Source: Natronomonas pharaonis DSM 2160 (lineage in GTDB: Archaea > Halobacteriota > Halobacteria > Halobacteriales > Haloarculaceae). From it: DNA of 64,000 bases. Below the pieces are notes generated by a model, which saw nothing but the letters and a program-made list of their open reading frames with translations, was not told the origin of the DNA and made no database searches. This document shows, piece after piece, positions 1-64,000 of this stretch. The stretch spans positions 2,480,001 through 2,544,000 of the forward strand of contig NC_007426.1 of the NCBI RefSeq assembly GCF_000026045.1, given 5' to 3'. Within the stretch, counting starts at the first letter, position 1. Each line of letters begins with the position of its first letter. Made by a program: the position numbers and the translations under genes.

Positions 1-699
1 GAGGAAGCCACCGCGTTCCGGGACCGCTCGGCCGAGGCCGGCGTCGGGCCGTGGGTCATCCACAGTTCGTATCTCGTCAACCTCTGTACGCCGAAAGACG
101 ACCTCCGCGAGAAATCCATCGATTCGATGCAGAAGGAAGTCGACGCGGCCGCGACGCTCCACATCCCGTACGTCAACGTCCATCTCGGAGCACACACCGG
201 CGCAGGCGTCGAGCAGGGACTCGACAACGCCGCCTCGGCGCTAGAGGAACTCGATATTCCGGACGGTGTGACGGTGCTCATCGAGTCGGACGCCGGCAGC
301 GGCACCAAGCTCGGCAGCACCTTCGAGGAACTGGCGGGCGTCCTCGACCGCTGTGACCAGCCGCTCGATGTCTGTCTCGATACAGCCCACATGTTCGCGG
401 CCGGCTACGACCTCTCGACGCCCGAGGGTGTGGCGGAAACCTTCGAGGCGTTCGACGAAACGGTCGGTCTCGACCATCTCGAATATATTCATCTCAACGA
501 TTCGAAACACGACTGCGGGACGAACAAAGACGAACACGCCCACATCGGCGAAGGAAAAATCGGCGAAGCCGGCATGCGCGCGTTCATCAACCACGAGGCA
601 GTCGCTGACGTGCCGTTCGTCTTGGAGACGCCGACCGAGAACGGCAAGTCCTACCCGTGGAACATCAAGCGGGTCAGAGAGCTGTACGAGGAAGCCTAA
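1..699 (+). CDS. nfo: Endonuclease IV (AP endonuclease), 5'-truncated by the window edge
   Basis: The protein is a TIM-barrel AP endonuclease of the Nfo family, which nicks DNA 5' of abasic sites in base excision repair. The frame is open from base 1, so the N-terminus lies outside the window and 232 residues remain. Visible family motifs include HSSYLVNL, the metal-ligand stretch [56 protein letters not shown] and the C-terminal [10 protein letters not shown]. These supply the His, Glu and Asp ligands of the trinuclear zinc site. The internal ATG at 127 is not the start because the family sequence continues upstream of it. The gene ends 34 bp before the convergent histidine kinase gene. Confidence 0.93.
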
Positions 700-733
700 G
701 CGGCGACGGCGGGCTTGCGGCCGCCGTGCTGTG

Positions 734-2683
734 TCACCCGCTGGTGTCGAACTCGAACCGCGCGCCGCCGTCGTCACTTTCCGTTACTGACACCGACCAG
801 CCGTGTGCGTTCGTGACGGCCGCAACGATAGCGAGGCCGAGTCCGGTGCCGTTGCCGCCGGTGTATCCCTGCTCGAAAATCTGTTCACGTTCTGCTTCGG
901 GAATCCCCGGACCGTCGTCTTCGACGTAGAAACCGTCGGCTGTCGGACCGACGCGGACGGTTACGTCCGGGCCGGCGTGTGTGACACTGTTTGCAAACAG
1001 GTTCTCGAAGGCGTGGTCGATGCGGTCGGGGTCGGCTTCGATAGTGGTGTCGTCGTCGACCGAAAGCGTCGCGTCCGCAGTATCGACGTGCTGCCAGCAG
1101 CGCTCGGCGACGGTTGCAAGCGAAACCGGCGACGTCCCCTCGACGAGCGCTCCCCCGCGGACGAGCGCAAGCGTGTCGTCGATGATTGACTCCATCCGGT
1201 CGTGTGCGTCGGCGACCCGGCCGAAGGTGTCGTCGTCGCCGGTCTCACGGGCGAGTTCGAGACTGCCGCGGGCGACATTCAGCGGGTTCCGGAGGTCGTG
1301 GCTGACGACGCTGGCGACCGTTTCGAGCCGCTCGTTCTGTCTGCGGAGCCGACGCTCATAGCGGTGGTGGCGGAGTTCGTAGCCGAGCCACTTTGCCAGC
1401 GTCTTGACCGTCGACTGCTGGATTTCGAGCACGATTCGGTCGCGGGGCTTCTCGCCGCCGAAACAGACCGTCCCCACGACGTCGCCGTCGACAACGACGC
1501 GCGCACCGACATAGCATCGGAGTCCGAACCGCTCGAATGCAGGGTCGCCGGCCCATCCCTCTTCGATAGCATCGCCGACGACCAGCGGCTCGTCGCGTTC
1601 GATGGTTCGGCGGCAGTAAGTCCGACAGAGCGGGTCTGTCGCCCCCGTCTGGATGTGTTCGTGGTCGCCGACGGCGGCGATAATCTCTTGGGTGTCATCC
1701 TCGATTCGGGTCGCATACGCCAGCGGGTAATCAAAGGCGTCGGCACCCATTTCGAGGACGCGCTGGATTTTCGTCTCGATGTCGTTGTCGGTGGCAGCGG
1801 AGCTGTCGTAAAGCCGGTCGAGCGCCTCGTTTGCCTGCTGGACCTGTGTCTCAAGGCGGCGCTTTTCTGTCACGTCCCGCTGGATACCGACGAACTTGCG
1901 GATGTCACCGTCGTCGCCGAGTATCGGCGCAATCGTCTGGTGGGCGATATACCGCCGTCCGTCCTTCGTCTCGTTGAGTATCTCTTCGTTCCAAACGTCG
2001 CCGCTGAGAATCGCGTCCCACAGTTCCTCGTAGTAGGCATCGTCCTGCCGGCCGGATTTGAGTATCCGTGGGGTGTGTCCGATAGCTTCCTGTCTGGTGT
2101 AGCCGGTCAGGTCCTCGAACGCCGGATTGGCGTACTCGATGGTACCGTCGGCGTCGGTGACGACGATAGCGTCAGCGGCGTGTTCGACAGCCGCCTCGAT
2201 GCCCTCAAGATGGCCCGCCGGAAGGCAATCGCGGGCAGCCCTAATTCGAGACCTGACACGCTCGGCGAAGGCAGACCCGGGGTCGCCGTCGTCCGGAAGC
2301 GGGACGTAGTCGGCGACGCCGGCTGCGATGGCGTCGCTGGCAAGTCGTTCTGAGCCATCCGCAGCGACCAGCACAACCGGAAGGGTGCTGTCGAGCCGGG
2401 ACAGCAGCGCCAGCCCGTCGAGCGTCGGCGGGGCATGCCGGCAGACGACGCCGTCAACGCGGTGGGCTTCGAGGTAGTCCAACGCGGCCTGCGCCGAATC
2501 AACCGTCTCTACTGCCAAGCCATCGGCGTCGCTCAATCGTTTGGAGACTGAATCGTCAGGGTCGGTGGCGACGTAGACGATGGAGAGCGGAGACTGGCTC
2601 GCCGGCGCACCTGTCCGGTCGCCGGACCCAACGCCGTCTCGGGAGGAACACGACGCGGCGGCAACGGCTGGCTGTTCGGTCAT
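734..2683 (-). CDS. PAS/GAF sensor histidine kinase with degenerate receiver domain
   Basis: This 649-residue protein is predicted to be cytosolic, with no membrane segment. Domain order is a receiver-like domain (about 33-150), a PAS domain (about 160-275; EYANPAFEDLTGYTRQEAIG), a GAF domain (about 295-435), a HisKA helix with the phospho-acceptor His462 in SVVSHDLRNPLNVARG, and a HATPase domain with N-box ENLFANS and G-boxes DDGPGIP and GNGTGLGLAIV. In the receiver-like part, the position of the usual phospho-accepting Asp appears to be Arg82 (CRHAPPTLDG), so it is probably a pseudo-receiver. The signal is unknown and no response regulator is adjacent. The kinase call is firm; the pseudo-receiver alignment is my own inference. 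Confidence 0.9.
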   Translation of the reverse strand: MTEQPAVAAASCSSRDGVGSGDRTGAPASQSPLSIVYVATDPDDSVSKRLSDADGLAVETVDSAQAALDYLEAHRVDGVVCRHAPPTLDGLALLSRLDSTLPVVLVAADGSERLASDAIAAGVADYVPLPDDGDPGSAFAERVRSRIRAARDCLPAGHLEGIEAAVEHAADAIVVTDADGTIEYANPAFEDLTGYTRQEAIGHTPRILKSGRQDDAYYEELWDAILSGDVWNEEILNETKDGRRYIAHQTIAPILGDDGDIRKFVGIQRDVTEKRRLETQVQQANEALDRLYDSSAATDNDIETKIQRVLEMGADAFDYPLAYATRIEDDTQEIIAAVGDHEHIQTGATDPLCRTYCRRTIERDEPLVVGDAIEEGWAGDPAFERFGLRCYVGARVVVDGDVVGTVCFGGEKPRDRIVLEIQQSTVKTLAKWLGYELRHHRYERRLRRQNERLETVASVVSHDLRNPLNVARGSLELARETGDDDTFGRVADAHDRMESIIDDTLALVRGGALVEGTSPVSLATVAERCWQHVDTADATLSVDDDTTIEADPDRIDHAFENLFANSVTHAGPDVTVRVGPTADGFYVEDDGPGIPEAEREQIFEQGYTGGNGTGLGLAIVAAVTNAHGWSVSVTESDDGGARFEFDTSG

Positions 2684-2705
2684 CAGTACAGTATCGACGC
2701 GACAG

Positions 2706-2718
2706 CCATTAAATAAAC
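2706..2718 (-). promoter_or_regulatory. TATA-like promoter of the histidine kinase
   Basis: On the minus strand the AT-rich element GTTTATTTAATGG lies 23-35 nt before the ATG at 2683. This is the spacing expected for a leaderless haloarchaeal transcript. The rest of the 115-bp divergent gap (2684-2798) shows no gene and no clear box at the right distance for the methyltransferase. Confidence 0.55.
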
Positions 2719-2798
2719 GCCTGCTATATGAAGAGGATTAATCGATAGCGACACCGGACGGCAACGCCTATCCCGCAGGCTCCACTACCGGCGGGCTA

Positions 2799-3584
2799 AT
2801 GCGGGAGTTCTCCGCCGAGTATCTGCGGACGACCAGACGCGGGATGTGGGCCGACAGCCGGGCGGCGCTGTCGCCGCTCGACCTCGGCGGCTGTGAGCGA
2901 ATCCTCGATGTCGGTTGTGGCGAGGGGGCGTTGACCCGTGTGCTCGACGAGGAATCCCCCGGTACGGTCGTCGGCTGTGACCGCGACCCCGGACTGCTGG
3001 TGGAGCTTTCAGGGCCGGCAGTACAGGGCGATGCGTATCAACTGCCGTTCGCCGACGGCAGCTTCGACCTCGTGGTCTGTCAGGCACTATTGGTCAACCT
3101 CCCGGAGCCAGAACGGGCAATCGACGAGTTCGCCCGCGTGGCTGCCGACCGGGTCGCCTGCATCGAGCCGGACAACAGCGCCGTCGCCGTCGAGTCGACC
3201 GTGGACGCAGAAAGTGCGCTCGCGGCACGCGCAAGACAACGGTATCTCGCGGGCGTCGACACCGATGTCGCGCTTGGGGCCGACGCTGCCGACCTGTTTC
3301 GGGAGGCCGGGCTCTCGAATGTCCGGACCCGCCGGTACGACCAGACGCTCGTCGTCGAGCCGCCATACAGCGAAGCGGCGGTTCGGGCCGCGGGCCGCAA
3401 AGCAAGCGGCGAGGGGCTCCGAAAACGACGGGAGACGATGGCCGGCACCGAGGAAGCCCTCGATGCACTCCGAAGCGACTGGCGCGAGATGGGCCGGGAA
3501 GCCGTTCAACAGATACAGGCGGGCAAATACCGCCGGAAAGAGACCGTGCCCTTCTATGTGACCGTCGGTGAGGTGTCGGCGTAG
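2799..3584 (+). CDS. Class I SAM-dependent methyltransferase
   Basis: The 261-residue protein has the Rossmann SAM-binding motif I ILDVGCGEGALTRVL near residues 32-46. An acidic post-I strand (VVGCDRDPGL) follows, then a motif II/III region (SFDLVVCQALLVNLPEPERAIDEFARV) typical of the Methyltransf_11 / UbiE-like fold. The C-terminal ~90 residues are charged and probably hold substrate determinants. Nothing around it identifies the substrate: it sits alone between the divergent kinase and a convergent FMN enzyme. Confidence 0.85.
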   Translation: MREFSAEYLRTTRRGMWADSRAALSPLDLGGCERILDVGCGEGALTRVLDEESPGTVVGCDRDPGLLVELSGPAVQGDAYQLPFADGSFDLVVCQALLVNLPEPERAIDEFARVAADRVACIEPDNSAVAVESTVDAESALAARARQRYLAGVDTDVALGADAADLFREAGLSNVRTRRYDQTLVVEPPYSEAAVRAAGRKASGEGLRKRRETMAGTEEALDALRSDWREMGREAVQQIQAGKYRRKETVPFYVTVGEVSA

Positions 3585-3602
3585 TCGCCGCAAGCGCGGC
3601 GT

Positions 3603-4793
3603 TCAGTCCCGCCGCCCCGGCAGATGGCTCTCGTGTCGGAGTGTCTCCCGGTCGAGGTCGGTCGCCGCGTCGCGGCCGGCAAGGCCCATTGTTAAATCGA
3701 AGTCGGCGATGAGGTTTTCGAGGACGTGTTCGACGCCGTCCTGTCCGCCAAGAGCGAGCCCGTAAATGAACGGGCGGCCGATGAGACAGGCGTCGGCCCC
3801 AAGCGCCAGCGCCTTGTAGATATCAGCGCCGCGACGGATACCCGAATCGAAGGTAACGGTCACGTCGTCGCCGACGGCGTCGACGATGTCCGGCAGCGCT
3901 TCGAGGGCGGTAATCGACCCGTCGACCTGCCGGCCGCCGTGGGTCGAGACGCCGACGCCGTCGGCCCCGTGTTCGACCGCCAGCTTGGCGTCCTCGGGGT
4001 GGAGCACACCCTTGATGAGCACCGGCAGGTCGGTGTGCTCGAAGACGAACTCGAGGTCATCCCACGTTAACGATGCGTCGCCGAAGATATCGAGGAAGTG
4101 GTCGACAGCAGCCTGTGGCTCCTCCTCGGGCGGGGCCTCGAGCTGGGAGCGGAACTCGGGGTCGGAGAAGTAGTTGGCGACGCCCTCTCCTTCGAGGAAC
4201 GGGTAGTAGCCGCGGTCGATGAGTCGCTCCCGCCAGCCGAGCGTCGGCGCGTCGACGGTGACGACAATGGCGTCGTATCCGGCCTCCTCGGCGCGCGTCA
4301 GGAACGACCGGGCGATGTCCTCGTCGGCGGACCAGTAGAACTGGAACCACTTCGGCGTATCACCGAGCGCCTCGGCGACCTCCTCCATCGGCGTCGAGGA
4401 AAGCGACGAGAGGATAAACGGTACGTGTAGCTCGTCACAGGCGCGGGCGGTAGCGAGTTCCCCCTCCTCATCGACGAGTGTCTGGACACCGAGCGGCGTG
4501 ACCATCGCCGGGTAGTCGACCGTCTGGCCGAGCACCTCCGTCGAGAGGTCGCGGTCCTCGACGCCGCGGAGCATCCGCGGCACGATGCGCCACTCGGAGA
4601 AGTCCTGTTCCGTGCGGAAGGTCTCTTCGGCGCCCGCACCGCCGTGGATGTAGGCGCGGGCCGTCTCATCCATCACCTCGTGGGCCTGCTCGCGGAGGTC
4701 CTCGTAGCTGGCGGGAAACTCCGGGACGACCCCCTCGTGCATTCCCTCTCGGTAGACGCGATTCACCTTTCGGTTGCCGAACTGCTCGGACAT
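3603..4793 (-). CDS. FMN-dependent alpha-hydroxy acid oxidase/dehydrogenase (lactate 2-monooxygenase or LldD type)
   Basis: The 396-residue enzyme belongs to the FMN family that oxidises L-2-hydroxy acids such as lactate or glycolate. The catalytic-base motif is STHGGRQVDG, close to the family SNHGGRQ. The phosphate-binding loop FDSGIRRGADIYKALALGADACLIGRPFIYG is a hallmark of the family, and the central TVDAPTLGWRERLI matches too. The start is the ATG at 4793 (MSEQFGNRK); an open frame runs on upstream but overlaps the next gene and lacks family similarity. The gene lies 52 bp downstream of the cobyric acid synthase on the same strand, so co-transcription is possible. The exact substrate and electron acceptor cannot be told from sequence. 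Confidence 0.88.
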   Translation of the reverse strand: MSEQFGNRKVNRVYREGMHEGVVPEFPASYEDLREQAHEVMDETARAYIHGGAGAEETFRTEQDFSEWRIVPRMLRGVEDRDLSTEVLGQTVDYPAMVTPLGVQTLVDEEGELATARACDELHVPFILSSLSSTPMEEVAEALGDTPKWFQFYWSADEDIARSFLTRAEEAGYDAIVVTVDAPTLGWRERLIDRGYYPFLEGEGVANYFSDPEFRSQLEAPPEEEPQAAVDHFLDIFGDASLTWDDLEFVFEHTDLPVLIKGVLHPEDAKLAVEHGADGVGVSTHGGRQVDGSITALEALPDIVDAVGDDVTVTFDSGIRRGADIYKALALGADACLIGRPFIYGLALGGQDGVEHVLENLIADFDLTMGLAGRDAATDLDRETLRHESHLPGRRD

Positions 4794-4845
4794 GGGACGA
4801 AACACGGCGGCCTCCAGCAAAAGCGTTGGCAGCGGTGGAGACCAC

Positions 4846-6357
4846 TCAGTCGTCGCTTGACAGCGACTCGGCGGCGAGTCCGAGCGGCGCGAGGTCGAGT
4901 TCCGAGACGAGAGCGGCCGCGCGGTCATACGGAGAGCGGTCCGGCGTGTCGGCTTCGGGGCGGGACCGGCCGGCCGACGCATAGACGGCCCTGACAAACG
5001 CCGCTCTGGCGAGCCTGTTCTCGAAGAGTCCGTGCAGGTAGACACCGAGGACAGCATCGGTCGCCGCGCCACGCTCCTCGAAGGGGCGGTCGACGGGCGA
5101 CAGCAGGCGGCTCTGTCCCATGTGGATTTCGTATCCGGAGACGGGTCCCGAAGCGCCGGCCAGCGGCCCACAGCCATCGAGCGTCCGGGTCACCGGCTCG
5201 ACGGTTTTTTCGGGGTGGAACCGTGTCTCGACGGGGAGCAATCCGACGCCGGGGACTGTTTCGGTATCACCGGTCCCCTCGATATCGGCATCGAGCAGCC
5301 GTTCGCCGAGCAACTGGTAGCCGCCGCAGATACCGACCACCGGCCCATCGAAGGCGCGAAGCCTGTCGTAGAGGCCGGCCTCGCGGGCTGCTAGCGCGTC
5401 ATCGACGGTGTTTTTCGTACCGGTGAGGACGACGGCGTCGGCTGAAAGCGGCGCATCCAGTGGGACAAAGCGAACGCGAACGCCCGGAACGCGGGCCAGC
5501 GGCTCGATGTCGGTAACGTTCGAGGCCCGTGGGAACCGCGGGACGGCGACCGTAACCGTCCGGCCGTCCGCAACGCCATCGTCGTCGCCGAGCGTCGCTG
5601 ATTCATCGGCCGCCGGGAGTGAGACGCTGTCTTCTTCCGGAAGCCCCGGGTCGTCGTACGGCAGGACGCCGAGAACGGGAACGCCGGTCTTTGCTTCGAG
5701 CGTTTCGAGCCCCGGCTCCAGAAGCGAAACGTCGCCCCGAAACTTCGTGATGACGACACCGGCGACCCGCTCGCGGATGTCTTCCGGGAGAAGCTCCACG
5801 GTGCCGACGATGGCAGCGAAGACGCCGCCGCGTTCGATGTCGGCGACAAGCACGATGTCGGCATCCGCAAAGCGAGCCGTCTCGATATTGGCGAGGTCGC
5901 GGTCCTGCAGGTTGATTTCGGCAATCGAACCGGCCCCTTCGGCGACGATAACATCGTGGTCGGAGGCGAGCCGCTCGTGGGCGCGTTCGGCTGCCGCCCG
6001 GGCGCGCTCCCAGCCGGTTTCGTAATACTCGCCTGCGGCGAAATTCCCGGCGGCCGCACCGTCGATGACGAGTTGTGACTCTCCCGACCCGCGGGGTTTC
6101 AGCAGGACCGGGTTGTGGTCGGTCGTCGCGGCGACGCCGGCTGCCCGTGCCTGCACGTACTGCGACACGCCGATTTCACCGAAGCCGGAGCCGGTCGCCG
6201 CCGCGACGGCGCGAGCGTTGTTGGACATGTTCTGCGCCTTGAACGGCGCGACGGAGACACCACTATCGGAAAGCAGTCGGCAGAGGCCGGCCGCAACAGT
6301 CGATTTGCCGACGTGGCTCGCCGTCCCGGCGACGAGCACCGTTCGCGCGCGTGACAC
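4846..6357 (-). CDS. cbiP: Cobyric acid synthase (glutamine-hydrolysing amidase)
   Basis: CbiP/CobQ amidates the b, d, e and g side chains of adenosyl-cobyrinic acid a,c-diamide in cobalamin synthesis. The 503-residue protein starts with a P-loop-like segment ([20 protein letters not shown]) followed by [12 protein letters not shown], and continues to a class I glutamine amidotransferase domain. The latter has the nucleophile Cys in [11 protein letters not shown], a GYEIHMGQ motif and a catalytic His in [11 protein letters not shown]. The GTG at 6357 was chosen because it falls directly before [10 protein letters not shown]; the upstream open frame crosses the divergent acetyl-CoA synthetase. 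No other cobalamin gene is in the window. Confidence 0.92.
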
Positions 6358-6430
6358 GGCATACCTGCGTGGCGGCGGCACATACTGCTTACGGAGCGGG
6401 CCGGGGGCGGCACCGCCGTCGGCCACAGAA

Positions 6431-6439
6431 CGTTTATCG
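6431..6439 (+). promoter_or_regulatory. TATA-like promoter of the first acetyl-CoA synthetase
   Basis: The element CGTTTATCG lies 24-32 nt before the ATG at 6463, which suits leaderless initiation. It sits in the 105-bp divergent gap between cbiP and this gene; no other feature is seen there. Confidence 0.5.
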
Positions 6440-6462
6440 GGCCGGTCCACGAACTGCATACA

Positions 6463-8451
6463 ATGGACGACGGGGCAGACGTAGAGCTCGCGGCGTGGCT
6501 CGAAAACCGAACGACGTTCGAGCCGCCGGCGTCGTTCGTCGAACAGGCGAACGTCACCGACCCCGATATCTACGAGGCCTTCGAGGAGAACTGGCCAGAC
6601 TGCTGGGAGCGGGCGGCCGACCTGCTTGATTGGCGGCGTCAGTGGGACACAGTGCTCGACGACTCGGATGCGCCGCAGTATGAGTGGTTCGCCGATGGCC
6701 AGCTCAACGCGGCCGAAAACTGCATCGACAGACACGTCGAAGCCGGTCGGAAAAATCAGGCGGCGATTCGCTGGGTCGGCAAGCGCGGCGAGACCGAGAC
6801 CTACACCTACGGCGACCTCAAGCGCGAAACCGAAGCCTTCGCGGCGGCGCTGCGCGACCTCGGCGTCGGCGAAGACGACCTCGTGACGCTGTATCTGCCG
6901 ATGATTCCGGAGCTACCCATCGCCATGCTGGCCTGTGCCCGCATCGGCGCACCGCACTCGGTCGTCTTTGCCGGCTTCTCCGCCAACGCGCTCGAAACGC
7001 GGATGCGAAACGCCGAGGCGTCGTATCTCGTCACCTGTGACGGCTACTATCGCCGCGGCGACGCGCTCAACCACAAGGGGAAGGCCGACCGGGCGGTCCG
7101 AAACCTCGACTGGGATGTCGAAACCGTCGTCGTCGACCGCCTCGGCGGCGGCCTTCCCCACTCGCTGGGGGACGGCCAGTACGACTACGGGACGCTCGTC
7201 GACGACTACTGGGGCGAATCCGTCGAGCCGGTCGTCCGCGACGCCGAAGACGACCTCTTTGTGATGTACACCTCGGGGACGACCGGCGAGCCGAAGGCCG
7301 TCAGGCACACAACCGGCGGGTACCTCGCACAGGCCGCGTGGACCTCGCATGCGGTATTGGACATCAAGCCGGACGACACCTACTGGTGTTCGGCCGACAT
7401 CGGCTGGATTACCGGCCACTCCTACATCGTCTATGGCCCGCTCGCGCTCGGGTCGACGACGGTCATCTACGAGGAAACGCCCGATTATCCCGAAAAGAGT
7501 CGTATCTGGGAGCTCATCGAGCGCTATGAGGTCAGCGTCTTCTACACCGCACCGACGGCGATTCGGGCGTTCATGAAGTGGGGCAAGGAGCATCCCGACG
7601 AACACGACCTCTCGTCGCTGCGGCTGCTCGGTACCGTCGGCGAATCCATCAACCCGAAAGCCTGGAAGTGGTACTACGAGCACATCGGCAACGAAAGCTG
7701 CCCCATCGTCGACACCTGGTGGCAGACCGAAACCGGCGGCATGATGATTACAACGCTACCCGGTGTCAGCACGATGAAGCCCGGGTCGGCCGGCCAGCCA
7801 CTGCCGGGCATCGACGCCAAGGTCGTCGGCGAAGACGGCGAGAAGGTCGACCCCGGCGAAGCCGGCTACCTCGTTGTCGACCGACCGTGGCCGGGGATGC
7901 TCCGCGGACTGGCCGGCAGCGACGAGCGCTTCGTCGACGAGTACTGGCAGCCGTTCTCCGACCCGGACGACGGCGAGTGGGTCTACTTCTCCGGCGACAG
8001 CGCGAAAGTCGACGAGGACGGCTACATTACGCTTCTCGGCCGCGTCGATGATGTCATCCCGCTGGGTGATTTCCGCATCGGAGCGATGGAAATCGAGTCG
8101 GCAATTGTCGGCGTCAAAGGTATCGCTGAGGCAGCGGTCGTCACGACTGGCAGCGAGCTACTCGCCTACGTCAGCACGGAACGCGGCTACACAGGCGATG
8201 CAGTGCTCCGGCGGCGCGTCGTCGACGCCGTCGAGGATGATATCGGCGAGGTCGCAGTTCCGGACCACGTCGTTTTCGCGCCGGAGCTGCCGAAAACGCG
8301 TTCGGGGAAAATCATGCGACGGCTGCTGGAGGACATCGCCACCGGCGAGGAGCTGGGCGACATTAGCGCCCTCCGGAACCCGGAGACGGTCGGGGAGCTC
8401 AGGGCACGACTGGCTGGCGAGACGCGGTCGTATCTCGAGTCCGAGAACTGA
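6463..8451 (+). CDS. Acetyl-CoA synthetase paralogue with altered core motifs
   Basis: This 662-residue AMP-forming acyl-CoA synthetase closely resembles the enzyme at 11342-13315. It keeps WWQTETGG, the acetate/ATP-binding region [14 protein letters not shown] and the acetyl-acceptor Lys motif [12 protein letters not shown]. Three conserved places differ from canonical Acs. The P-loop reads [12 protein letters not shown] instead of SGTTGKPKGV. The A8 hinge loop reads [11 protein letters not shown] instead of VINVSGHRLGT. The C-terminal lid is shortened where the neighbour has DHDMKGEAVYTYVILEDG. The Gly replaced by Asp corresponds by position to Gly524 of Salmonella Acs, needed for the thioester half-reaction. 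It may have a different acyl substrate, reduced activity or only the adenylation step. It is a full-length, clean frame, so not a pseudogene. Confidence 0.88.
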
Positions 8452-8535
8452 CTTCGTATTTTCTTGCTTATTCCGAAACACGCTTGGTATGCGGCGTACC
8501 GCTGTGCTGATTATCTCCTTCCTGAACGGTCAAAA

Positions 8536-8550
8536 CGCCCCCAGTGGGCG
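8536..8550. promoter_or_regulatory. Short hairpin in the acs-bat intergenic gap
   Basis: CGCCC-CCAGT-GGGCG can form a 5-bp stem. It lies 46 nt before the start of the Bat-like regulator and about 75 nt after the synthetase stop, downstream of T-rich stretches near 8456-8474 that could end the upstream transcript. The rest of 8452-8595 shows nothing coding. Confidence 0.3.
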
Positions 8551-8595
8551 CATGTCCCCAAAGGCTAAGGTTTCGCAATTGCACGTCAAAACGAA

Positions 8596-11115
8596 ATGGA
8601 GGAACTCGGGGCGGCGGAATACGAGACGTTGCGGGAGGCCGCGACGACCGCCAGAGAGCAACTTGTGTTGCGGCTGGCGGCAGAAGCGGGGCTCCGACCG
8701 GCCGAGCAGGCACAGCTTCGGCTCGACGATATCGACCGGCGGCAGTTCGACGGGGAGGTTCATCACTTCCTTTCAGTCAGGGGTGCGGACGGGACGGTCC
8801 GGCGCCGGGGGTATCTGCCAGCCAGCCTCGCACGGACAGTCGAAGAATACGCCGAAGCGACCGGCCGTGAACCGGCCGACCGTCTCGTCGATGTGACCCC
8901 CCGCCGGATACAGATGCTCATTTCGGAGGTCGGCGACCGGGCGGCGAAACGAACCGGCGACGAACGGTTCGAATCGGTCTCCAGTGACGCGCTGCGGCGG
9001 TATTTCGCCCGGCGGCTGCTGTCCGAGGCGAACATCGACCCGCGCGTTGTCTGTGCGGTCGGCGGCTGGGACCGGCTGGCGGCACTGGACGACTACGTCA
9101 ATGAGGTTGACGACGCTGCCATCGCCGCGGCGTTCGGGGCGGCGTCAGGGGGGAGCGGCGATGCAGGGGCATCGCTCGAAGGGGCCGCAGGGGCGGCAAT
9201 GTTTGAACTCGACGCTGACGGCCGGATTACTGACGCGGATGGGGCGGTGGCATCGCTGCTCGGCTACGACAGCGACGGCCTCGCCGGAACGGCGTTCGGA
9301 CAGCTCTTCACCGAGACGGCTCGGGAGCGAGCACGCCCGCGGGAGGTGCTTGCTGCGGCAGGCCGCGACGACGTGGCCGTCACCGAGTGCCGGCTCCGAC
9401 GAGCGGACGGCACCGAAACACGGGTGTCGGCACTGGTGTGTGCGCTGCGGGACGGCGACCGGTTGGAAGGATTCGCGGTCGTGCTCCGGGAGCCGGGGAC
9501 CGACAGTCAACAACCCGACGGCGTCTTCGAGCGGGCTATCGAAGCCGTCGGACAGCCGGTGTGCTTGGCAACGCTGGACGGGCAGATAGAGCGCGTGAAC
9601 CCGGCCTTCGAGGCACTGCTCGGCTACTCGCGCGGCGAGGCGGTCGGCCGGTCGGCCGAGGACATCCTGAGTTCGGGCGAGGACACGGACAGATACTACG
9701 AGGAGCTTCGCGAAACCGTCCTTGAAGGGGAGACATGGACCGGAGAAGTGACCGTCCGCCGGAAGAGCGGCGAGCGCGTCCACGTCAGACAGACCGTCTC
9801 GCCGGTGTTCGACGACACCGGTGATGTCGAGTTCGTCGTTGTCGTGGCGACTGACGTCACAGAGCGCGTCCGTAGCGAGCGGGCACTCGCCCGGCGCTGT
9901 GAGACACTGGAACGCTTGGAGGCCCTCGTTGCGGACATCAACGCGGCGGGGAGGGAACTCATCGATGCGTCGACCCGACCTGAAATCGAGGCTGCAGTTT
10001 GTGCGTCGCTCGCCGAAAGCGACGCATATGCCGCCGCGTGGGTCGGCGGCACCGACCCCGGCGAGCCGCGGGTTCGCCCCCGGGAGTGGGCAGGGGCCGA
10101 AAGTGAGGCCGACGACGCGGTCGCCGTCGAGTCGCCGGCCGTCGAGACGGCCCTCGACCTCGGGACCCCCCGGGTGACCGCCGGCGACCTGCCGGCCGAC
10201 ATCGTCGGACCGTTCGACCCGGACGCGGTGGAGGGCTACACCGCCGGCGTCGTTCCGGTTGCCTACGGCGAGACGACCTACGGGCTGCTTGTGGTTTTCA
10301 CCGAACGCGGAACCGCCTTCGGCGACCGCGAGCGGACACTGCTTTCTGACCTTGGGGCCCGAATCGGCCACGCGGTGACGGCTATCGAGCGCCGGAATCT
10401 ACTTTTGGCCGACACCGTCGTCGAGTTGGAGTTCGGCTGCAACGACGAGAATGCCTTCCTTGTGGCCGCAACGGAGGCCCACGACTGTACCTGTTCGCTG
10501 GAGGCTGTGGTTCCGGTCTCGGAGGAATCGTTGTTGTTCTACGCAACGCTTTCGGGGGCGAAGCCGGACGCGGTGCTCGATTCGGCAACGGCGATGGACG
10601 GCGTCACCGACGGTCGGTACATCCGCGAGTACGACGACCGGTCGCTCCTGGAGTTCACCGTCGAGGGGAACTCGCCGGCGCTGACGCTGACCGACCTCGG
10701 CGCGACAATCTGTGAGGGTGTCGCCGAGCACGGCGAGCAGACGATACGGGCTGAACTCCCCAGCGGCGCGGACGTGCGGTCGGTCGTCGAGGGGCTTCGG
10801 TCGGTCTTTCCCGATACGACGCTACGGTCGAAACACGCTGTCGACCAGCCGGTCGAGACGGTCGCGGAGTTTCAGGACTCGCTGGCCGAGCGACTCACGG
10901 ACAAACAACGGGCCGCGCTCCGGGCCGCGTACTTCGCCGGCTATTTCGACTGGCCGCGCGGGTCGACCGCCGAGGAGGTCGCCGACTCGATGGGCGTCTC
11001 CTCGCCGACGCTCCACAACCACCTTCGAAAGGCCGAGCGAAAGCTTCTGTCGGCCTTCTTCGACCACACCGGCGAGCATCTCGGGAGCGAACAGCCGGAA
11101 CACCTCTCGGGCTAA
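8596..11115 (+). CDS. Bat-like sensor/transcription regulator: degenerate integrase-like domain, two PAS, GAF, HTH_10
   Basis: The 839-residue protein is a multi-domain haloarchaeal regulator of the bacterio-opsin activator type. Residues about 1-175 look like a tyrosine-recombinase catalytic domain with most of the active site lost: Arg34 of AGLRPAEQAQLRLDDI, DALRRYF at 131-137 where HxxR is expected, GGW at 156-158 where GH is expected, and Tyr167. Two PAS domains follow (about 195-300 and 310-430), then a GAF domain (about 445-600), a Bat-specific region, and a C-terminal helix-turn-helix around 775-830 (LTDKQRAALRAAYFAGYF, with SMGVSSPTLHNHLRKAERKLL). It lies between two acetyl-CoA synthetase genes in the same direction, so regulation of acetate activation and uptake is a reasonable guess. 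The recombinase-like call is an inference from motif spacing. Confidence 0.85.
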   Translation: MEELGAAEYETLREAATTAREQLVLRLAAEAGLRPAEQAQLRLDDIDRRQFDGEVHHFLSVRGADGTVRRRGYLPASLARTVEEYAEATGREPADRLVDVTPRRIQMLISEVGDRAAKRTGDERFESVSSDALRRYFARRLLSEANIDPRVVCAVGGWDRLAALDDYVNEVDDAAIAAAFGAASGGSGDAGASLEGAAGAAMFELDADGRITDADGAVASLLGYDSDGLAGTAFGQLFTETARERARPREVLAAAGRDDVAVTECRLRRADGTETRVSALVCALRDGDRLEGFAVVLREPGTDSQQPDGVFERAIEAVGQPVCLATLDGQIERVNPAFEALLGYSRGEAVGRSAEDILSSGEDTDRYYEELRETVLEGETWTGEVTVRRKSGERVHVRQTVSPVFDDTGDVEFVVVVATDVTERVRSERALARRCETLERLEALVADINAAGRELIDASTRPEIEAAVCASLAESDAYAAAWVGGTDPGEPRVRPREWAGAESEADDAVAVESPAVETALDLGTPRVTAGDLPADIVGPFDPDAVEGYTAGVVPVAYGETTYGLLVVFTERGTAFGDRERTLLSDLGARIGHAVTAIERRNLLLADTVVELEFGCNDENAFLVAATEAHDCTCSLEAVVPVSEESLLFYATLSGAKPDAVLDSATAMDGVTDGRYIREYDDRSLLEFTVEGNSPALTLTDLGATICEGVAEHGEQTIRAELPSGADVRSVVEGLRSVFPDTTLRSKHAVDQPVETVAEFQDSLAERLTDKQRAALRAAYFAGYFDWPRGSTAEEVADSMGVSSPTLHNHLRKAERKLLSAFFDHTGEHLGSEQPEHLSG

Positions 11116-11341
11116 CCGCACAAAACAGTTAGACACGCCCCTCTGTTGGGTCGGGATGGCGTCCGAGCGACGATAGCTTCGGGGCGCGGATACGTTCATG
11201 GTTGATGATTTTGGTAGCGATACATGCCCTAGATACGGCTTCAGACGGGTGATTAGCTGTTTGTCAATCGGCGGCAAAGGCGGCGATTTTGTATGCTTAG
11301 ATTCCCCGCTTATTAGGTACCCCTCTATTCGATGTAGTGTA
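11116..11341 (+). promoter_or_regulatory. Intergenic region with acs promoter
   Basis: No gene is seen in this 226-bp gap. A TATA-like CTTATTAGG at 11309-11317 lies 25-33 nt before the ATG at 11342, which supports that start and a leaderless transcript. Three AT-rich stretches (11199-11230, 11255-11272, 11284-11302) could carry activator sites for the adjacent Bat-like protein. I see no clear inverted repeat. Confidence 0.5.
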
Positions 11342-13315
11342 ATGTCTGACACGGACGAGACGCAACTCGAAGCGCGGCTCGCAGACCAGACGGAGTTCGA
11401 GCCGCCGGAGTCGTTCGTCGAACAGGCGAACGTCACCGACCCCGATATCTACGAAGAGTTCGAGGAGAACTGGCCGGACTGCTGGGAGCGGGCCGCCGAC
11501 CTGCTCGACTGGGAGACCGACCACGACGAGGTACTCGTAGACGACGACGAGCCGTTCTACGAGTGGTTCGTCGGCGGCGAACTCAACGCCTCCGAGAACT
11601 GTGTCGACCGCCACCTCGAGGACCGGGGCGACGAACTCGCCATCCAGTGGGAGGGCGAACTCGGGGAGACACGCTCGTACACCTACGAGGAGCTCCACCG
11701 CGAGGTAAACGAGTGTGCGGCGGCGTTGCGCGACCTCGGCGTCGGCGAAGACGACATCGTCACGATGTACATGCCGATGGTTCCGGAGCTGCCCATCGCC
11801 ATGCTGGCCTGTGCCCGCATCGGCGCACCACACTCGGTCGTCTTCGCCGGCTTCTCCGCGGACGCGCTCGCGACACGGATGAACGCCGCCGACTCCGAGT
11901 ATCTCGTCACCTGCGATGGCTACTACCGACGCGGCGACGGGCTCGACCACATCTCGAAGGCCAACGAAGGACTCGAAGGTGTCGACCACGAGACGACGAC
12001 GGTCGTCGTCGACCGGCTTGGTGACGACCTCGACCACGAACTCGGCGACGACCAGCTCGACTACGACGACCTCGTCGCTGACTACGAGGGCGAGTCCGTC
12101 GAGCCGGTCGTCCGCGACGCCGAGGACATGCTCTTCTTGATGTACACCTCGGGGACGACCGGGAAGCCGAAAGGTGTCAAGCATACGACCGGCGGCTATC
12201 TCTCGTATGCCGCCTGGACGTCGCATTCGGTGTTGGATGTCAAGCCGGACGACACCTACTGGTGTTCGGCCGACATCGGCTGGATTACCGGCCACTCCTA
12301 CATCGTCTACGGCCCGCTCGCGCTCGGCACCACGACCGTGATGTACGAGGGCACGCCCGACTACCCCGACAAGGACCGGATGTGGGAAATCGTCGAGAAC
12401 TACGAGGTCGACCAGCTCTACACCGCACCGACGGCGATTCGGGCGTTCATGAAGTGGGGCGAGGAGTATCCCGAACAGCACGACCTCTCGTCGCTGCGGC
12501 TGCTCGGCACCGTCGGCGAGCCCATCAACCCGAAAGCATGGAAGTGGTACTACAAGCACATCGGCAACGAAAGCTGCCCCATCGTCGACACCTGGTGGCA
12601 GACCGAAACCGGCGGCATGATGATCACGACGCTGCCCGGCATTGCGACGATGAAGCCCGGGTCGGCCGGTCCGCCGCTGCCGGGCATCGATGCACAGGTC
12701 GTCGACGAAAGCGGCGAGGAGGTCGCGCCCGGTGAAGCCGGCTACGTAACGGTCAACAAACCGTGGCCGGGGATGCTCCGGACGCTGTACCGTAATGACG
12801 ACCGGTTCATCAACGAATACTGGGAGGCATACTCCGACGAAGAGGCCGACGAGTGGGTCTACTTCCCCGAGGACGGCGCGAAAATCGACGACGACGGCTA
12901 CATTACCATCCTTGGCCGTGTCGACGACGTTATCAACGTCTCCGGCCACCGGCTCGGAACGATGGAAATCGAGTCCGCAGTCGTCGATGTCGAGGGCGTC
13001 GCCGAAGCCGCCGCGGTCGGCGGCGACCACGATATGAAAGGCGAGGCCGTCTACACCTACGTCATCCTCGAAGACGGCTACGAAGAAAGCGAAGAGATGC
13101 GTCAGTCGATTGTCGAGGGCGTCGAGGACGGTATCGGACCCATCGCCCGGCCCGAGCAGGTTATCTTCACTCCTGAGCTGCCGAAGACTCGGTCCGGGAA
13201 AATCATGCGGCGACTGCTGGAGGATATCGCCAACGACGACGACCTCGGCAACACGAGCACACTACGAAACCCCGACATCGTCGACGACATCCAAGAGAAG
13301 GTACGGAGCGACTGA
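11342..13315 (+). CDS. acs: Acetyl-CoA synthetase (AMP-forming)
   Basis: The 657-residue enzyme converts acetate, ATP and CoA to acetyl-CoA, AMP and pyrophosphate. All Acs signatures are canonical: [60 protein letters not shown], the hinge GRVDDVINVSGHRLGTMEIESA and the acetylatable Lys in [16 protein letters not shown]. The frame is open from 11198, but the ATG at 11342 is preferred because it starts the family-like N-terminus and has a TATA-like box 25-33 nt upstream. It is followed 66 bp later by the symporter genes. Two stretches are identical in DNA to the paralogue upstream (see findings). Confidence 0.95.
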   Translation: MSDTDETQLEARLADQTEFEPPESFVEQANVTDPDIYEEFEENWPDCWERAADLLDWETDHDEVLVDDDEPFYEWFVGGELNASENCVDRHLEDRGDELAIQWEGELGETRSYTYEELHREVNECAAALRDLGVGEDDIVTMYMPMVPELPIAMLACARIGAPHSVVFAGFSADALATRMNAADSEYLVTCDGYYRRGDGLDHISKANEGLEGVDHETTTVVVDRLGDDLDHELGDDQLDYDDLVADYEGESVEPVVRDAEDMLFLMYTSGTTGKPKGVKHTTGGYLSYAAWTSHSVLDVKPDDTYWCSADIGWITGHSYIVYGPLALGTTTVMYEGTPDYPDKDRMWEIVENYEVDQLYTAPTAIRAFMKWGEEYPEQHDLSSLRLLGTVGEPINPKAWKWYYKHIGNESCPIVDTWWQTETGGMMITTLPGIATMKPGSAGPPLPGIDAQVVDESGEEVAPGEAGYVTVNKPWPGMLRTLYRNDDRFINEYWEAYSDEEADEWVYFPEDGAKIDDDGYITILGRVDDVINVSGHRLGTMEIESAVVDVEGVAEAAAVGGDHDMKGEAVYTYVILEDGYEESEEMRQSIVEGVEDGIGPIARPEQVIFTPELPKTRSGKIMRRLLEDIANDDDLGNTSTLRNPDIVDDIQEKVRSD

Positions 13316-13381
13316 GGACTACGCTACGTCCAATTTTTAGGAAAGGACACAGGGCAAGAACCGGAACTGAGACTGAAACAC

Positions 13382-13870
13382 ATGGCAGATAAACACATGC
13401 ACGAAAACGATTCACACGAAACGGAGGCCGCCGACACGGGCGACACCCCTGATGACGGGGAGCTCGTGACTGACGGCGGGATGTCAGACGTAGAGCGCGA
13501 AAAGGAGATCGACTACCTCGATGTCGAAATTAACCTGCTGAAGCCGGCGACGCCGTTCATGCGGGACCACCTGCGGGTCATCTGGCTCGGCTTCGGTATC
13601 TGGATACTGACGACGTTCGGCCCGGTGACGGCCACGCGACTCGCACCGGAGCTTATGACCTCACAGATGCCGCTGATCGGGTTCCCGCTGCACTACTTTC
13701 TCATCGCTATCGGTGGGCCGAGCGCCGCGCTCATCCTCTCGGTGTGGTACGCCCGCAAGCGTGACCAGATCGACGAGAAGTACGGCATCGAACAGACCGT
13801 CTCCGAGCCGGAGCCGGCCGAGACAGTCGCTGAAGAAGCCGCCGCAACTGACGGGGGGGTTGACGAATGA
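13382..13870 (+). CDS. Sodium/solute symporter small subunit (DUF4212 type)
   Basis: This 162-residue membrane protein has a long acidic N-terminus, an amphipathic stretch (DYLDVEINLLKPATPFMRDHL) and two transmembrane segments (about 62-80 and 100-120), then an acidic tail. The pattern fits the DUF4212 small subunit that pairs with SSS-family permeases. It overlaps the permease start by 4 bp (ATGA), implying translational coupling and a two-subunit carrier. A T-rich tract (CAATTTTTAGG, near 13331) in the 66-bp gap may end the acs transcript. Confidence 0.82.
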   Translation: MADKHMHENDSHETEAADTGDTPDDGELVTDGGMSDVEREKEIDYLDVEINLLKPATPFMRDHLRVIWLGFGIWILTTFGPVTATRLAPELMTSQMPLIGFPLHYFLIAIGGPSAALILSVWYARKRDQIDEKYGIEQTVSEPEPAETVAEEAAATDGGVDE

Positions 13871-15600
13871 ATATCGCAGCACTCGCCGCGACGCTCGCGA
13901 TGCTCCCGCTGCAGGTCGAAGAGGCGCTACTGCCGGAAGGGCTTGACATCGGGTTCAAGCTCCTGCCCGCGATTATCGTCATCGTGATGATGCTGTCGTT
14001 CCTCGCGGTCGGGTTCTTCTTCAAGGTGGCCAACACCGACGACATGTGGGTCGCCGGCCGCTCTATTGGGAACGTCGAAAACGGGATGGCAATCGGTGCC
14101 AACTGGATGTCGGCCGCATCGTACCTCGGTATGGCCGCCCTCATCGCCCTCGATGGTGTCTACGGGCTGGCCTTCGTCGTCGGCTGGACGACCGGGTACT
14201 TCATCCTGCTCATCTTCATGGCGGCGCAGATGCGGCGGTTCGGGAAGTACACCGCACCCGACTTCGTCGGCGACCGGTTTAACTCCGACACCGCACGCGC
14301 TATCGCCGCAATCACGACGTTCCTTATCGGCTTCGTGTACGCGCTCGGACAGGCCCGCGGCATGGGTCTCGTGGGGATGTACATCCTCGGCGACATCAAC
14401 AACGTCGTTCCGATTCCCGGCCTCGATGCCTACCAAGCGATGATGGTGCTGTTCATGATTGTCACCATCGCCTACCTGTCGCTTTCGGGCATGCTCGGCG
14501 CGACGAAGAACATGGCGCTGCAGTACGTCATCCTCATCGTCGCGTTCCTCGTTGGGCTGTTGGCGACCGGTTGGGCCGCCGGCTTCTCGACGGTGCTGCC
14601 GCAGCTCGAGTATGGGCAACTCATCGGTGACCTCAGCGCCGAGTTCTCCGAACCGTTCGCAACACACAGTTACTACCTCTGGGTTGCGACCTGTTTCAGC
14701 CTCATCTTCGGTACCTGTGGACTGCCACACGTGCTCGTCCGGTTCTACACGGTCGAAAACGAGCGGGTCGCCCGCTGGTCCTGTACGTGGGGGCTGTTCT
14801 TCATCGCGCTGCTGTACCTGAGCGCGCCGGCTTTCGCCGCGTTCGGGACGGCGCTGTACGCCGACCAGGTCGGTGCCGTCTACGGCGACCCCGGCATGAC
14901 TGCGGCTGCAGCCGACGTGATTGTCGTGCTCGCGGCACAGCTCGCTAACCTCCCGACGTGGTTTGTCGGGTTCGTGGCGGCCGGTGGCATCGCCGCCGCC
15001 GTCGCCACGACGGCTGGACTCTTCATCGCCGCGTCGTCGGCGATTTCCCACGACATCTACGCTAACATCATCAACGAGGACGCCACGCAGCGACAGCAGG
15101 TCATCGTCGGCCGCCTGAGCATCGTCGCCATCGGTGTGTTGTCGATTGCCTTCGCACTGGACCCGCAGGCACCCATCGCTGCCCTCGTGTCCTTCGCGTT
15201 CGCGCTGGCTGCTATCGTGCTGTTCCCGATGTTCTTCCTCGGTCTCTGGTGGGAGAAGACGAACCGGCAGGGCGCACTCGCCGGCATGTCGACCGGTATC
15301 GTCCTGTGGTTCATCCCGATGCTCAACGAGGGCCAGTTCGGCCTCGTCAACGGCGGCGCCGGCTGGGGCATTGAGGTGCTCTCGACGTGGATGCCGGCTA
15401 TCGGGTCGGCACTCATCGGTGTTCCCATCGTCTTTGCGGTCACCATCGTGGTGTCGCTCGTGACCGAGGACCCGCCGAAGAAGACGAAGATGATGGTCCG
15501 GCAGTGTCACAGCCCCGACCCGATGGGCAAAGACGTTACGGCAGCCGAGGTTGTTGAACGACGTATGGAGGAACGCGGGGACGCACCCGCTGACGACTAA
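13867..15600 (+). CDS. SSS-family sodium:solute symporter, probable acetate permease
   Basis: The 577-residue polytopic membrane protein has about 13 hydrophobic segments and the SSS-family pattern DDMWVAGRSIGNVENGMAIGANWMSAASYLG near its start, as in ActP-type carriers. Further matches are GKYTAPDFVGDRF and the GTCGLPHVLVRFYTV segment. It most likely takes up acetate or another short carboxylate with Na+. That substrate is inferred from position, directly behind acs and the small subunit, not from a specific binding motif. Confidence 0.9.
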   Translation: MNIAALAATLAMLPLQVEEALLPEGLDIGFKLLPAIIVIVMMLSFLAVGFFFKVANTDDMWVAGRSIGNVENGMAIGANWMSAASYLGMAALIALDGVYGLAFVVGWTTGYFILLIFMAAQMRRFGKYTAPDFVGDRFNSDTARAIAAITTFLIGFVYALGQARGMGLVGMYILGDINNVVPIPGLDAYQAMMVLFMIVTIAYLSLSGMLGATKNMALQYVILIVAFLVGLLATGWAAGFSTVLPQLEYGQLIGDLSAEFSEPFATHSYYLWVATCFSLIFGTCGLPHVLVRFYTVENERVARWSCTWGLFFIALLYLSAPAFAAFGTALYADQVGAVYGDPGMTAAAADVIVVLAAQLANLPTWFVGFVAAGGIAAAVATTAGLFIAASSAISHDIYANIINEDATQRQQVIVGRLSIVAIGVLSIAFALDPQAPIAALVSFAFALAAIVLFPMFFLGLWWEKTNRQGALAGMSTGIVLWFIPMLNEGQFGLVNGGAGWGIEVLSTWMPAIGSALIGVPIVFAVTIVVSLVTEDPPKKTKMMVRQCHSPDPMGKDVTAAEVVERRMEERGDAPADD

Positions 15601-15602
15601 CC

Positions 15603-16067
15603 ATGTACGAACGCATACTCATCCCGACGGACGGAAGCAAAGTTGCGAAGGCCGCAGTCGACCAAGCGGTTGACATCGCCGAGAAGTACGACGCTGAGGT
15701 ACACGCGCTGTACGTCGCTGACACCGACGCTATCAGCTACAGCCTCGGAACAGAGCAAGTCGACCGCATCCGCCAAGGCAACTTCGAGGGCATGACCGAG
15801 CTCCGCGAGGAAGCAAAGGCCGCGACCGGCTACGTCGCCGAACAGGCCGCCGAACACGGCCTCGAATCCGTCGAACACCACGCGGGCGGACAGCCCCACC
15901 GGCTGATTTCCAGCTACGCCGAGGACCACGGCATCGACCTCGTCGTGATGGGTAGTCACGGTCGCTCCGGCGTCCGGCGAGCGCTGCTCGGTAGCGTCAC
16001 CGAACGGACGCTCCGGTCGACGCACGTCCCGGTGCTCGTCGTCGACTACCAAGGCACCGACGAGTAA
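15603..16067 (+). CDS. Universal stress protein UspA family
   Basis: The 154-residue protein has the Usp fold: MYERILIPTDGS at the N-terminus and the ATP-binding motif G-x2-G-x9-G-S in MGSHGRSGVRRALLGSVTERTL. It starts 2 nt after the permease stop, so it is in the same operon. Stand-alone Usp proteins next to carriers are common in haloarchaea and may sense ATP or AMP state to modulate transport. That role is inferred. Confidence 0.9.
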   Translation: MYERILIPTDGSKVAKAAVDQAVDIAEKYDAEVHALYVADTDAISYSLGTEQVDRIRQGNFEGMTELREEAKAATGYVAEQAAEHGLESVEHHAGGQPHRLISSYAEDHGIDLVVMGSHGRSGVRRALLGSVTERTLRSTHVPVLVVDYQGTDE

Positions 16068-16083
16068 CCGGCTTCACCGCCGG
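16068..16083 (+). terminator. Hairpin directly after uspA
   Basis: CCGGC-TTCACC-GCCGG starts at the base after the uspA stop codon. The stem is 5 bp. No T-run follows at once, so it could be a 3'-end processing or stability element rather than a terminator. Confidence 0.3.
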
Positions 16084-16133
16084 CGTTTCGGTTCGATATC
16101 AAGACACAACTACGAGGCACCCGACGACAACAC

Positions 16134-16364
16134 ATGGGGTTCACCGACAGCATCCGCGAGCACGTCCGCGAACATCGGACCGGCATGGTCCACGACCTGA
16201 TGTTCGCCGTCGTCTGGGTCGCCATCGTCAACTTCCTGTTTAGTGCCGTCTTCACGGACGCGCCGAGTTGGGCGTTCTACATGTTCATGCTCGCGGGAAT
16301 CCCGGCGTACTTCGGGTTCTTCTTTTCGCTGTCGATGGCAAGAGCACAGCAGGACTCGCAGTGA
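16134..16364 (+). CDS. Small membrane protein of unknown function
   Basis: The 76-residue protein has two hydrophobic segments (LMFAVVWVAIVNFLFSAVF and AFYMFMLAGIPAYFGFFF) separated by an acidic turn, with a charged N-terminus that includes HVREHRTG. I do not recognise the family. It follows the symporter-uspA operon by 66 bp and precedes another small membrane protein in the same direction. Codon use and composition match real haloarchaeal genes. Confidence 0.65.
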   Translation: MGFTDSIREHVREHRTGMVHDLMFAVVWVAIVNFLFSAVFTDAPSWAFYMFMLAGIPAYFGFFFSLSMARAQQDSQ

Positions 16365-16403
16365 GTCCACACACTGATTACCGTCTCGACTGAACCGAGA
16401 GCT

Positions 16404-16598
16404 ATGGACCTTACGCAAAACATCCAGTTTGGGCTCCTGTATCTACTGACGGGAATAGCAATGGTCGTCATCGACATCGCGACCGACATCGGGTTCTGCC
16501 TGCTCGAGGCCAGCGGCGTCTGTCTCGTCGGCTTCACGACGCTTGGGCTCATCGGCGTCGTCATCGGCAGCGGCCTGCTCGCCCGCGAGTACTTCTAG
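16404..16598 (+). CDS. Small membrane protein of unknown function
   Basis: The 64-residue protein is nearly all hydrophobic, with two predicted membrane helices (FGLLYLLTGIAMVVIDIA and GFTTLGLIGVVIGSGLLA) and two cysteines. No family is recognised. Its stop codon shares a CTAG with the stop of the convergent gene at 16595-16840. Confidence 0.6.
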   Translation: MDLTQNIQFGLLYLLTGIAMVVIDIATDIGFCLLEASGVCLVGFTTLGLIGVVIGSGLLAREYF

Positions 16599-16840
16599 TC
16601 GTCGGTCTGTTTCTGCCGCTTTCTTTGGTGGCGGCGGCGAATCCTGACACACCACAGGCTAGCCGCAGCGAAAATAAAGGGCAACGCGACCGCTTCGATT
16701 CCCCACGAACCGGAAAGCGCCGGATACGCCGTGCTGCCTGCCATTACCGCAAAAAGCAACGCTAACAGCCCGGTTATCGGAATGACGAATCCGTCCGGAA
16801 ACGGCTCTCCCCGCTCGGAGCGACCGGTGTCACTGCTCAT
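16595..16840 (-). CDS. Small membrane protein of unknown function
   Basis: The 81-residue protein has a polar N-terminus, two hydrophobic segments (VIPITGLLALLFAVMAG and AVALPFIFAAASLWCV) and a strongly basic tail (RIRRRHQRKRQK) that should face the cytoplasm. The family is unknown. It converges with the gene at 16404-16598 and their stop codons overlap in the palindrome CTAG. Confidence 0.55.
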   Translation of the reverse strand: MSSDTGRSERGEPFPDGFVIPITGLLALLFAVMAGSTAYPALSGSWGIEAVALPFIFAAASLWCVRIRRRHQRKRQKQTDD

Positions 16841-17012
16841 GGTTTCGGTACGGTATGCTATCGGCTAACGCTTTCGGTCCATCAGAGGGGAAAGTGGGAC
16901 AGGGGAAAGGAGCGTGTGCCCGTCCTCCATCAACCGCTGGGAGCGGGGGGATAATGTGTCTTGTGCCGCTGTCGGCCGCCCGTCAGACGCCCGTCGTCTG
17001 TGAGTTTGTCAC
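16841..17012. other. Intergenic region, no gene seen
   Basis: This gap holds a purine-rich plus strand stretch (16884-16911, several G runs) and a G-run near 16945-16950. I see no convincing small ORF, RNA or promoter beyond what the minus-strand gene starting at 16840 would need. Confidence 0.4.
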
Positions 17013-19037
17013 TCACTCTTCGCCGCGCAGTTCGATTTCCGCAACGAGTTCGTAGGGTGGTGTTCCCTTCCGAATCGCATCGAGCAGCACAAAGGCTTCA
17101 TCCGGCTTGAGGAAGTGTTCAGTAATCGCCTGGCCGAGCGGCGTCGGCTCCAACCCGTCGATGAACTCGTATTTGAGGAGTTTCCCGACGGCGTGTTTCG
17201 TCGGTACGTCGCCGACCATCCGCTCGTTGAGTCGCTTGGCGGCCTTTCCGGCCACGACCACGTTCGCCAGCGTCTCCTCGATAGCCGCCGTCTCGTCGTA
17301 ACGGGTGACGACCGGCTCCATCTCGCCTTTCAGCAGCTTGAACGCCACCTCGTCTTCGGTCATCTCCATCGAGTTGTGGTAAGCCCCGTCGGGTTCAACG
17401 AGCAGGTAGACCGTCCCCTTGTCGTGGTAGTCGGGGCGGCCGGCGCGGCCGAGCATCTGCTCGAACTCCTGTACTGAGAGCCATTCGATGCCCATCGCCA
17501 GCGAGTCGAAGATAACCTGGGAGGCGGGGAAGTCGACACCAGCCGCAAGGGCCGCCGTCGTCACGACCGCGGCGAGGTCCTGATTGCCGAACTGTCGTTC
17601 GACGCGTTTCCGCTCGCCGTAGTCGAGGCCGGCATGGTAGGCGGCGGAGTCGTACGCAAGCTGTCGGGATATCTCGTGACAACGACGGCGGGAGTTCGTG
17701 AAGACGATGGTCTGTCCGCGATAGCCCTTCGACGATTTGGTGTCGAAGGCCCGCTTGACGAGCTTGTCCTCGATGTCGAGCTTCTCGCGGTCGTCGGCGA
17801 AGGTGACGTGTCGTTCGATGGGGACGGGCCGTTCTTCGAACTCGATGAGCTGTGCGCCGAGTGACTCGGCGAGCGACCCGGCGTTGCCGACCGTCGCCGA
17901 CAGATACACCCACTGCGTGTCACACTGGTTCGTCCGGCAGTAGTGTTTCAGCCGCGAGACGAGTCCATCGAGGCGGTGGCCGCGTTCGTCGGCCCCGAGG
18001 TTGTGGACCTCGTCGATGACGACGGTCCCGATGTCACCGAGGTCCTTGCCGGTCCGCAGCGCGTGGTCGATACCCTCGTAGGTGCCGACGATAACGTCCG
18101 CCCCGGGGTCGAACCGGTTGCCGTCATCGCGGATGCGCGAGGCACCGACCCGGAGCGTAATATCGAGGATATCGCCGTAGTCCTCCTCGAAGTCCTCGTG
18201 TTTCTGGTTCGCCAAAGCGACAAGCGGCACCAAAAACAGCAACTTGCCGTCGCCCGAAAGCGCACGGTCGATGCCGGCCAACTCGCCGACGAGCGTCTTG
18301 CCGGTGGCGGTGGCGCTGACGACCAGCTGGTCGCGGCCCTCCAGCAGGCCGTTTTCGACGGCGAGACTCTGGACCGGCAGTAGCTCGTCGAACTGGATGT
18401 GCGACTGCAGCTTCGGATGTACATCGAGCGTGTCGGTCGACACGAGGTCGATGTCGTCGGTCGTCGCGCTGATTTCGTCGAACTTGGTCAGCTCCGGGTC
18501 AAGGTCACCCGACAGCAGGTTGATAACGGATTCGAGGTCGCCGACCTCTACGAGCAGTTCCTCGAGCCGGTCGCGAGCGCCGGAGCGCAGCCCGCGGTAG
18601 TTGGCCTCGCGTTCGAGCTCCCGTTTGGCACAGTCGGGACAGATATGCTCGTTGTCGGCCTCGATGGCCGTCTCCGAGGTCAGCGGCGAGTACCGACCGT
18701 TTCCGGCGCAGTACCGGCAGGTCCGGACCTGCTTGGCATCGAGCTGGTAGCCGTCCAACATGGCCTCAAGCTCCGCTCGGCCGGCCCGAGAAGTCTGTTC
18801 GGAAATGCGAATGCGCGTCGCGCGGCGGGCGAGTTCAACGAACTGCTCGGGACGGCGCGGCACGTCGTCGTCGCCGTCCTTGACACGAAAGCGACCGGGG
18901 CGGGGGCCGGCGCTCGTCTCCTTGAGCTCCAGCCGTCCCCGGAACAGTCGCTCGCCGTCGCGGCGGGCGACAACAGCGTACTCGCCGTCCGTCTCGTGGA
19001 GAAACAGCGTCCCCACATCGGCGACCTGCTTTGACAC
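17013..19037 (-). CDS. DEAD/DEAH-box helicase with zinc cluster
   Basis: The 674-residue superfamily 2 helicase has an N-terminal accessory region with a four-cysteine cluster (CRYCAGNG, then CPDC). The helicase core follows: Walker A SATATGKTLVGE, DEVH box TVVIDEVHNLG, motif III YLSATVGN, the second RecA-like domain with VFTNSRRRCHEISRQL, and motif VI EQMLGRAGRPDYHDKGTVYLL. The C-terminal part resembles Ski2/Hel308-like proteins. It probably remodels DNA or RNA. The start was set at GTG 19037 because an upstream in-frame extension would run into the cupin gene, which ends at 19097. The gene is the last of a minus-strand series from cinA through cupin. Confidence 0.85.
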   Translation of the reverse strand: MSKQVADVGTLFLHETDGEYAVVARRDGERLFRGRLELKETSAGPRPGRFRVKDGDDDVPRRPEQFVELARRATRIRISEQTSRAGRAELEAMLDGYQLDAKQVRTCRYCAGNGRYSPLTSETAIEADNEHICPDCAKRELEREANYRGLRSGARDRLEELLVEVGDLESVINLLSGDLDPELTKFDEISATTDDIDLVSTDTLDVHPKLQSHIQFDELLPVQSLAVENGLLEGRDQLVVSATATGKTLVGELAGIDRALSGDGKLLFLVPLVALANQKHEDFEEDYGDILDITLRVGASRIRDDGNRFDPGADVIVGTYEGIDHALRTGKDLGDIGTVVIDEVHNLGADERGHRLDGLVSRLKHYCRTNQCDTQWVYLSATVGNAGSLAESLGAQLIEFEERPVPIERHVTFADDREKLDIEDKLVKRAFDTKSSKGYRGQTIVFTNSRRRCHEISRQLAYDSAAYHAGLDYGERKRVERQFGNQDLAAVVTTAALAAGVDFPASQVIFDSLAMGIEWLSVQEFEQMLGRAGRPDYHDKGTVYLLVEPDGAYHNSMEMTEDEVAFKLLKGEMEPVVTRYDETAAIEETLANVVVAGKAAKRLNERMVGDVPTKHAVGKLLKYEFIDGLEPTPLGQAITEHFLKPDEAFVLLDAIRKGTPPYELVAEIELRGEE

Positions 19038-19096
19038 GGACGGAGTTACTTCATCCGAGTATTTCAGGCGTTCGGCTCGGCACCCGATGGCAGCCG

Positions 19097-19468
19097 CTAC
19101 TCGACCAACTGAATCTCGTCGTCGCCGTTCGGCACCGCACAAAGGAACGCTCCGGGAGCGTCGCCCTCGTTGCGGTACCAGTGGACGGCCCCGGCAGGGA
19201 TGAGCAGCGAATCGCCCGCCGAGACCGTGTGTTCCTCGTCGCCGATGCCGACCACGTACTCGCCTTCGAGCACGTACTGTTCGTGTTCGACCTCGTTCGT
19301 GTGTTCGGGGACCGTCGCGCCGGCTTCGAGGACGAACCGCCGCAGCGCGAAGGTCGGTGCGCCGTCGTCGGGGCCGACGAGTACGCCCTTCCGGAGCCCG
19401 TCGGCTGCATCGACGGTGTCGTACTCGACGTCGTTCGCACGCCTGATGAGTGGTGTTGGCTGGCTCAT
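19097..19468 (-). CDS. Cupin-domain protein
   Basis: The 123-residue single-domain cupin has motif 1 PEHTNEVEHEQYVLEGEYVVGIG, giving His and Glu metal ligands, and motif 2 SAGDSLLIPAGAVHWYRN with the last His. It is probably a small metal-binding barrel, either an isomerase/dioxygenase-like enzyme or a sensor. The substrate is unknown. It precedes the helicase gene by 60 bp on the same strand. Confidence 0.85.
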   Translation of the reverse strand: MSQPTPLIRRANDVEYDTVDAADGLRKGVLVGPDDGAPTFALRRFVLEAGATVPEHTNEVEHEQYVLEGEYVVGIGDEEHTVSAGDSLLIPAGAVHWYRNEGDAPGAFLCAVPNGDDEIQLVE

Positions 19469-19551
19469 GGAGGTGTCACGGCGGCCGGGAACAAAAACGG
19501 TCCCGTCGCTAGACGGAGGGAAACACCAAGACCGAAAGCCCGCCCGTGCGG

Positions 19552-20280
19552 CTACGCGGCGTCGTCCGGGTCAACGAGGGCCAGGGTATCAGCCAGCCAC
19601 GAGGCCGCGTCGTCAAGCGCGTCGGGGTCAGTTGCCTTCAGCTGCAGGCGGTTGTGGCCGGCTTCGCGGTCGGGATAGCAACCGACGGCAACGCCGAACC
19701 GGTCGCGGACATCCTCCAGCCGGTCGAGCAGGTTCGCCTCGGGCTCTTCGGTGTAGAGGTACCGTGATTCGGTGTCGCCGTTGAACTCCTCGGCGACCAA
19801 CTCGAACATCCGCTCCATCTCCGATGGGATGCCGGGAAGGACGTAGACGTTGTCGACGACACAGCCCGGCGAGAGGCCAGCGTGGTTGATTAGCGGTCGA
19901 GACCCCCTGGGGAGCCGTGCTTCCGCAGCGGCGTCGACCTCGAGGTCAGGGTACTCACCGGCGATTGCTTCGAGGGTTCGTTCGACATCGGCGAGAGCAA
20001 CCTCGTCGACGACGAGCCCCCGGTCGAAGGCGTCGGCGACGGCCTCGACGGTCACATCGTCGGGCGTCCGGCCGAGACCGCCGGTAACGAGGACTGCATC
20101 GAAAGCGTCGCTGTACCGACCGACGGCGTCGGCGATGACCGCGCGCACGTCCGGGACGACGAGTGTTCGCTTGACGGCGACGCCGCGGTCGGAGAGCCGG
20201 CCGGCAAGCCACGTCGCGTTGGTGTTTTCGGTGTCGCCGGCCAGCAGTTCGTCGCCGACGGTCACCAGTGCTGCATCCAT
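19552..20280 (-). CDS. CinA N-terminal/molybdopterin-binding domain protein (COG1058 type)
   Basis: The 242-residue protein has the MoaB/CinA-like fold. Family motifs are ALVTVGDELLAGDTENTNATWLA, VLVTGGLGRTPDDVTVEAVAD and NVYVLPGIPSEMERMF. There is no CinA C-terminal deamidase domain, so it is the stand-alone form common in archaea. Related proteins act on nicotinamide nucleotides or bind molybdopterin; which applies here cannot be told. The ATG at 20280 begins the conserved core, although the frame is open further upstream across the tRNA. Confidence 0.85.
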   Translation of the reverse strand: MDAALVTVGDELLAGDTENTNATWLAGRLSDRGVAVKRTLVVPDVRAVIADAVGRYSDAFDAVLVTGGLGRTPDDVTVEAVADAFDRGLVVDEVALADVERTLEAIAGEYPDLEVDAAAEARLPRGSRPLINHAGLSPGCVVDNVYVLPGIPSEMERMFELVAEEFNGDTESRYLYTEEPEANLLDRLEDVRDRFGVAVGCYPDREAGHNRLQLKATDPDALDDAASWLADTLALVDPDDAA

Positions 20281-20348
20281 AGTACAGCGGATGGCGGCGA
20301 CAAACAAAAACGTAGGGCGGCGGCTACCGGAGAACCGTTGGAAGGAAG

Positions 20349-20420
20349 GTCCGGGTGCGGGAATTGAACCCACGTCCCAGCCACCACAAGGCTGGAGGAT
20401 ACCACTACCCCAACCCGGAC
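20349..20420 (-). tRNA. tRNA-His (anticodon GTG)
   Basis: The minus strand folds as a cloverleaf. The acceptor stem is TCCGGGT/ACCCGGA, with an extra G at the 5' end opposite C73, which is the tRNA-His identity element G-1:C73. The anticodon stem is CAGCC/GGCTG around loop TTGTGGT, so the anticodon is GTG. The T arm is GTGGG-TTCAATT-CCCGC. CCA is not encoded and no intron is seen. A TATA-like CGTATATG lies about 30 nt upstream on the minus strand. Confidence 0.95.
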
Positions 20421-20563
20421 ACGCACCTGTAGTTACCCGGCTGCGATTCATATACGTTTCGACTCCCTGTGCGGTATGGAACGGCCACACACGGCGGCTG
20501 TGGCCGCTGCTGGCGACCGGCAGGCTGTGTACTTTTAACCGACGGCGACGTAGAGTCGCTACC

Positions 20564-21019
20564 GTGGCGATAACGGACAAAATCTACGTCAAGAACCACA
20601 GACAGCTCGCCTCCCAGCTCGATACGAGTTTCCCGAAGAGTGCGTTCTCCGGAGCGACGCTTGACGTGTTGTTCACCGGCGACGGCATCGCCAAGCTTGA
20701 CGACGCCTCCAGAGACCGGGTGCTGGATTTCGCCGAGGACTTTCTGGACTGTGACTGTCAGGGCCACCCCCACTGCGGCTGTCCGGAGCGGAAGTTCATC
20801 GCCTATCTCCTCGAACTACGGGCACAAGGGCTCGGCCCCGACGCCATCGTCGACGTGATGGGCGACGACTATATGTTGTATGCGTACCCGGGCGACGTCC
20901 TCTCGTTTCTCGACAACTCGGTCCGGACGCTTGAGGCGGCCGAGCGGCTGGCGGATGTCGACGGACAGAACGAGGCAGGCGAGGAAATACGGCGCAAGCG
21001 GCGCGAGCTTTCCGGTTAG
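20564..21019 (+). CDS. Conserved haloarchaeal protein (DUF5814-like)
   Basis: The 151-residue protein carries a cysteine/histidine cluster, CDCQGHPHCGCPERKF, that looks metal-binding, then a conserved GDDYMLYAYPGDVLSFLDNSVRTLEAAE segment. I associate this with the DUF5814 family from memory; the function is unknown. The start is GTG at 20564, with TATA-like TTTTAACC at 20533-20540, 24-31 nt upstream. Its stop overlaps the stop of the convergent RHH gene in TTAG. Confidence 0.75.
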   Translation: MAITDKIYVKNHRQLASQLDTSFPKSAFSGATLDVLFTGDGIAKLDDASRDRVLDFAEDFLDCDCQGHPHCGCPERKFIAYLLELRAQGLGPDAIVDVMGDDYMLYAYPGDVLSFLDNSVRTLEAAERLADVDGQNEAGEEIRRKRRELSG

Positions 21020-21441
21020 CCGAGGCGGAACGGCTCCTCTTCGGATTCATCGCCGTCGAGGTCCTCAAGCTGGATGACGTCTTCTGCTTCCTGCTCTTCG
21101 ACCTGCTGGCTGAGCTTCGTGACGTACTGCTTGTACTCTTCGAGCTGTTCACGGAGGTGTTCGGCCTCAAGCTCAAGCCGCTCGTGTTCGCGGACGAAAC
21201 TCTTCGGCACCTCGACCTTCGGCGGGAAACTCTCGGCTGCATCGGCGGTCTCGGAGGCGCTACCGCTCTTGAGCTCGTGTTCGGGGACCACCCGGACCTG
21301 CCCGTCGTGGGCAACCAGCGTGTCCACGTAGTCGCGGAAGACGGCCGAAAGCGAAATGTCACGCTCTTCGGCTATCTCCCGGAGGGTCTCGAACGCCTCC
21401 TCGTTGACCCGGAAGGAGATGGTCTTGTTTTTGTTGCCCAT
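21016..21441 (-). CDS. Ribbon-helix-helix DNA-binding protein with C-terminal coiled coil
   Basis: The 141-residue protein opens with KTISFRVNEEAFETLREIAEERDISLSAVFRDYVDTL, a CopG/Arc-like ribbon-helix-helix that should bind DNA as a dimer. A linker and a long acidic coiled coil (about 85-125) follow. The ATG at 21441 is used because MGNKNKTISFRV starts the fold; a few more in-frame codons exist upstream. It may be a chromosomal regulator, since no toxin partner is next to it. Confidence 0.8.
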   Translation of the reverse strand: MGNKNKTISFRVNEEAFETLREIAEERDISLSAVFRDYVDTLVAHDGQVRVVPEHELKSGSASETADAAESFPPKVEVPKSFVREHERLELEAEHLREQLEEYKQYVTKLSQQVEEQEAEDVIQLEDLDGDESEEEPFRLG

Positions 21442-21597
21442 ATTGGCTGTAACTGGCTCGCCCAGACACATAAGGGTTTGTCAGACACGCCCACGCCACG
21501 CGGCATGGGGGTGGAAGCGACCCACCCATCGGCCAATTGAACCCTTTCGACGGTCCAACGAAAAGGCCTATCCGCGGAGCCGGCCGAACAGATACCA

Positions 21598-21960
21598 ATG
21601 AGTGTCGACCTCGCCTTCGACGAACAGGAACTGTTGCCGGCGGTCGCACAGGACGCCGAGTCCGGCGACGTGCTCATGCTGGCGTACGTCTCCGAGGAGG
21701 CGGTCGCCCGGAGCCGCGAGACCGGCTACGCACACTACTACTCCCGAAGCCGCGAGGAGCTGTGGAAGAAAGGCGGCTCCAGCGGCCACACACAGGAGAT
21801 AGAGGAAATCCGCGTCGACTGTGACGGCGACGCGATACTGTATCTGGTCGAGCAGGCCGGCGGCGCCTGCCACACCGGCTACGACACCTGTTTCCACCGG
21901 ACCCTCGACGGCGACATCGTCGGCGAGCAGGTGTTCGACCCCGAGGAGATTTACGAGTGA
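21598..21960 (+). CDS. hisI: Phosphoribosyl-AMP cyclohydrolase
   Basis: HisI opens the adenine ring of PR-AMP in step 3 of histidine synthesis. The 120-residue protein has the expected short length, the motif [20 protein letters not shown], and the three zinc cysteines in the pattern C-x15-C-x6-C (starting at VDCDGD and ending at TCFHR). It is the monofunctional form without a HisE domain. It lies 7 bp ahead of the next ORF, and no other his genes are present. Confidence 0.96.
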
Positions 21961-21967
21961 GCGGACG

Positions 21968-23116
21968 ATGACGGAGCCATCGACGGCCGACGGGGACGCC
22001 CCCGCCGAGGCGCTCGACGACGCCGCCACCCGCCTCGACCAGCTACAGTCGGAGCTGGAGGCCGACGGCCTCGACCGCTCGACCCTTGAGACGCTCGCCG
22101 ACGCCTATCGGTCCGTCGAGACGGTCCTCGACCGCTGGGAGGAGCGGGCGACCGACTGGGACGACTTCGAGGGATACGTCAAGTTCCGCAACGACCTCGC
22201 GGGGACGCTCGATTCGATACCCGATGACATCCCGGACCGCGAGGCGTTTGTAGACGCCGACAGCCACGTCAAGACGGGCGGCGTCTCGAAATCACTCAAC
22301 GAAAGCGATTTCGAGGCCGCCCGCGAGGCGCTCGCCCCGGTGCGGGCGCGCGCCGAGCAACTCGACGAGTTACAGGCGGCGGAGTCGGCGCTGCGGGACG
22401 CACGAAAGGCGGCAAAGCGCCGGCTCGAAACACTCGAAGACCGGATAGCGGAGCTCGAACGGGCCATCGAGCTCGGCGATGCCGACCTCGATGCGCCGGT
22501 CGAGAAGCTCAAAGACCCGATGGCCGACTACAATGAGGGTATCGAGGCGGCGTTCGAGGCGTTCCTCGGCGACGCGTCGGCCCGTGAGGTGCTCTCGTTC
22601 ATCCAGACAGCCGCTGAAACACCGCTTGTCGAGTACACGTCGCCCCCGGAGGCGCTGGTGTCGTATCTCGACACCGAGCCGGCCGGCGACCACACCCTCA
22701 GCGAACTCCTAGAGTACGCGGAGTACTCGCCGTCGAAGTTGGCCCACTACGTCGACGACCCCGACCGGTTGAAGCGGCGGGTGGCGACAAACCGGACGTA
22801 TCTTGAGGGGCTGTCTGCTGCCCCGCTCCAGCTTGATTGGCCCCCGGCGGCTGCCGAAACGCTCCGGTTCCAGGTGAGCGAGCGCCTGCCACTTGCGGCG
22901 AAGCTGGCAGACGAGCCGACGGTCACTGCGTTGCGGACGGTCAGCGAGCGCACCCGCCGCGATGACTACGAAGAACTACGGACGGCTGCGGCCGCTCGCG
23001 AAGAGCTGACGAAGACGGAGCGACAGCGGCTCCAGAGCGGTGCTATCGAGGCTGAACTGGAGGCTGCACGCGAAGAGCGCACACGGCTTCGCTCGGCGCT
23101 TGGACGGACCGATTAA
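21968..23116 (+). CDS. Coiled-coil protein of unknown function
   Basis: The 382-residue acidic protein is mostly helical. It has heptad-like charged stretches around 25-60, 130-180 and 340-380 (for example EELTKTERQRLQSGAIEAELEAAREERTRL), with no signal peptide or membrane segment. I do not recognise the family with certainty. It starts 7 bp after hisI, so it is probably co-transcribed. Its TAA overlaps the TAA of the convergent mutase gene (TTAA at 23113-23116). Confidence 0.75.
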   Translation: MTEPSTADGDAPAEALDDAATRLDQLQSELEADGLDRSTLETLADAYRSVETVLDRWEERATDWDDFEGYVKFRNDLAGTLDSIPDDIPDREAFVDADSHVKTGGVSKSLNESDFEAAREALAPVRARAEQLDELQAAESALRDARKAAKRRLETLEDRIAELERAIELGDADLDAPVEKLKDPMADYNEGIEAAFEAFLGDASAREVLSFIQTAAETPLVEYTSPPEALVSYLDTEPAGDHTLSELLEYAEYSPSKLAHYVDDPDRLKRRVATNRTYLEGLSAAPLQLDWPPAAAETLRFQVSERLPLAAKLADEPTVTALRTVSERTRRDDYEELRTAAAAREELTKTERQRLQSGAIEAELEAAREERTRLRSALGRTD

Positions 23117-24489
23117 GCCTCTGCTTGTGCGTCTTCCATCGGGTCGCGGAACGTCTCAAGCAGTGTCTGTGCCCGCGCTCTATCGCCGGCTTCCGCGTAA
23201 AGACGCACCAGCGGTTCGGTACCGCTCGGCCGGACAAGCACCCACGCGTCGCCGTAATCGAGCCGATAGCCGTCGGTAGTCGTCAGTTCCGCATCCGCGT
23301 CCTCGGCGACTTTTTCGGCGGCGACGAGCATCGCCTCGCGCTCGTCGGGGTGGTCGTATTCGATGTTGGCACGGAGATACGCGTAGCCGCTGTAGTCGGC
23401 GACGACATCGCTGGCTGGCCGGTCGGCGACAAGCGCCAGAAACCGGGCGGCCGTGTAGGCCCCATCGCGGGCAATACGGTAGTCGGGAAACATGATGCCG
23501 CCGTTGCCCTCGCCGGCGACGGGGACCGATGTGCCCTCACGGCGGAGCTTCCGGATGCGGCTGATGAGGTATGTGCTGCCGATTTGTGTCAGCTCAAGTT
23601 CCGCGTCCGCATCGGCGACGACATCGACAAGCCGCTGTGAAACGTTGACCGCTGAGACAACAGCGTCGCCCGGCTCCAGTTCGGCGTCCGCAAGGGCAGC
23701 GAGCGCGGCGTCGCCCTCGATGTGGCTCCCGGTCTCATCGACGAACATCGCTCGGTCGGCGTCGCCGTCATGCGCGATGCCGAGGTCGGCGTCAGTCGAG
23801 CGGACGAGCCGGCGGAGCGACCCGAGGTTGTCGGCAACTGGCTCCGGGTCCCGGCCGGGGAAGTGGCCGTCCGGCTGTCCGTTGACCGTAACCACATCGC
23901 AGCCGAGTTCGCGGAAAAAGCGGGGGCTGGTCACACAACCAGCGCCGTTGCCAGGGTCGATAGCGACGGTCGGCTCGGCGGCGGCTAGCCGCTCACGGAG
24001 GCCATCGGTCGCCAACCGGTCGAGAAGCTCTTCGACGTAGGTCTCCGGTGCGTCCGGGATTCGGGTCGAACTCCCGACCGCGTCGTAGCCGACGAGGTCG
24101 AAGTCCTCGGCGAGTAGCCGGTCCTCGATTGTTTCGAGCGTCGCTCGGGGAAGTTCGGTCCCGTCACCGCCGACGAGTTTGACGCCGTTGTATGCTGGTG
24201 GATTGTGGCTGGCGGTAATCATCACGACCGGTCGGCCGGTGCGGTCGGCGTAGGCCTGTGCGCCCGGCGTGGGGACGACGCCAAGCCGGGCGACAGAGCA
24301 GCCGACAGCCGCGAGGGCGCTGGCCGCGGCGTCGGCAAACAGCTGCCCGCTTGTCCGCGTGTCCCGTGCGACGGCCATGGTGTCGGCGTCGAGTACCGTC
24401 GCCGCCGCCGCGGCGACCCTGCCGACAAACGGCGGGGTCAGTTTCTCGCCGACGACGCCGCGGACTCCGCTCGACCCGAATACGTCCAT
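23113..24489 (-). CDS. glmM: Phosphoglucosamine mutase/phosphomannomutase family enzyme
   Basis: The 458-residue enzyme belongs to the alpha-D-phosphohexomutase family. The active-site serine is Ser94 in TASHNPPAYNGVKL, the metal loop is IAHDGDADRAMFVDE, the sugar-binding loop contains GEGNGG, and the phosphate-binding loop is VRPSGTEPLVRLYAEA. It starts at MDVFGSSGVRG, as archaeal GlmM-like enzymes do (ATG at 24489). It supplies sugar-1-phosphates for glycoprotein or lipid synthesis. Sequence alone does not separate GlcN from Glc or Man specificity. Confidence 0.9.
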   Translation of the reverse strand: MDVFGSSGVRGVVGEKLTPPFVGRVAAAAATVLDADTMAVARDTRTSGQLFADAAASALAAVGCSVARLGVVPTPGAQAYADRTGRPVVMITASHNPPAYNGVKLVGGDGTELPRATLETIEDRLLAEDFDLVGYDAVGSSTRIPDAPETYVEELLDRLATDGLRERLAAAEPTVAIDPGNGAGCVTSPRFFRELGCDVVTVNGQPDGHFPGRDPEPVADNLGSLRRLVRSTDADLGIAHDGDADRAMFVDETGSHIEGDAALAALADAELEPGDAVVSAVNVSQRLVDVVADADAELELTQIGSTYLISRIRKLRREGTSVPVAGEGNGGIMFPDYRIARDGAYTAARFLALVADRPASDVVADYSGYAYLRANIEYDHPDEREAMLVAAEKVAEDADAELTTTDGYRLDYGDAWVLVRPSGTEPLVRLYAEAGDRARAQTLLETFRDPMEDAQAEA

Positions 24490-24586
24490 ACCGGAGCCTC
24501 CACGGCCGGGACCAAAGTGATTCCGGGACCGATAGACGGCAGCCCCAACCCAAACGCTTTCGACGCCCCCGGCCGGCAGGCCCGAT

Positions 24587-25363
24587 ATGAGCGACGAGGA
24601 CATCAGCATCCACGAAAAGCGCGTCTACGCCGACAAGTCGGCAACGACGACGGCGCTTGTCGCCTCAAGCGTCGGCGTCACCGAGGTCAAAATCTCCGAC
24701 GACATCGTCGGGGAGTTCTCGCTCGCCCACCGGTGTCAGGCGAGGGATGTCGCGACCGGGAACGGACGGGCAGCCGTTGCGACCGAGGCGGACGTACTCG
24801 TCGGCGTCGACGGCGAGTTCGTCGACACTGGGTTCGGGCCGGCGAGTGCGGTCGGCTACGGGGACGGTCTCGTTGCGGCCGGTGGCGGCCGCATAGCCCG
24901 CTACGACGGCGACGACTGGGAGCAGTTGTCGACCGTTGAGAACGTTCGGGCCATCGACGGTGATTTCGCGGCCGCGGCCGGCGGTGTCTACCGCCTCGAT
25001 GGCACGCACGTCGGCCTCGACGATGCCTACGATGTCGTCGGGGGTGCAGAGCCGCTTGCAGCAACTGGGTCGGGGCTGTACTATCTGGCAAACGGCTGGA
25101 TGGAAGCCGCAGACGGGAGCTTCCACGCCGTCGCAGGCGGCTCATCGACGGCGGCTCATGCTGTCGGTGACGGAACGCTCTTCGAGCAAAACGAAGAATG
25201 GACGGCCGTCGAGCTACCGACCGAAGAGTCGGTCGTCGACGTCGCTCACGGCGACGGCGCTTACGCGGTCACGGAAACCGGGACTGTTCTTGCGACCGTC
25301 GGCGATGGCTGGCGGCACCGAGCGCTCGGACTCCCTGACGTGTCCGGGCTCGCTGTGCTTTGA
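24587..25363 (+). CDS. Haloarchaeal beta-propeller-like protein (HVO_0234-type)
   Basis: The 258-residue protein has repeated short beta-strand units rich in Gly and Asp, such as GEFVDTGFGPASAVGYGDGLVAAGGGRIARYDGDDWEQL, in the style of a propeller. It has no signal peptide. I associate it with the HVO_0234 family, but the function is unknown. Its stop codon TGA overlaps the beginning of a hairpin sequence typical of IS200/IS605 ends, so that sequence may have truncated or replaced the native 3' end. Confidence 0.75.
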   Translation: MSDEDISIHEKRVYADKSATTTALVASSVGVTEVKISDDIVGEFSLAHRCQARDVATGNGRAAVATEADVLVGVDGEFVDTGFGPASAVGYGDGLVAAGGGRIARYDGDDWEQLSTVENVRAIDGDFAAAAGGVYRLDGTHVGLDDAYDVVGGAEPLAATGSGLYYLANGWMEAADGSFHAVAGGSSTAAHAVGDGTLFEQNEEWTAVELPTEESVVDVAHGDGAYAVTETGTVLATVGDGWRHRALGLPDVSGLAVL

Positions 25364-25397
25364 CCTCCTCCCACGGCTGAAGCCGTGGACTTTCGCC
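25362..25397. mobile_element. Solo IS200/IS605 (IS1341-type) end-like hairpin
   Basis: GACCTCCTCCCACGGC-TGAA-GCCGTGG-ACTTTCGCC contains a perfect 7-bp stem CCACGGC/GCCGTGG with loop TGAA at 25371-25388. From memory, this is almost exactly the hairpin found at ends of haloarchaeal IS605/IS1341 elements and their palindromic non-autonomous derivatives. No tnpA or tnpB is nearby and no second end is visible, so it is a remnant or solo end. It may now serve as a bidirectional terminator between the two convergent genes. Confidence 0.6.
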
Positions 25398-25411
25398 TCG
25401 CAATACTGTAA

Positions 25412-26512
25412 TCACCCGGCCAGTTCCGACTCCGATTCGGCGTCGGCCAGCGGGTACCGCTGTTCGGCCACCGCAAAGGCCAGCGTGCTGGCGAGGCCGA
25501 CAAGCGTTCCAACGGTCAGCGTCGCCGCGAGATACGAGATACCGGCGAAATCCAGCTCGAGGAAGAAGGCGCTGAGGCCGTGGAGAACGACGGCGATGGC
25601 GACGACGTAGAAGGGGGCGTTAAGATACCGCCAGCGGAAGCCACCGGAGAGATACTCGTCGGTGACCCGACCCAGCGAGGCGATAACGCCAGCCGCGGCG
25701 ACCCATTCGACGGCGCCGTAGACGAAGGCGGCTGTCGCCGATACCGCCTCGGGGTCGACGGTTGTGAGCTCGCCTGCGGTCTCGACACCGCCGACGATGC
25801 CGACAGCAACAAGCGCCGCGGCGACGACGTACGTGACCAGTTGGACACGGCCGGCAAAGAGGCCGACGCGGACCTGTTCGAGGGCTTCGTCGATGGTCGA
25901 TTCGAGGCCGAGCCCACGGAAGAGGATATACAGGCCCAAAAGCGCCGAGATGACACCGAGTGTCGACCCCGGTAACCCGAGCATGTCGGCGACGATGGCA
26001 ACCGGATAGATGAGCAGCAGGATACCGAGCGGAATCAGGATTGTGCCGCGGGTTTCGGGGTCCGCAAGCACCTGCTTGAACGTGTAGTACATCGACTCAA
26101 GGTCCTGTGCCTGCCGGACGACAACCCGTCGGACGCCGTCTATCGGCACCCGCGAACGGATAACCGGCAGGACGCTTTCGTCCTGTGCGCCGTCGGTGAC
26201 GACGACTGCACGGACGTCTTCGCCGGTTGAAAGCGACGCAAGAACGGTGTCGACCTCCTCACCGACCTTCCGATTGGCTGAGACATCGGCCTTGGCGGTG
26301 CCGGTGACGACTGCGACCTCAACTGACTCGTCGTCGATGGTGTCATAGAGGTGGACGCCCTGAAAACAGACGTTCACGTCGGAGTCCTCGGGGTCGGCGG
26401 TCGCCAGAGCGACGGCGGCCTCCTCGACTGCGTCACGGCCGACTACCGGCGTCTCGAAATCGGTCTTCCGGCCGAGGTCGTCATCGAGGTCGACACATAA
26501 GATGAGCAGCAT
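25412..26512 (-). CDS. DUF373 family membrane protein
   Basis: The 366-residue protein has a soluble N-terminal domain starting MLLILCVDLDDDLGRK. In this domain conserved acidic and Gly residues (VVGRDAVEEAA, VVTGTAKADV, VTDGAQDESVLPVI) suggest a nucleotide- or metal-dependent activity. About six membrane helices follow from residue 155 on (ILIPLGILLLIYPVAIVADMLG and others). The architecture matches the archaeal DUF373 family. Its function is not established. Confidence 0.85.
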   Translation of the reverse strand: MLLILCVDLDDDLGRKTDFETPVVGRDAVEEAAVALATADPEDSDVNVCFQGVHLYDTIDDESVEVAVVTGTAKADVSANRKVGEEVDTVLASLSTGEDVRAVVVTDGAQDESVLPVIRSRVPIDGVRRVVVRQAQDLESMYYTFKQVLADPETRGTILIPLGILLLIYPVAIVADMLGLPGSTLGVISALLGLYILFRGLGLESTIDEALEQVRVGLFAGRVQLVTYVVAAALVAVGIVGGVETAGELTTVDPEAVSATAAFVYGAVEWVAAAGVIASLGRVTDEYLSGGFRWRYLNAPFYVVAIAVVLHGLSAFFLELDFAGISYLAATLTVGTLVGLASTLAFAVAEQRYPLADAESESELAG

Positions 26513-26646
26513 CGCTCGCTGTCGGCGTATTCCACGCGGCGGCTTAAGACCCTTCCCCCTGCCGACCGACCGGTGTGTAGCCTCGACGAATCGGCGAGGG
26601 CGGAACGTACGACTTTTGAGTGTCTGGCGGCAATGAGGTACAACTA

Positions 26647-27639
26647 ATGATTTCGGAGGGCTGCGAACAGTGTGCCGTCGGCGGTAAGATGGTGCTTTTC
26701 GTCTACGGCTACTGCGACCAGCGCGACTGTTTCTACTGTCCGCTCGGCGAGAACCGCAAAAACGTCACACAGGTCTACGCCAACGAGCGGCCGGTCGAAA
26801 CGGAGTCGGACATCATCGAGGAAGCAAAGCGAATGGACGCGCTCGGCTCCTCGATTACCGGCGGCGAGCCACAGGAGGTGCTCGAACGGACCTGCAACTA
26901 CATCAGCCTCCTGAAAGACGAGTTCGGCGAAGACCACCACACACATCTCTACACCGGCATCACCGGCGGCGAGGAGAACATGCGCCGACTCGCTGAGGCC
27001 GGCCTCGACGAAATCCGGTTCCACCCGCCGCTGGAGCAGTGGGGCGACCTCCACGGCACCGAGTGGGAGGACATCCTCTATACGGCCCGCGACGCCGGCA
27101 TCACGCCGGCGTTCGAGATTCCGGGTATCCGCGCCGAACCGGAGTTTCTCGAATTCCTCGACGAGGGGGCCGCCGAGTTCTGCAATATCAACGAATTCGA
27201 GATGTCGGACGGCAACTACCGCCGGATGCAGGAGGCAGGCTTCGAACTCCGCGAAGACCACATGTCGGCGGTTGAGGGGTCCCACGACATCCTCGAGACG
27301 ATGGGCGACCACGAGCGGGTCTACTTCTGTACCAGCGTCTTCAAAGACGCCGCCCAGCACCGGTCGCGGCTCAAGCGTATGGCTCGGAACGTCCGCCGGG
27401 AGTTCGACGAAATCACCGACGACGGCACCATCGTCTACGGGAAGACGTGGGTGACCGAAACGCGCCTCGACGAACTCGGCGTTCCGGAGTCCTACTACAC
27501 GGTCAAATCCGACCACGTCGAGCTGGCGTGGTGGTTGCTTGAGGAGATGGTCGATGAGGGCGACATCGAGGACGGCGAAATCGTCGAGCAGTATCCGACC
27601 TACGACGGCACCGTTGTCGAGCGGACGCCACTCGCCTGA
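26647..27639 (+). CDS. Radical SAM protein with CX4CX2C cluster motif (COG2108-like)
   Basis: The 330-residue protein binds its Fe-S cluster through [18 protein letters not shown], which spaces the cysteines CX4CX2C instead of the usual CX3CX2C. SAM-binding features follow ([27 protein letters not shown]). Extra conserved cysteines are in [12 protein letters not shown] at the start and in [14 protein letters not shown]. It is related to pyruvate formate-lyase activating enzymes; the substrate is unknown. ATG 26647 is preferred because a GAGGT ribosome-binding site lies 7 nt upstream; GTG 26620 is an alternative. Confidence 0.85.
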
Positions 27640-27691
27640 ACCGGCAGCCGAAAGCCACGATGTTTTTGTCGTTCGGAACGGCCGTAGAGAT

Positions 27692-28279
27692 ATGATACTC
27701 TCCGATGCCGACATCCGGCGGCGGTTAGACGAGGGCGACCTCGCCATCGAGCCGCTGGATGACCCCGAACTACAGGTGCAGCCGGCGAGCGTCGACCTCC
27801 GGTTGGGACGGGAGTTCCTTGAGTTCCAGCGTGCGAACATCTCCTGTATCCATCCCACGAGCGAACGCGAAGTCGACGAGTACGTCGATGAGACATACGT
27901 CGAGGAGGGCGAGGAGTTCGTGCTCCACCCGGGCGATTTCGTGCTCGGGACGACCAAAGAGCGAGTCGAGATTCCGCCGGACCTCATCGCCCACGTCGAG
28001 GGGCGGTCCTCGCTGGGGCGGCTGGCCATCGTCGTCCACGCGACGGCCGGGCTCTGTGACCCCGGCTACCAGGGACAGATAACGCTTGAGCTTTCGAACC
28101 TCGGCACCGCGCCGGTCGCCCTGTCGCCGGGAATGCGCATCTCACAGCTCACCTTCACGGAGTTGAAATCACCCGCCGAGCGGCCGTATGGGGCCGAGCG
28201 CGGCTCAAAATATCAGGGACAGACCGGACCGCAGGCGTCCCGGATACAGGGCGACCGGGAGTTCGGAGGCGACCAATGA
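27692..28279 (+). CDS. dcd: dCTP deaminase
   Basis: The 195-residue protein is a trimeric dUTPase-fold enzyme that deaminates dCTP. Motifs seen are [49 protein letters not shown] (substrate loop and catalytic Glu in TLELSN) and GMRISQLTF. The start is ATG 27692, beginning the family-typical MILSDADI. It overlaps the following regulator gene by 4 bp (ATGA). Bifunctional deaminase/dUTPase activity, as in some archaeal homologues, cannot be excluded. Confidence 0.93.
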
Positions 28280-29172
28280 AGTTCATCGAGGAACTCGTCG
28301 TCGAGGAGTTCCTCCCGACATTTCGGACGGAGCTGGCTGGTGCGCTCAGAGAGCGCGGGCTCACACAGAGCGAAGTCGCGGGATTGCTCGGCATCAGCCA
28401 AAGCGCCGTCTCGAAGTACGCCCACGGCGAGGTCGAGACCAACCCGGACATCGCTGCCGACGACCGGTTCAGCGAACTCGTCGACCGGCTGGCTGACGGG
28501 CTCGCAAGCGGTGAGATGAGCCGTGTGCAGGCGCTCGTCGAAACGGAGGTGCTGATACGCCAGCTCGAACGCGGCGACCTGTTGGCCCGGCTCCACGAGG
28601 ACGCCTACCCGCCGCTGGCAGACTACGAGGGGCCGCTGGATATCCACGACCCGGACGGCGAGCTCCGAATGACAGAACGCGTCCGCTCGTCGGTGCGGCG
28701 AGGGGTCCGAACGCTGGAGAACACGAGTGGCTTCGCCGGCCTCGTCCCGAACGTCGGGTCGAACCTCGTCGAGGCGCTGCCGGAGGCCGAAACCATCGAC
28801 GACGTGGCCGGCGTCCCCGGCCGAATCCTCGATATAAAAGGCCAAGCGACGGTACCGGCCGACCCCGAGTTCGGTGTCTCCGGACACGTCGCGAAGCTAC
28901 TTTTGACGGCCCGAGAGGCCGGCGTCGACGCCCGGGCAGCGCTGAACATCCGCTACGACGAGTCTATCGTGGCGGAGCTTGAGGCGGCCGGCTACGAGAC
29001 CGCCGCCTTCGACGCCGAGGCGGACCTCGATGCAGCGGTCCAAGCGGCCATCGCGGGAAGCGCGTCCGTTGACGTTCTCTACCAGACCGGCGGGTTCGGC
29101 GTCGAGCCGGTCTGTTATCTGCTCGGCTCTGATGCGTCCGCTGTCGTCGCAGCGGTCCGCGAGCTCTGCTAA
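28276..29172 (+). CDS. thiR: HTH-ThiN fusion regulator, ThiR type (thiamine repressor)
   Basis: The 298-residue protein joins an XRE-like helix-turn-helix (about 18-60: [29 protein letters not shown]) to a C-terminal ThiN domain (about 125-298: [34 protein letters not shown] and [13 protein letters not shown]). In archaea the HTH-ThiN fusion is known as ThiR, in which the ThiN domain senses thiamine phosphates. The thi4 gene lies 1.4 kb away, and a palindrome covers its promoter, consistent with a local target. It overlaps dcd by ATGA and shares an A with the next start (TAATG). Confidence 0.85.
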
Positions 29173-29834
29173 TGGCGTCCGTCGAGGCGTTTTACGGGCG
29201 GTGGGCAGACCTCTACGACCACATCGCCACGCTGCCGGGCGTCGCTCGCTGGCGACAACGGGCTGCCGAACGGGTTGCCGACCGTGGCGCGACCATCGTC
29301 GAGATGGGCTGTGGAACGGGAGCGAACCTGCCGTTCCTCCGCGAACAGGTCGGTCCGGAGGGCCGCGTGGTTGGCATCGATATCACGCGACCGCTGCTCG
29401 ACCGGGCGAGAACGCGGGCGTCGGAGTATGACAATGTCGCTGTCCTCCACGGCGATGCCGTTGTACCCCCGGTAGCGTCGGCCGACGGCGTCCTCGCGAC
29501 GTTTGTCTGTGGGCTCTTCGAGAATCCGGAGCGTGTCGTCGACCAGTGGTGTGACCGCCTCAACGACGGCGGACGCGTCGCGCTGCTGGATGCGACCCCA
29601 AGCGAACAGCCGCTCGGTGTGCCACTGAACCCGCTGTTTTCGATGTTCGTCGCCGCCGGGTCGCCGACGACCGACGCACGTGACGTCCTTCGCGCGCCAT
29701 GCTCGGGACACGGAACCGAACTTGAGCGGCGCGTGGCCGCCTCCCGGCGCGCGCTCGCGGCACGGGCGAGGGACCGACGCTACGAGACATTCGGGCTCGG
29801 GTTCGTCGGACTCGCGTCGGGACGAATCGATTAG
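29172..29834 (+). CDS. Class I SAM-dependent methyltransferase
   Basis: The 220-residue protein has motif I TIVEMGCGTGANLPFLREQ, an acidic post-I strand (VVGIDITRPLLDRAR), motif II (SADGVLATFVCGLFENPERVVDQW) and GGRVALLDATPSEQ, like UbiE-type enzymes. The start overlaps the thiR stop (TAATG), so it is the third gene of the dcd-thiR operon. Its stop overlaps the convergent gene by 4 bp. The substrate is unknown. Confidence 0.85.
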   Translation: MASVEAFYGRWADLYDHIATLPGVARWRQRAAERVADRGATIVEMGCGTGANLPFLREQVGPEGRVVGIDITRPLLDRARTRASEYDNVAVLHGDAVVPPVASADGVLATFVCGLFENPERVVDQWCDRLNDGGRVALLDATPSEQPLGVPLNPLFSMFVAAGSPTTDARDVLRAPCSGHGTELERRVAASRRALAARARDRRYETFGLGFVGLASGRID

Positions 29835-30583
29835 CCGTAGCGGGCGGCGTGGCGCTCACAGAAGGCCGGCTCCGAGAGCTGTGCCGCAAGCAGCGCTGGC
29901 TGCCGGTGGGCATCGTAGAGCCGGCAGCCCTCGACATCACAGAACGCGTCCCCGGTTTCGAGGTAGTGGTAGGCGGCCAGCACGTACCCCTTCAGCGCCT
30001 CGGTCGTCCGGGGGTCGTCCTCGACGAGGAACTCCCCGTCGACCTGATTTTCCAGTACCTCCCGTGGCGGTGCATCCCCTGCCATCATCGCGTGTGACTG
30101 CTTGGTCTTGTAGTAGGCTTCGGGCTTTGCAGGAGCCTCGTAAAGCCCCGGGACAGAGACCAGCGATGGCTTCCCCAGAACAGCGACCCGCTTGTGCCAG
30201 CGGGCGTCGTGGGTACCCCACGTGCCGAGCCGGCGGTCGAGAAGCGGGATATGAAGCTCCTCCATCGGCGATTGGAGCCGCCGCCGGAGGGCATCCTGGA
30301 CGTCGAATCCGTCGTAGATGACACCGCCACCGCGCTCGGGGGCTTCGAGCGTCCGCTCCTCGTAGCGGACGATACCGACCATCGTGTTGCCCGTCTCCCG
30401 CTCGTAGGGCGAAAGCACCCGCGAGGCGGCGAACGCCTCGGCGAGGTCGTCATCGGCGAGCGAACCGAGCAGGCGCGGCTCGACATCGACGGTGGCGTCG
30501 ATGCGAGGGTCGAGCCACTCGGCTATCTCGTCGGCGTCGGCCGTCGTCGTCGGGGCGCGATAGAGCGTGACGTGGTCGGGCAT
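29831..30583 (-). CDS. Conserved haloarchaeal protein with C-terminal CxxxxC motif
   Basis: The 250-residue soluble protein has conserved-looking blocks RVLSPYERETGNTMVGIVRYEERTL, WHKRVAVLGKPSLVSVPGLYEAPAKPEAYY and the C-terminal FCDVEGCRLYDAHRQPALLAAQL with FCERHAARY. The Cys and His there could bind a metal, and the ending resembles archaemetzincin-like proteins, but no HExxH motif is present. I cannot assign a function. It sits between the thiR operon and thi4 and is on the same strand as thi4, 31 bp downstream of its stop, so it may be co-regulated. Confidence 0.72.
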   Translation of the reverse strand: MPDHVTLYRAPTTTADADEIAEWLDPRIDATVDVEPRLLGSLADDDLAEAFAASRVLSPYERETGNTMVGIVRYEERTLEAPERGGGVIYDGFDVQDALRRRLQSPMEELHIPLLDRRLGTWGTHDARWHKRVAVLGKPSLVSVPGLYEAPAKPEAYYKTKQSHAMMAGDAPPREVLENQVDGEFLVEDDPRTTEALKGYVLAAYHYLETGDAFCDVEGCRLYDAHRQPALLAAQLSEPAFCERHAARYG

Positions 30584-30614
30584 GGCGTGAAGTAGCGGCG
30601 GCGGTCGGAGAGCG

Positions 30615-31553
<939 letters not shown>

Positions 31554-31558
31554 TTATA

Positions 31559-31586
31559 TATCCGGCAAATATTAACCTACCGGATA
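31559..31586 (-). promoter_or_regulatory. Inverted repeat over the thi4 promoter, candidate ThiR operator
   Basis: TATCCGG (31559-31565) and CCGGATA (31580-31586) form a perfect 7-bp inverted repeat around a 14-nt AT-rich spacer. The spacer contains the likely minus-strand TATA box (TTAATATTT), about 26 nt before the thi4 ATG. A repressor dimer bound here would block TBP/TFB. The ThiR assignment rests on the neighbouring regulator gene and is an inference. Confidence 0.6.
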
Positions 31587-31691
31587 CCGGCCACGACGGC
31601 CACGGTCGGAAACGCGTGACGTGCCGGGACGCAATCCCTCGGCTGCCCGTGCTCCGTAACTGTTAGGGACAGCGGGGGCGAACGCCGACGC

Positions 31692-31976
31692 ATGAGCGAC
31701 GACGACGAAGAGGGGCCGGCCGTGCCGTTAGGCGAGGGAGAGCCGGTCGAGGGCGCGCCGCTGGCGCGGGTCGCCTCCCGGCTCCACTACGCCATCGAGA
31801 AAAGCGAAGTCGTCCGCCGCGAGGGCGAGACGACGATACGGACGCCGGACGGACCACGCGAACTCGCCGACGTACTCGAAGAAACCGACGCGGTGTATTT
31901 CGACACCCGGCAGGCCTTCGAGTCGGCTGTCCGCGATGTCATCGGAACCGGACCGGTGCCGACCGCCGAGGAGTAG
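31692..31976 (+). CDS. Small conserved haloarchaeal protein
   Basis: The 94-residue acidic protein has a disordered N-terminus (DDDEEGPAVPLGEGEPVEG) and a compact region with VASRLHYAIEKSEVVRREGETTIRTPDG and VYFDTRQAFESAVRDVIG. It resembles short DUF5789-type haloarchaeal proteins, but I am not certain. It is divergent from thi4 with a 147-bp gap between them. Confidence 0.65.
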   Translation: MSDDDEEGPAVPLGEGEPVEGAPLARVASRLHYAIEKSEVVRREGETTIRTPDGPRELADVLEETDAVYFDTRQAFESAVRDVIGTGPVPTAEE

Positions 31977-32019
31977 TCGCCCGCGAACTGTTTTTGGTGG
32001 CGGCGGCCGAACGAGAGGT

Positions 32020-32466
32020 ATGAGCCTCGCGTTTGACCCCTCGAAGATCGATGCCGAAGATATCGGTGAAGAACAGACGACGCTAGCGATGGACCACGAG
32101 GCGGCCGTCGAACACGTCCGAACCGTCGCCGAGGAGACCGGCTTCGGCATCCCGGTCGAATTTTCGCCGTCGGAGCTGCTCAACGAGAAGGTCGACGCCG
32201 ACCGGGACCCCTACTACGTGCTCGGGGCCTGTAACCCCGAGATGGCCGACCGGGCGCTCGACGAGACGCTCAAGCAGGGTGCGCTGTTCCCGTGTAACTT
32301 CGTCGTCTGGCAGGAAGAGCCGGGACGCCAGCGCGTCTACCACGTCTCCATTATGCGTATCGCGCGCCTCGTCGGGATGGCACCGGACAACGAGGCGTGG
32401 GGGGATATCGTCGACGACACGGGCGAGTTGGTTGCTGCGTTTTTCGAGGCCCTCGACGACGAGTAG
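32020..32466 (+). CDS. DUF302 domain protein
   Basis: The 148-residue protein matches the DUF302 fold: TTLAMDHEAAVEHVRTVAEETGFGIPVEFSPSELLNEKV, then YYVLGACNPEMADRALDE and ALFPCNFVVWQEE, with a Cys in each of the last two motifs. It is a soluble, cytoplasmic protein of unknown role. A GAGGT ribosome-binding sequence lies at 32014-32018, directly before the ATG. Its stop is followed at once by the stop of the convergent 46-codon gene. Confidence 0.85.
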   Translation: MSLAFDPSKIDAEDIGEEQTTLAMDHEAAVEHVRTVAEETGFGIPVEFSPSELLNEKVDADRDPYYVLGACNPEMADRALDETLKQGALFPCNFVVWQEEPGRQRVYHVSIMRIARLVGMAPDNEAWGDIVDDTGELVAAFFEALDDE

Positions 32467-32607
32467 CTACCCGAAGAGCCGCGACGACAGCCGCTTGAAC
32501 ACCCGGCGTTCCCGCAACGCCATATAGAGAAACGCCGACGGGAACGCAAGCAGGACCAACGACAGGAAAACGAGGAACAGGCCGGGACCGGAGAGCAGCT
32601 CTGACAT
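32467..32607 (-). CDS. 46-residue single-span membrane protein
   Basis: Reading the minus strand from ATG 32607 gives MSELLSGPG, a hydrophobic helix LFLVFLSLVLLAFPSAFLY, and a basic tail RERRVFKRLSSRLFG, then TAG. The pattern of a short N-terminus, one membrane span and a positive-inside tail is typical of genuine small haloarchaeal proteins. It lies 26 bp downstream of nreA on the same strand. The function is unknown. Confidence 0.6.
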   Translation of the reverse strand: MSELLSGPGLFLVFLSLVLLAFPSAFLYMALRERRVFKRLSSRLFG

Positions 32608-32633
32608 ACCTGTACGTGGTCGTGTGAGACGGC

Positions 32634-33923
32634 TTAACGGCTTCGGGACGAGTCGCCGCCCGCACCGAAGGCCGAGAGGTCCGCCTGCACGCCGGCAGCC
32701 ATCGTCGACTTCCGCCGGAGCGCTGCCATCGAGACCGGTAGCTGCGGGACGAGTTGCCGGACGGCGTCGTGGAACGTCTCGGCCACCGCCGGCTCCCCGT
32801 CGAAGGCGTCCCGAACCGACTCGCGTATCTGCCAGACGCCGACCGGTGCCCAGTAGGCTTCAGTGGCGTAGCGGACGACAAAGACCTTCGCCTGCCGGTC
32901 ACGGTCAGCAAGCGCCTCAAGCACGCCGAGCCTCGCGGCGTAGTACGCGCCGGACGTCTCCTCGACGTAGCCGCTTCGGCCGTCGTAGCCTTCGTTGTCA
33001 GCGGCCATATACAGTTGCCCGTCCGGGTCGGGGTTCCAGATGCTGCCCGGGGCCTTCAGCTCCAGTAGCTCGAACTCCCAGTCGCCGGGGGCGGCGACCA
33101 CCCAGTAGTCGTTACCCATGTAGCTGGTATGCCACACCAGCGTCCGGTCGATGGGAGGGGCATTGCGAATCGTCCCTCGAAGATACTGGCCAACGGTGTC
33201 GTCGACGGCGGTAATCGACCACCGCGTCGGCACGAGCCGTCGGTTTTCGGCCTCGCCGAGTGCGCCGACCGACAGGACGTTGTTGATATCGTAGACATCG
33301 AACCCGCGCCGGTAGAGGTACGTTATCGCGCCTTCGGCCCGCCAGTCGTCGTCAGAGAGCGTCTTCTCGATAGCCCGCGGCACTGATGGGTTCTCCGTGA
33401 CGCGGGCCGACTCCGCGAACGCCCGTGGCCCACGCGGCGCGGCGATGTCCTCCAGCGGGCCATCGAGGTCGAATCCCGGCCGGTCGTCGAGACCCAGCTC
33501 GATGTCGACCGGGTCGTCGGCGAGAGCGACCTCGCGCTGTGTGCCGACGAAGCCGTCCCAGACGTCGTAGACATCGACGTTTGACCGGCGCGTCGAGTTC
33601 AAGAGCCCGGTGCGCCGCTCGAAAACATCGTCGATGCTGAACCCCTGCTGATACCACTCGCCGGTGGTCGCGTACGCCTCGGCGTCGTTCTCGTCACCGA
33701 CCGGAGCGAGCACCCCCGCCGAAACGTTGGGGTACGACGACCGACCGACAAACACCGACGGCGCGGTTGAGCCGACAAGCGTGTCGTCGGTGAGTGTCTC
33801 ATCGAATCGCGTGCGTGCATCGTCAATGTACTCGGTGACGGCGTAGGACTTCTCCTCGGCGAGCTTCCGGAGCGCAACGGAGTCGTCTTGCTCTATGTCG
33901 TCGACATACTCGTCGAGGCGCAT
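32634..33923 (-). CDS. nreA: DNA repair protein NreA
   Basis: The 429-residue protein matches archaeal NreA, which takes part in repair of DNA crosslinks and binds PCNA. Family blocks include MRLDEYVDDI, GSTAPSVFVGRSSYPNVSAGVLAPVG, DDVFERRTGLLNSTRRSNV and VWHTSYMGNDYWVVAAPGDWEFELLELKAPGS. Near the C-terminus VQADLSAFG fits a PCNA-interacting Q-xx-L-xx-F motif. The start is ATG 33923; the frame is open further upstream but overlaps the preceding gene. It is followed by the tiny membrane protein gene. Confidence 0.88.
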   Translation of the reverse strand: MRLDEYVDDIEQDDSVALRKLAEEKSYAVTEYIDDARTRFDETLTDDTLVGSTAPSVFVGRSSYPNVSAGVLAPVGDENDAEAYATTGEWYQQGFSIDDVFERRTGLLNSTRRSNVDVYDVWDGFVGTQREVALADDPVDIELGLDDRPGFDLDGPLEDIAAPRGPRAFAESARVTENPSVPRAIEKTLSDDDWRAEGAITYLYRRGFDVYDINNVLSVGALGEAENRRLVPTRWSITAVDDTVGQYLRGTIRNAPPIDRTLVWHTSYMGNDYWVVAAPGDWEFELLELKAPGSIWNPDPDGQLYMAADNEGYDGRSGYVEETSGAYYAARLGVLEALADRDRQAKVFVVRYATEAYWAPVGVWQIRESVRDAFDGEPAVAETFHDAVRQLVPQLPVSMAALRRKSTMAAGVQADLSAFGAGGDSSRSR

Positions 33924-33978
33924 ACCGATGCTTCGGGCGGAACGCCCAAGGCTGTTCTGGACGCTGACGCGCGAACGG

Positions 33979-35763
33979 CTACTCGTCCACCAGTTCGATT
34001 CGGTTGACCGAGAGATGGACGTGCTCGACTTCGATGGGGTCGGGGCCGCCGAGCGTCTCGACGACCTGTGTTTCGAGAGCCTCGTCGTAGCTGATGTGGC
34101 TTTGCCCGCCATCGAGGTCGACGCCCTCAACCGCGCCGACGATAGCGCCCGCCACTGAGGTGTCGCCGTCGAGTTCAATATCAGCATCATCGGTGGTGCC
34201 GTCCGTCGGCGCATAGAGAACACCGCTGAACACCGAGTCTTGGATGTCCGCATCAGTGTCCGGAGGTCCGTACAACCACAACTGCGTCGAGTTGGCCTCG
34301 TTGGTGTCGTAGTTGACAGACGAATCGTCGATATCGATGTCGGCCTCGCGGTCGGCGTCGCTGACATACATTCGAACGACAGCGTCGTCTTCGATATCGA
34401 CATCTGCGCCGTCGAGTTCGAACTCGCCGGCGACACCGAGTTCGACGCTGCCGTCGCCGGCCACCGTTATGCTCGTGTCGGCGCTGCCCTGGCCGGGATT
34501 GCCGTCCCCACTGACATCGACATCGTCGGCGCTGAGCTCGATGTCGCCGCTGCTCGTGTCGAGTTCGAGCGTTCCCTCGTCAATATCGAGGGCATCGAGG
34601 TCGTACGAGCCGGCTTCGAGCGTTACGGTATCACCGTCGTCAATGTCCAACTCTCGGCCGGAAATAGCGTCGACATCGTCGTTTGCGGTGCCGTCACCGA
34701 TACTGTCGACCTTCTGGTAAAGGGTATCGGCGTCAACGACCTCGGCAGCGGGCTGGGGGCTCGGAACAGCAGTATTAGTTTCGACACCGTCGGCGTGGCA
34801 GTTCTCGTTGCCGGCCGCACACCGGATTTCACCGTCGATATCTGCGCCGCCGAGACTGACAGCCCCACCAGCAAGCAGGTCGCCGTTGATGTCGATTCGG
34901 TGGTCCGCAATGTCGATATCGCCAGTCGCGACGAACTGCCCGCCGGTCATCGGTTCACCCTGTCCAGGGTTCGCGGACGGGCCGCCTGTCGAAGAATCGT
35001 ACGCGTTGACGACGAATTTACCGTCTAGTTCGAGTTCCTCGCTTGCGGTCGTCGAGACGACAGGGCCGCCGATATCGGGCCTCTCGGGGTCATTGGTAAG
35101 TTCAAGCGTCACCGATTCCGTGTCGTGGTCATAGGAGACGGTGCCGTCGGTCCGGTCGGCAAAGAACCGGCCCCACGACTCGTAGTAGCGGCTCTCGACC
35201 GTAACTGTAATCGATTCCGTCTCCCCGACGCGTCGCCGGTCTTGCAGCGTCGTGTCCGGGTTCTGTGCTGCGATGGTGGTGGCGCTACCCGCGACGGTGC
35301 CATCGAGGTCGACAAGCGGCATCGTCAGCGTCGCCCCGCGGTAGTGGAACTCCGGCGGTGAGACCATCCGTGTGGTGTCACCATCAGTTCGCCACGTGCC
35401 GCCGCCCTGATAGGCGATGTGCGTATCGCCGCGACGGTATTCGAGGGTGGTAATCGTCTCTTCGAGTAACGTCTCGGTCCCGTTTTCGACGACAATACGC
35501 GCCCCGTCGTAGGTCTCGAATGTCGCGTCGTCAGTGGTTCCGAAATCGACCTGTCGGTGACTGCTCCCGCCGAGGGCGACAAGCGACGCCTCGCTGTTGA
35601 GTTCAAGCATCGCGTTCTCGGCGTTGTCGTCAGCAACCGACCCCTGCAAATCGGAGAGTGCGCCACCACCGGCTACGACAAGCACCGAGACAGCGGTCAC
35701 GGTTATGGCAATAATGAGTGCGTAACCGACGACGGACGATTGGGCGCGGCGACCGAAGGACAC
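33979..35763 (-). CDS. Secreted pilin-like protein with beta-helix-like acidic domain
   Basis: The predicted product (594 residues) begins RRAQSSVVGYALIIAITVTAVSVLVVAGGGAL, a class III (type IV pilin-like) signal and membrane anchor as in DUF7289-type haloarchaeal proteins. The rest is extracellular: extremely Asp-rich and repetitive, with segments like GDIDIADHRIDINGDLLAGGAVSLGGADIDG and DIELSADDVDVSG that suggest a right-handed beta-helix. GTG 35763 is chosen because it places a short basic n-region before the hydrophobic stretch; an in-frame TTG at 35862 would add 33 residues. It may be a minor pilin or surface adhesin. Confidence 0.75.
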   Translation of the reverse strand: MSFGRRAQSSVVGYALIIAITVTAVSVLVVAGGGALSDLQGSVADDNAENAMLELNSEASLVALGGSSHRQVDFGTTDDATFETYDGARIVVENGTETLLEETITTLEYRRGDTHIAYQGGGTWRTDGDTTRMVSPPEFHYRGATLTMPLVDLDGTVAGSATTIAAQNPDTTLQDRRRVGETESITVTVESRYYESWGRFFADRTDGTVSYDHDTESVTLELTNDPERPDIGGPVVSTTASEELELDGKFVVNAYDSSTGGPSANPGQGEPMTGGQFVATGDIDIADHRIDINGDLLAGGAVSLGGADIDGEIRCAAGNENCHADGVETNTAVPSPQPAAEVVDADTLYQKVDSIGDGTANDDVDAISGRELDIDDGDTVTLEAGSYDLDALDIDEGTLELDTSSGDIELSADDVDVSGDGNPGQGSADTSITVAGDGSVELGVAGEFELDGADVDIEDDAVVRMYVSDADREADIDIDDSSVNYDTNEANSTQLWLYGPPDTDADIQDSVFSGVLYAPTDGTTDDADIELDGDTSVAGAIVGAVEGVDLDGGQSHISYDEALETQVVETLGGPDPIEVEHVHLSVNRIELVDE

Positions 35764-35887
35764 AGCGACGGGGCGGCTGTCAGCCGACAAGTCGGTGCCT
35801 ACCTGTTCAAGCGAGAGCAACCGCCGCAAGCGGAGGGCAAGGGGGTTCACGTTGGAAGTCAATACGGGAGAGCGAAGATGGGTGCCC

Positions 35888-36865
35888 TCACGAGTGGATA
35901 CCCATCGCCTCTATCTGCTCTTGATACCGGTTGCGGATGGTTACTTCGGTCACCTGGGCGACTTCGGCGACCTCACGCTGGGTTTTCTTTTCATTGCACA
36001 GCAGCGACGCCGCATAGATGGCCGCCGCCGCGTAGCCTGTCGGCGACTTCCCCGAAAGCAGGCCCTTCTCGGCGGTCGTCTCGATGATGTCTTTTGCCTT
36101 TGACTGGACCTCTTCGCTCAGTTCGAGTTCCGAGCAGAACCGTGGCACGTACTTTTGTGGGTCGACTGGCTCCATTTCCAACCCGAGTTCCTGCGAGATA
36201 TACCGGTAGGTACGGCCGATTTCCTTCCGTTCGACGCGGGAGACCTCGCTGATTTCCTCCAGAGAGCGCGGGATACCTTCCTTGCGACAGGCGGCATAGA
36301 GGGCGGCGGTGGCAACGCCCTCGATGGACCGGCCCCGAATCAAATCGTCGTCAAGCGCGCGTCGGTAGATGACCGACGCTACTTCCCGTATCGACCGCGG
36401 CACGCCGAGTGCCGACGACATCCGGTCGATTTCAGACAGCGCGAACTGCAGGTTCCGCTCGCCCGCATCTTTTGTCCGAATCCGCTCTTGCCACTTCCGC
36501 AGTCGGTGCATCTGGGAGCGCTTCTCCGACGAAATCGACCGGCCATAGGCATCCTGGTCCTTCCAGTCGATCTGGGTCGTCAGCCCCTTGTCGTGCATCG
36601 TCTGGGTCGTCGGCGCGCCCACGCGGGACTTTTCTTGTCGTTCCGAATGGTTGAACGCACGCCACTCCGGTCCCGGGTCGATGTGGTCTTCCTCAACGAC
36701 GAGTCCACAGTCGTTGCAGACGAGTTCGCCCCTATCACCGTCTTTGACGATATCCGTCGATGAACACTCCGGACACGTCGTCTCCGCCGACTCGTCTTCG
36801 GCTTCGTCTTCCGTCTCCCCCTCAGTCTCGCGGATGCGTTCCCGTTGGCGGGTGGGCCGTGTCAT
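35888..36865 (-). CDS. tfb: Transcription initiation factor IIB
   Basis: The 325-residue TFB recruits RNA polymerase to TBP-bound promoters. It has an acidic N-terminal extension, a zinc ribbon with Cys31, Cys34, Cys50 and Cys53 (CPECSS and CNDCG), the B-reader/linker region ([23 protein letters not shown]), and two cyclin repeats (about 125-215 and 225-315) ending in the helix that reads the BRE ([20 protein letters not shown]). Haloarchaea carry several TFBs; which one this is cannot be told. A TATA box (CTTTAAGTAA on the minus strand, 36892-36901) lies 27-36 nt upstream of the ATG. Confidence 0.95.
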
Positions 36866-37024
36866 CGCGTTTTTATATTGATACGAGCAGTTTACTTAAA
36901 GCCATGGGAGAAATACCAAGTAATTTAGAATAACCGACAGCAACCGTGTGGGTGGATATTCCGCGCGCTGCCGTTTTCGGAAAAGACCACAACAGCTAAA
37001 ACTGGGTAGCCGGCACCGACTGGT

Positions 37025-37612
37025 ATGCCTGTCATCGAGTGCGACCCCGAGCGCGCCCGCGAGCGGCTGGTCGAGGCCGGCGTCGAGGTTGAGCCGGGAA
37101 ACACCGACCACGAGCGGTGGCGCACAGAGTACGCGGGTGGAACGGCAGTCGCGTACGACGACAAGGTCGTTCTGCAGGGCGACAGCGCGCGGCTCGCCGG
37201 ACTGTTGCAGGACGGGGGCGGCCGCGCCCATATCTACTTCGACGGCGCGTCCCGGGGCAACCCCGGCCCGGCGGCTATCGGCTGGGTCATCGTCACCGAC
37301 GACGGCATCGTCGCGGAGGGGTCTGAACGCATCGGCCGAGCGACCAACAATCAGGCCGAATACGAGGCCCTCATCGAGGCGCTTGCGGCAGCGGCTGACT
37401 ACGCATTCGATGAAGCCGTTGTCAAGGGCGACTCCCAGCTCATCGTCAAACAGGTCCGCGGTGAGTGGGACACAAACGACCCGACGCTCCGCGAAAAGCG
37501 GGTCCGGGTCCGGAAGCTCCTAGAGGAGTTCAGCGAGTGGTCACTCGACCACGTTCCGCGGGAGATAAACGACCGCGCCGACGACCTAGCCAACGAGGCA
37601 CTCGATGGCTGA
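37025..37612 (+). CDS. rnhA: Ribonuclease HI with N-terminal extension
   Basis: The 195-residue protein degrades RNA in RNA:DNA hybrids. The catalytic acids are visible: Asp73 in YFDGASRGNPG, Glu112 in NNQAEYEALIEAL, Asp136 in VKGDSQLIVKQV and the final Asp in NDRADDLANEAL. The first ~65 residues form an extra domain of the kind reported for Halobacterium RNase HI. TATA-like GCTAAAAC (36996-37003) lies 22-29 nt upstream of the ATG. The next gene overlaps it by 8 bp. Confidence 0.93.
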   Translation: MPVIECDPERARERLVEAGVEVEPGNTDHERWRTEYAGGTAVAYDDKVVLQGDSARLAGLLQDGGGRAHIYFDGASRGNPGPAAIGWVIVTDDGIVAEGSERIGRATNNQAEYEALIEALAAAADYAFDEAVVKGDSQLIVKQVRGEWDTNDPTLREKRVRVRKLLEEFSEWSLDHVPREINDRADDLANEALDG

Positions 37613-38156
37613 AGACGAACTTCCCGACACCGTCGTCGAGCGCGCCGAAACGCTCACCAGACGCGCCCGAAAGGCCGTCGACGAAAACGAGCAAACGGCG
37701 TATCTCGAGGAGCGCGGTAGTCTACTATCCGACCATGGATACCGAGCCCGGGTGCGCGAAGACGACGCCACCGAAATACTCGTGCTGTATCCGGACGAAT
37801 GGGTCGAGGACGGCACCGTCGAGCCGGGCGAAATCGACGACACTGGGCGGGCGGTCGAACGACGTATCTCGGGGCCGGCAAGCGGCGACAACTGGGCCGA
37901 AGTCGACCGCCACAACCGGACCGTCGCCGGACGGGTCCGTGAGGAACACGGGGCAGTCCACGGCGAGACGGCCGAGGCCTTCGCGACGTTCATGAGCAAC
38001 CACTACGCCAAGCCGGTCGAAGAGGCAGCCCCAGACGAGAAACAGGAGTTCCGCGACGAGTACTTCCCGCGGAACGCGTGGCCGAGCGACGAACAGTTGG
38101 CGCAGGTGGAAGCGTCGCTGGAGTACATCGAACGGGTTGCAGAGCGGGGTGACTGA
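37605..38156 (+). CDS. RnhA operon protein, unknown function
   Basis: The 183-residue acidic protein overlaps the rnhA end by 8 bp, so it is translationally coupled. It has helical, charged segments (RAETLTRRARKAVDENEQTAYLEERGSLL) and a conserved-looking YPDEWVEDG and FMSNHYAKPVEEAAPDEKQEF. The same pair is found in other haloarchaea, where the protein is simply called the rnhA operon protein. No enzymatic motif is recognisable. Confidence 0.8.
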   Translation: MAEDELPDTVVERAETLTRRARKAVDENEQTAYLEERGSLLSDHGYRARVREDDATEILVLYPDEWVEDGTVEPGEIDDTGRAVERRISGPASGDNWAEVDRHNRTVAGRVREEHGAVHGETAEAFATFMSNHYAKPVEEAAPDEKQEFRDEYFPRNAWPSDEQLAQVEASLEYIERVAERGD

Positions 38157-38221
38157 CGGGGCTACGCGGGGTCTCAACCGATGTCGAAACCTCTTTGCGG
38201 CACTCACACCCAGAGCCACGT

Positions 38222-38761
38222 ATGGCTGGCGCAAACCTGTGGGAAGACCTCGAAACGGGTCCGAACGCTCCCGAGGAAATCTATGCGGTCGTCGAGTGTC
38301 TGAAGGGCGAACGCAACAAGTACGAGTACGACAAGGACATTCCCGGTGTCATGCTGGACCGGGTGCTCCACAGCAACGTCCACTACCCGGGCGACTACGG
38401 GTTCATCCCGCAGTCGTACTACGACGACGAGGACCCCTTCGACGTGCTCGTCCTCGTCGAGGACCAGACGTTCCCCGGCTGTATCATCGAAGCCCGCCCG
38501 GTCGCGCTGATGAAGATGGACGACGACGGCGAACAGGACGACAAGGTCATCGCCGTTCCCAGCGAAGACCCCCGCTACGACCACATCGAAGACCTCGAAG
38601 ACATCCCCCAGCAGACCCTCGACGAGATCGACGAGTTCTTCGAGACCTACAAGAACCTCGAAGAAGGCAAGGAAGTCGAAACGCAGGGCTGGGAGGACAA
38701 GCAGGCCGCGTTCGACGCTATCGAGCACGCACAGGACCTCTACGAGGAACACTTCGGCTAG
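38222..38761 (+). CDS. ppa: Inorganic pyrophosphatase (family I)
   Basis: The 179-residue soluble enzyme hydrolyses pyrophosphate from biosynthetic reactions. The signature DDEDPFDVLVLVE gives the three metal-binding Asp. Other matches are ERNKYEYDKD, NVHYPGDYGFIPQ and VIAVPSEDPRYDHIED. The ATG at 38222 starts MAGANLWEDLETGPNAPEEIYAVVE, as in haloarchaeal homologues. The protein is very acidic, typical of a salt-in proteome. Confidence 0.96.
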   Translation: MAGANLWEDLETGPNAPEEIYAVVECLKGERNKYEYDKDIPGVMLDRVLHSNVHYPGDYGFIPQSYYDDEDPFDVLVLVEDQTFPGCIIEARPVALMKMDDDGEQDDKVIAVPSEDPRYDHIEDLEDIPQQTLDEIDEFFETYKNLEEGKEVETQGWEDKQAAFDAIEHAQDLYEEHFG

Positions 38762-38793
38762 AAGCAGACCGGAGCCGACCGCTTTGTTGTTGC

Positions 38794-39021
38794 CTACCGT
38801 TCGCTCTGTAGCTTAGTCGTATCCGCACCCAAGAGTTTGTTCAGCAGACACCGCTGTGTCGCCGCCGTTGCCAACAGCACAAGCGCGACGAGGAGTACGA
38901 CGCCTCCGTAGAGTATTGACAGCGATTCCGCGAGTAGCATCGAGAATCCGACGACAGCGAGGATTGCGCCAACCCCAATTCGAGCGACACGGTCCAGTCC
39001 ACCAACGTTCTTTTCCAGCAT
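38794..39021 (-). CDS. DUF2892 small membrane protein
   Basis: The 75-residue protein opens MLEKNVGGLDRVARIGVGAILAVVG, the hallmark of the DUF2892 (YgaP-like inner membrane) family, with two membrane helices. A cysteine in ATQRCLLNKLLG is conserved in the family. The role is unknown, although some relatives are fused to rhodanese domains. Confidence 0.85.
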   Translation of the reverse strand: MLEKNVGGLDRVARIGVGAILAVVGFSMLLAESLSILYGGVVLLVALVLLATAATQRCLLNKLLGADTTKLQSER

Positions 39022-39360
39022 ATCCCGTTCCTTCGTGCCGGGGGCTCAAAAAAGCCGACCACGTCGGGGATGGCGGTAGTGCGTCCGTTCGGCCGACCTA
39101 TCTACCAGCCCGCGCCGGGGCACGCCACGCAACCTCGTTGCGGTCGCACAGTCCAATCGCTACCGCGCGGTCCCGTCAGCCCCACGATTGGTATTCAGCA
39201 CGTGCATAGAATCGTTAGCAATATTTTTCTGGAGAATATCGTCAGTTGGCGTTCCTTCTGCGGGTTTTTCTGAAATCATTTCCACAGTGCATCGGACGTA
39301 TTAGCGTGATACATTATGATAATGGAATGATATATTGCGGAGTAGTGCCTATGGTTTGAT
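39022..39360. other. Gene-free stretch, AT-rich in its second half
   Basis: No supported gene lies between the DUF2892 start and the small ORF at 39361. Bases 39200-39360 are far richer in A and T than the surrounding DNA and contain T-runs (39229-39233, 39266-39272). The palindrome and TATA box at 39312-39336 belong to the small ORF's promoter. The region may be a remnant of acquired DNA or a large regulatory zone. Confidence 0.5.
39312..39336 (+). promoter_or_regulatory. Palindrome plus TATA box upstream of a small ORF
   Basis: CATTAT-G-ATAATG at 39312-39324 is a perfect palindrome around one base. It is followed at once by a TATA-like GATATATTG at 39328-39336, which is 25-33 nt before the ATG at 39361. 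An operator touching the TATA/BRE would suit activator or repressor control of a leaderless transcript. Confidence 0.5.
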
Positions 39361-39456
39361 ATGAGTACCCAAAAACGCAAGCCGCTCGGCGTCGCGCATC
39401 CGACCGTCGTTCCGGAGAACTTCGAACAGCGCACCGACGGCGACGAGACGGCGTAG
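39361..39456 (+). CDS. Possible 31-residue small protein
   Basis: The frame ATG 39361 to TAG 39456 encodes MSTQKRKPLGVAHPTVVPEN followed by FEQRTDGDETA. It has a basic, Pro-rich start and an acidic tail, no hydrophobic segment and no cysteine. It is supported by a correctly spaced TATA box and an adjacent palindrome, not by any known family. It could also be the remaining N-terminus of a broken gene. Confidence 0.4.
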   Translation: MSTQKRKPLGVAHPTVVPENFEQRTDGDETA

Positions 39457-39552
39457 CCGGGCGCTGTGGTCGATGTTGCCGGTTTCGATGAGCACCGCCG
39501 GTTTTGTCGCTCGAAACGAACCTTCTTGTAGTCGCCTCACGGTAACCCGGAC

Positions 39553-40896
39553 ATGGGACTGTTCGACCGGCTTCGCGGCGGGGACGGGCCGCGGGTCGCT
39601 TTCTTCGGCATCGACGGCGTACCGTATTCGCTGGTCGCCGACAACGAGGAGACGTTCGAAAACCTCACCGCTATCGCTGAAAACGGCGGCGGCGGAGCCA
39701 TCGACTCCATCGTCCCGCCGGAGTCGAGCGCTTGCTGGCCGGCGCTGACGACCGGCGTCAACCCCGGCGAGACGGGTGTGTACGGCTTTCAGGACCGTGA
39801 GGTCGACAGCTACGACACCTACGTACCGATGGGACAGGACGTACAGGCAAAGCGGCTGTGGACCCGCGTCAACGACACCGGGCGCGAGGCAACCGTGCTA
39901 AACGTTCCCGTGACCTTCCCGCCGAACAGGGATATCCAGCGGAACGCCAGCGGCTTTCTGTCGCCCGGGCTGAAGAAGGCCGCCTATCCGGACGAACTCC
40001 GAGAGACGCTTGAGGACCTCGATTACAAGATTGACGTTAACGCGAAACTCGGACACAAGGAGGACAAATCGGCGTTCATCGAGGACGCACACCGAACGCT
40101 CGACGCCCGGTTCGAGGCGTTCAAACACTACATCGAGCAGGACGATTGGCACCTCTTTTTCGGCGTCTTCATGACCACCGACCGGGTCAACCACTTCCTC
40201 TATAAGGACTACGTGACCGACGGCGAATACAAAGAAGAGTTCCTCGAGTTCTACGCCAAGCTCGACCAGTACCTCGGCGAGCTACGGTCGCTACTGAGTG
40301 AGGAGACGACGATGGTCGTCGCCTCCGACCACGGGTTCATGCAGCTAGACCACGAGGTTAACTGCAACGTCTGGCTTGAGGAGAACGGCTGGCTCTCCTT
40401 TGACGACGACGACCACAACAGTCTCAGCGACATCGCCGACGACACCCGTGCCTACTCGCTCATCCCTGGGCGGTTCTATCTCAACCTCAAGGGTCGGGAG
40501 CCGAACGGGACGGTGCCGCAGGACGAATACGAGTCGGTCCGGTCGGAGTTGAAAGCCGACCTCGAAGCGATGGAGGGGCCGGACGGAAAGCCGGTCGCCG
40601 ACCGCGTCGTGACGAAGGAGGACGCCTTCCGCGGCGACCACGACGATATCGCACCCGACCTAGTCGTCATCCCGAACACCGGCTTCGACCTGAAATCGAC
40701 GTTCAAGGGCGGCGAGAAGGTCTTTACCACCGGGCCGCGGAACGGCATGCACAGCTTCGAGGACGCGTGTCTCTTCGTCGACGACAAGCAGGCGACTATC
40801 AAAAACGCCGACCTCTACGACATCACCCCGACGATACTGAAGCTTCTGGACATCGAGACCGACCGCAACGAGTTCGACGGCGCGTCGCTGGTGTAG
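39553..40896 (+). CDS. Alkaline-phosphatase-superfamily phosphodiesterase/nucleotide pyrophosphatase
   Basis: The 447-residue protein is a two-metal phosphodiesterase-like enzyme. Metal and nucleophile motifs are AFFGIDGVPYSLV, SSACWPALTTGVNPGETGVYGF (nucleophilic Thr/Ser), FMTTDRVNHFLY and VASDHGFMQLDHEVN, with a C-terminal NGMHSFEDACLFV. There is no signal peptide, so it appears cytosolic. Haloarchaeal relatives occur near glycosylation or lipid genes; here no such context is seen, so the substrate is open. Confidence 0.85.
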   Translation: MGLFDRLRGGDGPRVAFFGIDGVPYSLVADNEETFENLTAIAENGGGGAIDSIVPPESSACWPALTTGVNPGETGVYGFQDREVDSYDTYVPMGQDVQAKRLWTRVNDTGREATVLNVPVTFPPNRDIQRNASGFLSPGLKKAAYPDELRETLEDLDYKIDVNAKLGHKEDKSAFIEDAHRTLDARFEAFKHYIEQDDWHLFFGVFMTTDRVNHFLYKDYVTDGEYKEEFLEFYAKLDQYLGELRSLLSEETTMVVASDHGFMQLDHEVNCNVWLEENGWLSFDDDDHNSLSDIADDTRAYSLIPGRFYLNLKGREPNGTVPQDEYESVRSELKADLEAMEGPDGKPVADRVVTKEDAFRGDHDDIAPDLVVIPNTGFDLKSTFKGGEKVFTTGPRNGMHSFEDACLFVDDKQATIKNADLYDITPTILKLLDIETDRNEFDGASLV

Positions 40897-40946
40897 ACGC
40901 GACAGACGGACGGCCATTTATATAGTATTACGCAGCAGCCAGCCAT

Positions 40947-41327
40947 GTGCCACCGCGAGACCACGACCGCGACGCCATCGAGCGGCGGCTGGAGGCGGTT
41001 GAGCGAGCCCTCGCCGAAGACGAACAGCCGGACCGGGTCGACCGCCTCGATGAGCTTGAAACCCGCGTCGCTGAACTCGAAGCGGCCGTGCGGGCGCTCA
41101 GGGGATACGTCGGCTCCGTCCGGGCGATAAACGACGACGTAGAGCGACGTGCCGACCGTGCCCTCCGAAAGGCCGAAGCCGTCGAACGGACCGTGGACCC
41201 GACGGAGCCGTCTGGGGATTCGGCTGCCGGCGAGGGGTCCGCCGAAGACGAAGCAGATGCCACCGAGCATGCTGCCGACGCTCCGACGGCCACCGGCCGA
41301 CTCCAGCGGCTCAGAGACCACCTGTGA
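40947..41327 (+). CDS. Coiled-coil protein, first gene of the type IV pilus-like operon
   Basis: The 126-residue protein has a long heptad-rich region (DAIERRLEAVERALAEDEQP, LDELETRVAELEAAVRALRG, then DDVERRADRALRKAEAVERTV) and a disordered acidic tail. It starts with GTG 40947; the ATG two bases upstream is out of frame. TATA-like TTTATATAG at 40917-40925 lies 22-30 nt upstream and is probably the operon promoter. Its stop overlaps the next start (GTGA). Homologues occupy the same place in other haloarchaeal pilus operons. Its role is unknown. Confidence 0.75.
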   Translation: MPPRDHDRDAIERRLEAVERALAEDEQPDRVDRLDELETRVAELEAAVRALRGYVGSVRAINDDVERRADRALRKAEAVERTVDPTEPSGDSAAGEGSAEDEADATEHAADAPTATGRLQRLRDHL

Positions 41328-41773
41328 TTCGGGTCGTCCTCGCGGCAGTGCTCGCGACGGCGCTTGTGGGCGTCTCGTTGCCGGCCGCAGAGCGGGCGGA
41401 GGCGGACCGAAACACCGCGCTGGCGACCGGCGAACTCGCCGCAGTTGCAGAAACCGCAGAGGAACTCGCGGCTGAAAACGACCCGGTTACATCGGGAACA
41501 GGTGCCGCTTCGACAGACATCATTGTGGACTCCCCGTCAGGGGTGTTCGCAGCCGGCGGGAGCCTCATTATCGACAGCAAACTACGGTGGGTCCCGAAAG
41601 ACGGTCCCGAACAGTCAGTCGAGACGGCGGTCCGGCTCAACACCACCGAGCCGATTCAGATTACCGGCCAGTCACGACTTCGGCTGTCGCTTATTACGGG
41701 CAGCGATGGCGAGCCGACCGTCAGCATCGAGCGCGTCCACGGCGGCAACGGCAGGGCCGCCGCCGAAGGTTGA
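41324..41773 (+). CDS. Secreted or membrane-anchored component of pilus-like operon
   Basis: The 149-residue protein begins IRVVLAAVLATALVGVSLPAAERAEADRN, a signal anchor, followed by an extracytoplasmic beta-rich domain (STDIIVDSPSGVFAAGGSLIIDSKLRWV). It starts with GTG overlapping the previous stop. The last codons overlap the presumed TTG start of the ATPase gene. I recognise it only by its position and layout. Confidence 0.7.
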   Translation: MIRVVLAAVLATALVGVSLPAAERAEADRNTALATGELAAVAETAEELAAENDPVTSGTGAASTDIIVDSPSGVFAAGGSLIIDSKLRWVPKDGPEQSVETAVRLNTTEPIQITGQSRLRLSLITGSDGEPTVSIERVHGGNGRAAAEG

Positions 41774-43578
41774 AGTCGGATGCCGGGACCAGCCCCCGTG
41801 TGCTCGACCGACTGTTTCCGACCGACGCCGACTGTCGGTGCCGAACACGCTTCGATGGCGACCGGCTTTGCGTCGAAAGCGACGACTGTCCCGGTAGCGG
41901 CCGGCTGGCGACCGAGCCGGCCTGCCGGCGGACGGCAATCGAAGCCCTGGAGTCCAGGGACGCCGAGGTGGTCCTGACAGCATCGGCCGGTTTCGAGCGC
42001 GCCTACGAGGGGACAGCATCGGCGTTGCTGGTCGCTGCAGGCCGGTTCGCTGACGCCATGGGCTACCACGACGAGGAACTGGCAGTGCGGGCTCGCTCCG
42101 ACCCGCTAGGGGCGGCACGGACCGCCAGCGGTCGCGGCGGACGACTCGCGCGTGCCGTCGTCGACACCGGCTTGGAAGCGTTCGTCGGCGGCGACTACGA
42201 GACGCTGCTCCGACCGCACGTCGGGCCGTCGCTGGCGCGGTCGCGGGTCGCGACTCGTCCACCACCGGCGGCCACGCTCCGAACGCGCTACGAACTCGAT
42301 ACCGGCGCGGTGGTCCGGCGGTACGCGGACGACGGGCTCGATACCTACCACCTCACGCCCGCGGAACACCGGCTCGACGAGTCGGCGACGGCGACGCTGG
42401 ATGCGGCTTATCAAGCGCTTGCCCGCGGTGCTGTCTCCGGCGGCGAGCGGGCCGCATCGCGGGCGGTGCGGTCGGTCGCCGACGATGAGGACCCAGTCGG
42501 GACGCTCGTGTCGGTGCTGGAAAAGCACACCGGCGGACTGGGCGTCCTCACAGACTGCTTTGCCGACCCGGCAGTCTCGGACGTGTTTGCGACCGCACCG
42601 GTCGCCGAAAATCGGCTTCGGCTCCGCCACGACGGAGAGACGCTGCGGACAAACGTCCGGATGACAGCGGCCGGGGCGGATGCGCTGGCATCGCAGTTTC
42701 GCCGCTCCAGCGGCCGAGCGTTCTCGCAAGCGAGCCCGACGCTCGATGCGACCGCCGACGCCGGCGGTCGGCGGGTCAGGGTCGCCGGCGTCACCGACCC
42801 GGTCAGCGATGGCACCGGGTTCACCTTCCGCGCACACGACGAGTCCTCGTTCAGCCTCGCCGACCTCGTGGAGAACGGCACGCTCACGCCTGTTTCGGCG
42901 GGATTCCTCTCAGTCGCCGCCGAACGTGGCGCGTCGCTGCTACTCGCGGGAGCCCGCGGGGCCGGCAAGACGACGCTGCTCGGCGCGCTCCTGTGGGAGA
43001 TTCCACCCGATGTCCGAACGGTCGCCATTGAAGATACGCCGGAGCTTCCGGTATCGGAGCTTCAGTCGGCGGGGCGTGATGTCCAGCCCCTCCGAGTAAC
43101 CGAAGGAGACGGCGCGTCCATCACCGCGACAGCCGCCCTGCGGACCGCACTTCGGCTCGGCGACGGAGCGCTCGTCGTCGGCGAGGTCAGAGGCGAGGAA
43201 GCACAGGTGCTCTACGAGGCGATGCGCGTCGGCGCAGCCGACGGGACGGTGTTAGGGACGATTCACGGCGGGGGCGGTGAATCAGTCCGCGAGCGGGTTG
43301 TCACCGACCTCGGCGTCCCGGTGTCGGCGTTTGCTGACACCGACTTCGTCGTTACCGTCGAGGCATACGACGACAGCGACGAGCGGGCACGGCGAATCAA
43401 CGCCATCGAGGCGGTCCGCCGCCACGACGAAGGCGTCGGCTTCGAACACGTCGGCGGCGTCGGTGTCGACGGCATGCAGCTGACCGACGCCGCTGTCAGT
43501 CCGCTCTGTCGACCGACAGAACACACCGACGAGGTCAGGGCTGTCGTCCACCGTCGGGCCGACTCGTTTCAGGGATGA
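41770..43578 (+). CDS. Type II/IV secretion-system ATPase (pilus assembly, VirB11/TadA-like)
   Basis: The ~602-residue ATPase powers pilin assembly. An N-terminal part with several cysteines (ADCRC, LCVESDDCPG, ACRR) may bind zinc. The C-terminal core has Walker A LLLAGARGAGKTTLLGAL, the Asp box VRTVAIEDTPELPV, Walker B DGALVVGEVRGEEA and His box LGTIHGGGGESVRERV. TTG 41770 is chosen because it overlaps the upstream stop (TTGA) like other junctions in this operon; GTG 41800 is an alternative. It overlaps the membrane-platform gene by ATGA. Confidence 0.88.
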   Translation: MKSDAGTSPRVLDRLFPTDADCRCRTRFDGDRLCVESDDCPGSGRLATEPACRRTAIEALESRDAEVVLTASAGFERAYEGTASALLVAAGRFADAMGYHDEELAVRARSDPLGAARTASGRGGRLARAVVDTGLEAFVGGDYETLLRPHVGPSLARSRVATRPPPAATLRTRYELDTGAVVRRYADDGLDTYHLTPAEHRLDESATATLDAAYQALARGAVSGGERAASRAVRSVADDEDPVGTLVSVLEKHTGGLGVLTDCFADPAVSDVFATAPVAENRLRLRHDGETLRTNVRMTAAGADALASQFRRSSGRAFSQASPTLDATADAGGRRVRVAGVTDPVSDGTGFTFRAHDESSFSLADLVENGTLTPVSAGFLSVAAERGASLLLAGARGAGKTTLLGALLWEIPPDVRTVAIEDTPELPVSELQSAGRDVQPLRVTEGDGASITATAALRTALRLGDGALVVGEVRGEEAQVLYEAMRVGAADGTVLGTIHGGGGESVRERVVTDLGVPVSAFADTDFVVTVEAYDDSDERARRINAIEAVRRHDEGVGFEHVGGVGVDGMQLTDAAVSPLCRPTEHTDEVRAVVHRRADSFQG

Positions 43579-45281
43579 CAGCTGTGGCTGCTAACACCCG
43601 ATTTGACCGCCTCGTCGACCGGCTTGCGGCGCTGTCGCCCCGGGACAGCCCCCCAGCGTCGCTCCGCGACGCCGAGCCGTTTTTGGACCGCGAGGCAGGG
43701 GAAGTCGCAGCCGCCTGCGACGGTGTCGGTGTCATCGTCGGAGGCTGTCTCGTGGCCGTCGGCATCGTGACCGGCCGGTTCGGATTGCTGGTCGTCGCTA
43801 TCGGCGCAGGCTATGCGGGGGTCGTACTCGCCCGCGGCGGCGCACTCGCGGTCGTCAATCTCCGCCGCAGTCGGGCGCTCGGGACCGCCCCAACGATTGT
43901 CAGCCGGGCGGTACTCCGGATGCGGATAACCCCGGCAGCGGAGCGAGCAGCCGCCTTCGCCGCCGAGACTGACGGACGGCTCGGCGACCGGCTTGCCGGG
44001 CGCGTCAGACGCGCCGATGGCACGCCGCGGTCCGGCCTGTCGGCGTTCGCGACGGCGTGGCGCGACCGGTTCCCGGGGTTTTACCGGTCGCTGACGCTCG
44101 TGGAAGCTGCCGCCGAAGCGCCGCCCGAAGAGCGCGAGCGGACGCTGGATAGGGCGATGAACGCCGTTCTTGAAGGCACGCGCGAGCGGGCCGCCAGCGC
44201 AGCCGAGGCGCTTCGTGGGCCAGCCACCGCCGTCTACGCCTTCGGTGTGCTGTTGCCGCTCGCACTCATCGGCGTGCTCCCGGCCGCTGGGGCCGCCGGC
44301 GTCAACGCGACGCTTCCGGCGGTCGTCATCGTCTACGACATCGTGCTTCCCGTGGCGCTTGTCGGTGCCGGCGGCTGGCTGCTCTCCCGTCGGCCGGTCG
44401 CGTTCCCGACTGACGCGCCGACCGACCGGACGGCAGACCGGCGGCTCGCGGTCGTCGCCGGCGGCTGTGCGGCCATAGCCGGAGCGATGGTGGCAGGGAC
44501 GGTGCTCCCGTGGTGGACACGGCCGATTGCAGCGGTCGGCCTCGGCGTCGGCACGGGGCTTTTCGTCCTGTATCGGCCGACGATTGCGGCCCGGGACAGA
44601 ACGGATGCGTTCGACGAATCGTTGCCTGATGCGCTGTATCTCGTCGGGCGCCGTGTCAGCGACGGCGTTTCGGTCGAGCGCGCTGTCGCAGACGCGGCCG
44701 AGGAACTCGACGGCGTCGCCGGCGAGGTCTTCACCGACGCTGCCCGCCGGCAGCGACGGCTCCGGGTCGATATCGAGACAGCGTTTCGGGGCAGCCACGG
44801 GGCACTCGAAGAGCTCACGAGCCGGCGGGCTGAAAGCGCCGCACGGCTGTTCGGCGTCGCCGCAAACGCCGGTGCGCCCGCCGGCCGGGCGCTCATCGAG
44901 ACGGCCGACCATCTCGACGAGCTCCGGCGGGTGGAAACGGAGGCGCGCCGTGACCTCGGGCAGGTGACGACGACGCTTTCGAACACGGCCGCGTTCTTCG
45001 GTCCGTTGGTCGGGGGTGCGACAGTAGCGCTGGCCGACAGCGTCGGGACGGCAGAAGCACTCGACGGGAGTGTTCCCGAGACGGCCGGCATCGGACTGGC
45101 TGTCGGCTGGTACGTGCTCTTGCTTTCGGTAGTGCTGACTGCGCTGTCGGTCGGGCTCGAACGCGGTCTCGACCGGCCGACTATCGGCTACCGGACAGGC
45201 GCGGCGCTCTGTGCGGCGACGGTCGTCTATCTCCTGTCGTTCTACGCAGCGGCGGTAGTAGCGGGGGCCGGGAGTTTATAA
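43575..45281 (+). CDS. Type II secretion-system F family membrane platform (TadC/PilC-like)
   Basis: The 568-residue protein forms the membrane base that the ATPase drives. Hydrophobic helices occur around 45-95, 215-275, 295-335 and 475-565, between two cytoplasmic helical domains of the T2SSF type (RDRFPGFYRSLTLVEAAAEA; DALYLVGRRVSDGVSVERAVADAAEEL). It follows the ATPase with a 4-bp overlap, the usual ATPase-platform pair of archaeal pili. The Arg/Ala-rich composition is typical of haloarchaeal homologues. Confidence 0.87.
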   Translation: MTAVAANTRFDRLVDRLAALSPRDSPPASLRDAEPFLDREAGEVAAACDGVGVIVGGCLVAVGIVTGRFGLLVVAIGAGYAGVVLARGGALAVVNLRRSRALGTAPTIVSRAVLRMRITPAAERAAAFAAETDGRLGDRLAGRVRRADGTPRSGLSAFATAWRDRFPGFYRSLTLVEAAAEAPPEERERTLDRAMNAVLEGTRERAASAAEALRGPATAVYAFGVLLPLALIGVLPAAGAAGVNATLPAVVIVYDIVLPVALVGAGGWLLSRRPVAFPTDAPTDRTADRRLAVVAGGCAAIAGAMVAGTVLPWWTRPIAAVGLGVGTGLFVLYRPTIAARDRTDAFDESLPDALYLVGRRVSDGVSVERAVADAAEELDGVAGEVFTDAARRQRRLRVDIETAFRGSHGALEELTSRRAESAARLFGVAANAGAPAGRALIETADHLDELRRVETEARRDLGQVTTTLSNTAAFFGPLVGGATVALADSVGTAEALDGSVPETAGIGLAVGWYVLLLSVVLTALSVGLERGLDRPTIGYRTGAALCAATVVYLLSFYAAAVVAGAGSL

Positions 45282-45304
45282 CTGAAGGGGCGGCCAGACG
45301 CCCC
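45275..45304 (+). promoter_or_regulatory. Internal TATA-like box and hairpin in the pilus operon
   Basis: GTTTATAAC around 45274-45282 lies 23-31 nt before the GTG at 45305 and could be an internal promoter. It also contains the stop of the platform gene. GGGGCG-GCCAGA-CGCCCC (45287-45304) is a perfect 6-bp hairpin that ends on the base before the start codon. Such a structure could hide or expose the start, or mark a processing site. Confidence 0.45.
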
Positions 45305-45772
45305 GTGTTCGACGTTCCCCTCGACTCGTGGTACGTCTGGTTCGGGCTGGCGGTAGTCAGCAGCGCCACCGTCGGCGTCGCCGGAACATTGCCGTCGTCG
45401 CCGCCGCCGGACGCAGCCGGCGGCGCACAGACCATCGACAGCGTCGCCGCGAGCGACCGCCCGGCAGTCGGGAAGCACCCGCTTTCGAACGCCGAATCGG
45501 TCCGCATCGGCACGAGCTCGCTGTCGCTCCGCGGTGGCGGCGAAATCAGTCACGAAGCGCTCCGCTACGGACCGGTAACGCCAGCAGGAGCCGACGACAG
45601 GCTTCAGTCGGTGCTCCGAGGCAGTCATCCTGACAAACAGTTCGACACGCCGGCTGCCTTCGCGGAGGCTGCCGAAGCAGCCCGTACAGAACAGCCACAG
45701 TGGTACACCACTGACGAACTCGTCGTTCGGCGAGTCATCTGGGAGGGAACGGATGTGGTCCTCGCGGGATAG
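45305..45772 (+). CDS. Pilus-operon membrane-anchored protein
   Basis: The 155-residue protein (GTG start) opens FDVPLDSWYVWFGLAVVSSATVGVAGTLP, one N-terminal membrane helix. An extracytoplasmic domain with DSVAASDRPAVGKHPLSNAESVRIG and QWYTTDELVVRRVIWEGTDVVLAG follows. The family is recognised only as a neighbour of TadC-like genes in haloarchaea. It overlaps the next gene by 20 bp. Confidence 0.7.
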   Translation: MFDVPLDSWYVWFGLAVVSSATVGVAGTLPSSPPPDAAGGAQTIDSVAASDRPAVGKHPLSNAESVRIGTSSLSLRGGGEISHEALRYGPVTPAGADDRLQSVLRGSHPDKQFDTPAAFAEAAEAARTEQPQWYTTDELVVRRVIWEGTDVVLAG

Positions 45773-46151
45773 CGGACAGACCGAGCCGCTGGCGGCGCTT
45801 GTCGCGGTGTTCGCACTCGGCGTCGGGCTGACGCTCTACGCCGGGGCGTTGGATTCCGTGTGGCCGCTGCTGTCAGGTACCCACGAAACCGCGGCGTTAG
45901 CCGTGGATGCTACCGCGAGTGAGGCCGCCGACTTCGGCGTCGTTGCGCCGCCGATTACGGAGGCTGCTGCGGCGGCGAGTCCGGCCGGATACCGGCTGAA
46001 CGCGACGCTTCGGGCCGATGGACGAATGTGGCACGCCGGCCAGCCACGACCGGCCGACGCCGACTGTGACCGGCGGACGGTGTCAGTGCGGACCGCCCCC
46101 GGGCGCGTCAGCCGCGGCCTGTTGGAGGTGTGCGTGTGGCGCGGGCTGTGA
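45753..46151 (+). CDS. Pilin-like/TadE-like protein
   Basis: The 132-residue protein begins MWSSRDSGQTEPLAALVAVF followed by ALGVGLTLYAGAL, a short basic-polar n-region and a pilin-like hydrophobic helix with Glu near its start, as in TadE or type IV pilin-like proteins. Its outer domain contains two cysteines (DADCDRR and EVCVWRG) that could form a disulfide. It overlaps both neighbours, so it is part of the same translation unit. Confidence 0.7.
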   Translation: MWSSRDSGQTEPLAALVAVFALGVGLTLYAGALDSVWPLLSGTHETAALAVDATASEAADFGVVAPPITEAAAAASPAGYRLNATLRADGRMWHAGQPRPADADCDRRTVSVRTAPGRVSRGLLEVCVWRGL

Positions 46152-46906
46152 GTACCGTCCTCGATGTGACAGTCTGTCTCCTGCTCGTCGGCGTCGCCGT
46201 CGTTACGTTGGCCACGGCGGTGCCGGGCGCAGGCGAAGAGCCATCGGCACCGGACGGCGGCGATGCGGCGGCAGCGGAGCTGGGGACGGTGACTGCAAGC
46301 GTCAGTAGCGATGGTGCAACCCGTCACGACACGCTGGCCGGCCATCTCGCCCGCGCGGCGGTCGCGAACACGACCGTCGGCGGCGAGCCGGTCGCTGCGA
46401 CCGGCTATCCCGACGCGGCAGCTGAAGCGGTGCGGAACCGAAGCGGCGACCGGACACACGTCACCGCCCGGTGGCGACCCCTCGGTGACGCGTCCACCTC
46501 AGGAACGGTGACGGTCGGTCGGCCGCCGCCCCGGACAGCCGACGTTTCGGTGACAACGTTCACCGTCGAGAGCGGCCTCCGGCCTGCGACTGCGGCGTCC
46601 GACCCAGCCACATCGCTCGCGAACGCGTACGTGGCGTGGCTCTTCCCGCCGGAGCGAACGCGTGGGCTGCTGGTCGATTCCCGGACCGCGCCGGCCGCCA
46701 AGGAACAGTATACGGAGACGGCGGCGACTCTCGACACGGCGGTCGATGCGCCATTAGCAGAGGCCAACGCCGAGACGGTAAACGAGCGGCTGTCGACGGC
46801 GTTGGCAGAGCGAATCAAAACGGTAAGCGAAGGACACGGCGACGTCGACAGCCTCGAAACGCCGTCTGAAGAGGTAGCAGTGGTCGTCCGGCGGTGGGAG
46901 CCGTGA
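46148..46906 (+). CDS. Membrane-anchored extracytoplasmic protein of pilus operon
   Basis: The 252-residue protein starts with GTG 46148 (overlap GTGA with the previous stop): STVLDVTVCLLLVGVAVVTLATAVPG is the membrane anchor. The remainder is Ala/Thr-rich and acidic with a motif SLANAYVAWLFPPERTRGLL. Two earlier in-frame GTG codons exist at 46130 and 46136, but they would put charged residues from the overlap before the anchor. The function is inferred only from the operon. Confidence 0.7.
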   Translation: MSTVLDVTVCLLLVGVAVVTLATAVPGAGEEPSAPDGGDAAAAELGTVTASVSSDGATRHDTLAGHLARAAVANTTVGGEPVAATGYPDAAAEAVRNRSGDRTHVTARWRPLGDASTSGTVTVGRPPPRTADVSVTTFTVESGLRPATAASDPATSLANAYVAWLFPPERTRGLLVDSRTAPAAKEQYTETAATLDTAVDAPLAEANAETVNERLSTALAERIKTVSEGHGDVDSLETPSEEVAVVVRRWEP

Positions 46907-49794
46907 ACGACCGCGGTCGCGTCCCCTTCGCGCTCATCGGTGTGTTGTTGCTCGTCACCAGCGGCACGCTCGCGGTGTCGGTTTCGACACACGACGCCGG
47001 GACTGACACCTCCACAGACCGCGCCGTCGGCGGCGCGGCGGCTGCGGCGACAACCGAGCTTCGGGGGGCTGCCGATGCCGCCGCCACGGCTGCCGCCGCG
47101 GAGCCGACGACGACGCCGGCGAACACCACCGCTGGGCGTGCGCTTGACAGCGAGCAGCCATTCCGCGACAGTCTTCGGCTGCGGGTGTATCTCCGTGCGC
47201 TGGACCGCGTTGACGGAACCACGTTCGAGCGCGATGGCACCGTCGTCAGCGCGTCACTACCGGATGTCGAGCCAACCCGGGAGGGCTACCGCGAGGCGAT
47301 TCAGCGGGTCGAAGTCGAACGGGCTGGCAAAGAGGACACGGCGCTGGCAGTCGAGCTGACCGGGCTCTCGCTTACTGTGAGCCGGGAGAACCAGACGGTA
47401 GCGGAAACTGAGCGTTCGCCGTCGGTCGTCGTTGCTAACCCGGCGCTGTCGCTGCACGACCGGACCGAGCGCTTCGAGCGGCGCGCGAACGCGCCGGTCA
47501 CTCGCTCCGGGCTGAGCCAACGGCTCACCGCGCGGCTGTATCCGATTGCGTGGTCCCGGGGCTACGCGCAGTACGGCGGTGCGCCGATAGCAACAGTGCT
47601 CGGGACGCGACACATCGAGTTGGCGACGAACGACGCTCTGCTGGCCGAACAGCGAACCGCGTTCGGAGCCGCGGACCCTGCCGGCGACCGGGGCGTTGCG
47701 GCTGCCGGCCGCCGAGTTGCGACAACCGACCTGCTCGCCGGCGTCGGCGGCGACGAGGAGTGGACCGATATGGTGCTCGAAGCCGCGGATGAGCTCGGTC
47801 CGGACCCGCCGGACAAACAGCCGGTCGGCACATGGCGCGAAGAACCTGAAGCCGATGACGTGACCGTCGATGTCGGCGCGTCGGCCGACACTGCCTTTGC
47901 TGACCTCGTCGGCAGTACCGGAACGGACGAGCTTGCGAGGGTTATCGAACGCGCACACACCGTCGAAGCACGTGTCGTGGCCGAAACGGACCGCACCGAC
48001 AGACGGGCGGATACCGATGGGTCGCCCGGAAGCGACTGGGAACTCGTCGCCGACCGGAGCCACGAGTCGGTCAGCGTCGAGTCAGCTGGCGGGCAGCCAC
48101 CGGCGGCAGACGACTGGGCGACTCGCGACGGGGCGGCTTTCGATGCGACCGTCGTCGAGCGAGTCACCCGGACGTGGTCGGACGGAAACGAAACCACGAC
48201 GACCGGCGGTGTCATCGAACGGGAGTACCACGTCCGTGTTGCCGCACAGGCGCGAACGAAGCCGATAGCCGGCGTGCCGTTCGGGCCGCTGGAGCGGTTC
48301 GAGGCTGCAACCGAACGGGCGGTGTCGCAGGCAGTCGCCCGAGGCGACGGGCTTGACGGCGCGGCGGCGACGGCTGCGAGTAGCGACCGCCTGCAAGCGA
48401 CGGCAGCGGCGACGGCTCCACGGTCTGTCAGTCGGTCCGATGTCGAGATGGCCGTCGAGGCGACCCACGAGACGGCTCGGAATCGGTCTGTCACCGCCGC
48501 GGCACCGGCCGTCGGAACGGGGCGGGTGAACCCACCGGACCGGCTCCGGACAGCGCTCGAAGCCGACCGCGAGCAGTTCATCGTCGACGCGGACCCGAAG
48601 CCAGCGGTGCGAACGAAACGGGCGGCACAACTGGCGTATCTCGACGGCGTTGACGCGTCACTCAGCGAGCGGGAGACTGCACACGATGGGGCTGCTGACG
48701 GCATCGATGACACGGTCGGTGAGCATATCGACCCCAGCCGCCTCGACGGCGCGCTCGCGGCGCATCGGCAGGCGGCGAAGCCGCCAACTGAATCGTATGC
48801 CGACCCGGCCGGAACGGTGTCGTTCGAGGTCGAGACGGCACCCTCGTATCTCACCACGAGCGCCGTCGAACGCGACCGAATCGACGCCCGCGGCGGCGGC
48901 AGCGTCTATCCACTGGCGACCAGAAACGTCAATCTCTTTCCGTCGCTGCATGACCCGGTCGCCGACAGTCTCTTCGACCGCATTCCGTTCTTCGGGACCG
49001 AACGCACGTCGCTTTCGCGGGCGGCGAGTACGCTCGCCGCGGCCGACCCCGACGAACACGGCTACGACCGGCTTGCATCGGCCGTCGCAGCGTCGAGCCG
49101 CTATGTCCGCGGCGATGTGGCGGCGGCGTTGATAGATGCCGGCGTTGCACCCGACGAGGCTATGGCGGCGCTCGAAGCCGATGGTGGGACCGCCGAGGAG
49201 GCGCTGCGGCTCGCCAATGGAACTGCAGTCGACCAAGCGGTCGAGGCGGTCGAGGGGAACGTAGACGACAGCCGGCTCGAAACCGAAGCGACGGCAGCGC
49301 TTTCGGCGGCGCTGAAGCGGGACGACGCTCGGCCACCCGCGGAGCCGGTTGACGAACTTCACGAGCGGACCCGGGAGCAGTATGCTGACGAACTCGAAGG
49401 AACACTCGCCGACGGCCTCGAAGCCGGCGAGGAGCGGGCAAGAGAGCGGCTGCTCGGCGAGTCAATGGGGGCGATGCCGGCCGGGTTCCCGCTTGCGCCG
49501 ATACCCGGCTACTGGTATGCGACGGTCAACGTCTGGTATGTCGACATCGCCGGGACCTACGAGCGGTTTGCGGTCCGGTCGAACCGCGGCGGCCCGCAGG
49601 CAGCGACGACGTATCTCCGCGACGGGCGCACTGCAACGGTCGCCCACGACGGGAAAACAGCCGTTCTCGGCAGCGGCGAGCGGGTTTCGTTCCGGACGGA
49701 GACCGCCGTGGTGGTCGTGGTTCCGCCCGGCCCGCGCGGCGTCGGCGACACCGATGGGACGATAGACGAACGCGCCGCCGGCTGGCCGCCCTGA
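46903..49794 (+). CDS. Large surface protein of pilus operon (DUF7286-like)
   Basis: The 963-residue protein begins NDRGRVPFALIGVLLLVTSGTLAVSVS, an N-terminal anchor. A long, acidic, Ala-rich extracytoplasmic region follows, with predicted helices and the segments YPIAWSRGYAQYGGAPIATVLG, YPLATRNVNLFPSLHDPVADSLFDRIPFFG and IPGYWYATVNVWYVDIAGTYERFAV. GTG 46903 overlaps the preceding stop. I match it by layout to the DUF7286 proteins that end such haloarchaeal operons. It may be a surface-exposed tip or scaffold protein. Confidence 0.72.
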   Translation: MNDRGRVPFALIGVLLLVTSGTLAVSVSTHDAGTDTSTDRAVGGAAAAATTELRGAADAAATAAAAEPTTTPANTTAGRALDSEQPFRDSLRLRVYLRALDRVDGTTFERDGTVVSASLPDVEPTREGYREAIQRVEVERAGKEDTALAVELTGLSLTVSRENQTVAETERSPSVVVANPALSLHDRTERFERRANAPVTRSGLSQRLTARLYPIAWSRGYAQYGGAPIATVLGTRHIELATNDALLAEQRTAFGAADPAGDRGVAAAGRRVATTDLLAGVGGDEEWTDMVLEAADELGPDPPDKQPVGTWREEPEADDVTVDVGASADTAFADLVGSTGTDELARVIERAHTVEARVVAETDRTDRRADTDGSPGSDWELVADRSHESVSVESAGGQPPAADDWATRDGAAFDATVVERVTRTWSDGNETTTTGGVIEREYHVRVAAQARTKPIAGVPFGPLERFEAATERAVSQAVARGDGLDGAAATAASSDRLQATAAATAPRSVSRSDVEMAVEATHETARNRSVTAAAPAVGTGRVNPPDRLRTALEADREQFIVDADPKPAVRTKRAAQLAYLDGVDASLSERETAHDGAADGIDDTVGEHIDPSRLDGALAAHRQAAKPPTESYADPAGTVSFEVETAPSYLTTSAVERDRIDARGGGSVYPLATRNVNLFPSLHDPVADSLFDRIPFFGTERTSLSRAASTLAAADPDEHGYDRLASAVAASSRYVRGDVAAALIDAGVAPDEAMAALEADGGTAEEALRLANGTAVDQAVEAVEGNVDDSRLETEATAALSAALKRDDARPPAEPVDELHERTREQYADELEGTLADGLEAGEERARERLLGESMGAMPAGFPLAPIPGYWYATVNVWYVDIAGTYERFAVRSNRGGPQAATTYLRDGRTATVAHDGKTAVLGSGERVSFRTETAVVVVVPPGPRGVGDTDGTIDERAAGWPP

Positions 49795-49833
49795 GCCCGA
49801 ACCGTACTTCAACCGCGAGGCCAAACAGAAGGT

Positions 49834-50259
49834 ATGTTTCACGAACTCACAGACGACCCGGGCGGGACGTCGCCAGCGGCCATCGAAGCGGCGTACGTCT
49901 CGGCGCTCGAAGCCGTTCTCGACGAACACGACATCGGCACCGCCGCTGCCGAAACCGGCATCGAGCGGTCGGCGCTTTCGGCGCTGCTGGACGGCGAACT
50001 GCCGGAGTTGACGCTCGAAGACGCCGCGGAGCTGCTGGCGCTCCGCGAAGATGCCCCGGACGCGGGAACGATTGTCGCGCTGTCTCGTGATGCGCTGCTG
50101 ATGGGGATGACGACCGCCGTCTTGGATGTCGAGGCCGTCGAATCCGAGATCGGCGGCGAGCTTGAGGCCCGCGAAATACAATCGAAGGTGGAGGGCCGCT
50201 ACCCGATGACGCTGTCGGAGTTCGCGCTGCTTTTCCACCACATCGAGCGGCGGAAATGA
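49834..50259 (+). CDS. Conserved haloarchaeal protein (DUF5791-like)
   Basis: The 141-residue acidic protein has a helix-turn-helix-like N-terminal half (IGTAAAETGIERSALSALLDGELPELTLEDAAELLAL) and a conserved C-terminal segment (MGMTTAVLDVEAVESEIGGEL, then KVEGRYPMTLSEFALLFHHIERR). I connect it with DUF5791 from memory. A DNA-binding role is possible. It overlaps the following epimerase gene by ATGA. Confidence 0.72.
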   Translation: MFHELTDDPGGTSPAAIEAAYVSALEAVLDEHDIGTAAAETGIERSALSALLDGELPELTLEDAAELLALREDAPDAGTIVALSRDALLMGMTTAVLDVEAVESEIGGELEAREIQSKVEGRYPMTLSEFALLFHHIERRK

Positions 50260-51149
50260 CAATGCGGGTCGGCATCCTCGGCTGCGGCTACGTCGGCCTT
50301 GAGTTGGCCCGGCAACTCCGCGATACGCACGATGTTGTCGGGATGCGTCGGTCCGAAGCCGGCCTCGAAGCCGTCGAGGCGGCTGGTGCGAAGCCGATAC
50401 AGGGAGACCTGACAGACCCCGAGTCGCTCTCGGCGCTGCCGTCGCTCGATGCGGTTGTCTTTGCCGCGTCATCGGGTGGCCGTGGGGCCGACGCCGCCGA
50501 GCGCGTCTACGTCGACGGACTTCGAACGGTCATCGAGACGCTCGGCGAGCGGTCCGACCCGCCGGAGCGGCTCGTCTACACCTCAAGTACCGGCGTTTAC
50601 GGCGACCACGACGGCGACTGGGTCGACGAATCAACGCCGCTATCGCCAACAACCGATAAGACGCAGGTGCTGGCTGAAGCCGAGCGCCTCGCCCGGGAGC
50701 GAACCGCCGATTACGGTATCAGCGGCGGCGTCGCGCGGTTCGCGGGGCTCTATGGCCCCGACCGCTACCGTCTCAACCGCTACCTCGACGGTCCAGTGAC
50801 GGACGGCTACCTCAACATGATACACCGGGACGACGCCGCCGGTGTCGTTCGATTCATGCTGACGACGGCGACAGAGTCGGAGGTCCTCGTCGCTGTCGAT
50901 GACGAACCCGTCGACAAGTGGGCGTTCGCCGACTGGCTGGCCGACGAATGCGGCGTCGAATCGCCGCCGAAACGGACCAAAGAAGAGCGGCTGGAGGACG
51001 ACAGTCTTTCGGAGGCGGCTCGACGGCGCATCCTGACGAGCAAGCGCTGCTCGAACGACCGGGTCCGGGAGTTGGGCTACTCGTTTTCGTATCCCACCTA
51101 CCGGGAAGGATATCAAGCGGCGGTCGACGCCTACCGGGCGGCTGACTGA
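50256..51149 (+). CDS. NAD(P)-dependent epimerase/dehydratase (extended SDR)
   Basis: The 297-residue protein has the nucleotide-binding motif VGILGCGYVGLELARQL, the segment LVYTSSTGVYGDHDGDWVDE (Ser of the catalytic triad and a Tyr), and RFAGLYGPDRYRLNRYL. The usual YxxxK is not obvious, since PTTDKTQVLAEAERL stands where it is expected. It may therefore be an atypical SDR like the YeeD/YeeF-type proteins. The substrate is unknown. Confidence 0.82.
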   Translation: MTMRVGILGCGYVGLELARQLRDTHDVVGMRRSEAGLEAVEAAGAKPIQGDLTDPESLSALPSLDAVVFAASSGGRGADAAERVYVDGLRTVIETLGERSDPPERLVYTSSTGVYGDHDGDWVDESTPLSPTTDKTQVLAEAERLARERTADYGISGGVARFAGLYGPDRYRLNRYLDGPVTDGYLNMIHRDDAAGVVRFMLTTATESEVLVAVDDEPVDKWAFADWLADECGVESPPKRTKEERLEDDSLSEAARRRILTSKRCSNDRVRELGYSFSYPTYREGYQAAVDAYRAAD

Positions 51150-51197
51150 CAGCGGCGAGTCGCGGCGTTCAAACCGCCCGCCGTCGAAGCCGGAGGC

Positions 51198-52388
51198 GTG
51201 TCACGCCGACAGCTCTTCGGCTCGCTGTGTGCGATGGTCTTTCTCGTCAACCTCGCACGGGTCGTCTTCGCGCCGCTCGTCCAGCCGGTGGCAGCAGATT
51301 TTGCTGTGACACCGGCGGCGCTCGGCGTCGTCGCCACGGCCGCGTGGCTCGGCAGCGCAGCCCCGCGGCTCCCGACGGGCTATCTCCTGACGCGCGTCCC
51401 GCGACACACCGTCGTCGCCGCGACGGGGCTGCTGTTGGTCGGCACGTCGGCGGGGACTGCCTTCGCACCGTCGCTGCCGTGGCTCACCGTCGGCGCGTTC
51501 CTGATGGGCATCTCCAGCGGGGCATACTTCATCGCCGCGAACCCGCTGGTGACGGAGCTGTTTCCGTCGCGGGTCGGCTGGGCGCTCGGCGTCCACGGGA
51601 TGGCGAGCCAGATTGCGGCCGTCGGCGCGCCGCTTGCAGTAAGTGCCGTCCTGCTGGTCAGCGGCTGGCGGGCGACGTTTCTGTTGCTCTCGGCGCTCGC
51701 GTTTGTGACAACAGTTGTGCTCGTGGTCGCGGCGCGGCGGACCGAGCTACCGGACGCGGGAGCGAAAGACCGGAGTCTGCTCGCCGCCGCCCGCGCCCAG
51801 TGGCCGATTATCCTCACTGGCATCGTCATCGTCGGCAGCAGCGGCTTTCTGTGGAACGGGTTGTTCAACCTCTATGGCCCGTATCTGGCCGCCGAGAAAG
51901 GGATCGATGAGGCGACCGGCCGAACGCTGCTGTCGGTGCTTTTCGCCGCCGGCGTCCCGGCGTTTTTGCTGGCCGGCGAGCTAGCCGACCGCGTGCGGAA
52001 CGTGCCGCTGCTTTTGGCCATCATTATCGGCTTTGCGGCGTCGGTGTTCGCGCTGACGTTCGCTGAAAGCCTCCTCGCGGTCGTCGCCGTCAGTATCGTC
52101 GTCGGTGTTGTCATCCACGCGCTGTTTCCCGTCATCGACACCTACATGCTCGCGTCGATTCCGGACGAGAACCGCGCCAGCGCGTACGCGCTGTTTTCTT
52201 CGGGGATGATGACCGCACAGGCGTTCGGCAGCGGCGGCGTCGGCTGGCTCGTCGCGAGCGGCGTCAGCTACACCGCCGCCTACCGAGGACTGGCCGCTAT
52301 CGTCGGCGCGACCGGTGTCGGCCTCTTTGTCCTCCATCGGTTCGGACGGCTGCCGACTGGCGGCACGCCCGGCGAGACCCCGGGCTGA
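51198..52388 (+). CDS. MFS transporter
   Basis: The 396-residue protein has 12 predicted membrane helices in two halves, with the MFS pattern GSAAPRLPTGYLLTRVPRHTVV in the loop between helices 2 and 3 and LAGELADRVRNVPLLL in the corresponding C-terminal loop. The start is GTG 51198 preceded by GGAGG. The substrate cannot be told. It is the same direction as, but separate from, the epimerase. Confidence 0.88.
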   Translation: MSRRQLFGSLCAMVFLVNLARVVFAPLVQPVAADFAVTPAALGVVATAAWLGSAAPRLPTGYLLTRVPRHTVVAATGLLLVGTSAGTAFAPSLPWLTVGAFLMGISSGAYFIAANPLVTELFPSRVGWALGVHGMASQIAAVGAPLAVSAVLLVSGWRATFLLLSALAFVTTVVLVVAARRTELPDAGAKDRSLLAAARAQWPIILTGIVIVGSSGFLWNGLFNLYGPYLAAEKGIDEATGRTLLSVLFAAGVPAFLLAGELADRVRNVPLLLAIIIGFAASVFALTFAESLLAVVAVSIVVGVVIHALFPVIDTYMLASIPDENRASAYALFSSGMMTAQAFGSGGVGWLVASGVSYTAAYRGLAAIVGATGVGLFVLHRFGRLPTGGTPGETPG

Positions 52389-52474
52389 GAACACCACTGG
52401 AGCACTACCGGTACACTCCCCCTTGGCTGCCGGAAGCACGTCCTTTTTCGACGGCCGGCCCGTCTCCGTTGTCG

Positions 52475-53596
52475 ATGGAGTACGTCCAAGAACGGGTCAC
52501 AACGCTCCACGATTTCGACGGCGCAACCCCGGAGGCGCCGGTCGACCGCACGACTGTTGTCGTTCCGATGACCGAGCGGGAACACGCCGGGTTGGCGGCC
52601 GAACGCGTGCTGTCGGCGCTGGAGACGGTCGAGCCAGCGCGAGTGCTCGTGCCGCTGCGGGCACCTGCCGACCGTCTGGAAGCGGTCGTCGACTGGCTCG
52701 ACGGGTTCGACGTGCCGCTGGAGGTGCTGTGGTGTGACGGCCCACGGCTGGCGGGGCTGCTATCAGACAGCGGCCTTGACGGCCAGCGAGGCAAGGGCCG
52801 CGATGTCTGGCTCGCGCTCGGCGTTGCAAGCGAAAGCGAGTACGTCGTTGTTCACGACGCCGACGCAAAGACCTACGACGCCGGCCACGTGCCGAAGCTA
52901 CTGTTCCCGCTGGCGGAGGGCAAGCAGTTCTCGAAGGGCTACTACGCCCGCGTCGAGAACGACCGCCTCTACGGGCGACTGTTCCGGCTGCTCTACCGGC
53001 CGCTCGTCGAGGCACTACGCCGCGATGACGACGCCGCGGTGCTGGCGTATCTCGACTCGTTCCGCTATGCGCTCGCCGGCGAGTTCGCAATGACAGGGTC
53101 GCTGGCCCGGCAGATGCGGCTCCAGCGCGGCTGGGGGCTGGAAGTCGGCACCCTCGGCGAGGCGTTCCGGCTGGCCGGCACCGAGGGGTCGGCACAGGTC
53201 GACCTCGGGGTCCACGAACACGACCATCGCTCGGTGTCGGGGCCGAGTGGTCTCTCGGAGATGGCCGAACAGGTTGCGGGCGCGCTGCTCCGGGCCGTCG
53301 AGGAAAACGGCGGCGACCCGGAGTACGGCCGGCTTCAAGAAAGCTACCGGGAGACGGCCGAGCGGCTCGTCGATGATTACGCGCTCGATGCCGCGTTCAA
53401 CGGTCTCGCATACGACCGCGGCGGGGAGCGCGAGCAGGTCGATGCCTACGCCGCTGCCGTCGCGCGGCCGGACGCTGACACCCGGCTGCCGGCGTGGACG
53501 GATGCTGCGGTTACGCCGCAGGAAGTCAGCGACGCCGCGGCGGCGGACCTCGCAGCGACCGTGTCGGCAGCCGAACCACGCTCGGCCCAGCGGTAA
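52475..53596 (+). CDS. GT-A glycosyltransferase (glucosyl-3-phosphoglycerate synthase-like)
   Basis: The 373-residue enzyme has the GT-A metal-binding motif in [23 protein letters not shown], then [30 protein letters not shown] and [30 protein letters not shown]. This is very like GpgS/MpgS-type synthases that make glucosyl- or mannosyl-phosphoglycerate. In a halophile such products could serve as solutes or polysaccharide primers. The donor and acceptor are inferred. ATG 52475 is used; a TTG two codons upstream is possible. Confidence 0.8.
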
Positions 53597-53636
53597 ACGT
53601 CGGAACGTTCACGGCGCTCGCCGGGCGATGACGGGT

Positions 53637-53975
53637 ATGAAACAGGCGATTGTCGCCCGGACGGACATCGACATGGGGACCGGAAAGCTCGCCGCACAGG
53701 TCGCACACGCGTCACTGTCGGCCTACGAGGACGCCGGCGACGAGGCCCGACGGGCGTGGAAGTCCGGCGGTCAAAAGAAGATTGTCCTGAAAGGCAGCGG
53801 CGAATCACAGCTCCAACAGCTCGCCGACGAGGCGCGGCGGGAGCGGCTCCCGCATGCGCTCGTTCGGGACGCCGGCCACACGCAACTGGAGCCGGGAACG
53901 GTAACGGCGCTGGCGGTCGGCCCCGGCGAGGAACGGCTCGTCGACAAGGTGACGGGCGACCTCTCGCTTTACTGA
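53637..53975 (+). CDS. pth2: Peptidyl-tRNA hydrolase (Pth2 family)
   Basis: The 112-residue protein starts [33 protein letters not shown], the archaeal/eukaryotic Pth2 signature, and continues [19 protein letters not shown] and [24 protein letters not shown]. It recycles peptidyl-tRNA that drops off ribosomes. ATG 53637 is preferred over an in-frame ATG three codons upstream. The stop overlaps the convergent OYE gene by 7 bp. In many haloarchaea it is followed directly by truD, but here another gene lies between. Confidence 0.93.
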
Positions 53976-55042
53976 AAGCCGCGGGTGTACTGTCGGGGAA
54001 CCGGTAGCTCGTAGCCCAAGGACTCGGCGGCATGGAGCGCGAAGTACGGGTCGCGGAGATGTTCTCGGCCCACGATAGCGAGGGCAGCACGTCCGTTGCG
54101 GATGATTTCGTCCGCCCCTTCCGGGGTTGTGATTTTGCCGACAGTCCCGACCGGAACACCGCTTTCGGCGACCTGCTCGGCGTAGGGGACCTGATAATGG
54201 GGACCGGTGTCGGGGACCTGCTGGTCGGGGTGTATCGCGCCGGCGCTGACATCGATGAGGTCGACCCCGAGGGGCCGGAGTTCGGCTGCCAGCCGGGTCG
54301 AGTCGTCGACGGTCCACGACTCCCGGTCGGGCAGCCAGTCGGTCGCGGAGATACGGACGAAAAGCGGCGTTCCCTCGGGGATGGCCTCCCGGACTGAGAC
54401 GACGACCTCACGAAGGAACCGCGTTCGGTTCTCGAAGCTACCGCCGTAGTCGTCCTCGCGGGTGTTGGTGACCGGCGAGAGGAACTCATGGAGGAGATAG
54501 CCGTGCGCGGCGTGGAGTTCGACGATGTCGAAGCCGGCGTCGACAGCACGGACCGCTGCCTCGGTGAAGGCCTCGGTGATACGCTCAATGTCCGCGGCGT
54601 CCAACCGCTCCGTCGACAGCGGCTCGTCGTGGGGCCACGGCTCCGTCGTCGGCCCGACAGGGGTCCACCCGCGGTCGCCGTGGACCGGGCCACCGCCGTC
54701 ACCGGGACGGTTGGTCGAGGCCTTCCGGCCGGCGTGGGCGAGTTGGATGGCGGAGGTCGCGCCCTGCTCGGCGATGAACTCCGTTACCGGCGCAAGCGCG
54801 TCGGCGTGGTCGTCGCTCCAGATGCCGAGGTCCTTCGGCGAGATGCGGCCACGCGGCGTAACGGCAGTGGCTTCGGACATCACGATGCCCGCGCCGCCGG
54901 CCGCTCGGCTACCGAGGTGGACGAGATGCCAGTCGGTCGCCAGCCCGTCTTCGTCCTCACACGAGTACTGGCACATCGGCGAGACCATCACCCGGTTGCG
55001 AGCGGTCACATCGCGACAGTCGAACGGCGTAAACAGGTCCAT
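53969..55042 (-). CDS. Old-yellow-enzyme family NADH:flavin oxidoreductase (YqjM-like)
   Basis: The 357-residue FMN-binding TIM-barrel has the motifs MVSPMCQYS (conserved Cys seen in YqjM-like enzymes), [64 protein letters not shown] and [13 protein letters not shown]. The enzymes reduce activated C=C bonds using NAD(P)H, often as a detoxification step. It lies between pth2 and truD in the opposite direction and looks like an insertion into that neighbourhood. Confidence 0.9.
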
Positions 55043-55144
55043 GGGCCGCGGTTGTCGGGGCGGCGAAAAGACCCTTTGTGTCCCGGCACAACGGCAGCGG
55101 CCCCACGTTCCGCGACCGACGGCAGCGTTTGCCGCATCTGCACT

Positions 55145-55164
55145 AACAATCATTATGTTTAAGG
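55145..55164 (+). promoter_or_regulatory. Shared upstream element and TATA box of microprotein gene copy 1
   Basis: AACAATCATTA (55145-55155) is followed two bases later by TTTAAGG (55158-55164), 26-32 nt before the ATG at 55190. The same 11-mer stands three bases before TTTAAGA in front of the second copy at 58.4 kb. Conservation outside the coding sequence points to a common activator or BRE. Confidence 0.6.
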
Positions 55165-55189
55165 TACAGGAGTAGATACCGGTAGGTAG

Positions 55190-55327
55190 ATGACGAACGA
55201 CGAAATCGAACCGCTCGTTCCGGAGATGCCTCGACAATCGTCCACCGACCCTGTCCGCGCCGACGGCGGCCGCCGCCCCCGCTACGACAACGCCGAGGTA
55301 GACGCGCCGCTCGTTCCCCAGTTCTAG
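55190..55327 (+). CDS. 45-residue microprotein, copy 1 of an inverted pair
   Basis: ATG 55190 to TAG 55327 encodes MTNDEIEPLVPEMPRQSSTD then PVRADGGRRPRYDNAEVDAP then LVPQF. It is charged, Pro-containing and has no hydrophobic helix or Cys. A second gene at 58302-58442 on the other strand encodes the same design with identical RADGGRR and RYDNAEVDAPLVP, and with conserved DNA stretches at codon level. The promoter element and TATA spacing are conserved too. I know of no named family. It lies ahead of truD. Confidence 0.7.
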   Translation: MTNDEIEPLVPEMPRQSSTDPVRADGGRRPRYDNAEVDAPLVPQF

Positions 55328-55396
55328 ACGGGTTCGTCTGCCGGGTCGCCCGCGGCGAGCAGAAAGAGGCTTGCCGCTCGGACGACGAATCGACGT

Positions 55397-56704
55397 ATGC
55401 GCGATTCTCACCCTGTCGAGCAGACCGTCGGTATCGAGTATTACGTGACCGAGACCGACGGGACGGGCGGTCGCCTGCGCGACCGGCCGGCCGACTTCCG
55501 GGTCCGCGAGCGCGAGGCCTTCGGCGCCGACTGTCGACCGCTCGATGCCGACCCCGGTTCGTATCCACATCTGGTGTTCCGAGCCACGCTCCGCGAGTGG
55601 GACACCAACGACTTCGCGTCCGCGGTCTCGAACGCACTCGGCGTCAGCCGCGAGCGCGTCTCGTGGGCCGGAACGAAGGACAAACACGCCGTGACGACAC
55701 AACTGTTTTCTGTTAGACACGACGACGCGGCGCTGCCGGACCTCGACGGGGCTGACATCGAGCCGATAGGGCGGGCCGGCCGGCCGGTGCTGTTCGGCGA
55801 CCTGGCGGGCAACGAGTTCGAACTCGTCATCCGCGACCCCGACCGGCCGGAACACGCCGAGGCGACGGCCGCAGAGCTATGCGACTTCGGCGGCGGGGAG
55901 GCCGGCGTCCCCAACTACTTCGGGACCCAGCGGTTCGGGTCGCGGCGGCCCATCACCCATCGGGTCGGCCTCGACGTCCTCGACGGCGACTGGGAGGCGG
56001 CGGCCGTCCGCTACGTCTGTGAGTCGAGCGAGCGCGAACCGGAACGGACACAGGAGGTCAGAGAGGGAATCGACGCCGACCGCGACTGGGCGGCTGCCGG
56101 CGAGCGGCTGCCCGGGAGCCTCCGGTTCGAGCGGGCCATCGCAAACCGGCTGGCCGAAGGAGCCGAATCGCCGGACGACTACCGCGCCGCACTCGAAGAG
56201 CTACCGAGCAACCTCCAGCGGATGTTCGTCAACGCGGCCCAGTCGTACGTCTTCAACCGGATTCTCTCCGAGCGGCTCCGGCGTGGGCTGCCGTTCGACG
56301 AGCCGGTCGTCGGCGACGTGGTCTGTTTTTCCGACAGCGATGGCAACCCCGACCCCGACCGAACGCAGACGGTCACCGAATCGCGGCTAGAGACCGTCCG
56401 TCGGCACTGCGAGCGCGGACGCGCGTTCGTGACTGCACCGCTTGTCGGCACGGAGACGGTGTTCGGGGACGGCGAGCCGGCGGAGATTACCCGCGAGGTG
56501 CTTGCTGACGTCGATGTGTCGCCGACCGACTTCGAGTTGCCCGGCGAGTTCGGGTCGTCGGGCACACGACGGGCAGTGCTGGTAACGACCGACCTCACCG
56601 TCGAGCAGGAGCCGCTGACGCTTTCGTTTTCGCTGCCGAAAGGAAGCTACGCTACCGTCGTCGCCAGAGAGTTTCTGAAGGCGGACCCGGAGGCGTTGTC
56701 CTGA
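55397..56704 (+). CDS. truD: tRNA pseudouridine(13) synthase TruD
   Basis: The 435-residue protein isomerises U13 of tRNAs. The catalytic Asp is Asp95 in [13 protein letters not shown]. Other TruD landmarks are [46 protein letters not shown] and the C-terminal [10 protein letters not shown]. It has the insertion domain typical of archaeal homologues. It begins the truD-DUF2103-rpl37ae-rpoP-pcc1 run in one direction. Confidence 0.95.
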
Positions 56705-56758
56705 AGCCGCGTGGTGGGTCGGTTCGCGCATCGTGAGCGTCTTTCGCTACTGCTCTCG

Positions 56759-56795
56759 CTCCCGGTTGGGAGTAGAAAAGCCAGGCCCAACTCCC
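56759..56795 (+). terminator. Two competing hairpins after truD
   Basis: CTCCC-GGTT-GGGAG (56759-56772) and GGGAGT (56768-56773) with ACTCCC (56790-56795) share the same GGGAG arm and cannot form together. They lie in the 139-bp gap after truD and before the TATA-like GCTTATCGG (56813-56821) that serves the next gene. They most likely shape the truD 3' end. No other gene is seen in the gap. Confidence 0.35.
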
Positions 56796-56843
56796 TCACC
56801 GCCAACCGCCCCGCTTATCGGCGTCGACGGGCTACTGCCGTGT

Positions 56844-57566
56844 ATGGAGTGTCGGTGCTGTGCGTCGCCGCTCGAACGGCCGGGCGACTACTGTCTGGTC
56901 TGCCGGAGCGCCAACGCCGACACCGTCGTCATCGACTGCGAACGGACGCGGGCGACGGTGAGTTCGCTACGTGACGAGGACGTCGTCGCCGAGCGGGAGA
57001 TAACAACCACACCCGTCGACGACGAGCGGTGGGCACCGACCGAGCGCCGGAACTTCGCCGGCCGCATCGCCGACGAAGTACAGCGGAAACGCCCCGAAGA
57101 GGTCTATGCGGCCGGCGAGCGGTCGGTCGTGCGGGCGGTGCGGGCCGAACTGCACTACCCGTTCTACCGCATCGCCGACGACGACCCGATAGCGGCTGTC
57201 AAGCGCCGCCGTGGCGACCCAGCGCTAGAGGTCGTCGAAGCCAGCGTCGAAGAGAAACTCGGCGGGTCCCACTCGACGCTCATCGGCGGCCGCGACGGCC
57301 GGCTGGCGCTGGAGACCGTCGCCGGCCATCCACACGTCAAGAAGATTATTCCCGGCCCCATCGACGCCGGCGGCTCCGGGTCGCGGACCGGCGTTCGGGC
57401 GAAAGCGACCCGCGCCGACGAACACGGCAACGTCCGGCTCCTGATACGGGACGGCTCCAGCGTCCAAGAAAACCGCGTCGTCACGACGGCCGGCAGCCGC
57501 GAACTCGGCGAGCACGTGCGTGGCGACCTCAACGAGGCGCTCTCGGAGACTGAACTACAAGAGTAG
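56844..57566 (+). CDS. DUF2103 zinc-ribbon protein
   Basis: The 240-residue protein begins with a zinc ribbon (MECRCCASPLERPGDYCLVC). Archaeal-conserved segments follow (FAGRIADEVQRKRPEEVYAAGERSVVRAVRAELHYPFYRI, and SHSTLIGGRDGRLALETVAGHPHVKKIIPGPIDAGGSGSRTGVRAKATRADEHGNVRLL). This is the DUF2103 metal-binding family; the function is unknown, but neighbours in translation suggest a ribosome or tRNA role. TATA-like GCTTATCGG lies 23-31 nt upstream of the ATG. Confidence 0.87.
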   Translation: MECRCCASPLERPGDYCLVCRSANADTVVIDCERTRATVSSLRDEDVVAEREITTTPVDDERWAPTERRNFAGRIADEVQRKRPEEVYAAGERSVVRAVRAELHYPFYRIADDDPIAAVKRRRGDPALEVVEASVEEKLGGSHSTLIGGRDGRLALETVAGHPHVKKIIPGPIDAGGSGSRTGVRAKATRADEHGNVRLLIRDGSSVQENRVVTTAGSRELGEHVRGDLNEALSETELQE

Positions 57567-57617
57567 CCGCGGCAAAACGAGGGGTTTATCCGTTCGCTGG
57601 GTGGACAGTATACTACT

Positions 57618-57878
57618 ATGGCCAACAACGACACGACCGGGAGCGCCGGGCGTTTCGGCGCGCGCTACGGACGCGTCGCCCGCCGTCGCGTCGCGGAAAT
57701 CGAAGCGGACACCGAAAGCGCGACCGTCGACGGCGACAGCGTCAAGCGCGTCGGCACCGGCATCTGGGTCAACGAAGAGACCGGCGAGAAGTTCACCGGC
57801 GGTGCCTACCGCCCGCAGACGCCCGCCGGCGAGACGGTCGAACGGTCCATCCGGACGGCCGTCGGCGACGACGAGTAA
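57618..57878 (+). CDS. rpl37ae: Ribosomal protein eL43 (L37Ae), zinc-less version
   Basis: The 86-residue protein shows the eL43 frame [20 protein letters not shown] and [37 protein letters not shown]. Typical eL43 has four cysteines (CPxC ... CxxC) holding zinc; here the positions read [11 protein letters not shown] and VNEETGE with no Cys at all. The fold must be held by other contacts. TATA-like TTTATC at 57585-57590 is 28-33 nt upstream. The gene is 6 bp ahead of rpoP. Confidence 0.9.
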
Positions 57879-57884
57879 CGCAGG

Positions 57885-58019
57885 ATGAGCTACAAGTGCT
57901 CCCGCTGTAAGCGCGACGTTGAACTCGACGAGTACGGCGGCGTCCGCTGTCCGTACTGCGGCCACCGCGTGCTCCTCAAAGAACGGAGCCGCGACATCAA
58001 AGAAGTCGAAGTCGAGTAG
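57885..58019 (+). CDS. rpoP: RNA polymerase subunit P (Rpo12)
   Basis: The 44-residue protein [20 protein letters not shown] followed by [20 protein letters not shown] is the zinc-ribbon subunit Rpo12/RpoP, with Cys5, Cys8, Cys22 and Cys25 as ligands. It anchors subunits Rpo3 and Rpo10 in archaeal RNA polymerase. It lies between rpl37ae (6 bp upstream) and pcc1 (1 bp downstream), a gene order conserved in haloarchaea. The length is normal for the family. Confidence 0.95.
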
Positions 58020-58020
58020 C

Positions 58021-58281
58021 GTGCACACCGCTGAGCTGGTTTTTGAATACGAAACGTCCGAACGAGCCACGCATATCGCCGCGGCAATCAGGCCGGAGGT
58101 CGGCGATATTCAGGGCGACCGGACGACCGCGTCACTGTCCCGCGACGACGCACGGATTACAGTCGACATCGAGGCCGACGACCTCGTCGCGTTGCGGGCC
58201 GGGCTGAACACGTGGAGCACGCTGCTCGAAGCCGCAGAGCGGGTCAACGAATCCGGCAGCCGCTGTCGAAGCGGTACGTAG
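58021..58281 (+). CDS. pcc1: KEOPS complex subunit Pcc1
   Basis: The 86-residue protein (GTG start, 1 nt after rpoP) has the Pcc1 pattern AELVFEYETSERATHIAAAIRPEVG, RTTASLSRDDARITVDIEADDLVALRAGLNTWSTLLEAAERV. Pcc1 is the dimerising subunit of KEOPS, which makes t6A37 in tRNA with Kae1 and Bud32. Those partners are not in this window. Its end is 20 bp from the stop of the convergent microprotein gene. Confidence 0.9.
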   Translation: MHTAELVFEYETSERATHIAAAIRPEVGDIQGDRTTASLSRDDARITVDIEADDLVALRAGLNTWSTLLEAAERVNESGSRCRSGT

Positions 58282-58301
58282 CGAAGCAGAAAAAGCGAGT
58301 C

Positions 58302-58442
58302 TTATTGACAGTCGGGGACGAGCGGCGCGTCTACCTCGGCGTTGTCGTAGCGCTTCCGGCGGCCGCCGTCGGCGCGGACATCCGGCGTCGTTTCTTCGGT
58401 CGGCATGACGGGAACCATCGGGTCGACGTTCTCGTTCGTCAT
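58302..58442 (-). CDS. 46-residue microprotein, copy 2 of an inverted pair
   Basis: Minus-strand ATG 58442 to TAA 58302 encodes MTNENVDPMVPVMPTEETTP then DVRADGGRRKRYDNAEVDAP then LVPDCQ. It matches copy 1 (55190-55327) in length, order of motifs, promoter element and start context (ATGACGAACGA). It differs at its C-terminus, which has a Cys. The two copies face each other across the truD to pcc1 block. The function is unknown. Confidence 0.7.
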   Translation of the reverse strand: MTNENVDPMVPVMPTEETTPDVRADGGRRKRYDNAEVDAPLVPDCQ

Positions 58443-58467
58443 CTACCTCTACCAACATCCTACACGG

Positions 58468-58488
58468 TCTTAAATGTTAATGATTGTT
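58468..58488 (-). promoter_or_regulatory. Shared upstream element and TATA box of microprotein gene copy 2
   Basis: On the minus strand AACAATCATTA (58478-58488) precedes TTTAAGA (58468-58474) by three bases. The TATA box is 26-32 nt before the ATG at 58442. It is the counterpart of the element at 55145-55164. Confidence 0.6.
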
Positions 58489-58550
58489 GGTAGCCTTCGC
58501 CGATAGCCCACCCAAACGCTTATCTCCGAGTACGCAGCAGGCGAAACCAA

Positions 58551-59315
58551 ATGGTCGAGGCCATCGCCGTCGCCTCCGGGAAGGGCGGCACCGGCAAGAC
58601 GACGGCCACGCTGGCGCTGGGCATGGCGCTCGCCGAGGAGTACGACGTGACCGTCGTCGACGCCGACACCGGGATGGCAAACCTGCTGTTTCATACGGGG
58701 CTGGGCGATGCCGAGACGACGCTCCACGACGTGCTCGTCGAAGGTGGCGCGCCGGTCGAGGCGGCGACCTACGAACGGTTCGGGATGTCCGTCGTCCCGT
58801 GTGGGACGTCGCTGGCCGCTTTCGAGGCGGCCGACCCCGAGCGACTTCGAGACGTTGTCGCGGCGTTGGCCGCCGACACTGACGTTATTCTCTTGGACTC
58901 GCCGGCGACGCTGGACTCGAAGAGCGCCGTCCTGCCGATTGTGCTCGCCGACCGGGTCGTCGTCGTTCTCAATCCGACGGTGCCAGCCATCTCGGACGGG
59001 CTGAAAGTCCAAGAGTACGCCCTTTCGTACGGCACGGACATCGCAGGGACGGTGTTCAACCGCGTCCATGGGGACATCGAGGACGTGCGGGCGAAGGCCG
59101 AGCGGTACTTCGAGGGGCCGACGCTGGCGACGGTCCCCGAAAGCGACAGCGCTCGGGCCGCCCGTGCGGCCGGCGAGCCGCTGTTGGCGCACGCGCCGGC
59201 CGACCCCGCTGCGGAGGCGTTCCGGGCCGCTGCCGAAGGGCTGTCGCCGGCCGACGGCGACGAGGGGGCAGTCGCCGAGCGGTTCCGGACGGCGGTCATC
59301 CCCGACCCGCCATGA
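58551..59315 (+). CDS. MinD/ParA family ATPase
   Basis: The 254-residue protein has the deviant Walker A motif ASGKGGTGKTTATLALG, switch I VVDADTGMANLLF and the Walker B region VILLDSPATLDSKSAVLP. It lacks obvious membrane-targeting helices. Haloarchaea have several MinD paralogues, some of which place polar structures and archaella; the specific role of this one is unknown. It overlaps the next gene by ATGA. TATA-like GCTTATCTC is about 32-40 nt upstream. Confidence 0.9.
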   Translation: MVEAIAVASGKGGTGKTTATLALGMALAEEYDVTVVDADTGMANLLFHTGLGDAETTLHDVLVEGGAPVEAATYERFGMSVVPCGTSLAAFEAADPERLRDVVAALAADTDVILLDSPATLDSKSAVLPIVLADRVVVVLNPTVPAISDGLKVQEYALSYGTDIAGTVFNRVHGDIEDVRAKAERYFEGPTLATVPESDSARAARAAGEPLLAHAPADPAAEAFRAAAEGLSPADGDEGAVAERFRTAVIPDPP

Positions 59316-59842
59316 TACCCGACGGGACGCTGTGTCGTTCGCGCGTCGTCACGGACCTCGGAGCGGAACTCGACGCCATCTGCCGCCGCCGGCTCGACGG
59401 ATACATCGTCGTCGCGCCGCAGCGAACGCTGCTCGGCGACGATGGCGACCGCAGTATCATCACGTTCGAGGACGGCATCGCGAGGCTGGCCTACCACCCG
59501 GAGTCGGACCGCGGCGGGCCGGCGGCGCTCGGGAGGCTCGGCCCCGGGCCGTACCGCGTCGACCGCTACGAACTCGACGCCGCCGCCGACCTCGACATCC
59601 CGCATGGGGCTGTGAGTCTACAGGTGCCGCCCGGAGGCGTCGCCGAACGGCTGGCCGACGACCCGGCTGTCGCAGACCGCATCCGGGAGGCTGCCGCCGA
59701 GCAAGCGGCCGGCGACGACAGCGACCCGGTCGCGGCCTTTCTGGAAAACGAGGCAGCTATCGACGACATCCGTGAGACAGCCCGAGCGGAGGCCCACGAA
59801 CGGGCTGCCGAGTGGGGACTGGAGGACGCACTCGAGGACTGA
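59312..59842 (+). CDS. Conserved haloarchaeal protein coupled to MinD
   Basis: The 176-residue protein has blocks ELDAICRRRLDGYIVVAPQRTLLGDDGDRSIITFEDGIARLAYH and YRVDRYELDAAADLDIPHGAV. Its C-terminus is helical and acidic. It has no membrane segment. It starts inside the stop of the MinD gene (ATGA), so the two are co-translated and may form a complex. I do not recognise a named function. Confidence 0.75.
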   Translation: MIPDGTLCRSRVVTDLGAELDAICRRRLDGYIVVAPQRTLLGDDGDRSIITFEDGIARLAYHPESDRGGPAALGRLGPGPYRVDRYELDAAADLDIPHGAVSLQVPPGGVAERLADDPAVADRIREAAAEQAAGDDSDPVAAFLENEAAIDDIRETARAEAHERAAEWGLEDALED

Positions 59843-59894
59843 CCGGGCGTACCCGCCCGGAAGATTTGTACCCGCAGGCCGCCGACACCGGTGC

Positions 59895-60911
59895 ATGCAC
59901 GAGATAGACGGCTCGGCCGGCGGCGGCCAAATGGTTCGGAGCGCTGTCTCGCTGTCGGCGCTCTCCGGCGAGGCGGTCCGAGTCGAGAATGTCCGCGGCG
60001 ACCGCTCGACGCCCGGAATGCGGCCACAGCACGTCGCTGCCGTCGAGGCGGCCGCGGCACTGACGGACGCGAGCGTCGAGGGTGCCGAACAGGGCGCGGA
60101 AACACTCGTTTTCGACCCCGGCTCCGTCTCGGCGACCGATGTCTCGGTCGACGTGGGGACGGCCGGCAGCATCGCGCTCGTGTTCGACACCGTGTTACCG
60201 CTGGCGACGGCGCTTTCCACACCGGCGTCGGTGACGGTCACCGGCGGGACCGACGTCGAGTGGGCACCGCCGCTTGCGTACACCCGTCGCGTGAAGCTAC
60301 CGGTGCTGGCGGCCCACGGGCTCGACGCCGCGATAGATGTCGAACAGCGAGGGTTCTATCCCGCTGGCGGTGGCGAAGCGACGCTGTCGCTGTCGCCGTC
60401 GTCGCTGTCGCCGCTTGCGCTCACCGAACGGGGGCCACTCCGGCGGCTGTCGGTCGTCTCCGTCGCCGACGACTCTCTCGCCGAGGCTGATGTCGCCGAA
60501 CGACAGGCCGCAGCCGCCGTCGAAAATATCGACGTTGGAGCGCCGGCGAGCGAGACGGTCGACTACGATGACGCCGCCTGCGCCGGGTCGTCTGTCACCG
60601 TCGTCGGCGTTTACGAACACACCCGGGTCGGCTTTTCGGCGCTCGGCGAGAAGGGAACACCGGCCGAAACGGTCGCTGCAGAAGCCGCCGCCGACTTCCA
60701 GCGGTTCCACGAATCCGCCGCGGCCGTCGACGAGCGACTCGCCGACCAGTTGCTCGTCTATCAGGCGCTGGCGGGCGGCACCGTCCGCGCGCCGTCGGCG
60801 ACCGCACACGTCGAGACGAACCGGCAGGTCATCGAACCCTTCGGCTACGAGTTCGAGTTCACTCGGCTCGACGACACGGTCAGAATTGAGCGGGCCGCGG
60901 TGGACGACTAG
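59895..60911 (+). CDS. rtcA: RNA 3'-terminal phosphate cyclase
   Basis: RtcA makes 2',3'-cyclic phosphate ends on RNA through an adenylated His. The 338-residue protein begins IDGSAGGGQMVRSAVSLSALSGEAVRVENVRGDRSTPGMRPQH. It contains RGFYPAGGGEATLSLSPSSL and ends with LADQLLVYQALAGGTVRAPSATAHVETNRQVIEPF, which holds the probable catalytic His (SATAHVETN). Its stop shares CTAG with the convergent RNA cyclic phosphodiesterase gene, and the chemistries are related: one makes and one opens RNA cyclic phosphates. Confidence 0.93.
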   Translation: MHEIDGSAGGGQMVRSAVSLSALSGEAVRVENVRGDRSTPGMRPQHVAAVEAAAALTDASVEGAEQGAETLVFDPGSVSATDVSVDVGTAGSIALVFDTVLPLATALSTPASVTVTGGTDVEWAPPLAYTRRVKLPVLAAHGLDAAIDVEQRGFYPAGGGEATLSLSPSSLSPLALTERGPLRRLSVVSVADDSLAEADVAERQAAAAVENIDVGAPASETVDYDDAACAGSSVTVVGVYEHTRVGFSALGEKGTPAETVAAEAAADFQRFHESAAAVDERLADQLLVYQALAGGTVRAPSATAHVETNRQVIEPFGYEFEFTRLDDTVRIERAAVDD

Positions 60912-61396
60912 CGCGGCAGGGAGAACCGCTCGACGGACTCCTCGTAGGTCGCCGACCACAGCGACAGCGACTCGACAGTCCAGCCGGCATCGTCGGGTAC
61001 GGCCCGGCCCGCGAGCCGGTCGGCGTCGCCACCGCGGGCGACGGTGACGTGCGGGACGTACTCGTCGTCTTCGAGTCCCGCAATCGGGTCGAATGCCGAG
61101 CACAACCGTCGGTGGAGACGGGAGAGTGCAGGCGATTCAACGGCCAGATACGCGACGGGCGCAGGCCCGGTTGGCGGGCGGTCGAAGACCTCGACACCGG
61201 AGATATGCACGGTAAAGGGGTCGAGCCCGTCGAGCGACTTGCGGAGGCGGCGGGCCAGCACTGCGGCGTCGCCGTCGCCGAGCCGCTTGGCGACGAGCGT
61301 GTGTCGATCTCTGGGCGTCGCGGTGAGCGTCTCTGCGGCAAGGCCGCGGGCGAGCCGGGAGATGTCGGCCGGGACGGGAACGTTGCAGCTGTACAC
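60908..61396 (-). CDS. thpR: RNA 2',3'-cyclic phosphodiesterase (ThpR/LigT)
   Basis: The 162-residue 2H phosphoesterase has the two HxT/Sx motifs: HISG in PFTVHISGVEVF and HVTV in YVPHVTVARGGDA. It starts with GTG 61396, giving VYSCNVPVPADISRLARGLAAETL; the frame is open further but crosses the upstream gene. It is one base downstream of the small membrane protein's stop, so the two are in one operon. It overlaps rtcA by 4 bp at the 3' end. Confidence 0.88.
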   Translation of the reverse strand: MYSCNVPVPADISRLARGLAAETLTATPRDRHTLVAKRLGDGDAAVLARRLRKSLDGLDPFTVHISGVEVFDRPPTGPAPVAYLAVESPALSRLHRRLCSAFDPIAGLEDDEYVPHVTVARGGDADRLAGRAVPDDAGWTVESLSLWSATYEESVERFSLPR

Positions 61397-61397
61397 G

Positions 61398-61568
61398 TCA
61401 GATGTAGTCGAGGAGGTAGGCGACAATGAGGACAGCGATAAGTGCGGCGACAAGCGGACCGAGCGACGCCAGTATGCTGATAAACCGTCCAACGACCTCC
61501 AAAACGAGGAGGATACCGACCAAAACGAGGACGATTTTCAGGAGAGTTTCGACATCAAGGTCGTTCAT
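61398..61568 (-). CDS. 56-residue small membrane protein
   Basis: The protein MNDLDVETLLKIVLVLVGIL continues into two hydrophobic helices (through VAALIAVLIVAYLLDYI) and ends at the membrane. It resembles DUF7554-type haloarchaeal small membrane proteins, although I am not certain. It is the first gene of the operon with thpR. Its upstream region carries the 31-bp tandem repeat at 61618-61699. Confidence 0.65.
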   Translation of the reverse strand: MNDLDVETLLKIVLVLVGILLVLEVVGRFISILASLGPLVAALIAVLIVAYLLDYI

Positions 61569-61617
61569 GGCGTATACTGGGCGTCTCGCGCGCAAAAGCG
61601 CTGTGGCCGTCAAGTGG

Positions 61618-61699
61618 GGGCCGTTGTAGTGGGGCCGTTGTAGTGGGGGACTGTTGGAGTGTGGGCCGTTGTAGTGGGGGACTGTTGGAGTGTGGGCCG
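61618..61699. repeat. 31-bp tandem repeat
   Basis: Two identical 31-bp units occupy 61632-61662 and 61663-61693, each starting GGGCCGTTGTAGTG and ending GACTGTTGGAGTGT. They are flanked by partial copies at 61618-61631 and 61694-61699. The plus strand has several runs of 3-5 G. It lies between the divergent small membrane protein gene and the argG leader. It could be slippage-generated or serve as tandem regulator sites. Confidence 0.85.
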
Positions 61700-61796
61700 C
61701 CAGAGCGACTATCGACAGCCAGAGATATGACAACACGACACGCTCGATGCCCCGTTCCGCAAGCGTTTAGTACTGCTCTGGAGAAAGCGACGATAC

Positions 61797-61886
61797 ATGA
61801 CACGGACCGACCGCACCGGCACGACCGCCGACAGCGGTGGGTCGCTCCTTCTTCGGCGACGGCGACGGGCCGTCAGGCCCGAATAG
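61797..61886 (+). CDS. Candidate arginine-rich leader peptide upstream of argG
   Basis: ATG 61797 to TAG 61886 encodes 29 residues, MTRTDRTGTTADSGGSLLLR then RRRRAVRPE, with 8 Arg including five in a row (CGG CGA CGG CGA CGG). TATA-like TTTAGTA (61766-61772) is 25-31 nt upstream, so the transcript probably begins at this ORF, 177 nt before argG. The Arg run overlaps two mutually exclusive hairpins. It may be an arginine-sensing leader; it may also be a chance GC-rich frame. Confidence 0.45.
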   Translation: MTRTDRTGTTADSGGSLLLRRRRRAVRPE

Positions 61887-61950
61887 TACCTACTTCACCC
61901 GTCGCGTTCGTTCCGACTCGATTGCCAACGAGAACCGTCCGGTTGACGGT
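61858..61950 (+). promoter_or_regulatory. argG: Hairpins in the argG leader region
   Basis: Three stems are visible. GACGG (61858-61862)/CCGTC (61870-61874) and CGGGCC (61866-61871)/GGCCCG (61876-61881) share bases and exclude each other. ACCGTC-CGGTT-GACGGT (61934-61950) lies 24 nt before the argG start. The first two coincide with the arginine codon run. There is no T-run after them. A second TATA-like AATAGTAC at 61882-61889 could give a shorter transcript. Confidence 0.4.
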
Positions 61951-61973
61951 ACTGCGTGCAGAACCCACTACCA

Positions 61974-63176
61974 ATGTCAGATAAAAACCGTGTCGCGCTC
62001 GCCTTCTCGGGTGGGCTCGACACCACGGTCTGTGTACCGCTGCTCGAAGAGGAATACGGCTACGACGAGGTCATCGGCGTCACCGTCGACGTCGGCCAGC
62101 CCGAAGCGGAGTTCAAGGAGGCCGAAGAAACCGCCGAGGCACTCGACCTCGAACACCACGTCGTCGATGCCAAGCCGGAGTTCGCGGAGCTGTGTTTCGA
62201 CGCCGTCCGCGCTAACGCCTCCTATCAGGGCTATCCACTCGGGACGGCGCTTGCCCGCCCGGTCATCGCCGAGGCCATTCTCGAGGTCGCAAAGGAAGAG
62301 GGCTGTTCGGGCGTCGCCCACGGCAGCACCGGCAAGGGCAACGACCAGCTTCGCTTCGAGGCCGTCTGGCGCGACTCCGACCTCGAAGTCATCGCACCGG
62401 TTCGCGAACTGGGGCTGACCCGCACGTTCGAACAGGAGTACGCCGAGGAGCGCGGGCTCCCCATCGAAGGCGGCGACGAGGGCAAATACAGCATCGACAC
62501 GAACCTCTGGAGCCGCTCCATCGAGGGGTCGGAGCTCGAAGAGCCCGGCTACGTCCCGCCGGAGGACATCTACGAGTGGACAACCGCGCCGACAGCCGAG
62601 ACGCTCGAAGTCGAGGTCGGCTTCGAGGACGGCTACCCGGTCAGCCTCGACGGCGAGAAACTGGAGCCGGTCGAGCTCATCGAGACGCTCAACGACCTCG
62701 CCGGCGACTACGGGGTCGGCCGCACGGACATTATGGAAGACCGGATGCTCGGGCTGAAGGTCCGCGAGAACTACGAACACCCCGCGGCGACGGTGCTCCT
62801 GAACGCCCACCAAGCGCTTGAGGACCTCGTATTGACGAAAGAAGAGCGCGCGTTCAAAAAGCAGGTCGACCACGAGTGGTCCGAAAAGGGGTATCAGGGC
62901 CTCGTGAACGCGCCGCTTGTCGACGCGCTCGAAGGCTTCATCGACGAGACCCAAGACCGCGTCACCGGCACGGTCACCATCCGTTTCGAGGGCGGCCAAG
63001 CCCGCCCGGTGGGCCGCGAGTCGCCCTACGCTGTCTACTCCGCCGAGGCCGCCTCGTTCAACACCGAGGACGTCACCGGCGGCATCGAACAAAGCGACGC
63101 GACCGGCGTCGCCAAGTACCACGGCTTCCAGGAGCGTCTCGCCAACCGCGTCATCGACGCCGCCGACGAGGAGTAG
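61974..63176 (+). CDS. argG: Argininosuccinate synthase
   Basis: ArgG condenses citrulline and aspartate using ATP in arginine synthesis. The 400-residue protein has the N-type ATP-binding motif VALAFSGGLDTTVCVPLL, VTVDVGQPEAEFKEAEE, YPLGTALARPVIAEAI, VAHGSTGKGNDQLRFE and the C-terminal VGRESPYAVYSAEAASF. The start at ATG 61974 gives MSDKNRVALAFSGG, as in related archaea. It is followed 4 bp later by argH, so the two share an operon. Confidence 0.97.
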   Translation: MSDKNRVALAFSGGLDTTVCVPLLEEEYGYDEVIGVTVDVGQPEAEFKEAEETAEALDLEHHVVDAKPEFAELCFDAVRANASYQGYPLGTALARPVIAEAILEVAKEEGCSGVAHGSTGKGNDQLRFEAVWRDSDLEVIAPVRELGLTRTFEQEYAEERGLPIEGGDEGKYSIDTNLWSRSIEGSELEEPGYVPPEDIYEWTTAPTAETLEVEVGFEDGYPVSLDGEKLEPVELIETLNDLAGDYGVGRTDIMEDRMLGLKVRENYEHPAATVLLNAHQALEDLVLTKEERAFKKQVDHEWSEKGYQGLVNAPLVDALEGFIDETQDRVTGTVTIRFEGGQARPVGRESPYAVYSAEAASFNTEDVTGGIEQSDATGVAKYHGFQERLANRVIDAADEE

Positions 63177-63180
63177 ACGG

Positions 63181-64000
63181 ATGACAGGCGACGCCGACGA
63201 GGGTCGCGATGTCGTCCGCCGCGACCGGTTCAGCGGCGGCCCCGCCCGCGGGTTCCTGTCGAGCCTCGCGGCCGACGAGCGCATCTTCGAGGCCGACCTC
63301 GCGGTCGACCGCGCCCACGTCGTGATGCTCGACGAGCAGGACATCATCGGCACCGACGACGCGGCAGCTATCCTCGGGGCGCTCGACGATGTCGAGGCAG
63401 CCGGCCACGGGAGCCTCACGGACGGCGAAGACGTGCACGCGGCCATCGAAACGGCCGTCATCGAACGCGTTGGCGACCGGGGCGGGAAGATGCACACCGC
63501 CCGCTCGCGCAACGACGAGGTCGCGGCCTGTATCCGCTATCGGCTCCGCGAGGACGTGCTGGCGGCGGTCGAAGCAACACTGGAGGCCCGAGAGATGCTG
63601 CTCGATGTGGCTGGCGACCACACGGAAACGGTCATGCCCGGCTTTACCCACCTGCAGCCGGCCCAGCCGACGACGGTTGCACACTACCTGCATTCGTATG
63701 CGTCGGCGCTCGCACGCGATACCGAACGCCTCCTCGATGCGTACGGCCGCATCAACCGCTCGCCGCTCGGCGCAGCAGCCTTCGCGGGGACGCCGTTCGA
63801 CATCGACCGCGAACGGACCGCCGAGCTACTCGGCTTCGACGGCGTCGTCCGCAACTCGATGGATGCCGCCTCGGCGCGGGACTTCCTCGTGGAGACGACC
63901 GCTGCAGCCGCCGGGCTCGCGACGACGCTTTCCGGCCTCGCCGAAGACCTCGTGGTCTTCTCGAAAGCCGGCTACGTCGAGCTTGACGACGCCTACGCGT
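63181..64000 (+). CDS. argH: Argininosuccinate lyase, 3'-truncated by the window edge
   Basis: ArgH splits argininosuccinate to arginine and fumarate, the last step. The visible 273 residues include RRDRFSGGPARGFLSSLAADERIFEADLAVDRAHVVML, DGEDVHAAIETAVIERVGDRGGKMHTARSRNDEVAACIRY, VMPGFTHLQPAQPTTVAHYLHSYA and RINRSPLGAAAFAGTPFDIDRE. The second catalytic loop (GSSxMPxKxN) is beyond the window. It starts with ATG 63181, four bases after argG. Confidence 0.97.
   Translation, partial: MTGDADEGRDVVRRDRFSGGPARGFLSSLAADERIFEADLAVDRAHVVMLDEQDIIGTDDAAAILGALDDVEAAGHGSLTDGEDVHAAIETAVIERVGDRGGKMHTARSRNDEVAACIRYRLREDVLAAVEATLEAREMLLDVAGDHTETVMPGFTHLQPAQPTTVAHYLHSYASALARDTERLLDAYGRINRSPLGAAAFAGTPFDIDRERTAELLGFDGVVRNSMDAASARDFLVETTAAAAGLATTLSGLAEDLVVFSKAGYVELDDAYA

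Follow-up and report, generated by a model that had tools for sequence, protein, structure and literature searches.

We propose that the argG leader of Natronomonas pharaonis DSM 2160 acts as a ribosome-mediated arginine attenuator, a reading to which we give a probability of roughly 0.8 and which is built on sequence and its comparison across haloarchaea. Within the 64,000-nt stretch of DNA analysed here (contig NC_007426.1, positions 2,480,001 to 2,544,000, referred to as the window), a short upstream ORF (uORF) ending in rare arginine codons and followed by a hairpin lies ahead of argG. The elements of the leader are as follows.

61766..61772, + strand: TATA box TTTAGTA of the leader promoter (P1), read directly from the sequence.
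61797..61886, + strand: uORF, a candidate leader peptide of 29 codons (MTRTDRTGTTADSGGSLLLRRRRRAVRPE, then stop), from sequence and comparison.
61854..61868, + strand: arginine codon run CGG CGA CGG CGA CGG, the presumed sensor codons, from sequence and codon counts in relatives.
61866..61881, + strand: stop-proximal hairpin with a perfect 6-bp stem, CGGGCC-GTCA-GGCCCG, from covariation, stop position and the single match per genome.
61882..61898, + strand: G-poor, pyrimidine-rich tract 3' of the hairpin, from base counts in 75 leaders.
61899..61906, + strand: element Q, CCGTCGCG, complementary to part of the arginine run (GGCGACGG, 61855-61862), from the minimum free energy (MFE) fold and a swapped-pair test.
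61934..61950, + strand: hairpin E, ACCGTC-CGGTT-GACGGT, located 23 nt upstream of argG, from compensatory changes.
61974..63176, + strand: argG, argininosuccinate synthase, first gene of the operon, from NCBIfam NF010392/TIGR00032 above cut-off.

The initial annotation had described a 29-codon, arginine-rich ORF behind a TATA-like box and ahead of an arginine biosynthesis operon; its coordinates are borne out by direct reading of the sequence, and NCBIfam identifies the next gene, 87 nt beyond the end of the uORF, as argG. The eight arginines comprise the run of five that had been pointed out (R20-R24) and the three others (R3, R6 and R27). The uORF ATG (61797) lies 31 nt downstream of the first base of the TATA box, and the uORF is probably translated from a leaderless transcript. 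The uORF frame crosses the hairpin both in N. pharaonis and in its nearest relatives and stops a few nucleotides behind it; in N. pharaonis, the stop codon (61884-61886) has its first base 3 nt beyond the 3' arm. The hairpin motif was found once in the N. pharaonis genome (2,749,696 bases, three contigs), at the argG site, so that no regulon shares that motif. When positions 61500-62100 were scanned with Rfam 15, only a single chance match was returned, far under its gathering score, and a T-box or another Rfam family was ruled out for want of a covariance-model match in that scan. Just 5' of the leader promoter, at 61615-61700, there are short direct repeats, GGGCCGTTGTAGTGGGG and GACTGTTGGAGTGTGG.

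An arginine run means little by itself, because, of the 414 short ORFs listed mechanically for this GC-rich window, 5 contain five consecutive arginines; it gains significance because it is conserved among relatives. We aligned 80 argG loci from genome contigs and 18 from genus-mates at the argG start. An arginine-rich end was present in 81 of the 82 distinct haloarchaeal argG leaders with a called ATG ORF, and two further leaders beyond these 82 (L061 and L066), judged by eye, combine the stop-proximal hairpin with a GTG start. In one Haloarcula locus (L041), argG directly follows another gene and there is no leader. A TATA-like box was located 29-35 nt before the uORF ATG in 64 of the 82, and the length of the uORF is variable, mostly 22-49 codons. 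The arginine-rich ORF is therefore not missing from close relatives of N. pharaonis but extends far beyond the genus, and in the alignment the arginine run is kept while other codons drift. The initial reading of this region as an arginine-sensing leader thus gains support from the comparison across haloarchaea.

Arginine makes up 30% of the last 16 uORF codons, compared with 14% elsewhere in the uORF and 4.6% in argG; the other two frames of the same region reach 17% (+1) and 12% (+2), and shuffles at most 19%. At codons 4-10 before the stop, the 75 leaders contain 274 arginine codons, namely 222 CGA, 44 CGG, 5 CGC and 3 CGT, whereas among the arginine codons of argG in the corresponding genomes, CGA accounts for 2% and CGC for 70%; in the genes of the window, taken as a rough gene set, the CGA share is about 12%. 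Of the three reading frames across the 24 nt preceding the hairpin, that of the uORF holds all 222 CGA triplets, even though the hairpin occurs in two phases relative to that frame (16 and 59 leaders). The ORF caller scored arginine content when first picking the uORF frames, and the frame was for that reason rechecked by TATA spacing alone: in 58 of 59 leaders, an ATG chosen solely by its distance from the TATA box shares the frame of the CGA run.

These frame counts bear on the proposal that conservation acts on a nucleic-acid motif, such as a protein-binding site, an RNA hairpin or an sRNA-like element, with the ORF and its arginine run as a by-product of CGA/CCG repeats. The hairpin sequence is indeed nearly invariant in many species, and short ORFs with arginine runs are, as noted, not rare in the GC-rich window, but such a motif would account neither for the strict confinement of CGA to one frame across the phase shift nor for the ATG set in frame by the promoter; moreover, the stop codon at the hairpin is retained whether as TAG, TGA or TAA. 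We regard this explanation as very unlikely.

The remainder of the peptide behaves differently from its end. Among close relatives, differences in the N-terminal part of the uORF fall 71/82/73 at codon positions 1/2/3, an even distribution that implies no protein-level constraint, and mean amino acid identity is 56% there and 91% over the last nine residues. The C-terminal residues are conserved as RRPGR, RRPGL or RRAL before the stop, with the last two or three varying in step with the hairpin sequence. A basic C-terminal peptide conserved over many genera could point to a small arginine-rich protein working in trans. Such a protein is hardly credible here, given that half of it is unconstrained and its length variable, that synonymous codons are under selection, and that the ORF is strictly linked to argG. 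Rare in-frame arginine codons together with a drifting N-terminus are, on this comparative evidence, a leader-peptide signature, and what appears to count is translation and the rare arginine codons at the end, not the protein made. A short ORF does lie between the promoter and the first structural gene, and a run of codons for the end product, selected as codons, is found near its 3' end.

Codon choice also speaks to whether the peptide could be sensed instead of the codons. In fungi, the arginine attenuator peptide (the arg-2/CPA1 uORF) senses free arginine via the nascent peptide and has no arginine codon run; it resembles the haloarchaeal leader as an arginine-specific uORF before an arginine-pathway gene. 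By analogy, arginine or the nascent arginine-rich peptide might stall the ribosome at the uORF stop under arginine excess, and both the conserved C-terminal residues and the fixed place of the stop in the hairpin would suit this. A peptide sensor, however, needs no synonymous selection, which is strong here and favours CGA, not the CGC preferred in argG, and the last two or three residues vary and track the hairpin sequence. Unlike the fungal peptide, the argG leader conserves synonymous codon choice in its arginine run, and sensing of the fungal type, independent of codon identity, was rejected on this ground; peptide sensing in general we consider improbable.

The distribution of the leader was assessed with a covariance model built from the arginine run, the hairpin and the tract that follows. 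This model matched in 230 of 292 Halobacteria genomes and in 64 of 77 genera, nearly always once per genome, and each of the 51 matches that were checked (31 of the best and 20 weaker ones) lay before argG, 125-240 nt ahead of the argG motif. In a separate search of 1.97 Mb of flanking DNA on both strands, a hairpin of this kind preceded by at least two in-frame CGA codons occurred at 74 sites, 62 of them in an argG leader. Twenty genomes without a model match were checked, and all carry argG; in 18 of them a divergent ATG uORF with an arginine-rich end was found, and in another (L253) the same sequence with a GTG start was read by eye, which gives 19 of 20 with a divergent version. The exception (L263) has a distant argG without an arginine uORF. 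In Halorubrum-like genomes (L251-L258), the leader ORFs are longer, their 10-12 CGA codons fall into two clusters and the hairpin is arranged differently; by their sequence, these leaders are a divergent form of the argG leader.

The leader precedes a whole arginine operon, as judged from the gene order in Natronomonas sp. LN261 (L001), where argG is followed by argH, lysW/argW, an argX-like ligase, argC, argB and argD. Its promoter is the sole one in Natronomonas, Halosegnis, Halorarius and some others. In Haloferax, Natrialba, Halorubrum-like and other genomes (L012-L080, L244-L258), a second TATA box (GAATTTAA) is found about 30 nt before argG, a position suited to a leaderless argG mRNA. 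Because of this second TATA box, control by the leader could be bypassed in Haloferax/Natrialba-type groups, and the leader may govern only part of argG expression there.

Compensatory changes preserve the stop-proximal hairpin. Its arms read GGGCC/GGCCC in most leaders, GGCCC/GGGCC in Haloferax and others, GGGGTC/GACCCC in Halospeciosus (L057) and two further genomes (L261 and L262), and GGGCTC/GAGCCC in Natrialba swarupiae (L020) and Natrarchaeobius (L039). A MAFFT alignment of all 60 hairpins misplaced the 5-nt loops, and a cleaner set was taken for the model; in the clean alignment, 92% of cells are paired and five alignment cells show two-sided changes, four from G-C to C-G and one from C-G to U-A. 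None of 500 shuffles scored as high in covariation, and slid controls scored lower. In 62 of 75 leaders, the uORF stop begins 2-3 nt before the 3' arm, that is, in the loop/3' arm. Beyond the hairpin, the RNA of the 75 leaders is poor in G, which makes up 5% of positions 5-9 nt away and close to 0% of those 10-14 nt away.

The initial annotation had proposed two mutually exclusive stems overlapping the arginine run, and only one of them, at 61866-61881, proved to be conserved. The other, at 61858-61874 (GACGGC/GCCGTC), can form in N. pharaonis but is not kept in relatives, and it was discarded as a conserved competitor. A different pairing excludes the local hairpin, that between the arginine run and element Q, and in N. 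pharaonis it takes the place of the hairpin in the MFE fold of the leader. In the Natronomonas-type group, a leader's own arginine-run and Q segments pair far more strongly than shuffled ones and more strongly than segments swapped between leaders (p=0.003, relatedness not removed). The difference between own and swapped pairs was absent in the other leader groups, and the pairing was accordingly rejected as a universal feature; it is, from these comparisons, an alternative pairing of the Natronomonas/Halosegnis/Halorarius group only. Exclusive structures that involve the codon run thus have pairing support in that group and none in the others. A third stem before argG, likewise noted at the outset, is confirmed as hairpin E; it shows compensatory changes in three of six pairs (19 leaders) and sits 13-28 nt before the argG ATG in the group that has no second promoter. 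Neither hairpin E nor the arginine-run:Q pairing was found in most other clades.

Comparison establishes the anatomy of the sensor, from promoter and uORF to hairpin and argG; we infer that the uORF is translated, that ribosomes stall on it and that the switch turns on when arginine is short, along the following lines. Transcription would start at or beside the uORF AUG, and a ribosome would translate the leader peptide from the leaderless mRNA. With ample charged tRNA-Arg, mainly the reader of CGA, the ribosome would pass the arginine codons, terminate at or beside the hairpin and leave; the hairpin could then form, as could the arginine-run:Q pairing in the Natronomonas group, and the exposed G-poor RNA would favour loss of expression of argG and the downstream operon. 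Under arginine shortage, the ribosome would stall on the CGA codons and cover the arginine run together with the 5' arm of the hairpin, blocking formation of these structures and leaving the operon expressed.

How the leader would act on expression is less constrained, and factor-dependent termination and translational control of argG both remain. Behind the hairpin, no T run exceeds 2 nt in N. pharaonis or 4 nt in its group; with no U-run, there is no bacterial-type intrinsic terminator in N. pharaonis, and a strict terminator/antiterminator attenuator was ruled out, as a GC hairpin with a U-run is missing between uORF and argG. The missing U-run is also compatible with a purely translational output, in which the uORF senses arginine and the position or release of the ribosome sets argG translation or re-initiation while transcription is unaffected. 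Hairpin E, with covarying pairs close to the argG ATG, fits such an output, as does an argG that has no Shine-Dalgarno sequence and whose AUG stands behind a G-poor, A/C-rich stretch. Against it, the groups with a second promoter lack hairpin E yet retain the uORF and the stop hairpin, and the post-stop element that is most widely kept, the G-poor tract, lies near the uORF and not near argG. This output is a possibility to be taken seriously, if a tentative one, and we infer instead premature termination of the FttA/aCPSF1 type. Counted against the attenuator as a whole are the lack of a U-run, the restriction of the arginine-run:Q pairing and hairpin E to certain clades, the second TATA box, and some genomes without the leader (L041 and L263). 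To these may be added that argG is missing from the uORFs listed for long 5'-UTRs in a dRNA-seq study of Haloferax volcanii (PMC4983044).

The haloarchaeal argG leader shares with the bacterial attenuators a short ORF between promoter and biosynthetic operon, a run of end-product codons near the end of that ORF, hairpins overlapping the run and a peptide that is otherwise free to vary. Attenuation by leader peptides is a textbook mechanism in Bacteria, exemplified by the ribosome-mediated attenuators of his, leu, thr, trp and pheST/pheM in Enterobacteria. The argG leader differs from these in its archaeal TATA promoter, its apparently leaderless start at the uORF AUG, a stop that is usually inside the hairpin, the lack of a terminator U-run and, in some clades, a second promoter before argG. 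The likeness to a bacterial attenuator that had been suggested at the outset therefore holds for the sensor, while the output differs. Another parallel is offered by the bacterial leader peptides that govern Rho access (tnaC, mgtL and speF/orn34), in that the position of the ribosome on the uORF would control exposure of a G-poor, pyrimidine-rich RNA downstream. Archaea, to our knowledge, have no Rho; FttA/aCPSF1 is the archaeal factor with an analogous role. The tract in the argG leader is C/U/A-rich, unlike the U-rich RNA that FttA prefers. According to one published hypothesis, ribosome and FttA sterically exclude each other on the polymerase (PMC11616081), and the argG leader would offer a natural substrate for this competition.

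The initial annotation knew of no established translation-coupled leader for amino-acid operons in haloarchaea, and our literature searches, in which subscription papers, including older Haloferax trp work, were mostly outside coverage, likewise found no archaeal leader-peptide attenuator. We know of no demonstrated case of leader-peptide attenuation in archaea. As far as can be told, the argG leader would work like a bacterial attenuator while failing the strict test of an intrinsic terminator, in a domain in which such control is not established. In H. volcanii, uORFs of 15-31 codons were reported in long 5'-UTRs (Babski et al. 2016, PMC4983044), and the accessible parts of that study propose neither a regulatory role nor a codon logic for them, and describe translational control via structured leaders as not typical of haloarchaea.

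The same list includes a 26-codon uORF before pheS (Babski et al. 2016, PMC4983044), and for this reason pheS leaders were examined. An ORF with a phenylalanine run, for example MASEPYAGCTSREPAARPGFGFFFDA followed by a stop, precedes pheS in 22 of 28 class-wide haloarchaeal loci with a placeable start and in 9 of 16 Natronomonas loci; it ends in GFGFFFA[R/A] before the stop and has a TATA-like box (L265-L293, L163-L175). The H. volcanii uORF, as far as the list describes it, fits this phenylalanine leader (PMC4983044). At pheS of N. pharaonis itself (L162), no phenylalanine leader was found. In Natronomonas, a hairpin just 3' of the uORF stop varies in step, as judged by eye (GACGGGGT/ACCCCGTC, GACGACGT/ACGTCGTC and GACGGCGT/ACGCCGTC). 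The leader logic is thus seen with a second amino acid, and the haloarchaeal pheS leader matches the bacterial pheST/pheM system in both gene and amino acid.

These observations point to a class-wide regulatory leader for arginine biosynthesis and a parallel one for phenylalanyl-tRNA synthetase. On balance, we lean towards a general class of leader-peptide attenuators in haloarchaea, covering at least Arg at the arg operon and Phe at pheS, in which a leaderless uORF would serve as a sensor of tRNA charging with FttA-type termination or translational control as output, and which would have evolved separately from the bacterial systems, with no intrinsic terminator. The coupling of translation to expression in archaea becomes directly testable here in the model organism H. 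volcanii.

Further leaders were sought at chosen genes only. No tryptophan leader was seen before trpE, which is mostly inside operons, and no histidine leader was found before hisG. At a leuA-like gene (L208-L219), there is a conserved 21-codon ORF, MTQHEDTSxSxADRVLPGHxR before the stop, which has its own TATA box and overlaps the gene start, and the first 28 codons of the leuA-like frame include no ATG; this ORF is possibly a leader ORF, an alternative start or a frameshift. Upstream of a second HMGL-like gene (L221-L229), a conserved ORF of about 25 codons, MPN..AEDRVSRR.AAGREIRPL before the stop, ends shortly before the likely GTG start.
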